Origin: Bacillus sp. AFS059628 | GTDB taxonomy: Bacteria; Bacillota; Bacilli; Bacillales; Bacillaceae_G | DNA: 45,399 bases | Direction: 5' to 3' | Assembly: GCF_002571225.1 (NCBI RefSeq) | Contig: NZ_NVEC01000050.1 | Location: 7,613-53,011 of the forward strand | Part shown: positions 1 through 45,399 of the stretch, one piece after another | How the letters are laid out: the number at the start of each line of letters is the position of its first letter | How positions within the stretch are numbered: position 1 is the stretch's first letter | Translations under genes and position numbers: made by a program | The notes under the pieces: generated by a model | Databases searched by the model: none | What the model was told of the DNA's origin: nothing | The model's input: the letters and a program-made list of their open reading frames with translations, nothing else

Positions 1-310
1 TTTTTTCCTTTTTTCTTTATATATACGTACATTTCTAACCTTAACAAAATAATTTATGCGCTTTCATGCCTTGTCAGTACTACGTTATACACGTAATATC
101 AAATAATTAGGAATCATTTTTATGTTAACATAGGTGTATATAGTATATAATATAGGATATATATTATATACACTTTCCGATAAAGGAACTTTCCATTATG
201 CGGACAAGCCATGTATCGGACAGTTCATAAATAATAGGTAGGACATTATGGTTTTGGGTTTATGATTTCAGCTTACTTGCTGACATAAATTTAAAGGCAT
301 TTTATTGTGT
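1..310. other. AT-rich intergenic region upstream of yjlC
   Basis: No coding region is supported here. The first bases are a run of T that may be the tail of a terminator of a gene outside the window. Bases about 138-172 alternate TA-rich steps and are likely to be easily melted or bent. I see no further recognisable element before the palindrome at 311. Confidence 0.5.
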
Positions 311-350
311 TTTGTGAAACTTTGTATAAAGTTTCGCAAACGTTTACTAT
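311..350 (+). promoter_or_regulatory. yjlC-ndh promoter with overlapping palindromic operator
   Basis: A 30-bp inverted repeat has left arm TTTGTGAAACTTT (311-323), spacer GTAT and right arm AAAGTTTCGCAAA (328-340), with one mismatch. A plausible sigma-A promoter overlaps it: -35 TTGTAT at 322-327, 17-bp spacer, -10 TACTAT at 345-350. The outer ends TTGTGAA and TTCGCAA resemble Rex half-sites. In B. subtilis the homologous yjlC-ndh operon is controlled by the NADH sensor Rex, so a redox operator is the likeliest reading. The half-sites are spaced ten bases wider than in the usual 18-bp Rex box. Confidence 0.55.
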
Positions 351-398
351 CTTACCTATCAAAAATAAGAGTATTGCTATCGTAAAGGAGAATTGGAG

Positions 399-839
399 AT
401 GCCAGAAACTATGACTCAAACAAAGCCAGAACAAGAAACTGTACAAATTTCTGCTAGCCAAGGACAACTTGATGTACTTGATCAGTTGTTAAAACCTGAG
501 GTACAAGAATCATTAACTACACTAGTAGAACAGCTTCCAAAATTAACTGAGCTTGTTAACATTTTAACTAAGTCTTATGACTTCGCTCAAACTGTTGCTA
601 CCGATGAAGTATTAAAAAGCGACACTGTTGGTGCAATCACAGAGCTTGTAGAACCTGTAAAAGATACAGTGAAAAGCATGGCTGCTACTGCAATCGAAGC
701 GAAAGATCGTGCTGACGAAAGCAACGAAGTTATCGGCCTGTTCGGTCTATTAAAATTATTAAAAGACCCACAAGCACAAAAAATGTTCCGCTTTGTGAAC
801 GCATATCTTCAAATTAGTGCAGAACGTAACAATAAATAA
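399..839 (+). CDS. yjlC: DUF1641 family protein YjlC
   Basis: A soluble, acidic, mostly helical protein of 146 residues with no membrane segment or signal peptide. The family is DUF1641, found next to NADH dehydrogenase or formate dehydrogenase genes; its biochemical role is unknown. The middle (about residues 30-110) is the conserved part, followed by a short FGLLKLLKDPQ-type helix and a tail ending KMFRFVNAYLQ. The ATG at 399 is preferred over an in-frame TTG at 393, because AAAGGAG (384-390) sits 8 nt before it. It lies 44 nt upstream of ndh in the same direction, the order of the B. subtilis yjlC-ndh operon, which suggests a role in assembly, stability or regulation of Ndh (inference). 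Confidence 0.85.
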   Translation: MPETMTQTKPEQETVQISASQGQLDVLDQLLKPEVQESLTTLVEQLPKLTELVNILTKSYDFAQTVATDEVLKSDTVGAITELVEPVKDTVKSMAATAIEAKDRADESNEVIGLFGLLKLLKDPQAQKMFRFVNAYLQISAERNNK

Positions 840-883
840 GTTAACTTATAACAACAATTAGTAAAGACGGGGGATATCATACT

Positions 884-2062
884 ATGTCAAAACAAATTGT
901 CATCTTAGGCGCTGGTTATGGCGGTCTTCTTGCCGCTTTAAACGTACGTAAATATTACAGCAAATCAGAAGCACAAGTTACAGTGATCAACCAATACCCA
1001 ACGCACCAAATTATCACTGAACTACACCGCCTTGCAGCTGGTAACGTGTCTGAGCAAGCAGTTGCAATGCCACTTACAAAGCTTTTCAAAGGTAAAGATA
1101 TCGATCTTAAAATCGCAACAGTTGAGTCATTCTCAGTTGATAGCAAAGAAATCAAACTAGCTGGTGGCACTACTTTATCTTACGATGCACTTGTAGTTGC
1201 TTTAGGAAGCAAAACTGCTTACTTCGGTATTCCAGGACTAGAAGAAAACAGCATGGTATTAAAATCTGCTGCTGATGCAAACAAAATCTACAAACACGTT
1301 GAAGACCGTATTCGTGAATACGCGAAATCGAAAAACGAAGCTGATGCTACAATCGTAATCGGTGGTGGCGGATTAACTGGTGTTGAGCTAGTTGGTGAGC
1401 TTGCTGACATTATGCCTAAACTTGCAAAAAGCCACGGCGTAAATCCAAAAGAAGTTAAACTTCTTCTTGTTGAAGCAGGTCCAAAAATCCTTCCAGTATT
1501 ACCAGATCACTTAATCGAACGTGCAACTACTAGCCTAGAAGCACGCGGTGTTACATTCTTAACAGGTCTTCCTGTAACAAACGTTGCTGGCAACGAAATC
1601 GACTTAAAAGACGGTCAAAAACTTGTTGCTAACACATTCGTTTGGACAGGTGGCGTTCAAGGTAACCCACTAATCGGTGAATCAGGTCTTGAAGTAAACC
1701 GTGGTCGTGCAACAGTTGATGCATACCTACAATCTACTTCTCACAAAAACGTATTCGTTGCTGGAGACAGCGCTGTTGTCTTCGCTCCAGACGGACGTCC
1801 ATACCCACCAACTGCACAAATCGCTTGGCAAATGGGTGAGTTAATTGGATACAACTTATACGCAGCACTAGAAGGCAAAGCATTCGAAGAGTTCGCACCT
1901 GTAAACTCTGGAACACTTGCTAGTCTAGGACGTAAAGATGCTGTTGCTACAATCGGAGCAAGCAATACTCCACTTAAAGGCTTACCAGCATCATTAATGA
2001 AAGAAGCAAGTAACGTTCGTTACTTATCACACATTAAAGGTCTATTCAGCTTAGCTTACTAA
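884..2062 (+). CDS. ndh: Type II NADH dehydrogenase (NADH:menaquinone oxidoreductase)
   Basis: A single-subunit, non-proton-pumping flavoprotein that passes electrons from NADH to menaquinone at the inner face of the membrane. The N-terminal FAD-binding Rossmann motif GAGYGG is at residues 8-13. A second dinucleotide-binding motif, IGGGGLTGVELVGELA, is near residues 155-170 and binds NADH. A late FAD contact, VFVAGDSAVV, is near 290. Length 392 equals that of B. subtilis Ndh (YjlD). The C-terminus ends in a short amphipathic/hydrophobic stretch consistent with peripheral membrane attachment. A GGGGG-type ribosome site lies 8-10 nt before the ATG. It is the second gene after yjlC and is followed by a strong terminator. 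Close paralogues such as YumB share the fold, but the yjlC context favours ndh. Confidence 0.9.
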   Translation: MSKQIVILGAGYGGLLAALNVRKYYSKSEAQVTVINQYPTHQIITELHRLAAGNVSEQAVAMPLTKLFKGKDIDLKIATVESFSVDSKEIKLAGGTTLSYDALVVALGSKTAYFGIPGLEENSMVLKSAADANKIYKHVEDRIREYAKSKNEADATIVIGGGGLTGVELVGELADIMPKLAKSHGVNPKEVKLLLVEAGPKILPVLPDHLIERATTSLEARGVTFLTGLPVTNVAGNEIDLKDGQKLVANTFVWTGGVQGNPLIGESGLEVNRGRATVDAYLQSTSHKNVFVAGDSAVVFAPDGRPYPPTAQIAWQMGELIGYNLYAALEGKAFEEFAPVNSGTLASLGRKDAVATIGASNTPLKGLPASLMKEASNVRYLSHIKGLFSLAY

Positions 2063-2073
2063 TCTGAATAGAA

Positions 2074-2108
2074 GCCCGAATCATGCCCTGCATGATTCGG
2101 GCTTTTTT
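2074..2108 (+). terminator. Intrinsic terminator of yjlC-ndh
   Basis: A perfect 12-bp stem, GCCCGAATCATG / CATGATTCGGGC, with a 5-base loop is followed by six T residues, 12 nt after the ndh stop. Confidence 0.95.
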
Positions 2109-2208
2109 AGTCCGTAATTCCCTCTAACTTATTTATTCGGCAGATGTATAATATAACCCTTTAAATTATCTAAATTTACTGATTATTTTATGTCTAAATT
2201 GTGTATAT

Positions 2209-2245
2209 GAAAGGATGGAAGTATTCTTTCTACTCCCATCCTTTC
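2209..2245 (-). terminator. Probable terminator of tyrS
   Basis: The stem GAAAGGATGG / CCATCCTTTC lies just past the tyrS stop when read on the minus strand. The following U-tract is weak, so efficiency is uncertain. Confidence 0.6.
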
Positions 2246-2252
2246 GCACAAA

Positions 2253-3515
2253 TTATTCTCCTAACTTCACTAAGCTGTAGTTCTTCTTCCCTTTACGAAT
2301 AATAATAAATCGTCCATCAAATGAATTTTCTACAGTCACATCCGTACCTACATCCGTTACTTTTTCACCATTCATAGAAATAGCTCCATTATTAATATCC
2401 TCACGCGCTTGTCGTCTAGATGGTTCAATTCCTAAATCAACGAGCCATTCTACGATATTTTTCGTCTCTTTTGAAGACTGGAATGTTGGCATTTCTTTAA
2501 AGCCTTGCTCAATTTCATCGGCTGTTAACGATTTAATATCTCCGCTAAATAACGCTGCTGTAATTTTCACAGCTTGCAGGAACGCTTCTTCTCCATGAAC
2601 GAATTTCGTCATTTCTTCCGCTAATACTTTTTGTGCTTCACGTTTATGAGGCTCTGTTTCTACCTTCACTGCCAATTCATCGATGCGCTCTTTCGTTAAG
2701 AACGTAAAGTATTTCAAGTATTTAACGACATCACGGTCATCTGTATTTACCCAGAACTGGTAAAATTCAAACGGTGTTGTTTTTTCAGGATCAAGCCAAA
2801 CTGCACCACCTGCTGATTTACCAAACTTCGTACCATCTGATTTCAATAATAACGGAATCGTTAATCCGAATACCTTCGCTTCGTGCCCTTCTAACTTACG
2901 AATTAAATCTAAACCACTCGTAATATTTCCCCATTGGTCACTACCACCAATTTGTAGTTGAACATCTTCTTTCGTGTATAAATGATGGAAGTCCATCGCT
3001 TGCAAGATTTGGTACGTAAATTCTGTGAAAGAAATTCCTGTATCTAAACGACTTGCTACAATGTCCTTCGCTAACATGCTATTAATGCTAAAGTTTTTTC
3101 CGTAATCACGTAAAAATTCGATAATGTTTATTTCATGTGTCCAGTCGTAGTTATTAACCATCTTCACTTCGCTATTTCCGCCAAAATCAAACAGCTTTTT
3201 CATTTGCACTGTTAACGCATCCACGTTATGCTGAACGACTTCTAACGTTTGAAGTTGACGCTCTGATTGACGTCCACTCGGATCACCTATTGTCCCTGTT
3301 GCCCCGCCGATTAAAATAACTGGATGATGACCAGCTAACTGGAATCTCTTCATCATCATAAACGGAATCAAATGTCCGATATGCATACTATCACCAGTCG
3401 GATCAACTCCGCAGTATAGTGAAATCTTTTTCTCTTCTACTAGCTTACGTAAACCTTCTTCATCCGTCTGTTGATTAATGGCACCGCGCCATTCTAATTC
3501 ATCAATAATGTTCAT
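2253..3515 (-). CDS. tyrS: Tyrosyl-tRNA synthetase
   Basis: Charges tRNA-Tyr with tyrosine in the cytoplasm. This is a class I synthetase: the HIGH motif is at residues 45-48 and the KFGKS (KMSKS-type) loop at 230-234. The tyrosine pocket sequence QIGGSDQWGN is at about 188-197, and a C-terminal S4-like RNA-binding domain covers about residues 350-420. Length 420 is normal for the bacterial TyrS family. The ATG at 3515 has an AGGGG ribosome site. Expression is controlled by the T-box leader upstream, so transcription rises when uncharged tRNA-Tyr accumulates. B. cereus-group genomes often have two tyrosyl-tRNA synthetases; which one this is cannot be settled from the window alone. Confidence 0.95.
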   Translation of the reverse strand: MNIIDELEWRGAINQQTDEEGLRKLVEEKKISLYCGVDPTGDSMHIGHLIPFMMMKRFQLAGHHPVILIGGATGTIGDPSGRQSERQLQTLEVVQHNVDALTVQMKKLFDFGGNSEVKMVNNYDWTHEINIIEFLRDYGKNFSINSMLAKDIVASRLDTGISFTEFTYQILQAMDFHHLYTKEDVQLQIGGSDQWGNITSGLDLIRKLEGHEAKVFGLTIPLLLKSDGTKFGKSAGGAVWLDPEKTTPFEFYQFWVNTDDRDVVKYLKYFTFLTKERIDELAVKVETEPHKREAQKVLAEEMTKFVHGEEAFLQAVKITAALFSGDIKSLTADEIEQGFKEMPTFQSSKETKNIVEWLVDLGIEPSRRQAREDINNGAISMNGEKVTDVGTDVTVENSFDGRFIIIRKGKKNYSLVKLGE

Positions 3516-3545
3516 CTTTTTTCATCCCCTCTATTTTTTTGAAAA

Positions 3546-3795
3546 CAAAAAATCCCTATGTCTATGACATAGGGACGATTATTCACCGTGTTACCACCCA
3601 GTTTGTATAAATAGCATAGCTACTCATACCACTCTTAGCAATAATATCGATTGCCAATCCGCTTAGCATTACCTAAGATACTCCAGAGTGTAATTCGCAA
3701 GTTTGTTTGTGCTAGGTTCCAGCAACCCCTAGCTCTCTCGTTAACAGTGACAAACTGCTACTGGGCTCTTTCAACGTATGTTATTTGTTAAATTA
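3546..3795 (-). promoter_or_regulatory. T-box riboswitch leader of tyrS
   Basis: The antisense strand of 3586-3600 reads TGGGTGGTAACACGG, the T-box core that forms the antiterminator bulge with the tRNA acceptor end. It is followed by a strong terminator stem built from TCCCTATGTC and its complement (3553-3575) and a U-rich tail (3546-3552). A stem-I region with paired elements occupies about 3660-3780. The sequence GAATTACACTC in it contains a candidate UAC tyrosine specifier codon (complement of 3690-3692). The leader fits the tyrS gene it precedes. Confidence 0.92.
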
Positions 3796-3801
3796 TTAGC
3801 C

Positions 3802-3830
3802 ATTATATTGAATCGCAAACAAATTGTCAA
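3802..3830 (-). promoter_or_regulatory. Sigma-A promoter of the tyrS T-box leader
   Basis: On the minus strand a consensus -35 TTGACA (complement of 3825-3830) and a consensus -10 TATAAT (complement of 3802-3807) are separated by 17 bp. Transcription should start near 3795, giving a leader of about 280 nt before tyrS. Confidence 0.9.
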
Positions 3831-3879
3831 CAATACCTAAATATTATTTTGAAATAATTCACAGTTTCATACGTAGAGT

Positions 3880-4797
3880 TTATTCTTTATCTTCTCCAAT
3901 AATTCTTACTTCTCGCTCTAACTTCACGCCAAATTTCTCTTCAACAGTCTTTTGTACGAAGTGAATTAAATCAATGTAATCTTGTGCTGTTCCGTTATCA
4001 ACATTCACCATAAATCCAGCGTGTTTTAGAGAAACTTCCACTCCGCCAATTCGCTTACCTTGTAGCCCTGATTCTTGAATTAGTTTACCAGCAAAGTTAT
4101 TTGGTGGGCGCTTAAATACGCTACCACATGAAGGATATTCTAGAGGTTGTTTTGACTCACGTTTGAACGTTAAATCATCCATTTTTGCTTTAATTTCTTC
4201 ATATACACCTTCTTCAAGTTCGAATCTCGCTTCAAGAATAATGTAATGGTTGTTCGCAAATACACTCTTACGATATCCAAATTCAAATGCTTCTTTCGTC
4301 AAAGTACGTAGCTCTCCATCACCTGTCATTACGACAGCTTCTGTTAATACATACGAAATTTCACCACCGTATGCACCTGCATTCATATATAATGCTCCGC
4401 CAACTGAACCTGGAATACCACAAGCAAACTCAAGACCCGTTAAGTTATGTTCTAGTGCAATACGTGATACATCAATAATTGCCGCACCGCACTGTGCTAC
4501 AATCGTCGTTCCTGTTACAGTAACACCTGTAATGTGAATTAAACTTACTGTAATTCCGCGAATTCCACCATCTTTAATAATGACATTTGATCCATTTCCT
4601 AAAAACGTAACTGGAATATTATATTCGTTAGCATATTTAATAACTTTTTGAATTTCATCATAATTTGTCGGTGCAACGAACACATCAGCTTTTCCACCAA
4701 CTTTAATATGCGTATGATTCTTTAACATTTCATCTTGTTTCACATGACCTTCAGGCAATACCGTACTTAAATATTCATAAACCTCTTGCATATTCAT
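3880..4797 (-). CDS. murB: UDP-N-acetylenolpyruvoylglucosamine reductase MurB
   Basis: An FAD-dependent enzyme of the second step of peptidoglycan precursor synthesis, reducing UDP-GlcNAc-enolpyruvate to UDP-MurNAc with NADPH. The FAD-binding motif [12 protein letters not shown] is at about residues 67-78, and [18 protein letters not shown] at about 127-144. The substrate Arg is in YRKS (R176), the catalytic proton-donor Ser is in CGSVF (S226), and the conserved C-terminal Glu is near EVRIIGE. The short loop form matches type II MurB. The gene stands alone, outside the division cell-wall cluster. B. cereus-group genomes typically carry two murB genes and this is probably the isolated copy (inference). 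An AGAGGA ribosome site precedes the ATG at 4797; an in-frame ATG at 4791 is an alternative. Confidence 0.92.
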
Positions 4798-5131
4798 TTT
4801 ACGATTCCTCTATTTCTATATTCTTTTTATCCCGTTATACGGGCCCATAATATCCCCACATACATGAAATGAACCTAAAGTGGTGGATACAGTGTACCCA
4901 AAATCAATTCGAGACACCTATTAACCTCTTAATTTATAAGAGGTGCCACTCATATTAAAATATATATTGCATAATAAAGCAACCCAAATGGGCTACTAAA
5001 CTTGACATGTCATCAGAAAGACAACAATTTGTAAAATATATTACTTTTTCAACACACTACCCTTCAGTATCTTACTATATCATACGAAAATAAAGTGGTA
5101 TTTTTTTGTAATATTTACTTTATTTTCATCA
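4798..5131. other. Intergenic stretch without a supported gene
   Basis: About 330 bases upstream of murB with no credible coding region. Short inverted repeats are visible: CCCGTTATACGGG near 4830 and CCTCTTAATTTATAAGAGG near 4924. No clear sigma-A promoter was found for murB. The stretch has the look of repeat-derived or decayed DNA, but I recognise no named element. Confidence 0.4.
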
Positions 5132-5171
5132 CTAAAAAGGGAGGCTTTTACCTATGTAAAAGCCTCCCTTT
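5132..5171 (-). terminator. Terminator of the SET-domain gene
   Basis: The stem AAAGGGAGGCTTTTAC / GTAAAAGCCTCCCTTT (5136-5151 and 5156-5171) has a 4-base loop. On the minus strand it is followed by TTTTT, 16 nt past the stop codon. Confidence 0.92.
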
Positions 5172-5187
5172 CATCACTTATTATAAA

Positions 5188-5583
5188 TTACTTTTCGTTC
5201 TCTTCTTTTTCCTTATCAAACCATAACAGCTCATCGTTATCAACTTCGCCATTATAATTGATTAAGATTTCTTCTCCCGCTTTTATATCCTTGTAGGCGA
5301 AGAAGTTAAACGTATGGTTCTCGAAGACAATATCATACGTCGCATTCGGTGTATATGAATGATTAAATAACATACCGTATCCTAAAAGGATTGCCGTATG
5401 ATTTACCCCATACTCAAATGCGTAATCAGCAAGCAACGTTTTCTCAATGTGTTCATGCTGTTCATTCGGATAAGAGATAACTGGTGCTGCGTGTATCAAC
5501 TCACCTTTTTTAATATCACGAGTTGCAAATACACCTCTATTAAATTCTCCATCACTAAGTTCAGAAGTCTTAACTTCGATCAT
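5188..5583 (-). CDS. Small stand-alone SET-domain protein (putative protein-lysine methyltransferase)
   Basis: The predicted 131-residue protein consists almost entirely of a SET domain. The N-terminal RGVFATRDIKKGELI matches the start of the fold. NHSYTPNA near residue 80 is the NHS motif of the pseudoknot that binds S-adenosylmethionine. EILINYN near residue 110 is the catalytic-tyrosine segment, where Y is the usual active-site residue. There is no pre-SET or zinc-binding part and no signal peptide, so it should be cytosolic. Its substrate is unknown. The ATG at 5583 is chosen over a GTG at 5590-5592, because AGGTGA lies 5-6 nt before it. It is a monocistron between its own promoter and terminator. 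Confidence 0.82.
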   Translation of the reverse strand: MIEVKTSELSDGEFNRGVFATRDIKKGELIHAAPVISYPNEQHEHIEKTLLADYAFEYGVNHTAILLGYGMLFNHSYTPNATYDIVFENHTFNFFAYKDIKAGEEILINYNGEVDNDELLWFDKEKEENEK

Positions 5584-5615
5584 ATGCGTCACCTATATAA
5601 TTCTTTCTTTGAAGT

Positions 5616-5643
5616 ATTTTATCCCGCTATTTGCGAGGTTCAA
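5616..5643 (-). promoter_or_regulatory. Putative promoter of the SET-domain gene
   Basis: On the minus strand TTGAAC (complement of 5638-5643) and TAAAAT (complement of 5616-5621) are spaced by 16 bp, just upstream of the start at 5583. Confidence 0.55.
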
Positions 5644-5740
5644 CTAATAATAAGTAGATATTAGTCTCACTTTATCTCCTTAAGCTTGGCAGAAAACGAA
5701 CAGAAAAGCAATTAAATTCCGCTCAAGTATTCGTTTAAAT

Positions 5741-5770
5741 GAAAAAAGAGCACACATAGTGTGCCCTTTT
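5741..5770 (-). terminator. Terminator of the chemoreceptor gene
   Basis: The sequence AAAAGAGCACAC, a 3-base loop and GTGTGCCCTTTT form a stem that ends in T residues on the minus strand, 10 nt beyond the stop codon of the gene at 5780. Confidence 0.88.
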
Positions 5771-5779
5771 GAAGTGATA

Positions 5780-7282
5780 TTACTTTTCTAAAATATCTTC
5801 TAACAACTTCACTTGCTCACTAACAGTATGTAACGTCTTCACTGATGTGTCATTTCGATGTTTTTCTTCTTCCACACTTGCTAACACTTCTTCCGTAGCC
5901 GCAGAAGTTTGCTGAATTACATTAGAAGCATGTGTAACATCCTTTACGATATTCGTCGTTTTAACTTGGAAGCTTTCTTGATGACCAACGATTTCTCTCA
6001 TTACATCATTGATTGCATCAATGAACTTTCCTAAATCCGTTACGTTTGTTAAAACGCTTGCTAACATTTCGTTACATTCTTCTTGTACTCTTTCTGATTT
6101 CTCTACCTGCGCTTCCACCTTACTTGCTTGATTACTAAACTCCTTCAAAATACCTTGAATTCTTCCCGCAGAACGATTCGATTCTTCGGCCAGCTTTAAT
6201 ACTTCATTCGCTACAATAGCAAACCCTTTTCCATGCTCACCCGCTCTTGCCGCTTCAATATTTGCATTTAAAGCTAGCAAACTCGTCTGACTTGAAATAT
6301 TCGTTATTACATCTACAATTTCATTAATTTGCTTCGACTGTATCATTAAATCTCTAAATATAATTCCTGATTGTGAAACAACATCATTTAAACTTCTCAT
6401 ATTCGCTTCAAAATTTCGCAAAGTATGTACACTACCCTTTGAAATTTCTAAACTTTCATCAACACGAATCGATGCATTTCTTACTTGAGAAATGATTTGT
6501 TCAATATTCCCCTCCATCTCATTCAATACTTCCACCGAACGATGCATCATCTCTGATTGTGATTGAGTACCAACTGCCACCTCTTCAAAAGCAAAATTAA
6601 TTTCACTCATCGACTCCATCGATGTATTCATATTTTGTCTTAAATGATTGAAATTACTATCTAGTTTTACAACCGTTTCCTCAATAAGTCTTTGCGTTTC
6701 TTCTAACTCCTGAGCTTTCCTCATTACTTCCTGCTTCTCATCACTTAAGCGGGCTAACAGATTAGAGCCAATCTTCGTTACACCCCACATAGCGATCGTT
6801 ACGATTGCTAACAAGCTTGCAAAGTTTGCGGCTTCAGATGCGGCTGTATAAGCAAAAAATTGCTCCGGCCAATAACTACAAAGAATAAATGTGATCACAA
6901 CCGCTACTCCGCCAAGAATGATAACGAGACGTTCACTTAAATAAATAAGTGAAACCGCTAGTGTAAAGTAAACCATTTGAAATACAGCCGGGCTTTCATT
7001 AAATGCTTGTATCATAATGAAAGACATTATAAGCAACATAAATGTCATGATATATTTATACACTGATTCCATACTTTTTATAAATGTAAAGCTTGTTCCA
7101 AATACAACTACAGACATACCACAAATCCAAAACGGTAGTACACTCGGTCTAAAAATATACCCGTAATACCCAATCAGGATTATCCCAAGGAAGAAACTAC
7201 AAATCGTAATAAACAGCAATAAATGATTTTTCTGTGATTCTTTCTCAAGGTTAGAAAAACAAGTTTTCTTTAACCACTCCAT
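5780..7282 (-). CDS. Methyl-accepting chemotaxis protein with six-helix membrane domain
   Basis: A chemoreceptor-type signalling protein of 500 residues. The N-terminal 175 residues contain about six hydrophobic helices (near 20-42, 50-67, 74-93, 98-114, 117-136 and 155-175) with only short loops and no extracellular ligand domain. No HAMP domain is recognisable. A coiled-coil signalling domain follows, with the conserved hairpin tip at about residues 320-375 ([20 protein letters not shown], then GFAIVANEV). That tip binds CheA/CheW in known receptors. What it senses is unknown; a membrane-integral sensor might read membrane state or a small hydrophobic signal (inference). It lies 27 nt downstream of the EEP-family gene and is probably cotranscribed with it. 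The ribosome site is AGGTGGG. Confidence 0.88.
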
Positions 7283-7309
7283 ATATAAAGTCCCACCTTC
7301 TGCAATTCA

Positions 7310-8368
7310 TTACTTCAGCTTAAATACCGCACTCACTGGGTTATGATCGCTATTTTCAAACTTTAAATCTTTCCCTTGCACATTTACAATCTCCACATTC
7401 GGTGAAACGATGAAGCCATCAATGATCGTGACGAAGTTTTCACCCTCCACATATTTCTTCACATCATCCCTCACAGTCATAACAGATGGATCTACAGCCC
7501 ACTTAAAGCCACCATTAGTAAAGTCCTTTGGTAACTCTACTAACCATTCCGGACGCTCTTTCACAAACTTCGGATCACTTAACTGAGCGTTTGAAACTAA
7601 TTGATTCCAATCTCCGCCCATTATTACGTAATCACCATTTTTATAATGCTTGTTCATATATTCTTTTAAATACTCTACTTGCTGTTTTCTAATTTTCCCG
7701 CCTTCATCGTACGCAGATAAATGTAAGTTTACAAGTCTAACATGCTTTCCATTATTAACAGGAATTGCATGTTCAACAATCGCTCGATCTAAATCGAATA
7801 AGCGCTTCGGCCAAGGCTCCATTCCAGGAAGCTGGAATCTCTTCGCTGTTTGAACTGTATATTTAGAAAATGTACTTAATCCAGCCTCCGCATATCCCAT
7901 TGGACTTGTAATTGGAACGGGAACCCATTTTGTATCATAGTTCTTTCCGAACGATGAAGCATAATCAGGTAATCCTTTTTTCAAAAACTCATGCTCATTC
8001 ACATCAAATGATCGCATTGATTTTATATCGACTTCTTGTAATAACGCAAAATCACTATTCTCATTTTGTAAAAACGAAAGCATGTTCTTTAGGTTAACTT
8101 CCGTTTGCGCTTTACTACTTGAACCAGATCCTTTTCCACCATCCATAAAGAAATCTTGATCCTTATCTAATCCACCATATCCAATATTAAACGTTGTAAC
8201 TTTAAACTCATTTTCAGACGCTAATACACGCTCCTTATTATTTTCCACCTTCAAGCTTATCACATCAGCAGGTTGTTCTTTTGTAATTGTCATATACGCT
8301 AAAAACCCACCTAAAATGCAAGCTCCTATCAAAATACATATAAGTACTATTTTTAATAACTTCTTCAA
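7310..8368 (-). CDS. Membrane-anchored or secreted EEP-family hydrolase
   Basis: An endonuclease/exonuclease/phosphatase-fold protein of 352 residues. A short basic start and a hydrophobic helix (residues about 4-27) form a signal peptide or anchor, putting the catalytic domain outside the cytoplasm. The EEP motifs appear in order: FKVTTFNIGYGG (Asn metal ligand), LLQEVD (Glu metal ligand), GGDWNQ (Asp/Asn catalytic pair) and a C-terminal SDHNPVSAVF (Asp-His). The substrate may be nucleic acid, a phospholipid or a phosphoester; the sequence does not decide. The start is a TTG at 8368 with AAAGGGG seven bases before it. It is the first gene of a likely two-gene unit with the chemoreceptor. Confidence 0.85.
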   Translation of the reverse strand: MKKLLKIVLICILIGACILGGFLAYMTITKEQPADVISLKVENNKERVLASENEFKVTTFNIGYGGLDKDQDFFMDGGKGSGSSSKAQTEVNLKNMLSFLQNENSDFALLQEVDIKSMRSFDVNEHEFLKKGLPDYASSFGKNYDTKWVPVPITSPMGYAEAGLSTFSKYTVQTAKRFQLPGMEPWPKRLFDLDRAIVEHAIPVNNGKHVRLVNLHLSAYDEGGKIRKQQVEYLKEYMNKHYKNGDYVIMGGDWNQLVSNAQLSDPKFVKERPEWLVELPKDFTNGGFKWAVDPSVMTVRDDVKKYVEGENFVTIIDGFIVSPNVEIVNVQGKDLKFENSDHNPVSAVFKLK

Positions 8369-8596
8369 ATAAACGCCCCTTTTCTAAAACACACAACTAA
8401 ATTTTCTTTATTTTCAGTTAACTAAAAACTGAATGACAGACATAAGAAATATTTTATCACATTGAAAACCTTATATCACTATATTTAGTTTATAAGCATC
8501 TTTATCTACCTTAAACCATTACACATATACAAAACGACTCCACTTCTTCACTGGAAATTCAATAAAATTTTTAGTACACTATATGTAATAATTATA

Positions 8597-8673
8597 GGCG
8601 ATGGAGTTCGCCATAATCGCTGCTTAGCTAATGACTCCTACCAGTATACATACTGGTAGGAGTCTATTTTTTT
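8597..8673 (+). promoter_or_regulatory. Fluoride riboswitch (crcB motif) with terminator
   Basis: The sequence GGCGATGGAGTTCGCC opens the aptamer, followed by an AATCGC-type core and GCTAATGACTCCTA, the crcB-motif pattern. The last aptamer bases are the left arm of a perfect 13-bp terminator stem, ACTCCTACCAGTA / TACTGGTAGGAGT (8634-8663), followed by a T-run to 8673. Fluoride binding is expected to stabilise the pseudoknot and prevent terminator formation, turning on crcB. Identification is supported by the two crcB genes immediately downstream. Confidence 0.95.
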
Positions 8674-8702
8674 GAGCAAACTATTTTAAAGAGGTGAAGA
8701 TA

Positions 8703-9107
8703 TTGATTTATATTATCGTTGGCATTGCCGGTATATTAGGAGCACTCTCTCGTTATTATTTAAGCCTTACTATTCATACTTCATGGCATCATTCATTTCC
8801 ATTAGCTACATTACTTATTAACTTAGCTGGCTGCTTCTTATTAGCTTGGCTAACTACGTATATCGCTCGGAGAAATATCTTTTCTTCACAGATTATCACA
8901 GGCATTGGAACTGGATTTATCGGTTCCTTTACGACGTTTTCGACATTCAGTGTAGAAACTGTGCAATTAATCCATCATTCTGAATGGAGTACGGCTTTCT
9001 TATATGTATCATGCAGCATACTTGGTGGTCTCATTATGTCTGCTCTTGGCTATACACTAGGTGATTTCTTAATTAAGAAACACCTTACGGAAGGTGATCA
9101 CTTATGA
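8703..9107 (+). CDS. crcB1: Fluoride channel CrcB/Fluc, first subunit
   Basis: A small four-helix membrane protein that exports fluoride. Fluc channels are dual-topology dimers with two pores lined by Phe residues. Visible family motifs are GALSRYYLS near the N-terminus, [19 protein letters not shown] in the second helix, and [17 protein letters not shown], which holds the sodium-site and Phe-box residues of helix 3. The start is uncertain. The TTG at 8703 has AGAGGTG six bases upstream; a GTG at 8694 would add three residues and overlap that ribosome site. The stop overlaps the start of the second crcB by four bases. Expression is under the fluoride riboswitch. Confidence 0.93.
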
Positions 9108-9460
9108 TGGAAGCTTTATTAGTAGCAATAGGCGGTTTTTTCGGTGCGATTACACGATTTACAATTAGCAATTGGTTTAAAAAAAGAAATAAAACTTCCT
9201 TTCCAATTGCTACATTTCTCATTAATATAACAGGTGCATTTTTACTCGGATATATAATTGGCAACGGTGTCTCTACAAGTTGGCAATTATTATTAGGTAC
9301 TGGATTTATGGGAGCCTTCACTACATTTTCAACGTTTAAATTAGAATCTGTTCAGCTTCTCAATCTAAAAAAATGTAGCACACTCCTTTTATACATAAGC
9401 ACTACTTACATAATCGGTATTCTCTTCGCATTCCTTGGAATGAAACTAGGCGGAATATAA
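9104..9460 (+). CDS. crcB2: Fluoride channel CrcB/Fluc, second subunit
   Basis: The second Fluc subunit (118 residues, four membrane helices) is translationally coupled to the first through an ATGA overlap at 9104-9107. Motifs parallel those of the first copy: [10 protein letters not shown] at the N-terminus, [18 protein letters not shown], and [17 protein letters not shown]. Two adjacent, sequence-divergent crcB genes in Gram-positive bacteria are usually read as subunits of a heterodimer with fixed opposite orientations; that is inferred here from the pairing. An ATG at 9107 is an equally possible start. Confidence 0.93.
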
Positions 9461-9462
9461 AG

Positions 9463-9494
9463 AAAGAAAGCGACTCTAATCAGTCGCTTTCTTT
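9463..9494 (+). terminator. Terminator after crcB2 (usable in both directions)
   Basis: A perfect 13-bp stem, AAAGAAAGCGACT / AGTCGCTTTCTTT, with a 6-base loop begins 2 nt after the crcB2 stop. It abuts the stop of the convergent small gene at 9494, so it can serve both strands. Confidence 0.9.
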
Positions 9495-9730
9495 CATAAG
9501 AAATATGTCCCGCCATACGGAATAGAAAATAAGCCCATTGGTTGCACATCGTAATGTACACTTTGCATCGGAAGCTGTGAGTACGACATATACGGTCCTT
9601 GCATCATTTGTGCAAAATATGCTTGTTGCTGCATTTGAATTGCTTGATTCACAGCATGAATTGTCCCCTGAGCTCCTGCCAGTGTAATAGCTGCCCCCAC
9701 TTGTCTACCACTATAAAAATAATGATTCAT
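9494..9730 (-). CDS. Small Gln/Met/Tyr-rich hypothetical protein
   Basis: A 78-residue protein I do not recognise. The N-terminal half (GRQVGAAITLAGAQGTIHAV) could form a helix. It is followed by a Q/M-rich stretch (QAIQMQQQAYFAQMMQG) and a Tyr/Pro/Gly-rich tail ending GGTYFL. It has no charged clusters, membrane helix or signal peptide. The composition recalls small spore-coat or surface structural proteins of bacilli, but that is only an impression. The stop codon sits against the shared terminator with crcB2. Confidence 0.55.
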   Translation of the reverse strand: MNHYFYSGRQVGAAITLAGAQGTIHAVNQAIQMQQQAYFAQMMQGPYMSYSQLPMQSVHYDVQPMGLFSIPYGGTYFL

Positions 9731-9833
9731 TATGATTCAGCTCACTTATTATTTTTCTTCCATATAGTATGTTCCTATTTTATAGTGAGTATTTTGTCCT
9801 GATTAATGGATCCCTCACTACTTAAACTTCATT

Positions 9834-10046
9834 TTATCTATTACTTTTTTTCAGCTTTGAAGCAATAAATTCAAATAGTAATACACCAATACCACTCAAG
9901 AATAATACATAACTTATCGGTACTAGGAAAAAGAAAGGTTCTTCAAGAAACCCATTCGCCCCCACTTTACTATTTGAAGCATGTATAGTTAAAGAAATGA
10001 TCGCTAAAATCATGAAAGAAATAGATACTACGTATTTATTTATCAT
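9834..10046 (-). CDS. Small two-helix membrane protein, DUF3955-like
   Basis: A 70-residue protein with two hydrophobic helices (about residues 4-25 and 42-62) joined by a segment reading ANGFLEEPFFFLVPI. That segment resembles the core of the DUF3955 family of small bacterial membrane proteins; the family's function is unknown. The start at 10046 is chosen over an upstream in-frame ATG at 10067 because GGAGGAG lies about eight bases before it. It ends with a basic KLKKSNR tail, expected to be cytoplasmic. Confidence 0.65.
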   Translation of the reverse strand: MINKYVVSISFMILAIISLTIHASNSKVGANGFLEEPFFFLVPISYVLFLSGIGVLLFEFIASKLKKSNR

Positions 10047-10168
10047 TTCACATTCTCCTCCATTCATATAATTATCCTTAGACTGTTAACATCATACTAC
10101 CTAAAAACACATTAAAATTCAATAATTATTTATCGTTTAACAATAAAAATTTATCTAAATTTAAAACA

Positions 10169-10210
10169 AAAAGGTTTGCGAAGCATCTTGCATTGCCTCA
10201 CAAACCTTTT
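10169..10210 (-). terminator. Terminator of the ABC-F/MFS operon
   Basis: The ten-base arms AAAAGGTTTG and CAAACCTTTT (10169-10178 and 10201-10210) flank a second inner stem. They lie 13 nt past the MFS stop on the minus strand. Confidence 0.88.
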
Positions 10211-10223
10211 CAAACATACATAT

Positions 10224-11417
10224 TTATACTTCAAATCCCTTGCTTACTACAACATATATCGCACACAATAATACGAATATCCCAGCTGAAATTAACAAAA
10301 TTTCTACACTAAACATATCAGCCAATGGGCCAAATATTATCATTCCTAAAGGAAGCGCGCATGAATTAGCGATTTGTACAAGACTAAACATTCGTCCGTG
10401 CATGGAAGGTTCTACTTTTTCCTGCAATAACACGTTAACCGGTGTATTGAAGCACGGCATTGTTATACCAATTAAAAAGTTAAATACTAAATACATAATA
10501 AATACCGGAGCGATTCCTAGTCCAATCATAAGCAGTCCATACAACGCACAAGCTAGCGCTGTTGTATGCATACGATTACGAAAACCACCCCACGCTGCAA
10601 TCAATATGCCACCGGCTGCCGCTCCCGCACTAAAAGTCATCTCGCTAGCAGTAAGTCTCCACATTTCTGCACCGAAAGAACGAGTTACCATTAAAGGTGT
10701 TAAAAAGGCAGCTGGACTTATTAAAATCATGACAATGATTAATAAAACGAGTAGCCTTTTAATAAATATATTTTCTTTTAAATAAGCAAAGCCTTCTTTT
10801 ATGCCTTGTAGATTAGATTTTTGCTTACTCTCTGCATTCACATGTCTCTCCACTTGAATGATAAACATAATACTAATTCCAATCATAGCCGTAATAACAT
10901 CAATAAAAAATGTCGTTTCAATACTAGCAATAGAAAGAATTGCAGCACTTGCTGCTGGAGAAAGAAACATAATTAAAGATGTAATACTGCTATTCATCCC
11001 ATTTACTTTCATAAGGTAATCTTTCGGAACGATTTGTGGGATTAATGCATTCACAGCTGGCGTTTGTACCCCTGTCCCAGCTGAACGAATGAGTAATACT
11101 ATAAAAAGTAACCAAATACTTTTATATCCTGTTAAAAATAAAATTGCTAAAATTAATGTAGCAATTGCTATAACCCCGTCCGATAACATAATCATCTTTT
11201 TACGGTCGTAACGATCAATCCAAACACCTGCAAATAAAGAAATCGCAATTTGTGGTAAGAAACCGGAAACAGTTGAAATGGTCAACATTAACCCTGACGA
11301 TGTCGTTAAGGTGATATACCATATAATCGCGTACTGTACGAGAGATGAACCGAATAACGAAATCGTTTGAGCGGTCAAAAATAATATAATTTTCGTTTTC
11401 CAATTGTTTTCAATCAT
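10224..11417 (-). CDS. MFS exporter, Mef-like drug efflux protein
   Basis: A major facilitator protein of about 397 residues with twelve predicted membrane helices. It shows the MFS loop motif DRYDRKK after helix 2 (about residues 67-73) and motif-C-like segments, in the MFS_3 branch that includes macrolide exporters Mef(A)/Mef(E) and EntS-like exporters. The ATG at 11417 is chosen because AAGGGGGTG lies eight bases upstream; a GTG at 11426 overlaps that site. It starts 5 nt after the stop of the ABC-F gene. This mirrors, in reverse order, the mef-msr(D) pairs of streptococci, so efflux of a ribosome-targeting compound is plausible. Its substrate is not shown by the sequence. Confidence 0.82.
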   Translation of the reverse strand: MIENNWKTKIILFLTAQTISLFGSSLVQYAIIWYITLTTSSGLMLTISTVSGFLPQIAISLFAGVWIDRYDRKKMIMLSDGVIAIATLILAILFLTGYKSIWLLFIVLLIRSAGTGVQTPAVNALIPQIVPKDYLMKVNGMNSSITSLIMFLSPAASAAILSIASIETTFFIDVITAMIGISIMFIIQVERHVNAESKQKSNLQGIKEGFAYLKENIFIKRLLVLLIIVMILISPAAFLTPLMVTRSFGAEMWRLTASEMTFSAGAAAGGILIAAWGGFRNRMHTTALACALYGLLMIGLGIAPVFIMYLVFNFLIGITMPCFNTPVNVLLQEKVEPSMHGRMFSLVQIANSCALPLGMIIFGPLADMFSVEILLISAGIFVLLCAIYVVVSKGFEV

Positions 11418-11422
11418 ACGTT

Positions 11423-12970
11423 TCACACCCCCTTAACTAATCCTGTCTCTATATTAAAAATACTATCTGCCCAATCAAGATAAAAACTTGCTTCGTGAGA
11501 TACAAGTATAATGCTGCCCTTAAACTTAATTAGTGCCTTTTGCAAAGCTTCCTTCGCTTCTGCATCTAAATGATTTGTCGGCTCATCTAAAATTAAGAAG
11601 TTACAAGGTAATAGTAATAATCCGCACAGTTTCACCTTCGATTGTTCACCACCACTTAACGTACAAATTTCTTGCGAAACGTGCTTATCCTTCACACCAC
11701 ATGCAGCTAAATGATGGCGTATTTCTTTCATATTCAGTTTAGGAAACTGCTCCGAAATAATTTGAAGCGGCGTTAAAGAATCATTACTCCAATTTAAATC
11801 TTGCTCATAATATCCAATCTTTATTTGCTCTGAAAAGTGAAACTCTCCAGAAATACTAGCAATATTTCCAACGATTGTTTTTAACAAAGTAGATTTCCCT
11901 ACTCCATTGAAACCTGTAATAACAAGTTTTTGTCCACCCATTACTGAAAAATTCAACTTTGGTAAGAGAGCAAAATCGTAACCAACTTCAAGATTCTTTA
12001 CTTCAAGAACTGTCTGAACTGAAATGGGAAGTTCCCGAAAATGAATAGACGGTTTATGAGTAAAACTTGGTGGCGCAATTCTTTCCATACGTTGCAACTG
12101 CTTTCTACGTCCCTGTGCTATTTTAGAATTTACTCCAGCAATATTTCTACGAATATACTCTTCCGTTTTTTCAATTTTCTTTTGTTGTGCATAATATTGA
12201 CGAATATAATCTTTTCGCAAATGCTCCTTTTGTCTTACAAAATCCGAGTATTTTCCGTAATACTTCTTCACCGTTCCAAACTCTACATCACATATGCAAG
12301 AAGTTACCTTTTCCAGAAAATCAAAATCATGTGATACGACAATAAACGCTCCTTCAAAATTCATTAAATAATTAGCAAGCCACTCCACATGCTCTTTATC
12401 AAGAAAGTTTGTCGGTTCATCTAGTAATAAAATATTAGGCTCCTCTAATAAAAGCTTCGCTAAAATTACCTTTGCACGCTGCCCTCCGCTTAATTCACCA
12501 ATAACACGACCCATCCCAATCGCATCAATACCTAAACCGGCTGCTACCTTATTTATTACACTTTCTACTGAATAAAAATCACGAGCTTCCAGCTGCTCTT
12601 GTATTTCAGCCGCTTTCAATAGTTGATTCTCATCTCCAGTCATCGCACTTTCTTCATATAACTTGTTCATTCTATCTTCCATTTCATACAAATCATTAAA
12701 GGCTCGCTTTAAATATTGTGAAATAGTATAGTTACCATCAATTTCTGCATATTGATCAAGATGTCCAATTTGAATATTAGGGTGCCACTTAATGCTCCCC
12801 TTATCAGAAATAATTTCCCCCACCAATATTTTCATTAACGTACTTTTTCCTGCACCATTCTGTCCAACAATCCCCATATGCTCCCCTTTATGCAAATCAA
12901 AAGAAGCATTTTCGTATAATACTTTATCTATAAAACTATGTGATAAACTTTCAACTTTAAGTAAACTCAT
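11423..12970 (-). CDS. ABC-F ATPase, putative ribosome-protection protein
   Basis: A soluble protein of 515 residues with two ABC domains and no membrane segment, the ABC-F layout. Walker A motifs are at about 36-44 (GQNGAGKST) and 353-361 (GFNGVGKST). Signatures are LSGGQRAKV (about 160-168) and LSGGEQSKV (about 439-447). Walker B motifs are LLLDEPTN and LILDEPTN. A basic, helical interdomain linker lies at about 235-320; in ABC-F resistance factors this linker enters the ribosome and displaces the drug. Cotranscription with a Mef-like exporter and an attenuator-type leader with its own leader peptide favour antibiotic resistance over a housekeeping ABC-F. It could still be a translation factor of the YdiF/YfmM kind. 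The ribosome site is GAGGAA before the ATG. Confidence 0.85.
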   Translation of the reverse strand: MSLLKVESLSHSFIDKVLYENASFDLHKGEHMGIVGQNGAGKSTLMKILVGEIISDKGSIKWHPNIQIGHLDQYAEIDGNYTISQYLKRAFNDLYEMEDRMNKLYEESAMTGDENQLLKAAEIQEQLEARDFYSVESVINKVAAGLGIDAIGMGRVIGELSGGQRAKVILAKLLLEEPNILLLDEPTNFLDKEHVEWLANYLMNFEGAFIVVSHDFDFLEKVTSCICDVEFGTVKKYYGKYSDFVRQKEHLRKDYIRQYYAQQKKIEKTEEYIRRNIAGVNSKIAQGRRKQLQRMERIAPPSFTHKPSIHFRELPISVQTVLEVKNLEVGYDFALLPKLNFSVMGGQKLVITGFNGVGKSTLLKTIVGNIASISGEFHFSEQIKIGYYEQDLNWSNDSLTPLQIISEQFPKLNMKEIRHHLAACGVKDKHVSQEICTLSGGEQSKVKLCGLLLLPCNFLILDEPTNHLDAEAKEALQKALIKFKGSIILVSHEASFYLDWADSIFNIETGLVKGV

Positions 12971-12993
12971 TTTTATTCCTCTTTTCCTGAAAT

Positions 12994-13039
12994 TAAAAAA
13001 AGCAGAGAGATAGCGTCATTCGACACTAGCCCTCTGCTT
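12994..13039 (-). terminator. Attenuator terminator in the ABC-F leader
   Basis: On the minus strand AGCAGAG, an inner stem and CTCTGCT form a hairpin followed by seven T residues. The U-run ends 23 nt before the ABC-F start codon. Its position inside the 5' leader rather than after a gene marks it as a regulatory terminator. Confidence 0.9.
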
Positions 13040-13041
13040 CG

Positions 13042-13163
13042 TGGTTTTTCCTATACTACTCCAATTTACAGTAAAGACTCATCGGAATAATATACACAAA
13101 GGGCCATAGACAAAGCATTGTCTATGGCCCCTTAATCTATTTTATACACCAGCGGAAAAACCA
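13042..13163 (-). promoter_or_regulatory. Central hairpin and bracketing stem of the ABC-F leader
   Basis: A perfect 13-bp stem, GGGCCATAGACAA / TTGTCTATGGCCC (13101-13113 and 13118-13130), stands mid-leader with a weakly U-rich tail on the minus strand, so it may act as an early terminator. It is bracketed by a 10-base perfect complement: GGAAAAACCA at 13154-13163 and TGGTTTTTCC at 13042-13051. Pairing of these would create a large closed domain just upstream of the final terminator. Confidence 0.7.
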
Positions 13164-13230
13164 TAACGAAATAAGCATAGATAAACTATACTTTTTTCAA
13201 AAAGTTATTCAGCCGATGAATATAGGGGAT

Positions 13231-13326
13231 TTATGCCCCTTGATTAAGCTCCGTACAACGCTTCACCGTATACATTTGTGCGGAGCAAAGTTTTCTAATG
13301 AGTTTTACAAATTTTATATAAAGCAT
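13231..13326 (-). CDS. Leader peptide of the ABC-F/MFS operon (31 residues)
   Basis: A short reading frame starts with ATG at 13326 and stops with TAA at 13231-13233. It has an excellent ribosome site AAGGAAGGTG (complement of 13333-13342) six bases upstream. The peptide starts MLYIKFVKLIRKLCS, is basic in its first half and ends ELNQGA. Its codons for residues about 14-27 lie inside a hairpin formed by CTCCGCACAA and TTGTACGGAG (13248-13286). A ribosome stalled in this frame by a drug would open that hairpin, as in the leaders of erm, msr(D) and vmlR. The stop codon sits in a small GGGGCATAAATCCCC stem. The specific stall site is not known. Confidence 0.75.
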   Translation of the reverse strand: MLYIKFVKLIRKLCSAQMYTVKRCTELNQGA

Positions 13327-13356
13327 GTTCTGCACCTTCCTTAATACTTAAAAGGG

Positions 13357-13386
13357 ATTTTAGCATACAGTTTTACGAAGCGTCAA
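13357..13386 (-). promoter_or_regulatory. Promoter of the ABC-F/MFS leader
   Basis: On the minus strand -35 TTGACG (complement of 13381-13386) and an extended -10 TGCTAAAAT (hexamer complement of 13357-13362) are spaced by 18 bp. The transcript should start near 13350, giving a leader of about 380 nt. Confidence 0.75.
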
Positions 13387-13407
13387 CATTACTTCCAAAT
13401 CATTTAA

Positions 13408-13923
13408 CTATTTGCTTTCAAAATATTGCTTCTGAAACATACACATTCTTATCGCATTATGATAGTTGCCATCCACGAAAAACTCGTCGAGAAGTTCTCC
13501 TTCTACCATAAATCCAACTTTTTTATAAACGTGTACAGCTTTTTCATTCTCTTTATCAACAACTAAATACAGTTTATGCATATTTAATACAGAAAAAGCG
13601 TAATCCATCGCTAAACGCGTCGCCTCTGCTGCATAGCCATATCCTTGATAATTCGGATCAATAATAATCTGGAATTCTGTTCTACGGTGAATATAATCAA
13701 TTTCCACTAACTCAACTAATCCAACCATCTCATTATCTTTCTGTAGGATAAAACGCCGTTCACTCTGATCATGTATATGTTTATCGTATAAATCCTGCAG
13801 CTCCACAAATGCCTCATATGGCTCTTCAAACCAATACGACATAATATGTGCATTATTATTCAGTTCATGTACGAACTTTAAATCTTCTCGCTCTAATGGA
13901 CGTAACTTCAATTCCTGATTCAT
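13408..13923 (-). CDS. speG: Spermidine/spermine N-acetyltransferase SpeG
   Basis: A cytosolic GNAT enzyme that acetylates spermidine and spermine with acetyl-CoA and so limits polyamine toxicity. The sequence closely follows the E. coli SpeG pattern: [15 protein letters not shown] at the start, [13 protein letters not shown] and [15 protein letters not shown] (the region of the allosteric polyamine site), then [19 protein letters not shown] carrying the acetyl-CoA pyrophosphate loop. [19 protein letters not shown] follows, and the C-terminal NAIRMCMFQ. The predicted length is 171 residues. The ATG at 13923 is preferred because GGAGG lies eight bases upstream; an in-frame upstream start at 13938 overlaps that site. 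It is a single gene upstream of the ABC-F leader. Confidence 0.92.
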
Positions 13924-14032
13924 TTCTATAACCTCCAAGTAAAAGAAACCTCTTCACTTAATTTCTCAATTTTTTTCAATTTCAAACGCCCTAATTTCAT
14001 TGTAAACTTTCAAGTAACTTGAAGGTCAAGAC

Positions 14033-14066
14033 ATAAAAAGTAGTGCAAACTTATGTCTGCACTACT
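14033..14066 (-). terminator. Terminator of psiE
   Basis: The stem AGTAGTGCA / TGCACTACT (14039-14047 and 14058-14066), with a TTTTTATGT tail on the minus strand, overlaps the psiE stop codon. Confidence 0.8.
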
Positions 14067-14466
14067 ACTCTTTTCTCAAATCTCTCATATTCGATATGTA
14101 TAAAGCAATGACTAAAACAAGAATGGATCCTGCATATAACAACGTCTCCATCGGTTCCTCATGAGATACAATAATTAAACGAATTAACGCCGTAATTCCG
14201 ATATAAATAAAATAACGTAACGGGAAATGATAATTCGACTTAAAATACTTAATAATCAATGCGATGAACTCGAAGTATAAGAAATAGACGATGATGCTCT
14301 CAACCAATTTATACGATGTATATTCCTTTGTTGAAAATATGTATTGAATAAATGTGATAGTCTCGTTAATTAAAAAGATAGATAAGACAATAGATAATAT
14401 AATTAACGCTATATTCAATATCCACTGTAAAACGCTAGCTATGTAATGATCGATATTAAACTTCAT
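14065..14466 (-). CDS. psiE: PsiE family membrane protein (phosphate-starvation-inducible)
   Basis: A 133-residue integral membrane protein with four hydrophobic helices, in the PsiE family named for phosphate-starvation induction in E. coli; the molecular function is unknown. Recognisable elements are an N-terminal amphipathic start ([16 protein letters not shown]), the loop [22 protein letters not shown] between helices 2 and 3, and a conserved [10 protein letters not shown]-like tail. It appears to be monocistronic. No Pho box was identified in the upstream region, so phosphate control here is not shown. Confidence 0.8.
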
Positions 14467-14800
14467 TTCACACTCTCCCTCACGTAAATACTTATTTATT
14501 ATAGCAAAATTATAATTGGAGGTGGGTTAAATTATATTTCTCGCCTTTGTCGTTCTTTCACAATCATCTTTAGCCCCCCTAAAAATATATTGACGATTCG
14601 ACAGAGAATATCGACTTACCGATAAAAAACGATACAACATACAACCCGCCTTATCCCGAGTATATCACCACACCGAAAATCGCACTGTAAGCATAATGTT
14701 ACTTCTCCCCTTTTGATTACGACATTTTAAAAATGTGAGAATAACATTCACGATATGTAAAAGAGCTTTTTTATAAATGCAACCTCATAGGCAATCGCAC
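14467..14800. other. Intergenic stretch between psiE and the iron-uptake operon
   Basis: Roughly 330 bases with no supported gene. A small inverted repeat, ACATTTTAAAAATGT, is seen near 14732. The rest shows no feature I can name, apart from possible promoter sequence for psiE, which I could not resolve. Confidence 0.4.
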
Positions 14801-14841
14801 AAAAAAGCTGCTGCCTATAAAATATAGACAGCAGCTTTTTT
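14801..14841 (-). terminator. Terminator of the fat-type iron-uptake operon
   Basis: The perfect stem AAAAAAGCTGCTG / CAGCAGCTTTTTT (14801-14813 and 14829-14841) lies 18 nt after the ATPase stop and works in either orientation. Confidence 0.93.
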
Positions 14842-14858
14842 GCATACTCATTTTGTAA

Positions 14859-15611
14859 CTAATAAACAGCGATTGGGCCATAAGGACCTTTAATAATTTC
14901 TATTTTTGTTTCAAAAATATGTGTCAAAAGTGTTGGGTCCATAACCTCTTCTACTGTTCCAAAAGCAGCAATTTGTCCATCTTTCATAGCACAAATTTTA
15001 TCAGAGTATTTCGCTGCAAAATTTATGTCATGCATAACAGTCAAAATTGTTCTTCCGAATTCATTAGCTGCACGTCTCAAATGCTCCATCATTTGAACAG
15101 AACGTGCAACATCAAGGTTGTTCAGAGGCTCATCCAACAGCACATATTCAGTCTCTTGGCACAATACCATGGCTACATATGCCCTTTGTCTTTGACCACC
15201 AGAAAGCTCATCTAAATATCTATTCTCTAAACTAGTTAAATCTAAGAAATCGATATATTTAGAAATGATAACTTCATCTTCTTTCGTTAACCTTCCCTTC
15301 GAATACGGAAAGCGCCCAAATCCAACTAATTGTCTAACAGTAAGTCTCGTTACAAAATGATTTTCTTGTCGCAATATAGTCAAAACTTTTGCTAAGTCTT
15401 TTGATTTGGATTCAGAAACATCCATATTCGCTACTTGGATTTGACCTTCATCCATATCTAAAAGTCTTCCGATCATCAAAAGTGTCGTAGACTTTCCAGC
15501 GCCATTTGGTCCAATTAAAGAAGTAAAGCCCGCTTTTGGTATTTCAATATCCAAAGGTCCTATTTTCACCTTATCAGTATAGAACTTTTTAACATTATCG
15601 ATTTTTATCAT
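14859..15611 (-). CDS. fatE: Iron-siderophore ABC transporter ATPase (FatE/YclP-like)
   Basis: The ATP-hydrolysing subunit of a type II (BtuCD-like) importer. Walker A GPNGAGKST is at residues 34-42, the Q-loop RQENHF near 81, the signature LSGGQRQRAYVAM at about 136-148, Walker B VLLDEPLNNLD at about 157-167, and the switch His in LTVMHDIN near 190. Length 250 is normal for FepC/FhuC-type ATPases. Its start overlaps the stop of the second permease by four bases, so the operon is translationally coupled. By gene order and neighbourhood this corresponds to the petrobactin system fatBCDE of B. anthracis and yclNOPQ of B. subtilis. The substrate itself is inferred. Confidence 0.85.
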   Translation of the reverse strand: MIKIDNVKKFYTDKVKIGPLDIEIPKAGFTSLIGPNGAGKSTTLLMIGRLLDMDEGQIQVANMDVSESKSKDLAKVLTILRQENHFVTRLTVRQLVGFGRFPYSKGRLTKEDEVIISKYIDFLDLTSLENRYLDELSGGQRQRAYVAMVLCQETEYVLLDEPLNNLDVARSVQMMEHLRRAANEFGRTILTVMHDINFAAKYSDKICAMKDGQIAAFGTVEEVMDPTLLTHIFETKIEIIKGPYGPIAVY

Positions 15612-16672
15612 AAAGCCCTCTTCCTTAAAACTATAGTTAAGAATATGATTCCACCAAATAATTCAATAATAACTGAAACTACACCTTGAGCATGGAATAC
15701 ATGATACATTAAAAAGTATGCACTCGTCATTATTAAAAATCCTATAGCAAAAGCCATTGGGAAAATATATCTATGATCATAAGTTGACGCCGCCTGATAA
15801 CTCAAAGTTGCTACTAAAAAGCCGTAGAACGTAAGTGGTCCAATTAGAGCTGTTGAGATAGACATTAAAATAGCTACTAACACAAGCGTATAAATTACAC
15901 TAGGTTGATATTTAACCCCAAAAGAAGTAGCAACATCCTTTCCTAGTGACAAAACATTCAACTTCTTAGAATGAGTAAAAATTAATAATGCTACAATTAT
16001 GATCATTGGAATTACAACAGGAAAATATGCAGGGTCTGCATGATTAACAGAACCAAATAATCTCGCTTGTAAAATATCAAATTCTGAAGGCGCAAGTAAT
16101 TTCCTCATAAAAGTTGACACAGAATTTAGCCCGGTACCAATAATAATTCCAACTAAAAGCATAAGTTGTAAATTCCCGTATTTACCAGAAAGTAACCATC
16201 CATAAAGTATCAAACTCATGAAGACCATCACAACAACTTGAAATAAAAATGATCCAATTCCATTAAAGTTTATTAATGCACTAGCACCAAAGAAGAATAT
16301 TGTACTCGTTTGAATTGCTGAATAAAGTGATTCGAAACCTAAAAGTGAAGGAGTAATAATCTTATTATTCGTAATAGATTGGAAAGCAACTGTCGATAAG
16401 CTATGGCAAACTGCAGCAATAATCATTGCAACAATAGCTACTATCCTTCTCTTAACAACTGGGATAAAAGAAGGTGAATCTATCGGAACTGGATTGTTAT
16501 AAACTAAAAGTCCATATGAAGAAAGGAGACCTAAAGCAATCAATGTTGTCAGTACAATCCAATAACGTCTTGCTTCCTTCTTAGAACGAAAAGCACTAGC
16601 TGATCTACTTTCATTATGAAGGCTAGAATCGACTTCGACATTTTCTTTATTTCTATAATCTAATGTGATCAT
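15608..16672 (-). CDS. Iron-siderophore ABC permease, FecCD family (second)
   Basis: An inner-membrane permease of 354 residues in the FecCD/BtuC family with about nine to ten membrane helices. It resembles YclO/FatC-type subunits. An unusually polar 35-residue N-terminal extension precedes the first helix. Family features include AAVCHSLSTVAFQSITNNKIITPSLLG, a variant of the conserved segment near helix 3, and GPLTFYGFLVATLSYQ, the region contacting the ATPase. It overlaps the neighbouring genes by ATGA on both sides (16669-16672 and 15608-15611). It presumably pairs with the other permease as a heterodimer. Confidence 0.85.
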   Translation of the reverse strand: MITLDYRNKENVEVDSSLHNESRSASAFRSKKEARRYWIVLTTLIALGLLSSYGLLVYNNPVPIDSPSFIPVVKRRIVAIVAMIIAAVCHSLSTVAFQSITNNKIITPSLLGFESLYSAIQTSTIFFFGASALINFNGIGSFLFQVVVMVFMSLILYGWLLSGKYGNLQLMLLVGIIIGTGLNSVSTFMRKLLAPSEFDILQARLFGSVNHADPAYFPVVIPMIIIVALLIFTHSKKLNVLSLGKDVATSFGVKYQPSVIYTLVLVAILMSISTALIGPLTFYGFLVATLSYQAASTYDHRYIFPMAFAIGFLIMTSAYFLMYHVFHAQGVVSVIIELFGGIIFLTIVLRKRAL

Positions 16673-17685
16673 CGCAGCCTCCTTGGTTTTCTTCGTCTCA
16701 ATAGAATAGTAATAAACACGACCGCTCCCACTGTTGCAAGTATTAAAGAAACAGGTAATTCAAACGGCTTTATAATTGTTCGAGAAATGATGTCACAGGC
16801 AGTGATTGTCCCCATTCCGATCACACATACCCAAGGTAAATTACTCCTAAGATCATCGCCTCTAAACATGGAAACAATGTTTGGAACAATTAATCCCAAG
16901 AAAGGTAAGTTTCCAATCACAGCTGCAACAATTCCAACAGCAACAGAGATAAGACCAGTCCCAAAAAGAACAATTCTATTGTAATTAACCCCAAGGCTTG
17001 TTGCGACATCTTCCCCTAGTCCAGCTAAAGTCAATCTATTCGCATACATAAAAATAAACAAAGTAACGATAACAATTAGCCATAAATATTCATATCTTCC
17101 CACCTGAACGGTAGCAAATGAACCTACGAACCAAGTTTCAATACTTTGCGTCATTTGAAAAAGGAGTCCCATAAACGTAGACACTGCAGAAATAACTGCT
17201 CCAAGCATCAATCCAATAATCGGGACAATCAAAGAAGAACGAAGTTTAACTCTTCTTAAAAATAAAAAGAAAATCATAGTTCCTATAAAAGAAAAAATGA
17301 TTGCACCAGTCATTCTTTGAACTAAAGTCGGGGCAGGAAATAATAAATATACAAAAAGCAGGCCTAAGCCTGACCATTCAATAGTCCCCGTTGTAGTCGG
17401 TTCAACAAAACGATTCTGTGTAATTAATTGCATTACGAGCCCTGCCATCGCCATTGCAGCCCCAGTAAGCATTAATGCAACTGTTCTCGGAACACGAGTG
17501 ATGAAAAACATCTCCATTCCGTCCTCTTGTCCACGTATATCATAAACTCCAGTAAACAGTGATATAATCCCTAAAATTATAACAACTATAACTGCTATTA
17601 TAAAAGGTTTTGTCCATATTTTATTTTGATTATAAAACTGGGGTTGAGAAATATTCTCAACCCTAGAAATCATATTTTTTGACAC
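16669..17685 (-). CDS. Iron-siderophore ABC permease, FecCD family (first)
   Basis: The partner permease, 338 residues, YclN/FatD-like. It shows the FecCD hallmarks RVPRTVALMLTGAAMAMAGLVMQLITQNRFVEP in the second helix region and GNLPFLGLIVPNIVSMFRGDD near residue 250, which forms the coupling helix to the ATPase. The start is a GTG at 17685 with AAAGGGG eight to nine bases upstream. It lies 19 nt after the binding-protein gene and overlaps the second permease. Confidence 0.87.
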   Translation of the reverse strand: MSKNMISRVENISQPQFYNQNKIWTKPFIIAVIVVIILGIISLFTGVYDIRGQEDGMEMFFITRVPRTVALMLTGAAMAMAGLVMQLITQNRFVEPTTTGTIEWSGLGLLFVYLLFPAPTLVQRMTGAIIFSFIGTMIFFLFLRRVKLRSSLIVPIIGLMLGAVISAVSTFMGLLFQMTQSIETWFVGSFATVQVGRYEYLWLIVIVTLFIFMYANRLTLAGLGEDVATSLGVNYNRIVLFGTGLISVAVGIVAAVIGNLPFLGLIVPNIVSMFRGDDLRSNLPWVCVIGMGTITACDIISRTIIKPFELPVSLILATVGAVVFITILLRRRKPRRLR

Positions 17686-17704
17686 TGTTTCGTACCCCTT
17701 TACA

Positions 17705-18718
17705 CTACTTAGCTAAAGTTTTTGCAAGATCTCCAAATAACTCTATATAAGTCTGAATTGATTCATTTGTGTAAGTATCTGCTGGTGCATAAATAACTTG
17801 TTTTTTAGAAACAGCAGTTGTGTTTTGAAGAGCTGGTGATTTAGAAATAACATCCTGAGCAGGAGCTGACTTAGCTGCATCAGATGTTGCAGCATCACGA
17901 TCTAATACGAAAAGCCAATCAGGATTTGTTTGTGCGATAGCTTCAACAGAAACGTCATCACCTTTATGACCTGCAGTAGAATTCGAAACTTCTAATGCTG
18001 GAGTCCAACCGAAAATTTCATACATAGGGCCCCAAACGCGACCAGAATGTGGAGCAGCAAAACCAATATTTCCACCAGTAACGATAACACTCATAACTTT
18101 ATCTTTTCCGTTATAAGCAGATTTTGCTTTTTCAATAGATTTATCGAAATCAGCTACTAATTGTTTAGCTTCTTTATCTTTAGCAAAGATTTTTCCTAAA
18201 GTAGTTGTAGAATCTTTAAGTCCTTTTACTAAGTTTTCTCCAGGCTTAGTAGCCTTCTCAGAAACATCAAAATTAAGATCAATAACAGCTGCATTTGGCA
18301 CTAATTTTTTGATTTCTTCGTAATGATCAGCAAATCTTTGACCAACAATTACAAGGTCAGGGTTTGCCGCTGCAATGATTTCAAGATTTGGTTCGCGGTG
18401 ATTCCCAATATTTTTAACCGAATCATCTTTTTTATATGCTGAATCCGCAGGCATAATATCCTTTGGAGCAGCCGCTAATTTAATTCCCCAATCAGCTAAA
18501 GTTTCAAACGTTCTATTATCTAAAGCAACTACATTTTTTGGATTTACAGGGACTTTAACAGTTCCATGAGCATCAGTGATTTCAACCGTTTTTGGCTTAT
18601 CACTACTATCACCTTTATTAGCTTTCGAAGTTTCCTTACTTGAATCTGAGCAAGCTACTAACATTAAAGTGAAAATTGCTAGAATACTTACTAATTTTAA
18701 AAGCATAGTTTTTTTCAT
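17705..18718 (-). CDS. fatB: Siderophore-binding lipoprotein (FatB/YclQ-like, petrobactin type)
   Basis: A substrate-binding lipoprotein that captures ferric siderophore outside the membrane. The signal peptide ends in the lipobox LVAC with the lipidated Cys at 23, followed by a Ser/Lys-rich linker. The mature part is a class III (TroA-like) two-lobed binding protein starting VEITDAHGTVKVPVNPKNVVALD, with the conserved PDLVIVGQR segment of the hinge region. The family pattern and operon position match FatB of B. anthracis and YclQ of B. subtilis, which bind petrobactin and its photoproducts. The ribosome site AAGGAG lies seven bases before the ATG. Iron control is indicated by the Fur box at 18809. 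Confidence 0.85.
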   Translation of the reverse strand: MKKTMLLKLVSILAIFTLMLVACSDSSKETSKANKGDSSDKPKTVEITDAHGTVKVPVNPKNVVALDNRTFETLADWGIKLAAAPKDIMPADSAYKKDDSVKNIGNHREPNLEIIAAANPDLVIVGQRFADHYEEIKKLVPNAAVIDLNFDVSEKATKPGENLVKGLKDSTTTLGKIFAKDKEAKQLVADFDKSIEKAKSAYNGKDKVMSVIVTGGNIGFAAPHSGRVWGPMYEIFGWTPALEVSNSTAGHKGDDVSVEAIAQTNPDWLFVLDRDAATSDAAKSAPAQDVISKSPALQNTTAVSKKQVIYAPADTYTNESIQTYIELFGDLAKTLAK

Positions 18719-18808
18719 ACGTATACTCCTTATAATGTAATTTAGTTCGAAAATGATAACATCGATAGATTAAATTAGACATTAACTTTTATGTACCCAA
18801 ACTGCTAT

Positions 18809-18840
18809 TGATAATCATTTTCATTTGAACATCCTGTAAA
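18809..18840 (-). promoter_or_regulatory. Fur box and putative promoter of the fat-type operon
   Basis: On the minus strand TGAAAATGATTATCA (complement of 18809-18823) matches the 7-1-7 Fur consensus TGATAATNATTATCA at all but one defined position. A possible promoter overlaps it: -35 TTTACA (complement of 18835-18840), 18-bp spacer, and -10 GATTAT inside the box. A weaker half-like match, GAAAATGATAAC, lies at about 18750-18761 in the untranslated leader. Confidence 0.85.
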
Positions 18841-19168
18841 TAAGTATAGTCATTAATTCTGTGAAAATCTTGTGAATGGTTTGAATTCATAAAATCAAGC
18901 ATAAAAAGTAATATGTGAAGTCCAGCGTGTTAATTGACCTTTATTTTTCAGAGAATATTGATCGTCTTTTCGAGTAGGCACTTTCGGTCTCAACTAATGC
19001 GCACCAGAGTCATCCTTCACATGTACTAACCGATAGATTGACACCTTATAAATCATGATGTCTACTGCAAAAAAAATGCCAATTAATAGCTAATCATTTC
19101 ATAATTCATTGCCTGATAGCGATCTTCTTTTCATATTTCACAGAAACTATCTTATTATCTTATTTGTA
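18841..19168. other. Intergenic stretch between fatB and the response regulator
   Basis: About 330 bases without a credible gene on either strand. No clear hairpin terminator for the response-regulator gene was found. I see nothing else I can name. Confidence 0.4.
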
Positions 19169-19846
19169 TCATTCAATCATTGAATAGCCTCTGCCATGTA
19201 TCGTTTGAATATATCTATCTTTTTTCTCGCACTTTAGCTTTTTTCTTACATACCCAATATATAAGTCTACTACATTCGGATTTACTACTACGTCATATCC
19301 CCAAACCTGGTTCAAAAGCATTTCACGGCTTAATATTGTATTTTTATTCTTAATTAAAAATACAAGTAAATCGTACTCGCGATTCGTAAGCGAAAGATTT
19401 TTGCTACCTTTTTTCACAATATTGCTAGATGCATCAACAAAGAGATCTTTAAACTGAAAAAAGTTTGTCTCATTTTGCTGGTTATAGTCACTTCTTCTTA
19501 AAATAGCTTGAACTCTTGCTACTAATTCTTCCTTCACAAATGGTTTTCTAATATAATCATCTGCTCCTGCTTGTAACCCTGCTATGCAATCCTCGCTAGA
19601 AATATTGTCGGTCACAATAATGATTGGTGTCGTTTTAACAAGTCGTATTTGTCTACAAATTTCTGGTCCCGATACACTTAATGAATCCCAATCCAATATG
19701 ATAATATCCCAATCTTGTTCATATACTATATTTAAACCTTGGTTTTCATTGTGAAGTTTTAAAATGAAATGGCCCTCTTGCGTTAAACCGCTTACGATTT
19801 TCTTTGCTAAAGACCGTTCATTCTTAATTACTAACACCTGCCTCAC
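19169..19846 (-). CDS. Orphan OmpR/PhoB-type response regulator with atypical receiver
   Basis: A two-domain regulator of 225 residues: receiver (about 1-118) and winged-helix DNA-binding domain (about 128-225). The DNA-binding domain is canonical, with LTNREYDLLVFLIKN, REMLLNQVWGYD and the final IQTIHGRGYSMIE. The receiver keeps the phospho-acceptor candidate Asp52 (IILDWD), Thr79 and Lys101 (KPF). The usual DD/ED metal pair is reduced to N9-E10 in VIKNERS, and the usual MPGxDG loop is replaced by SLSVSG. No histidine kinase gene is adjacent. It may be phosphorylated poorly or act without phosphorylation. The start is a GTG at 19846 behind AGAGGTGA. Its target genes are unknown; the neighbours on either side are iron uptake and germination genes. 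Confidence 0.85.
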   Translation of the reverse strand: MRQVLVIKNERSLAKKIVSGLTQEGHFILKLHNENQGLNIVYEQDWDIIILDWDSLSVSGPEICRQIRLVKTTPIIIVTDNISSEDCIAGLQAGADDYIRKPFVKEELVARVQAILRRSDYNQQNETNFFQFKDLFVDASSNIVKKGSKNLSLTNREYDLLVFLIKNKNTILSREMLLNQVWGYDVVVNPNVVDLYIGYVRKKLKCEKKDRYIQTIHGRGYSMIE

Positions 19847-20448
19847 CGATGGTTCACCTCTACTTCAATATAACTTAGTTACATAAAAAATTATCTCAAA
19901 AAAATAACTTTAAATTTATAGATATTAGATTCCTAAAAAGGCCATTATAACGGCTTATTCGGAGAACTCTATATAATCTTACAATAGATACGAATAGAAA
20001 CACAAAGGATATGAAGATTTAAATACATATTATGTAATCATTAAAGGTAGACTGTATCTACCTGCTTATTATCAATATCTATTCATTCAGTTTCTGTTTC
20101 AAGGGGACTGTCCTCAACTTAAGCATTTTATAAAACTACAAAACAAAAAGAACGTATTCTTTCTCTCTAAATGCAAATGTGCCTCCCCATTTGTAGATTA
20201 ACTAACTTAAATAAACAATTGAATAATTCTCCTGTTTATGGAAATTTTAAGAAAGATATCGAGGGTGTATTTTCTTCTCGGCATTTTGCAAACAAATGAT
20301 TTTACCTGCTGAAAATCATTATTTATTCAAAACTATTAGGTGGGAAGGTATATAAAAATTTGCTATCAAGGAAGTATTAACTTTAAGGTCCAAATATAAA
20401 AAATCTACTTTTTATAAAAAACATAAACCATTCGATAAATGGGGTAGT
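19847..20448. other. Long intergenic region before the ger operon
   Basis: About 600 bases with no credible gene on either strand. The motif GGGGACTGTCCTC near 20104 is partly palindromic. It should contain divergent promoters for the regulator and the germination operon. I could not identify a convincing forespore (sigma-G) promoter by eye. Confidence 0.4.
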
Positions 20449-22044
20449 ATGATGAAGAAACTTCGTAAGATAAAGCGTTTGAAAAAAGATATTCAGGAAC
20501 TTGAGAAGGCAAGTATGCTACTTCAAAATAATCCAGATCGTGAGCTTGAACAGAGTGTATCTGCGAATGAAAAAGTTTTGAAACGAGTTTTTGAAAATTG
20601 TTCCGACATTGTTTTTCGTCCAATTCTAATAAATAGTCAAGCCAGAATTCTTTTTATTTATATAGATGGATTAACAGACACCAAGGTTTTAGAACAGGTT
20701 GTTTTGAAACCGATGATGTTCGAAGGTATGCCTGATGGATTAAAGAGTGTGGATTCAGCAAGAAAAATCATCCAAAATCAACTTATTGCTGTTTCTCAAG
20801 TAAAGACAGTTTCTAAACTTCGTGATGTTATAGAGGGAGTATTGAAAGCTAATATCGTTATTTTAACAGATGGAGAGAGTCAAGCCCTAATTGCGGATTT
20901 AAAAGGGTTTGAAAAACGGAGTATTGAAGAGCCTGCTGCCGAAATCTCTGTTCGCGGCCCTCGGGATGGTTTTACGGAAACGTTAAGAGTCAATACGAGC
21001 CTTATTCGCCGAAGAATTCGGAGCCAAAAACTAAAAATGGAACCCTATTCGATTGGGGAATTATCACAGACAGACGTGGCAATTGCCTACATTGAGGGCA
21101 TTGCTCCAGATTCCGTTTTGGATGAAGTTCGTCAAAGAATACAGCGAATTCAAATTGATGGGGTGTTGGAGTCAGCTTTCATTGAAGAGTTTATCGAGGA
21201 TCAACCTTTTTCTCCCTTTCCGCAAATCCAGAACACCGAGCGACCGGATGCAGTGTGTGCAAGTCTTTTAGAAGGGAAAGTCGCTATTTTAGTGGATAAC
21301 ACCCCCTTCGTTTTAATCGTTCCTATGACATTCTGGACAGGTCTGCAAGCAGCGGAGGATTATTATGAACGCTCAATCTACACAACCTTTATTCGATGGA
21401 TACGTTTGGTATTAATCAACATTTCATTATTTCTTCCTTCTCTCTATGTTGCTATTACAACCTTTCATCCGAAATTAATCCCTACAAATTTGCTTATTAG
21501 TATTGCAGCTGCTCGAGAAGGCATTCCTTTCCCTGCTGTCATAGAAGCACTAATGATGGAATTTTTATTTGAAGGTTTGAGGGAAGCTGGCGTTCGGCTG
21601 CCAAAACCCGTTGGATCAGCAGTTAGCATTGTGGGAGCACTTGTCATCGGACAAGCTGCTGTGCAAGCAGGTATTATTTCGGCACCACTGGTTATTGTTG
21701 TCGCGACAACTGGTATTGCTTCGTTTGCGTTTCCACGCTACAACTTGGGAACAGCTTACCGGATGCTACGCTTTCCGATGCTGTTATTATCAGGGATGCT
21801 TGGACTATATGGTATTGCAATAAGCACCCTTGCAATTTTGATTCATGTAACTAACATTCGTTCTTTTGGTATTCCATATCTAAGCCCAGTTGCTCCTCAA
21901 ACTCCGCGTGATTTAAAGGATGTTTTGCTCCGAACACCACGGTGGAATATGACGCACCGCCCTATAATGGTATCCGGTGAAGATAAAATACGTTTTCCAG
22001 ATGGACAACAGCCAGGTTCGAAACGGGGAGGGAACACAAAATGA
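20449..22044 (+). CDS. GerA-family germinant receptor, A subunit
   Basis: The largest subunit of a spore germinant receptor in the spore inner membrane. A basic N-terminal stretch rich in Lys is followed by a hydrophilic domain to about residue 285 and then a membrane domain with about five helices. The family signature is clear: LLISIAAAREGIPFPAVIEA, then MEFLFEGLREAGVRLPKP and GSAVSIVGALVIGQAAVQAG. Length 531 is typical. Two adjacent ATGs exist; the second (20452) is seven bases from GGGG and may be the true start. The last bases overlap the C-subunit gene by four. Which of the B. cereus-group ger loci this is cannot be named safely. Confidence 0.9.
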   Translation: MMKKLRKIKRLKKDIQELEKASMLLQNNPDRELEQSVSANEKVLKRVFENCSDIVFRPILINSQARILFIYIDGLTDTKVLEQVVLKPMMFEGMPDGLKSVDSARKIIQNQLIAVSQVKTVSKLRDVIEGVLKANIVILTDGESQALIADLKGFEKRSIEEPAAEISVRGPRDGFTETLRVNTSLIRRRIRSQKLKMEPYSIGELSQTDVAIAYIEGIAPDSVLDEVRQRIQRIQIDGVLESAFIEEFIEDQPFSPFPQIQNTERPDAVCASLLEGKVAILVDNTPFVLIVPMTFWTGLQAAEDYYERSIYTTFIRWIRLVLINISLFLPSLYVAITTFHPKLIPTNLLISIAAAREGIPFPAVIEALMMEFLFEGLREAGVRLPKPVGSAVSIVGALVIGQAAVQAGIISAPLVIVVATTGIASFAFPRYNLGTAYRMLRFPMLLLSGMLGLYGIAISTLAILIHVTNIRSFGIPYLSPVAPQTPRDLKDVLLRTPRWNMTHRPIMVSGEDKIRFPDGQQPGSKRGGNTK

Positions 22045-23228
22045 GCCTGCACAGGGCGCTTTGTATAATCCTAGTCGTTTTTTTATTTTTCTTGACGGGC
22101 TGCTGGGATCGTACAGAATTAAATGATCTAGCAATAGAATTAGGATGGGGACTTGATCAAACAAAGAATAACAAGGTTGAAATTAGCGCTCAGTTTATCA
22201 TCCCATCAAAAATGGGAATGGGACAGAGTGGAAGAAGTAATGCAGGAAAAGCAGTTTTTATAGAATCCGGAACTGGAAGGGATACGCATGAAGCTGTGCA
22301 AATGATGCAAACAAAAATTTCTAGAGAAATCTTTCGAGGGCACCAGCGTGTAATACTGATTGGAGAAAAACTGGCTAAACATGGTCTCACTCCAGTTTTA
22401 GATGCATATAGCCGCGATCCTGATATTCGATTACGAGCAGATGCGTTTGTAATAAAGGGTCATACTGCAAAAGAATTTCTGAAAGCCTCCCTCCCTTTAG
22501 AGTCTATCCCGGCACTTGGGGCACTTAAAGAGCATACGCAAATAGAGGCATTGGGAGATATGTCTTTATTAAATTTTCTTATTGCTGGTACGAGTGATGG
22601 AATCACCCCGATTTTGCCTGTTATTAAACTAAATGTGTCTCATAAAAAAGGGGAAAACGAGGTCAAAGGGTTTCAAATTGTAGGCGGTGCTATATTTAAC
22701 AAAGATTTCAAATTGGTAGGATACTTAAACATGCAGGAATGGTTAACTACTCTTTGGGTAGTAAATCGTTTAAGTAAACAGACAGTTACAGCAACAGCCT
22801 CCGAAGGAAATGGTAGAGCAAGTTTATATATGACAAAGATCAATAGAAAAATCATACCTACTATACAAGGGGACACAATTAAGTGTGACGTTGTTTTTTC
22901 TGGTGAAGGAACCATTCAGGAGAACAATACGAATTTAGATCTTTCACAGCCAAAAAATCTTACTCTTTTAGAACATGTATTGGAAAAACAATCTGAAAAG
23001 CAAGCTCTCCAAACTATTAAAAAGGTTCAAAAACAATATGGAACCGACATCTTTGGATTTGGGGAAGCCGTTCATCAAAAATATCCATCCGAATGGAAAG
23101 GGATAAAAAAGAATTGGAGTAAACAGTTTCGAAAAATGCAGGTTTCTGTTCATACAAAGCTTACTATTCGGCGAGTAGGACTGACTGGACCATCGTTGCA
23201 GTTAAAGAAAAATGAAATAAAAAAATAA
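22041..23228 (+). CDS. GerA-family germinant receptor, C subunit (lipoprotein)
   Basis: The Ger(x)C lipoprotein subunit of the receptor, 395 residues, exported and lipidated at Cys21 (lipobox FLTGCW). The conserved start CWDRTELNDLAIELGWGLD follows the lipobox. The middle motif REIFRGHQRVILIGEKLAKHG and the segment YSRDPDIRLRADAFV are typical of Ger(x)C. It overlaps the A-subunit gene by ATGA and is followed by the B gene 15 nt downstream. In B. subtilis the C subunit needs diacylglycerylation for receptor function. The gene order A-C-B differs from the A-B-C order of gerA itself but is common in bacilli. Confidence 0.9.
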   Translation: MSLHRALCIILVVFLFFLTGCWDRTELNDLAIELGWGLDQTKNNKVEISAQFIIPSKMGMGQSGRSNAGKAVFIESGTGRDTHEAVQMMQTKISREIFRGHQRVILIGEKLAKHGLTPVLDAYSRDPDIRLRADAFVIKGHTAKEFLKASLPLESIPALGALKEHTQIEALGDMSLLNFLIAGTSDGITPILPVIKLNVSHKKGENEVKGFQIVGGAIFNKDFKLVGYLNMQEWLTTLWVVNRLSKQTVTATASEGNGRASLYMTKINRKIIPTIQGDTIKCDVVFSGEGTIQENNTNLDLSQPKNLTLLEHVLEKQSEKQALQTIKKVQKQYGTDIFGFGEAVHQKYPSEWKGIKKNWSKQFRKMQVSVHTKLTIRRVGLTGPSLQLKKNEIKK

Positions 23229-23243
23229 GGAGGAATATAGAGT

Positions 23244-24344
23244 GTGAGAAATTCAATGAAAATCTCTGGCAGACAAATCTTTTGGATGATGTTTACATTT
23301 GAAGTGGGACAATCACTCCTTCTAGTTATTCCAGCGACGATTCGCACTGCCAAACAAGATGCATGGATCTCGCTCTTGATTGCAGGGTGTGTTGGGATTG
23401 CTCTTACTTTTTTGGCAACCACACTTGGTTCGCTTTATCCGAAGCAAACTTTGATTGAATTTAGTCAAACCATTCTTGGTAAATGGCTAGGAAAGCTACT
23501 GGTGATTCCCTACTTCTTTGGATGGTACATGATAATCTGGATAACCGTTCGTGAATTTGGTGAGTTCATTATTATTGCTTTGTTTCATAATACACCTTTG
23601 TGGATTATTGTCTTTACTGCTATGTTATTGCTCATTTTTATTATTTACCAAGGTGGAGTGGAAGGTATTGGGCGCTTAAGTGAAATCATAGGACCAATAG
23701 TACTTTTAATGATAATGTTTGTAATTCTATTAAATGTTGGAAATATGAATTGGGATTATATGCGTCCTATTTATCACGATTCTGGATGGCTTCCCATCCT
23801 TAAAGGTTCCTATACCCCTGTAGCCGCATTTTTTGGAGAGGCTGTCATGATGACAATGTTCGTTTGCTTTATGGACAAACCAGAACAAGCGTCATCTCGA
23901 GCGATGTGGGGAGTAGGACTGGCCGCTTTTATGGTAACGATCGGAACATTAGCGGTCATTTTAACATTCGGTCCGAATTTGCCTTCAGTTTTTTTGTATC
24001 CGGTTTACGATTTGAGCCGGTACATATCCGTCATGGAGTTCATTCAAAATGTGGATATTTTGATTGTTATTATTTGGTTTTTTAGTATTTTTGTTAAACT
24101 GGCGTTATACATGTTTCTCGCCTGTTATGGAACAGCACAAATGTTTCATTTGAAGGATTGGCGAAAAGTAGCTTGGGTTCTTGCTCCTATTTCATTTATC
24201 ATAGCTGTATCAGTTAAAAATATCCAGACATTTACCCATTATTACTACATGTTTTTCGTAATTCCAATTGCATTCCCCGTATATGAGCTAGGGATCCCTT
24301 TACTGTTATTGGTGGTTAGCAAAATTCGAAGGAAATATGCATAA
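23244..24344 (+). CDS. GerA-family germinant receptor, B subunit (permease-like)
   Basis: The B subunit of the receptor, 366 residues with about ten membrane helices, from the amino acid/polyamine/organocation superfamily. In related receptors this subunit binds the nutrient germinant. The N-terminus ISGRQIFWMMFTFEVGQSLL and the helix-2 segment are typical of endospore germination permeases. A GTG at 23244 is taken as the start because AGGAGGA (23228-23234) lies just upstream; the next ATG (23256) is too far from it. It is the last gene of the operon. The germinant specificity cannot be read from the sequence. Confidence 0.9.
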   Translation: MRNSMKISGRQIFWMMFTFEVGQSLLLVIPATIRTAKQDAWISLLIAGCVGIALTFLATTLGSLYPKQTLIEFSQTILGKWLGKLLVIPYFFGWYMIIWITVREFGEFIIIALFHNTPLWIIVFTAMLLLIFIIYQGGVEGIGRLSEIIGPIVLLMIMFVILLNVGNMNWDYMRPIYHDSGWLPILKGSYTPVAAFFGEAVMMTMFVCFMDKPEQASSRAMWGVGLAAFMVTIGTLAVILTFGPNLPSVFLYPVYDLSRYISVMEFIQNVDILIVIIWFFSIFVKLALYMFLACYGTAQMFHLKDWRKVAWVLAPISFIIAVSVKNIQTFTHYYYMFFVIPIAFPVYELGIPLLLLVVSKIRRKYA

Positions 24345-24589
24345 ACCCAATTGGTAGCTTGATTAAATGTAATTGTGAAAGGATATTTAATTTTTTGACG
24401 CAAATAAAACGTGTTTTTGAGATATCACCAAATGCATATCAACTTAAGAGAAATAAACGACCCAAACAAAAAAGCACTCCACATTATATGTTTGAGGTAC
24501 AATACATACAGATGATTGTGATTATATAAACTAAAGAGATGGCTTATTGGCCCCTCTTTTATATCGGCAGCATCAGTTTGCCATAAACT
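24345..24589. other. Intergenic stretch between the ger operon and ssrA
   Basis: No gene supported. No integrase remnant and no direct repeat of the ssrA 3' end was recognised here, so there is no sign that this is an integration junction. Confidence 0.4.
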
Positions 24590-24630
24590 AAAAGAAGCAT
24601 AAGATGCCAAAACGGCCATCTTATGCTTCC
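24590..24630 (-). terminator. Terminator of ssrA (possibly bidirectional)
   Basis: The 13-bp stem GAAGCATAAGATG / CATCTTATGCTTC (24594-24606 and 24617-24629) is followed by CTTTTAG on the minus strand, about 37 nt after the mature tmRNA end. It may also end the convergent ger transcript. Confidence 0.88.
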
Positions 24631-24666
24631 TGTTATATACAAAATAAAAAACCACCAAATATGTAT

Positions 24667-25021
24667 TGGTGGAGACGGTGGGAGTCGAACCCACGTCCAA
24701 AAATATCGGCACTTAAGCTTCTACGAGTGTAGTCGATATATTAGCATTTCGCGAACTCTTCAGCCTATCGACAGGCTTCCAAATTGCTAGTCTGGTTGTT
24801 CTCTTCCTTTGTCCTCAGACGGCGAACTCCGGCGTAGTCCACTTAGTTTGAGTCCCTTACCCTACCACATGGACGATGGAGGGAGGAACCTTTAGTGCAA
24901 TTAAGCAGCTAAAGAAAGATTGTTTTGTTTGCCAATTATAGGCTTTGACGTTTTAACGAGGCCGATCCCCTCGACTCGCAACCTAAGCTCGAACTATCCC
25001 TGTCGAATCCGTAACGTCCCC
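24667..25021 (-). ncRNA. ssrA: Transfer-messenger RNA (tmRNA)
   Basis: Minus-strand RNA of about 355 nt. The 5' end reads GGGGACGTTACGGATTCGAC and the 3' end carries the T-arm GGTTCGACTCCCACC and encoded CCA (complement of 24667-24669), together forming the alanine-tRNA-like domain. The reading frame within encodes the tag GKQNNLSLAA followed by TAA, the short B. cereus-group form. tmRNA with SmpB frees ribosomes stalled on broken messages and tags the product for proteolysis. It lies downstream of smpB with its own promoter. Confidence 0.98.
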
Positions 25022-25104
25022 ATGATAAAAATGGAGCATACGAAGAAAATTTCGCGATAGCTACTAAGAGCTGTTTTTCAATGTGCAACAATCTTACATA
25101 AGTT

Positions 25105-25132
25105 ATTATAACATACGCGCGCCGTTTTACAA
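25105..25132 (-). promoter_or_regulatory. Promoter of ssrA
   Basis: On the minus strand -35 TTGTAA (complement of 25127-25132) and an extended consensus -10 TGTTATAAT (hexamer complement of 25105-25110) are spaced by 16 bp. It gives a precursor with roughly 77 extra 5' nucleotides. Confidence 0.75.
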
Positions 25133-25147
25133 ATGTAAATATCTGTA

Positions 25148-25615
25148 TTACATCTTTTGGCGATCACGGAACGCGCGTGCAATTTCACGTTTAGCTTCTT
25201 TCTCTTTTAAATCGTGACGCTTATCGTATTGTTTCTTACCTTTTGCTAAACCAAGTGCCATTTTCGCAAATCCATTTTTTAAATAGATTCTAATTGGAAC
25301 TAATGCATAGCCTGTTTCTTTTGAAGCACCTGTTAACTTCTCAATTTCTTTTTTATGAAGAAGTAACTTTCTCGTACGAAGCGGATCATGGTTGAAACGA
25401 TTCCCTTGTTCGTACGTACTAATATGCATATTATGAACCCATACTTCACCATTATGTACACGAGCAAATGCATCTTTCAAGTTCACGCGTCCAGCGCGAA
25501 TCGACTTAATTTCCGTTCCTTGAAGGACAAGCCCTGCTTCGTATGTTTCTTCGATGAAATAATCATGAAAAGCTTTTTTATTTTGTGCAATAACCTTACC
25601 TGTACCCTTTGGCAT
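25148..25615 (-). CDS. smpB: SsrA-binding protein SmpB
   Basis: The protein partner of tmRNA, a small OB-fold RNA-binding protein that mimics the missing anticodon arm in the decoding centre. The sequence shows the family segments [46 protein letters not shown] and a basic C-terminal tail ([19 protein letters not shown]) that enters the mRNA channel. Length 155 is standard. It lies directly upstream of ssrA and downstream of rnr, the conserved bacillar order. Confidence 0.97.
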
Positions 25616-25693
25616 ATAACGTCCCTCCTCTATTTTTACTATTGTAACAAATGTTAATAAAAAGCGAAAGTGGCTCGCTCTCGAGCCACCAAG

Positions 25694-25724
25694 AAAAAGC
25701 CTCGCTTTTCATCAAAGCGAAGCC
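25694..25724 (-). terminator. Terminator between rnr and smpB
   Basis: On the minus strand GTGGCTTCGCTTT pairs with AAAGCGAGGC-type sequence, followed by TTTTTC. A second small hairpin, GTGGCTC / GAGCCAC, follows at about 25670-25689. Partial read-through to smpB is possible. Confidence 0.75.
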
Positions 25725-25733
25725 ACTCTTTTC

Positions 25734-28148
25734 TTACTTACGCTTTTTCTTTTTCTTCTTGAATCCTGGTACGTTTTCGAAGAATGCTTTTTTCTTCTTG
25801 CCGTTACCATCTTTTTTCCCCGACTGGCTAGCGGATGCGGATGCTGATCCTCTTCCTTTGCCACCACGGTCAAATTTTCTACCTGTGCCACGTTCTCCGC
25901 CGCGCTCATTACTGCGTTCGCTGCGTCCACCGCGTTTCTTTCTACCTGTTCTTGGCTGTTCGATCACGACTGGACGATCTTTGAACTTACGACGAGGTGT
26001 ACCTTTCATGCCAACGATTTCAAAGTCGATTGCACGCTCGTCTTTGTTTACGTTAATAACGCGAATGGTAATTTCGTCACCGATGCGGAATACGTTACCT
26101 GTACGTTCTCCAATCATTGCGAAATGCTGCTCGTCATAACGGTAGTAATCATCCGTTAAGTAGCTAACGTGTACAAGACCTTCAATTGTATTTGGAAGCT
26201 CTACGAATAAACCGAAGTTTGTTACAGAACTAATCATACCGTCGTACTCTTCGCCAATCTTATCAACCATATACTCTGCTTTTTTCATTTCGTCTGTTTC
26301 GCGTTCTGCTTCAACAGCACGGCGTTCCATATTAGAAGAATGATCTGCAATCTCAGGTAATTTTTCACGCCATTTTGCTTGTGTTTCATTGTCAACTTTA
26401 CCGTTAATGATGTATTCACGAATTAATCTATGAACAATCGTATCTGGGTAACGACGAATTGGCGATGTGAAATGCGTGTAGAACTCAGTTGATAAACCGA
26501 AATGTCCTAAGCTATCCGCATCGTAACGTGCTTGCTTCATGGAACGAAGCATAACTGTTGAAATGACTACCTCTTCAGGCTGTCCTTGCACCATTTCAAG
26601 AATTTGCTGAAGCGCACGAGGATGTACTTCATTTGCACGTCCTTTTACCGCATATCCGAAGTTCGTTACAAACTCGAAGAAACGCTCTAACTTATCTTCT
26701 TTCGGATCTTCATGGACACGGTACATGAATGGTACGTTCATCCAGTGGAAATGCTCTGCGACTGTTTCGTTCGCAACAAGCATAAATTCTTCAATTAACT
26801 TCTCTGATACAGAACGATCACGCATAACAACGTCTGTCGGTTTTCCTTCTTCATCTACTAATACTTTCGCTTCTTTAAAGTCAAAGTCGATTGCACCGCG
26901 GCGCATACGTTTTTCACGTAGGATTTGTGCTAATTGCCCCATCTCTTTAAACATCGGTACAAGCGGCTCATAGCGCTTAATTAATTCTTCGTCCTCATCT
27001 TCTAAAATGCTTCTTACGTCAGCATACGTCATACGCTCTGTCGTTTTAATTACACTTTGGAAAATCTCGTGTTTTACAACGTCACCTAAGTTGTTGATTT
27101 CCATTTCACAAGATAATGTCAGACGATCTACTTTCGGATTTAATGAACAAATACCGTTAGATAGACGGTGCGGAATCATCGGAATTACACGGTCAACAAG
27201 ATATATACTCGTCGCTCTCTCCGCTGCTTCTACATCAATTGGAGAACCTTCTTGGACGTAATGACTTACATCCGCAATATGAACGCCAAGCTTATAGTTA
27301 CCATTCTCAAGCTTCGTTACTGTAACAGCGTCATCTAAATCTTTCGCGTCTGCACCGTCAATTGTTACGATCATTTGGTCACGCAGGTCACGACGATCTT
27401 TTAAATCTTCTTCTGAAATCGTTTCTGGTACACTGTTTGCATGCTCCATCACCTCTTCAGGGAACGCTAAAGGTAGATGATGTTTATGAATAACAGATAA
27501 AATATCTACTCCTGGATCATTTTTATGACCTAGAATTTGAATAACTTCACCTTCTGCACTTAAACGATTCTCTGGATAACTCGTAATTTTCACAACTACT
27601 TTATGACCTTCTACAGCACCCATTGATGCACTTTTCAAGATAAAGATATCACTCGTCCAGCGCTTATTGTCCGGTATAACAAATCCAAAGTTTTTCGATT
27701 CTGTATATGTACCAACTAGTTCTTTCGTGCCGCGTTCTAAAATGCGTACAATTGAACCTTCTTGACGCGAACCGCTCGATTGGGAACTAAGGCGTGCTAA
27801 TACTGTATCGCCATGAAGTGCACCGTTTAGCTCTGTAGGCGGGATGAAAAGATCATCGTCTCCTGTTTTCTTCTCATCTGGTACAACGAATGCAAAACCA
27901 CGTGCATGTCCAATTAACTTACCACGTACTAAATTCATCTTTTCTGGAAGACCGTAACGATTGCTACGCGTACGAATAACAAGTCCCTTCTCTTCCATCA
28001 TTACAAGTGCCTTTACAAAATCTTTAAAGCCTTCAGAACCTTCAATTCCAAATGCCTCTTCTAACTCTTGTATCGTTAGCGGTTTATACGCTTCTTCTCT
28101 CATAAATAATAACAACTTATCAATATGTTCTTGTGTGATTTCTTCCAA
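25734..28148 (-). CDS. rnr: Ribonuclease R
   Basis: A processive 3'-to-5' exoribonuclease able to digest structured RNA; in E. coli it degrades non-stop mRNA together with tmRNA-SmpB. Domains in order: an N-terminal helix-turn-helix-like part (1-65), two cold-shock domains (about 70-230), the catalytic RNB domain with [13 protein letters not shown] at about 263-275 (metal-binding aspartates), an S1 domain (about 635-715), and a long Lys/Arg/Gly/Ser tail ending KKKKKKRK. The tail is low in complexity and highly basic. The length of 804 is normal. The start is a TTG at 28148, with AAAGGAGG about nine bases upstream. It follows est and precedes smpB. Confidence 0.95.
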
Positions 28149-28290
28149 GCAAAAATACCTCCTTTAAAACCTTATATTATTTAGTGTATCCGAAAGATAG
28201 GGGATGTATAAAGCGAAACTTCAATACTCCCCTTATGATTTTTACAGTTTTCACAAAAAATTCCTTATGAAAAAAAGAGGCAACTAGATC

Positions 28291-29034
28291 TTACCAATCT
28301 AGTTGCTCCAAGAAGTTATATACATCCTCATGTAGCTCGTCACGCTGTTTATCAAGTGTAATGACATGCGTAGAGTCTTCATACCATTTAATGTCTTTTA
28401 ACGTTGATTCTACACCGTTATAAATAATGTTAGCACTATCAGTATTAATCATTTCATCATGACGCGCCTGTACAACAAATGTTGGGGCATAAATCATGTC
28501 CACATTGTTACGCACGTCAGCAATTAATTGTTGTAATGCTTTTAATGTATTCATCGGTGTCTTTTGGAATTCCAACATTTCTTGCTCAATTTGCTCTGGT
28601 GATTTTTGCTCACGCTTTTTATATTCGCGGGCATATGCCAATATACCTTGGTACATTGTTTCTTCACTCTTAATATACATTGGTGCACACATTGGCACTA
28701 CACCTAAAACCGGTACTGTATAACCTAATTTTAAAGAAAATACGCCGCCAAGTGACAATCCAACGACAGCAATTTTCTCAAAGCCTTTATCTTTTAAAAG
28801 CTGATATGCCTCCGTTACATCTTGCCACCAATCTTCAGGACCTGTATGAACAAGCTCTTCTGGTGGTACTCCGTGTCCTTTATAAATTGGCGCATGACAA
28901 GTGTAGCCTTTCTTTTCTAAGAAACGCCCTAACATACGTACATCAGCTGAGTTCCCTGTGAATCCATGTAGTAATAAAACAGCGCGGTCTCCACCTTCAA
29001 ATGTAAATGGTTTCGGAGATGCTAATTTCATCAT
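28291..29034 (-). CDS. est: Carboxylesterase of the Est30/YvaK family
   Basis: A small monomeric alpha/beta-hydrolase that cleaves short-chain carboxylic esters. The nucleophile Ser94 is in GLSLGG, the acid Asp193 in ARHDEMI and the base His223 in DSTHVITL. The oxyanion-hole region is [13 protein letters not shown]. These numbers coincide with the catalytic triad described for Geobacillus stearothermophilus Est30. The physiological substrate is unknown. The ribosome site AGGAG precedes two adjacent ATGs; the first (29034) is given. It lies between secG and rnr, an order kept in bacilli. Confidence 0.93.
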
Positions 29035-29137
29035 GTATTTCTCCTCTTTCTCTTCTGTAATCTAGTCGTATTCTTTCTATATCTAGTGTACCATATTTAT
29101 ATTTCTATAATCTAATTAGAAACTTTTTTCAAATAAC

Positions 29138-29178
29138 AAAAAAGAAGAACCATTAGTACAACTTACTAACGCTTCTTC
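29138..29178 (-). terminator. Terminator between secG and est
   Basis: On the minus strand GAAGAAGCGTTAGT pairs imperfectly with ACTAATGGTTCTTC, followed by TTTTTT, 9 nt after the secG stop. Confidence 0.85.
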
Positions 29179-29186
29179 TTTCAATT

Positions 29187-29420
29187 CTATAAATTGAAGT
29201 ACGTAACACCAATTGTTAATACAAAGAACAATACAGCTAAAACAATTGTAATACGGTTTAGTACCGCTTCAATTCCACGTGCCTTTTGCTTACCAAATAA
29301 TTGCTCCGCACCGCCTGAAATTGCACCTGAAAGGCCTGAGCTATTACTAGATTGCATAAGTACCATAACAATCATTAAAATCGATACAATAATAAGTAAA
29401 ACTGATAATAACGTATGCAC
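29187..29420 (-). CDS. secG: Preprotein translocase subunit SecG
   Basis: A small membrane component of the SecYEG translocon, 77 residues with two helices (about 3-22 and 53-73). The loop between them reads [27 protein letters not shown], the conserved SecG motif. The start is a GTG at 29420 with AGGAGG eight bases upstream. It heads the secG-est-rnr-smpB-ssrA cluster. Confidence 0.96.
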
Positions 29421-29475
29421 TTGGCGTACCTCCTACAAAGATTCAGTTATTGTAACTGTAGCATAAATTCTATAG

Positions 29476-29508
29476 AAAAGCGAGAGCTATAGGGTTGCTC
29501 TCGCTTTT
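29476..29508 (-). terminator. Terminator of the cidAB-type operon
   Basis: The perfect stem AAAAGCGAGAG / CTCTCGCTTTT lies 7 nt past the stop of the LrgB-family gene on the minus strand. Confidence 0.93.
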
Positions 29509-29514
29509 CTTCTA

Positions 29515-30207
29515 TTACATGAACATCATTGCAAATAAAGGTCCAAGCAAACATGTCAAAATTGCTGTTAATGTCATTGTTACCGATCCAATAACACCTT
29601 CATGTTCATTATTTTTCATCGCTCTCATAACACCCATAATATGAGAAGCACATCCAAATCCGATACCTTTACCAACAGAGTTTGTAACACGGCTCCATTT
29701 TAATAAAAGCGGGCCGGTAATCGTTCCAGTAATACCTGCGATAACAACGAATGCTGCTGTTAATGACGGTACACCACCTACTTGCTCTGAAACACTCATC
29801 GCAACCGGCATTGTCACCGACTTTGGTAAAGAAGATAAAATTAAACTTTTATCCGTTCCCATAAGTGACGCAATAGCAAAATCACTTGCAATGGCAACTG
29901 TTGTACCTACTAATACGCCACCAGCAATTGGTACAACATATTTTTGTAGAACGTGACGTTGTTTATAAAGAGGAATTGCAAATGCTACAACACCGGGTCC
30001 GAGCAGTTTTGCAATCCAACCGCCACCACTTTCCATATAATGTTGATAGGGTATATCAAGCATGATAAATAAGAAAGCCATTAATCCTGTTGCTACAAGC
30101 ATTGGAATGGTGAATGGTGTTGGAAATAATTTATAGATTTTTTTAGATAATTGGTATAATAGCACCGTAAAAAGAACCCAACCGATTCCGATTAATATTT
30201 GGCTCAT
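29515..30207 (-). CDS. cidB: LrgB/CidB family membrane protein
   Basis: A polytopic membrane protein of 230 residues, partner of the holin-like CidA/LrgA protein. Family features are MESGGGWIAKLLGPGVVAFAIPLYKQR, then TPKSVTMPVAM-type sequence (here LPKSVTMPVAMSVSEQVGG) and GSVTMTLTAILTCLLGPL near the C-terminus. Roles reported for the family include control of murein hydrolase activity and export of pyruvate or other small metabolites. It overlaps the upstream gene by ATGA (30204-30207). B. cereus-group genomes hold several cid/lrg pairs and the exact name is not certain. Confidence 0.88.
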   Translation of the reverse strand: MSQILIGIGWVLFTVLLYQLSKKIYKLFPTPFTIPMLVATGLMAFLFIMLDIPYQHYMESGGGWIAKLLGPGVVAFAIPLYKQRHVLQKYVVPIAGGVLVGTTVAIASDFAIASLMGTDKSLILSSLPKSVTMPVAMSVSEQVGGVPSLTAAFVVIAGITGTITGPLLLKWSRVTNSVGKGIGFGCASHIMGVMRAMKNNEHEGVIGSVTMTLTAILTCLLGPLFAMMFM

Positions 30208-30572
30208 CTCGATTCTCTTTCCTTTCTATTCGCAAGATATTGTCCTGTATGTCCTGCGACAATAATAATTAAAAATGTACTCGCTACAATTGTAATGAAA
30301 AGAGAAATTCCTTTACTCATAAAAAAAGCACCGTAATTCATTAGGCCAAGCGTTGGCGGAATTAATAAAAACGGCATAATAGCAACGAGTGTTTCTGCTC
30401 CTAAATCGAACCATTTCACTGGAAGAACTTTTAGGCTAAGTAAAACAAGTAAGAGGAACATCCCAATCAAACTTCCTGGAATCGGAATATTTAATATTTC
30501 TTGTACCCAAGTTCCAACCATATAGAAAACGTAAAGAGCAGCAATTTGGACAAGAATCTTTGTAAATTTCAT
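30204..30572 (-). CDS. cidA: CidA/LrgA family holin-like protein
   Basis: A 122-residue membrane protein with about four helices and the family core NIPIPGSLIGMFLLLVLLSL and FDLGAETLVAIMPFLLIPPTLGLMNYG. Holin-like CidA/LrgA proteins oligomerise in the membrane and influence autolysis and cell death. The start at the third in-frame ATG (30572) is preferred: GAGGG is nine bases upstream of it, but touches the first ATG at 30581. It is the first gene of a two-gene operon. Confidence 0.88.
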   Translation of the reverse strand: MKFTKILVQIAALYVFYMVGTWVQEILNIPIPGSLIGMFLLLVLLSLKVLPVKWFDLGAETLVAIMPFLLIPPTLGLMNYGAFFMSKGISLFITIVASTFLIIIVAGHTGQYLANRKERESR

Positions 30573-30847
30573 GTTCATCATCCCTCATGTTTATACGATC
30601 TTCTGTTAATATCTTTATCATAGTATAAATTGTAAAAAGCTGCAATTTATCAACTTGACAGCAAAAACAGCCTATGTTAGACGCTTACAACCTTGATATG
30701 ACTGGATTTTTGCGTAGAAATTAAGTCAAAAACCTTGACCTAATATAAAAAGTTTTTATTTTCTGAATTTATAAGGTTGTTATTTCAATAAAATAATCTT
30801 TTTATCCTTACGCTTACATATACATAAAGAAGATAGGTGGTGAACAT

Positions 30848-31798
30848 ATGTCCAAAAAAGTTCTTATTTTTTGTGATCCTGGAATTGATGATACGATGGC
30901 TCTCCTCCTAGCATTCTTCATCGATGAAATAGAAATCATCGGCATTGTTGCTGATTACGGCAATGTTCCAAAGGAAATGGCCGTACAAAATGCTCATTTT
31001 TTTATGAACGAAACGAAGGATAGAAATATCAAGATATTTGGTGGATCAGAGCGTCCGCTTACTGGTGCCCCACCTGCTTTTTTTACAGATGTACACGGGA
31101 AACAAGGGCTCGGGCCAATTATTCCAAAGGGGAATGTAACTAACGGAGAAATGGAGAATTTTTTCGAAGTTATCCCTCTTATCGAGCAGTATAAAGATGA
31201 ATTAATCATTGTAAGTTTAGGAAGACTTACCTCCCTCGCAATTTTATTCATCCTATGTAAACAGTTAATGAAGCAAATTAAATCTTACTACGTAATGGGG
31301 GGTGCCTTTTTACACCCGGGTAATGTTACCCCTATTTCTGAAGCAAACTTTTATGGTGATCCTAGTGCCGCTAATATAGTCCTTCAATCCTCACCTAACA
31401 TGTACATCTATCCATTAAACGTCACCCAGTATTCCATCATTACGCCAGAAATGGCTGAGTATATTGAAGCGAAAGGAAAAGCCCCACTCGTCAAACCGTT
31501 ATTTGATCATTATTACTACGGATATTATAAAGACGCCCTACCACATTTAAAGGGAAGCCCCTTTCATGACACAATGCCAATACTCGCTTTACTTGATAAC
31601 TCTATGTTTACGTATCACAAATCTCCTATCGTTGTCATGACAGAATCTTATGCACAAGGAACAAGCATTGGAGAATTCCGCTCTTTAGGAGAATCTAAAC
31701 CATTTATTGATCGGCCGAGTCATCAAATCGCAATTGATTTTGATTATAACCGCTTCTTTAAACATTTCATGTCAATTATGACAGGTGAGCAATTTTAA
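30848..31798 (+). CDS. Nucleoside hydrolase family protein (IunH-like)
   Basis: Likely cleaves the N-glycosidic bond of ribonucleosides to base and ribose in a salvage role. The N-terminal calcium-binding motif is CDPGIDDTMALLLAF (about residues 9-23, the DxDPGxDD signature with one variation). The second characteristic region, MGGAFLHPGNVTPISEANFYGDPSAA (about 149-174), provides the substrate-binding Asn/Glu/Asp. Length 316 is normal. AGGTGGTG lies before the ATG. It is a single gene between divergent cidAB and convergent eno. Base preference cannot be deduced. Confidence 0.9.
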   Translation: MSKKVLIFCDPGIDDTMALLLAFFIDEIEIIGIVADYGNVPKEMAVQNAHFFMNETKDRNIKIFGGSERPLTGAPPAFFTDVHGKQGLGPIIPKGNVTNGEMENFFEVIPLIEQYKDELIIVSLGRLTSLAILFILCKQLMKQIKSYYVMGGAFLHPGNVTPISEANFYGDPSAANIVLQSSPNMYIYPLNVTQYSIITPEMAEYIEAKGKAPLVKPLFDHYYYGYYKDALPHLKGSPFHDTMPILALLDNSMFTYHKSPIVVMTESYAQGTSIGEFRSLGESKPFIDRPSHQIAIDFDYNRFFKHFMSIMTGEQF

Positions 31799-31807
31799 CC
31801 TAAAAAA

Positions 31808-31833
31808 ACAGACCGTAATTTCTCACGGTCTGT
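31808..31833 (-). terminator. Terminator of the glycolytic operon (also serves the nucleoside hydrolase)
   Basis: The perfect stem ACAGACCGT / ACGGTCTGT with an 8-base loop has TTTTTTTA following on the minus strand, 16 nt after the eno stop. Confidence 0.93.
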
Positions 31834-31848
31834 CATTATTTTCTACAA

Positions 31849-36673
<4,825 letters not shown>

Positions 36674-36751
36674 TGGATTTCCCTCCGACTACTAGTTAGG
36701 ATTGACAAAACCCACTCAAAAGCTTAACACATTTGCTTTTAAAACGAAAGA

Positions 36752-36785
36752 AGAGAGAGAGGGAACAAACCCTCTCCCTCGTTTT
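36752..36785 (-). terminator. Hairpin between gapA and pgk (partial terminator)
   Basis: On the minus strand GAGGGAGAGGG and CCCTCTCTCTC form a stem with a T-rich but interrupted tail. In B. subtilis gapA is transcribed and processed separately from the distal genes, and such a hairpin would favour that. Confidence 0.7.
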
Positions 36786-36812
36786 GTCATTGATAACTTA
36801 TATAATTAAGAA

Positions 36813-37838
<1,026 letters not shown>

Positions 37839-37843
37839 TTATA

Positions 37844-38872
37844 TTAAAGGGTAATACCCTTTGTTAACTGTTTTGCTGCACCTTCATCTGTAATTAGAAT
37901 TGAAGTGTGCCCTTGTTTAATTACAGCCTGTATTGCCTTTGCCTTCGAAGAACCTCCAGCGACTGCAACAACGTGAGATACATTTTGTAAATCCTCAAGT
38001 TGCATACCAACTGTTCTTACTTTATGAACAACATTTCCCTGTTCATTAAAATAGTAACCGAAAGCTTCGCCAACTGCTTCGCTTGCTTGAATCTTTAACC
38101 AATCTGCTTCTGAAGTATTTCTGCGACGTGCCATTGTTAACGCATCACCTATTCCATGAATGACGATATTGGAAGATCGAATCAACTCAAGAACTTCTTT
38201 CACGGAAGGCTCTGTCACAATAGACGCATATGCTTCGCTGCTAACATGGTCTGGAACATACAATAAGCGATAATTACTCATCGTATTTTGCGCCATCTTA
38301 GCACAAATGGTATTGGCTTCTAACTCGACGCCTTCTCCAATTCCACCACGTGCTGGGACAAATAGCATATGTAAATCTTTGCAATCAAGCTGCATCATGT
38401 CCGCAACAGCAGCTAGCGTAGTTCCTCCAGCCACAGCAACGATATTATTCGCTGTCAGACGGTCTTTTATACAAGTCACACAAGCACGGCCCATCTCCAG
38501 TTTGACCCAAGGTGATTCATCACTATCACCAGGGACAACGAAAACTTCATCCAAGTCTAATGTTTCCTTAAGTTGCTTTTCTAAAACCTTTAACCCGGAA
38601 ATTTCTTTCATAAAGTCTTCCAAAGCAAGAACTAAAGCTGTTCCTTCTTCTGTCAAAGTCATTCCAGAAGAAGCGACGTGAACTAAGTTTTGTTCTTTCA
38701 AAACTTGAACTTCACTTCGCAATACTCGTTCTGTCATACCGAGACTTGCTGATAAGTTTCTTCTTCCAATCGGCTGCATGAGCCTGATGTATTGAAGAAT
38801 CTGCATTCTCGTTTGCATAACAGGTAGCAGATCAGGTAATAATTTTTTTGTGTTCTGAATCCATGAGCGCAT
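37844..38872 (-). CDS. cggR: Central glycolytic genes regulator CggR
   Basis: A DeoR/SorC-family repressor of the cggR-gapA-pgk-tpiA-gpmI-eno operon, relieved by fructose 1,6-bisphosphate. The N-terminal DNA-binding part contains the helix-turn-helix around residues 25-65 (IGRRNLSASLGMTERVLRSE). The rest is the sugar-phosphate-binding effector domain, with VAVAGGTTLAAVA and VIHGIGDALTMARRR. Predicted length is 342. The ATG at 38872 is preferred because GAGGAG lies seven bases upstream; the in-frame GTG at 38887 overlaps that site. Its operator lies just upstream. Confidence 0.96.
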   Translation of the reverse strand: MRSWIQNTKKLLPDLLPVMQTRMQILQYIRLMQPIGRRNLSASLGMTERVLRSEVQVLKEQNLVHVASSGMTLTEEGTALVLALEDFMKEISGLKVLEKQLKETLDLDEVFVVPGDSDESPWVKLEMGRACVTCIKDRLTANNIVAVAGGTTLAAVADMMQLDCKDLHMLFVPARGGIGEGVELEANTICAKMAQNTMSNYRLLYVPDHVSSEAYASIVTEPSVKEVLELIRSSNIVIHGIGDALTMARRRNTSEADWLKIQASEAVGEAFGYYFNEQGNVVHKVRTVGMQLEDLQNVSHVVAVAGGSSKAKAIQAVIKQGHTSILITDEGAAKQLTKGITL

Positions 38873-38911
38873 ATTTTTTCTCCTCACTACATCGGTTCAT
38901 TTTTCCTCGTG

Positions 38912-38947
38912 GTCACTTTACGTCCCGTAGTGACATTTTGTGTCCCA
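38912..38947 (-). promoter_or_regulatory. Bipartite CggR operator
   Basis: Read on the minus strand there are two direct half-operators: TGGGAC, six bases, TGTC, then four bases, then CGGGAC, six bases, TGAC. This is the arrangement known for the B. subtilis CggR operator. It lies downstream of the promoter, so bound repressor should block the advancing polymerase. Confidence 0.92.
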
Positions 38948-38982
38948 CGTAGGTTAAAAAAATAATCCCTGCTACGTGTATT

Positions 38983-39011
38983 ATTGTAACAGGAGATAGA
39001 AACTTATTCAA
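38983..39011 (-). promoter_or_regulatory. Promoter of the cggR-gapA glycolytic operon
   Basis: On the minus strand -35 TTGAAT (complement of 39006-39011) and extended -10 TGTTACAAT (hexamer complement of 38983-38988) are spaced by 17 bp. The -35 overlaps the stop region of the upstream glutaredoxin-like gene. Confidence 0.8.
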
Positions 39012-39253
39012 CTCTTAACTGCATTCTTTATATAGTTTATTATGACACCTTTGTGAATGTTACCATATTCTACTTGTTTTCCGTCTATTTCTACAACCGG
39101 AATCATTAAGTGGTATTTTTCTAAAAGGTCATTATCTTCATATATATCTATTTCCTCGATTTGAAAAGAATATTCACATTGTACTTCCTGTAAAACTTGT
39201 TTCGCCTTCACGCAAAGGCCACAATCTTTTTTTGTATACAGTACAACTTTCAT
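39008..39253 (-). CDS. Glutaredoxin/thioredoxin-fold small redox protein
   Basis: A single-domain thioredoxin-fold protein of 81 residues with an active site CGLC (Cys11, Cys14) after VVLYTKKD, and the cis-proline segment MIPVVEID at about residues 50-57. It resembles the DUF836/glutaredoxin-like family. Its partners are unknown. The ATG at 39253 is chosen because AGGTG lies just upstream; a GTG at 39262 overlaps that site. It follows rpoN by 9 nt and should be cotranscribed with it, although the two functions have no obvious link. Confidence 0.85.
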   Translation of the reverse strand: MKVVLYTKKDCGLCVKAKQVLQEVQCEYSFQIEEIDIYEDNDLLEKYHLMIPVVEIDGKQVEYGNIHKGVIINYIKNAVKS

Positions 39254-39262
39254 CTTCTTCAC

Positions 39263-40570
39263 CTATCCAATCGTTTTTCGTAATGACGACGCTGGAATAT
39301 GCATTTGTTCTCTATACTTTGCTACTGTTCTTCGAGAAATAACGATTTCATGCTCTTCTTCTAACAATTTTGAAATCTTTTGATCTGAAAGTGGCTTTTT
39401 CTTATTCTCCGCCTCAACAAGCGTTTGAATAAATTGTTTTACACGTTTTGTAGAAACTGCTTCATCCTCAGTAGTTGAAACGGCATTACTAAAGAACGAT
39501 TTCATCTCAAATAAACCGTGTGGTGTTTGCACATATTTATTTCGCGTTGCACGGCTAATTGTAGATTCATGCACACTTAACTCTTCTGCTACTTCTTTTA
39601 AAGCAAGTGGCTTTAAATACTCCGGGCCTTTCCAGAAGAAATCACGTTGTTTTTCCATAATAATGGTCATCACTTGCAGAAGTGTTTGTTTTCTCTGTTT
39701 CAAACTACGCATAATCCACTGCACATGCTGATACTTTTCTGATACGTAAGATGCTACTTCGCTTTCACTATTATTAAGAAGCGCACTATATTCAGAATGA
39801 ATTTCGATTCTCGGCATATTTCTCTCATTCATTTGTAAAACGAGACGATCGCCATCTTTTTTCACCGCCATATCAGGCACAATATAAAGTGGTTTATCAG
39901 AAGAAAACGCAAGACCTGGTTTCGGCTGTAATGACGTAATACAGTTCACCGCCGATTGCAACTCCTCATTACTACACTTCAGAACTTGAACGAGCTTTCG
40001 CCAATCTTTCTTCACGAAATAAGCGAAATGGTCTTCTACAACCTCTTCTGCTAATCCGTTCCGTCTTTGTAAGCGCTTCAATTGTAGAGTTAGACATTCC
40101 TGAATATTACGCGCTCCTACCCCTGCTGGCTCAAGTGATTGGACAAGCTCTACAGAGCGGTCAACTACATGTAGCGGTGCGGAAAGGAGATTTGCTAACT
40201 CCTCGTTCGTTTCTTGTAAATACCCATTTCCATCCATGTTCATAATAATGAAAGAAGCTATTTTTCGCTCTTCTTCCTCTATTTTATAATACTGTATTTG
40301 ATTTAATAAATGTTGCTGAATCGTTGTGGAATCCACACTGTAGATTTCCATCTGATTCTCGACTTGTTTGCTGGTACTTTTACTGTTGTTAGAGCTCTTT
40401 TTCTTCTCCCTCTCAAAACCACCTAACTCAATAAGGGGATTCTCTAACGATTGCTCATACAAAAACTCCGATAATTCTTGTACATTATACTGGAGCATTG
40501 TAATCGCTTGCCTTAACTCTTGTGTCATTGCCAAACGTAAGCTTTGTTCTTGTAAAAGACTTGCCTTCAA
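39263..40570 (-). CDS. rpoN: RNA polymerase sigma-54 factor (SigL)
   Basis: The alternative sigma factor for -24/-12 promoters, requiring enhancer-binding ATPase activators; called SigL in bacilli. Region I is Gln/Leu-rich (QEQSLRLAMTQELRQAITMLQ). The core-binding region follows, and the C-terminal DNA-binding part has a helix-turn-helix (LKEVAEELSVHESTISRATRNKY) and the RpoN box SRRTVAKYREQ near the end. The TTG at 40570 is taken as start because GGGGGAG lies six bases upstream and gives 435 residues, the normal length. The longer frame from 40639 adds residues with no family similarity. Confidence 0.93.
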   Translation of the reverse strand: MKASLLQEQSLRLAMTQELRQAITMLQYNVQELSEFLYEQSLENPLIELGGFEREKKKSSNNSKSTSKQVENQMEIYSVDSTTIQQHLLNQIQYYKIEEEERKIASFIIMNMDGNGYLQETNEELANLLSAPLHVVDRSVELVQSLEPAGVGARNIQECLTLQLKRLQRRNGLAEEVVEDHFAYFVKKDWRKLVQVLKCSNEELQSAVNCITSLQPKPGLAFSSDKPLYIVPDMAVKKDGDRLVLQMNERNMPRIEIHSEYSALLNNSESEVASYVSEKYQHVQWIMRSLKQRKQTLLQVMTIIMEKQRDFFWKGPEYLKPLALKEVAEELSVHESTISRATRNKYVQTPHGLFEMKSFFSNAVSTTEDEAVSTKRVKQFIQTLVEAENKKKPLSDQKISKLLEEEHEIVISRRTVAKYREQMHIPASSLRKTIG

Positions 40571-40789
40571 ACTAATCTCCCCCTTGTTTCTATTGTACAA
40601 TAAGTTTGGTAAAAGGAGAATCCTATCGCAGACACCCATTCCAAAATATTATTAATTTATATGTATTAATGAGATTCACAACTTACAACCGAAATTTGAA
40701 TAATATTGAAAGAAAATAATAAGCTATAAAAAAATCATTATCAAGTACTAATAGTAAATCTTATAACTAGATATAACAAGAGGAAAATA

Positions 40790-40828
40790 AAAAAGTCCTA
40801 ACCTACAAAACGTAAGTTAGGACTTTTT
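40790..40828 (-). terminator. Terminator of tRNA-Arg
   Basis: The perfect stem AAAAAGTCCTAAC / GTTAGGACTTTTT sits 3 nt after the tRNA 3' end. It has T-rich flanks on both strands. Confidence 0.93.
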
Positions 40829-40830
40829 GA

Positions 40831-40906
40831 CGCGCCCAGAGGGATTCGAACCCCCGACAGACGTGGTACCGGAAACCACCGCTCTATCCGACTGAGCTAT
40901 GGGCGC
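40831..40906 (-). tRNA. tRNA-Arg (anticodon CCG)
   Basis: A full cloverleaf on the minus strand: acceptor stem GCGCCCA / TGGGCGC, D-arm AGCTCAGTCGGATAGAGC, anticodon arm GTGGT-TTCCGGT-ACCAC with anticodon CCG, and T-arm GGGGGTTCGAATCCC. The CCA end is not encoded. It reads the rare CGG codon. Confidence 0.96.
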
Positions 40907-40940
40907 ATGATTATAAAATATACTTCATTTTCTCTTCATA

Positions 40941-40969
40941 ATAATAGCAATAAAAACCATTTTAATCAA
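40941..40969 (-). promoter_or_regulatory. Putative promoter of tRNA-Arg
   Basis: On the minus strand TTGATT (complement of 40964-40969), a 17-bp spacer and TATTAT (complement of 40941-40946) lie 35 bases before the mature tRNA 5' end. Confidence 0.6.
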
Positions 40970-41015
40970 TAAAAACTCTTTGATAGCACATTATATATAC
41001 GCTTTTTTTCCACAT

Positions 41016-41048
41016 AAAAAAGCCTCCTTATTTCTACATTTAGGAGGC
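41016..41048 (-). terminator. Terminator of the yxeA-family gene
   Basis: On the minus strand GCCTCCTA and TAAGGAGGC form the stem, followed by six T residues, 15 nt past the stop. Confidence 0.92.
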
Positions 41049-41062
41049 AATTCTGACCCACT

Positions 41063-41416
41063 TTATTTATCTAGCTTCACTTTAGTCTCTTTTGGAATTT
41101 CATTTGGCTGTACTTCTCGGTATGTTTCAATATATTCGCCTTTCGTTTTAACCTTTACATATGCTCCTTCTCGAAGCCCACGAGGTGCATAAAACTTAAC
41201 GTCTCTTCCTTCGCCCGAAGCGTAATAACCAGTAAGTTTATAATCGCCAGCTACCTCTCCGATTTTGGATAGTCGGCCAGATTCTTTCGCTTTTACATAT
41301 AACCAATCCTCTTTCACAAGCGGGTTGTATCTATCTGTTATCTCATTATGAGAAACACTTGCCACACCAATAACTAATATAAAAAGTCCAATTACACCTA
41401 ATAATAATTTCTTCAT
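41063..41416 (-). CDS. YxeA family (DUF1093) exported protein
   Basis: A secreted or membrane-anchored protein of 117 residues. An N-terminal hydrophobic helix (residues about 3-22) follows a Lys pair, and the rest is a small beta-rich domain with NPLVKEDWLYVKA and YVKVKTKGEYIETYREV, matching the YxeA/DUF1093 family. The function of the family is unknown. The ATG at 41416 is chosen over a TTG at 41431, which lies in the ribosome site AAGGAGAGG. Confidence 0.82.
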   Translation of the reverse strand: MKKLLLGVIGLFILVIGVASVSHNEITDRYNPLVKEDWLYVKAKESGRLSKIGEVAGDYKLTGYYASGEGRDVKFYAPRGLREGAYVKVKTKGEYIETYREVQPNEIPKETKVKLDK

Positions 41417-41621
41417 TTTCCTCTCCTTCAAACATCCTCTTAACTTGCTTTACTCTCTTTATTCTAGGAGAAAAAGGGTTTTTCCACTATCGCTTATCCT
41501 TACATATTCATTACAAAATTGTAATCCATATATGCAATACACCTAAATTTTCCAATCATAAATTCACCTCAACTCACAAATTATAATCTTTGAATTGATA
41601 TTCCAAAGGGGGCTTCATTCA

Positions 41622-41828
41622 ATGACTGTAATTACGAAATTAAAACAAACTGTTTCTGGATTAAAAAGTGCACAAGCTAGCTTAGAGGGATTCGCTCTTG
41701 ATACGGATAACCAACAAGCGAAGCAACTTTTCCAAACAGCTGCGCAGCAAACACAAACGATTATCGATTCTTTAAACCCACGTGTTGAAGAAGTCCAACA
41801 AGAAGAACCACAATACTCACAGCAATAA
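41622..41828 (+). CDS. DUF1657 protein, first gene of the spoVA2-type operon
   Basis: A 68-residue helical protein of the DUF1657 family, MTVITKLKQTVSGLKSAQAS at the start and ending in an EEPQYSQQ tail. The ATG at 41622 has AAAGGGGG upstream; the longer frame from 41595 is unlikely. DUF1657 genes occur at this position in spoVA2/spoVA2mob operons of bacilli, where their role is not known. A strong hairpin terminator follows within 25 bases, so this gene may be transcribed in excess over the rest. Confidence 0.88.
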   Translation: MTVITKLKQTVSGLKSAQASLEGFALDTDNQQAKQLFQTAAQQTQTIIDSLNPRVEEVQQEEPQYSQQ

Positions 41829-41850
41829 CGGATTCGTCATGCTGTGAAAT

Positions 41851-41883
41851 AGAAAAAGGATGATATGCAGTCATCCTTTTTCT
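41851..41883 (+). terminator. Internal terminator/attenuator after the first DUF1657 gene
   Basis: The perfect 13-bp stem AGAAAAAGGATGA / TCATCCTTTTTCT with a 7-base loop lies between two genes of the same direction. The 3' arm itself provides the T-run. Confidence 0.8.
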
Positions 41884-41921
41884 ATCACATTACATATTGC
41901 AATAGAAATGGAATGATAATC

Positions 41922-42410
41922 ATGCGAAAACTCGGCCTCATAACCGCATTATTTGCCCTTCTATTTAGCTCTTTTACCGGATGTGATCACAGCCCATTAG
42001 ATAAAAAGGTAAAGAAAGAAGAAGCAAAGCGAACAGAGAAAGAAAAAGGACCTAAATTAACGAAGATGAGTACAGAATCCTTTAATCAATCTATATCGCA
42101 AGAAGCAAAGAAAAAAGCTATCGCTATGGATGAAATTATAAAAAGCGCTGCAGTGAATTCAAATTTAGATCTCTACATAGCAGTTAAGCCTGAACATCAT
42201 GAACGATTTGGATTAAAACCTTTACGCAAGAAACTTCAAAAGCAATTAAGTGATGAATATCCCACTTTCGATGTTCGTGTTAGTACAGATAAAAAAATCT
42301 TTATGTTACTTGAAAAGCTTGAAAACAGAATCAAGAAAAAAGAAATATCTAAAGATGAAATCAAAAAACAGTTAAAACTTATCGGATCAGAAATGGAATC
42401 TAACACTTAA
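41922..42410 (+). CDS. YhcN/YlaJ family sporulation lipoprotein
   Basis: An exported lipoprotein of about 162 residues. The signal peptide LGLITALFALLFSSFTGC ends in a lipobox, with the lipidated Cys near residue 21. A Lys/Glu-rich linker follows, and then a small domain (about residues 60-160) of the YhcN/YlaJ type found in spore inner-membrane lipoproteins. The ATG at 41922 is preferred; 41913 is an alternative, and the frame upstream overlaps the terminator. It is second in the spoVA2-type operon, the same place as in spoVA2mob. Confidence 0.82.
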   Translation: MRKLGLITALFALLFSSFTGCDHSPLDKKVKKEEAKRTEKEKGPKLTKMSTESFNQSISQEAKKKAIAMDEIIKSAAVNSNLDLYIAVKPEHHERFGLKPLRKKLQKQLSDEYPTFDVRVSTDKKIFMLLEKLENRIKKKEISKDEIKKQLKLIGSEMESNT

Positions 42411-42439
42411 CGCTTTCGAATAGAAAAGGAAGGATCGCA

Positions 42440-42916
42440 ATGTCTAGTAAAGATAAAAACTTAACCCCTGTACAACAGGAATATAAAAAATTCGAACAAG
42501 AACGTGAACCGAAGCGCCCTGTCTTGAAAAATTGTATTAAAGCCTTTTTCGTCGGTGGTTTTATTTGCTTCATCGGACAACTCATTTCTACGTTTTATAT
42601 CACATATTTTGATTTCACTGAACGCTCGGCGGGAAATCCAACAGTCGCAACTCTTATCTTCATCTCGATGTTACTAACTGGGTTCGGTGTATATGATCGT
42701 CTCGGTCAGTTTGCAGGTGCTGGGACAGCTGTACCTGTCACTGGATTTGGTAACTCTGTTATCGCCGCATGTATCGAACACCGGACGGAAGGGTTTGTCC
42801 TTGGTGTTGGCGGTAATATGTTCAAATTAGCTGGTTCTGTTATTTTATTTGGTGTATTTTCGGCTTTCGTCATCGCACTTATTAAAACGATTCTCGTTCA
42901 ATGGGGAGGGCTATAA
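42440..42916 (+). CDS. spoVAC: Stage V sporulation protein AC
   Basis: An inner-membrane component of the SpoVA channel, which moves Ca-dipicolinic acid into the forespore and releases it at germination; SpoVAC is reported to act as a mechanosensitive channel. The 158-residue protein has a polar N-terminus and about four helices with the conserved segments AFFVGGFICFIGQL, GFGVYDRLGQFAGAGTAVPV and TGFGNSVIAACIEHR. The ribosome site is AAGGAAGG. It directly abuts spoVAD. Confidence 0.95.
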   Translation: MSSKDKNLTPVQQEYKKFEQEREPKRPVLKNCIKAFFVGGFICFIGQLISTFYITYFDFTERSAGNPTVATLIFISMLLTGFGVYDRLGQFAGAGTAVPVTGFGNSVIAACIEHRTEGFVLGVGGNMFKLAGSVILFGVFSAFVIALIKTILVQWGGL

Positions 42917-43933
42917 ATGTTACAAGGACACCGAACGTGGGTATTTGAAAACAAACCAGTTATTATTTCGACAGGAGTCGTTGGCGGGCCATTTGAAGCA
43001 AAAGGAAAAATTCCAGAAGACTTCGATATCCTTCATGAAGATTTATGGCTCGGACAGGATTCCTATGAAAAAGCACATAAAATTTTATTTGAAGAAGCTT
43101 GTAGCCGCGCTACTGAAAAAGCAGAACTTCGTAAAGATGATATTCAATTCGTACTCGCAGGAGATTTAATTAATCAAATTACCCCTACAAGCTTTGCTTG
43201 CCGTACACTAGGCACTCCTTATCTCGGATTATTCGGTGCTTGTTCTACTTCTATGGAAGGTTTAGCACTTGGGGCAAGTATCGTAAATGCAAAAGGTGCT
43301 AAATATTTATTAACCGGGGCATCAAGTCATAACACTGCTGTAGAAAAACAATTCCGCTATCCTACCGAATATGGTGGACAAAAGCCACCTACTGCACAGT
43401 GGACAGTAACCGGCGCCGGAGCTGCTATTTTAAGCGATACTGGACACGGTCCCCAGGTAACATCCGCCACAATCGGAAAAGTGGTTGATATGGGATTAAC
43501 GGATCCGTTTAATATGGGAGGGGCAATGGCTCCAGCTGCCGTCGATACAATTGAAGCTCATTTACGTGAACGTCAAATTGATGCCTCTTACTACGATTTA
43601 ATCGTAACAGGCGATCTCGGACATGTAGGACGCGAAATTGCTTATGACTTACTACATAAACACGGAACAAAAGTAACGAGCGAACAGTTTCAAGATTGCG
43701 GGCTACTCATTTATAGAGAGGGGCAACCTGTCATAGCTGGTGCTAGTGGACCAGGATGTTCTGCAACAGTCGTTTACGGTCATTTATTAAACCGGATGAA
43801 AAGAGGAGAGTTCAAAAAAATACTTGTCGTTGCGACAGGCGCTTTACTATCTCCACTTACATTCCAACAAGAAGAAACGATTCCGTGTATCGCTCACGCC
43901 GTTTCGATTGAATATGGAGGTGCAACGCAATGA
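42917..43933 (+). CDS. spoVAD: Stage V sporulation protein AD
   Basis: A soluble, membrane-associated SpoVA subunit that binds dipicolinic acid; it has a thiolase-like fold. Visible features are [23 protein letters not shown] at the N-terminus, the thiolase-like nucleophile region [12 protein letters not shown], and a C-terminal [17 protein letters not shown]. Length 338 is typical. The ATG follows the spoVAC stop immediately, with the ribosome site GGGGAGGG inside spoVAC. Confidence 0.95.
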
Positions 43934-44280
43934 TTTTTTTCTGGGCTTTCGTCATTGGCGGACTCATATGTGTAATTGGCCAACTTATGTTTGATGTCGG
44001 CAAACTAACCCCTGCTCATACAATGGCAACGCTTGTTGTTGTCGGCGCTATACTGGATGGATTCAACCTATATGAACCATTAATTGACTTTGCAGGTGCT
44101 GGTGCAACTGTACCCATTACAAGCTTTGGTAATGCCCTCGTCCACGGTGCAATGGAAGAAGCTGCAAAACATGGCATCGTTGGCGTTATTACCGGCATGT
44201 TTAAAGTAACGAGTGCCGGTGTATCTGCAGCTATTATTTTCGGCTTCATTGGAGCTCTGCTATTCAAACCGAAAGGATAA
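43930..44280 (+). CDS. spoVAE: Stage V sporulation protein AE (SpoVAEb type)
   Basis: The membrane subunit of the SpoVA channel, 116 residues with about four helices. It shares with SpoVAC the motif [28 protein letters not shown], which shows their common origin. It overlaps spoVAD by ATGA. No SpoVAEa, SpoVAA, SpoVAB or SpoVAF gene is present, which separates this operon from the housekeeping spoVA operon. Confidence 0.93.
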
Positions 44281-44291
44281 GAGGTGTTTGT

Positions 44292-44498
44292 ATGACAGTT
44301 ATCGCTAGCGTTAAAACTTGCCTTGCTAGTGTAAGGGGCGCTCAAGCAAGTTTAAGCTCCCTTTCACTACATTCACAGGACGCTGAATCAAAACGCGTCT
44401 TTCATGAATGTATGTTAGAAATGGACAACATCATCGCTGATTTACAGAATAGAGTTTCAGTATTAGAACGTGAAGAACCTCAATATAAAGGGTTTTAA
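44292..44498 (+). CDS. DUF1657 protein, second copy
   Basis: A 68-residue helical protein of the same family and length as the one at 41622, sharing the start MTVI, the pattern RGAQASLSSLSLHSQDAESK and the tail REEPQYKGF. The ribosome site is AGAGGTG. It sits between spoVAE and the DUF421 gene, as in spoVA2mob operons. Confidence 0.9.
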   Translation: MTVIASVKTCLASVRGAQASLSSLSLHSQDAESKRVFHECMLEMDNIIADLQNRVSVLEREEPQYKGF

Positions 44499-44518
44499 GT
44501 AGACTGGAGGAAATGACT

Positions 44519-45388
44519 ATGTCTCACCTGCCGGAATGGACACTTGTCATTCTTCGCTCTGTATTCATATTAATTATTTTATTCGCTATTACAAAATGGT
44601 TAGGGAAAAGACAAATCTCTCAGCTTTCCTTTTTTGAATACATAGCCGGGATGACAATCGGTGACATCGCTGCCCAAGTATCTACAGGGCTCGATTCAAA
44701 ATTTTTTCACGGCGTCTTTGCGATACTCATTTTCGCTGTGGTACCTTTTTTAACAGGAATCCTCTCTTTAAAGAACAAAGCAGCTCGGGACTTCTTTGAA
44801 GGAAAATCTACCGTATTAATAAAAGATGGAAAGATACTCGAAGACAACTTAAAGAAAGAAAAATATACAAGTGACGAATTACTGGAACTTCTCCGTGGAA
44901 AAGATGCTTTCAGCGTAGCTGATGTTGAATTTGCTGTACTAGAACCGAGTGGAGAATTAAATGTATTATTAAAGAAGGATCGCCAACCTCTTACAGCAAA
45001 AGACATCGGCTTAAAAGTAGCAAACGAAAAAGAACCACAAACTGTTATTATGGATGGAAATATATTAGACGAACCTTTATCCTCTAGTGGGCATAACCGT
45101 GCTTGGTTACATTCTGAATTAGAAAAACTCGGTGTTGTCATCGAAAACGTCTTTCTCGGTCAAGTTGATTCATATGGACAACTTACTATCGACATTTATA
45201 ATGACAAACTACAAATGCCATCTCCTCAAAACAAGCCTTTATTATTAGCATCTTTAAAAAAATGTCATGCTGATCTTGAACTATTTTCCCTAGAAACAAA
45301 GTCGAAATCAGCGAGCGAAATGTATAGTAAAAACGCGAAACAAATCGAAAATATTTTAAATAAAGTAACCTATCTTTTAAAAGAATAA
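44519..45388 (+). CDS. DUF421/YetF membrane protein with C-terminal DUF1657-like domain (2Duf-like)
   Basis: A 289-residue protein. The N-terminus has about three membrane helices (residues about 8-80) with the YetF/DUF421 signature TKWLGKRQISQLSFFEYIAG and MTIGDIAAQ. A soluble domain follows (about 85-220, with LIKDGKILEDNLKKEKYT and DAFSVADVEFAVLEPSGELNV). The last 50 residues (ASLKKCHADLELFSLETKSK onward) follow the DUF1657 pattern of its operon neighbours. This DUF421 plus DUF1657 layout is that of the 2Duf protein of spoVA2mob, reported to raise spore wet-heat resistance through the inner membrane. The ATG at 44519 is chosen because GGAGG is nine bases upstream; 44513 is too close. Confidence 0.87.
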   Translation: MSHLPEWTLVILRSVFILIILFAITKWLGKRQISQLSFFEYIAGMTIGDIAAQVSTGLDSKFFHGVFAILIFAVVPFLTGILSLKNKAARDFFEGKSTVLIKDGKILEDNLKKEKYTSDELLELLRGKDAFSVADVEFAVLEPSGELNVLLKKDRQPLTAKDIGLKVANEKEPQTVIMDGNILDEPLSSSGHNRAWLHSELEKLGVVIENVFLGQVDSYGQLTIDIYNDKLQMPSPQNKPLLLASLKKCHADLELFSLETKSKSASEMYSKNAKQIENILNKVTYLLKE

Positions 45389-45399
45389 AGTGAAACTTT

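Follow-up and report, generated by a model that had tools for sequence, protein, structure and literature searches.

A probable ribosome-controlled transcription attenuator of the uup-RNA type upstream of an ABC-F and Mef-like operon

We suggest that an operon encoding an ABC-F protein and a Mef-like MFS transporter in Bacillus sp. AFS059628 is probably governed by a transcription attenuator of the uup-RNA type, under the control of a ribosome. The operon lies in the window, by which we mean the whole 45,399-nucleotide stretch of DNA that was analysed. Leader-peptide attenuation of this operon had been proposed in a preliminary description, and comparison among related leaders supports it strongly, through the leader frame, coding selection on that frame, two terminator-like hairpins and alternative pairings. 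More tentatively, as a possibility we place somewhat short of an even chance, the uup RNA family may be the sensor half of a six-segment relay attenuator, in which one stalled ribosome would flip the pairings 1:2, 3:4 and 5:6 to 2:3 and 4:5 and open two successive terminators, with a switching strand that is independent of reading frame and a cassette that serves ABC-F, Mef-like and MATE genes from Bacillota to Vibrionales.

Layout of the leader and its operon

The whole arrangement lies on the minus strand (Table 1). Read 5' to 3', a promoter-like site is followed by a ribosome site, a 31-codon frame with the uup hairpin inside it, a small hairpin at the stop codon, a long central hairpin, the terminator-like hairpin T1, a linker, the terminator-like hairpin T2, the ABC-F gene and the MFS gene. 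The open-reading-frame listing also offers a GTG at 13335 as the start of the leader frame, which would give 34 amino acids. The frame with its strong ribosome site, the in-frame hairpin, terminator-like hairpins and the two genes of the preliminary description are all confirmed, and three of its elements need adjustment. Its promoter can be found as TTGACG-N18-TAAAAT, but the region is not enriched for matches of this kind (15 found against 20.9 expected from shuffles), and a promoter at 13386-13357 is plausible only. Its central 13-bp hairpin best fits T1, which has more pairs than that. Its strong terminator before the ABC-F gene is T2, plain in folding (18 pairs with one mismatch, -25.2 kcal/mol) but not flagged by a pattern scan for terminators, and there are two terminator-like hairpins rather than one. 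T1 has the longest stem among the 5 terminator-like sites in a 5-kb scan (2.4 expected), and the 388-nt leader, with a folding energy of -131 kcal/mol, is far more stable than its shuffles (mean -85.3, z -9.6). A weak match to COG2827 RNA over region 3 and T1 was set aside (25.5 bits, cut-off 49.1), since it was not seen again when 14 further leader loci were scanned with E up to 0.3.

Table 1. Features of the leader and operon, in positions of the window; paired cells and double changes refer to the alignment of leaders described in the text.
Feature	Positions	Strand	Basis or remark
Promoter-like site TTGACG-N18-TAAAAT with TG	13357..13386	-	10/12 matches
Shine-Dalgarno region AAGGAAGGTG of the leader frame	13333..13342	-	duplex energy -11.0 (our own score)
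Leader frame, 31 codons from ATG plus stop, MLYIKFVKLIRKLCSAQMYTVKRCTELNQGA	13231..13326	-	Shine-Dalgarno-led frame; comparison of leaders
uup RNA (RF03060)	13248..13295	-	cmscan, 67.3 bits against cut-off 36.8
In-frame hairpin	13285-13248	-	inside RF03060 match 13295-13248
Segment 1, 5' arm of uup hairpin (P1), predicted ribosome-covered stretch	13275..13285	-	P1 95.2% of 462 cells paired; double changes in 4/11 pairs
Segment 2 = region 1, loop/3' arm of uup hairpin	13255..13268	-	partners: segment 1 (through UUGU), region 2, or T1 apex
Region 2, UUCAUCG	13214..13220	-	partners: region 1 (P2) or, extended to 13212, region 3 (P3)
Region 3, GCUGGUG	13147..13153	-	partner of region 2 within long central hairpin; helix 3: 78.1% paired, double changes in 7/9 pairs
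TTATTT, matching the TTNTTT NusG pause motif	13169..13174	-	motif count across leaders
Long central hairpin	about 13222-13143	-	folding; precedes T1
Terminator-like hairpin T1 (segments 3 and 4)	13097..13134	-	17 pairs; terminator scan; 92.5% of cells paired, double changes in 11/17 pairs
Segment 3, T1 apex ACAAUGCUUUGUC	13109..13121	-	13 pairs with region 1 (P4)
Segment 4, T1 3' arm and tail	13096..13106	-	11 pairs with T2 5' arm (P5)
Terminator-like hairpin T2 with U tract (segments 5 and 6; P5 uses 13037-13027)	12995..13040	-	folding and alignment; helix 9: 96.6% paired, double changes in 8/10 pairs
ABC-F protein gene, 515 aa	11423..12970	-	NF000355
Mef-like MFS transporter gene, 400 aa	10224..11426	-	4-nt overlap with ABC-F gene

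The pairing of an ABC-F gene with a Mef-like one stands in part. The ABC-F protein meets the model for ribosomal protection-like ABC-F proteins (NF000355, 391.3 bits against a cut-off of 380), whereas the MFS transporter, Mef-like as it is, falls under the cut-offs of both NCBIfam Mef models (MefB, 215 against 800; MefA, 200 against 675). Because the PDB chains closest to the ABC-F protein by sequence include YbiT, EttA and PoxtA, a drug spectrum is not readable from the protein. Just upstream of the leader lie genes for a SpeG-type spermidine acetyltransferase (13938-13408, minus strand) and PsiE (14466-14065, minus strand). Further off, the window holds a T-box leader at 3568-3783 (minus strand), a fluoride riboswitch at 8588-8647 followed by two tandem crcB genes at 8694-9460 (all plus strand), and a tmRNA gene at 24667-25021 (minus strand).

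The uup RNA and constraint on the leader frame

The uup RNA family has its original description, reportedly, in Weinberg et al. 2017. By score, the in-frame hairpin is a member of this family, so that the comparison with Rfam called for in the preliminary description leads to a known motif, and it stands upstream of an ABC-F/Uup-type ATPase gene, as family membership demands. A review places uup RNA upstream of the C. difficile ABC-F gene CD3359 and lists it among riboswitch-like motifs, and its entry on the motif speaks of a simple structure without known function, with no further evidence of riboswitch function (PMC11477304). A literature search on the names of the motif led to that review alone. 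The attenuator proposed here would give the motif a testable job.

Five weak uup matches (L080, L084, L085, L097, L108) were dropped before the T1 and T2 swap tests, the frame survey and the counts of P2 and TTNTTT, and eight other matches under the Rfam cut-off were retained (L079, L083, L130-L135); the weak matches L086-L091 and the repeat records L064, L066-L078, L081, L092, L112, L145 and L146 were not entered. A Shine-Dalgarno-led frame running into the 5' arm of the uup hairpin is found in 75 of 76 distinct leaders (dinucleotide-shuffled mean 2.7, maximum 6), and the sole exception, L082, has a frame with a weaker Shine-Dalgarno sequence. The start lies 31 nt ahead of the Rfam motif in 41 of the 75. 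Among 22 leaders that start at -31 (duplicates collapsed), the synonymous share of codon differences ahead of the hairpin is 0.304, compared with 0.128 and 0.096 in the other frames, and none of 500 column shuffles gave a share as high; by this comparison, the leader codons ahead of the uup hairpin show coding selection. As far as the letters can tell, then, the leader frame is translatable, with a ribosome site and coding selection, as befits an attenuator. Non-conservation of frame and stems in related genomes had been named beforehand as a ground for abandoning the idea; when looked for, both prove to be conserved.

Inside the hairpin the pattern is different. Across 72 of the 76 distinct leaders (L013, L057, L115 and L120 left out; start offsets from the frame survey), 49 have an open frame that divides region 1 (GAUGAAGC...) as ATG|AAG, 12 divide it as GAT|GAA, and in 11 it lies at or after the stop. 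Because leaders use different frames or stop before or at region 1, its nucleotides are kept whatever they encode. The predicted switching strand is thus kept as RNA across leaders that differ in the frame used there or end their frame ahead of it, and beyond about codon 15 the RNA rather than the peptide is the conserved entity; the whole 31-residue peptide was dropped from that role, since past the start of the hairpin leaders shift frame or stop. A peptide-level constraint before the hairpin can in this way be separated from an RNA-level constraint inside it. In the uup core of L011 and L013, a two-nucleotide insertion on the 3' side of the hairpin leaves the frame shifted after MKHC.

The window peptide lacks the R/K-X-R/K pattern of the +x+ macrolide arrest motif, its basic residues (K5, K8, R11, K12, K22 and R23) including none two apart, and a +x+ macrolide arrest reading of it was rejected.

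Alternative pairings and the proposed switch

The pairing, covariation and folding figures rest on an alignment, A1, of 42 of 81 leaders (32 with T2 found by a regular expression and 10 without), which is biased to leaders with T2 and lacks most Lactobacillales-order leaders. The regular expression found T2 in 41 of the 81, and some of its misses show T2 in the alignment. In A1 the off structure, composed of P1, P3, T1 and T2, is 86.0% paired, with 54 of 75 pairs doubly changed, and the predicted intrinsic terminators T1 and T2, between leader frame and gene, are conserved. The identity of the T1 loop gave no clear evidence (loop columns 0.43-0.81), though conservation is higher in the apical stem (0.91, 0.97) than in the middle stem (0.61, 0.60). 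TTNTTT, the NusG pause signal in the accounts of the vmlR and msrD leaders (PMC9226507, PMC10314930), occurs in the central stretch of 69 of 76 leaders, against 22.4 in mononucleotide-shuffled sequences.

Region 1 and the strands of the terminators match one another within leaders better than between them. With T1 located without the use of region 1, the duplex of region 1 with the T1 apex in 59 distinct leaders averages -13.74 kcal/mol for cognate, -12.32 for non-cognate and -6.9 for shuffled apices, a difference reached in 0 of 5000 permutations. In 41 of the 59 the T1 apex ranks in the top 5% of possible sites for region 1; in the other 18 it does not, and in at least four of these T1 was mis-picked. 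For the T1 3' arm and tail against the T2 5' arm (33 distinct leaders) the figures are -15.05 for cognate and -12.76 for permuted pairs, again with 0 of 5000. The T1 picks of L057 and L059 were set by hand in both swap tests, L099 was left out of the test of region 1 with the T1 apex, and L111, L124, L125 and L130, with mis-picked T1, were kept in the set. In A1, P4 (region 1 with T1 apex) has 93.9% of 543 cells paired and changes on both sides in 3 of 13 pairs, and P5 (T1 3' arm with T2 5' arm) has 91.0% of 458 cells paired and changes on both sides in 4 of 11. Together they have 92.6% of 1001 cells paired, compared with 44-58% for slid versions; of 500 shuffles, none equalled them in cells paired or covariation score, 6 did in double-change pairs and 18 in pair types.

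The swap and shuffle tests leave the relatedness of leaders in place. Mapped onto a 37-row ABC-F tree, the principal P4 change (columns 87/282) takes only two changes, with one same-way independent pair of two, and the second P4 pair (89/280) is a tie; the pair tests listed are all underpowered. Independent compensatory changes are accordingly limited in number, and within that limit the predicted, mutually exclusive alternative pairings are conserved in evolution. Their conservation suggests that the operon is turned on when a ribosome stalls on its leader.

The switch may be pictured as follows. In the off state, with pairing 1:2, 3:4 and 5:6, ribosomes would complete the leader frame, the uup hairpin (1:2) would re-form and hide region 1, T1 (3:4) would fold and end transcription, and T2 (5:6) would catch escapes. 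In the on state segment 1 would be covered by a ribosome held up around codons 10-14, immediately ahead of the hairpin, with a ribosome-targeting antibiotic as the likeliest cause of its slowing or stalling. The freed region 1 could then capture the T1 apex as it emerges from RNA polymerase (2:3), so that T1 could not nucleate; the freed T1 3' arm could capture the T2 5' arm (4:5), and the ABC-F and MFS proteins would be made. A pause of RNA polymerase at the conserved TTNTTT site may give the ribosome time to catch up.

Folding in silico is consistent with the first of these captures. In transcripts that stop at the T1 apex, blocking segment 1 gives P4 a mean probability of 0.79, compared with 0.23 unblocked, and P4 then exceeds 0.5 in 35 of 42 leaders, compared with 9 without any block; in the window it is 0.76 blocked and 0.02 unblocked, and the uup hairpin reaches only 0.27 in that shortened fold. 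Once complete, T1 wins at equilibrium either way (0.82 unblocked, 0.79 with segment 1 blocked), and antitermination would therefore have to be kinetic, decided while RNA polymerase passes. The second relay step, from T1 to T2, is weak in folding: P5 rises only from 0.11 to 0.25 with the block; the window gives 0.00, and so do all 42 leaders once T2 is complete. A switch acting at equilibrium only is rejected by these results.

The same leader attenuator might instead turn on region 2, with P2 replacing P3, the central hairpin and the pause being altered, and the complementarities of T1 and T2 secondary. No long-range helix is better kept than P2 (97.6% of 294 cells paired, double changes in 5 of 7 pairs), and at least six Watson-Crick P2 pairs are present in 72 of 76 leaders, including 23 of the 24 loci that came from the Lactobacillales-order search, a group in which P4 is often weak; TTNTTT, moreover, sits in the central hairpin. 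Yet P2 and P3 alone would leave T1 and T2 untouched and the 13-pair P4 complementarity, changed on both sides, unexplained, and we regard such a switch as unlikely.

Two further readings depart from a stalled ribosome responding to an antibiotic. That the uup RNA works by binding a ligand or a protein, in the manner of a riboswitch or for autoregulation by the ABC-F protein, with the frame incidental, we hold to be improbable: the conserved loop nucleotides in the Rfam model and the listing among riboswitch-like motifs speak for it, but pairing to region 2 and T1 accounts for the loop conservation, the frame is present in nearly every leader and under apparent coding selection, and the entry in that same review offers nothing further for a riboswitch (PMC11477304). 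Least probable of all, and very improbable in our judgement, is attenuation of the amino-acid type, in which the leader would sense the supply of charged tRNA. The window frame has no runs of one codon, and the genes downstream are of ABC-F, Mef-like and MATE kinds, not biosynthetic; what recommends it is that 68 of 72 leaders have K or R within the final four codons ahead of the hairpin, a weak signal because other frames also often have them there (88 of 144).

Known leaders and the spread of uup RNA

Compared with uup RNA as the review's entry describes it (PMC11477304), the window shares the in-frame hairpin and the ABC-F gene downstream, as at CD3359; here the motif would be one half of an attenuator with a leader frame and two terminators. 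The predicted attenuator resembles, in the published descriptions cited, several characterized leaders. Like the vmlR leader of B. subtilis, it has an upstream frame inside an anti-antiterminator stem, an antiterminator, an intrinsic terminator, a TTNTTT pause for NusG and an ABC-F gene. The vmlR leader, compared by description, differs in its 3-codon frame (MIN), single terminator and SD-sequestering hairpin (PMC9226507), whereas the window has a long frame, the uup hairpin, a second terminator and a frame-independent switching strand. The inducible cplR leader of C. difficile likewise combines an ABC-F gene, an upstream frame in a hairpin and an intrinsic terminator, but its frame is MRI and its terminator sequesters the SD (PMC10201436), and the window ABC-F protein scores far below the cut-off of the CplR model (252 against 780). 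With the attenuators of the mefA/msrD operon (PMC10314930, PMC4335068) the window shares a Mef plus ABC-F operon, leader peptides and an intrinsic terminator; the gene order differs, as do the peptides, MTASMRLR and MYLIFM, and the +x+ motif in MefAL (PMC10314930), and the window MFS is under the Mef cut-offs given above. The tlrB/yxjB leader, finally, has a leader peptide and a NusG-dependent pause, and its MIIQFIRYR loosely resembles, by eye, the ..KFVRK.. of the window, but it has 9 codons, a C-terminal RYR arrest and a methyltransferase gene (PMC6851288).

ABC-F relatives were taken from 63 loci, of which 38 were scanned with Rfam and 25 were left unscanned. By cmscan, uup RNA is above the cut-off in 26 of the 38 (17 of 19 and 9 of 19), always upstream of the ABC-F gene, and a match above the cut-off is missing from the other 12. 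Seven group searches, centred on genomes carrying the motif or kin to carriers, gave matches above the cut-off in 58 of 1312 genomes (2/80, 5/295, 9/104, 2/348, 24/295, 12/148 and 4/42). The gene directly downstream of 86 uup matches, the window included, is an ABC-F gene in 71, a Mef-like MFS gene in 2 (L102, L107) and a MATE-type gene in 6 (L082, L083 and L136 by profile; L137, L138 and L144 by similar N termini), with nothing assigned in 7. In a simple next-gene scan of the 63 loci, an MFS resembling that of the window follows the ABC-F gene in L005, L006, L008 and L020.

The genes under uup leaders thus appear to be of resistance type, and our scheme predicts that many of them would be silent until a ribosome-targeting drug arrives, so that resistance would be hidden from uninduced tests. 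If the relay is true, one stalling event would govern two terminators in series, extending the classical attenuator.

Mobile copies of the leader or operon were considered and dropped, as blastn of the window leader against plasmids and phages gave no match and plasmids held no near match of the operon. A protein search of plasmids gave 19 records, from which five regions were taken, all outside the leader set. Three of the five, from Vibrionales, have uup RNA above the cut-off, and those from Enterococcus raffinosus and Paenibacillus sp. have none at E up to 1. In all three Vibrionales leaders a frame can start 31 nt before the motif, with no clear Shine-Dalgarno sequence, giving the peptides MLYILYKNFVRRVSSAH, MIYILFKNFVRRLGSAQIHDEVLLGA and MIYILFKNFVRRLNSVQIHDEVLLGA (beginnings such as MIYILFKNFVRRLNSVQ), and region 1 pairs best with the T1 apex, though with only a modest edge over shuffles of the sequence downstream, of which 17, 59 and 12 in 200 did equally well.

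Acetobacterium-type leaders upstream of ABC-F genes (L030, L031, L033, L038, L047) carry a similar short peptide, e.g., MILTIEAARTMRLSMRHCFEPKDKV, and that of L033 has a CATCGGT element. Because L030 and L031 show such leaders yet no match above the cut-off, the Rfam uup model may miss members. Eight genomes of one group search (e.g., G991 and G1123) have two uup matches each, one of them under the cut-off, and in G1123 both (L122, L135) precede different ABC-F genes. In Paenibacillus thermotolerans, a ZTP riboswitch lies just past the ABC-F gene (L004:4599-4679).
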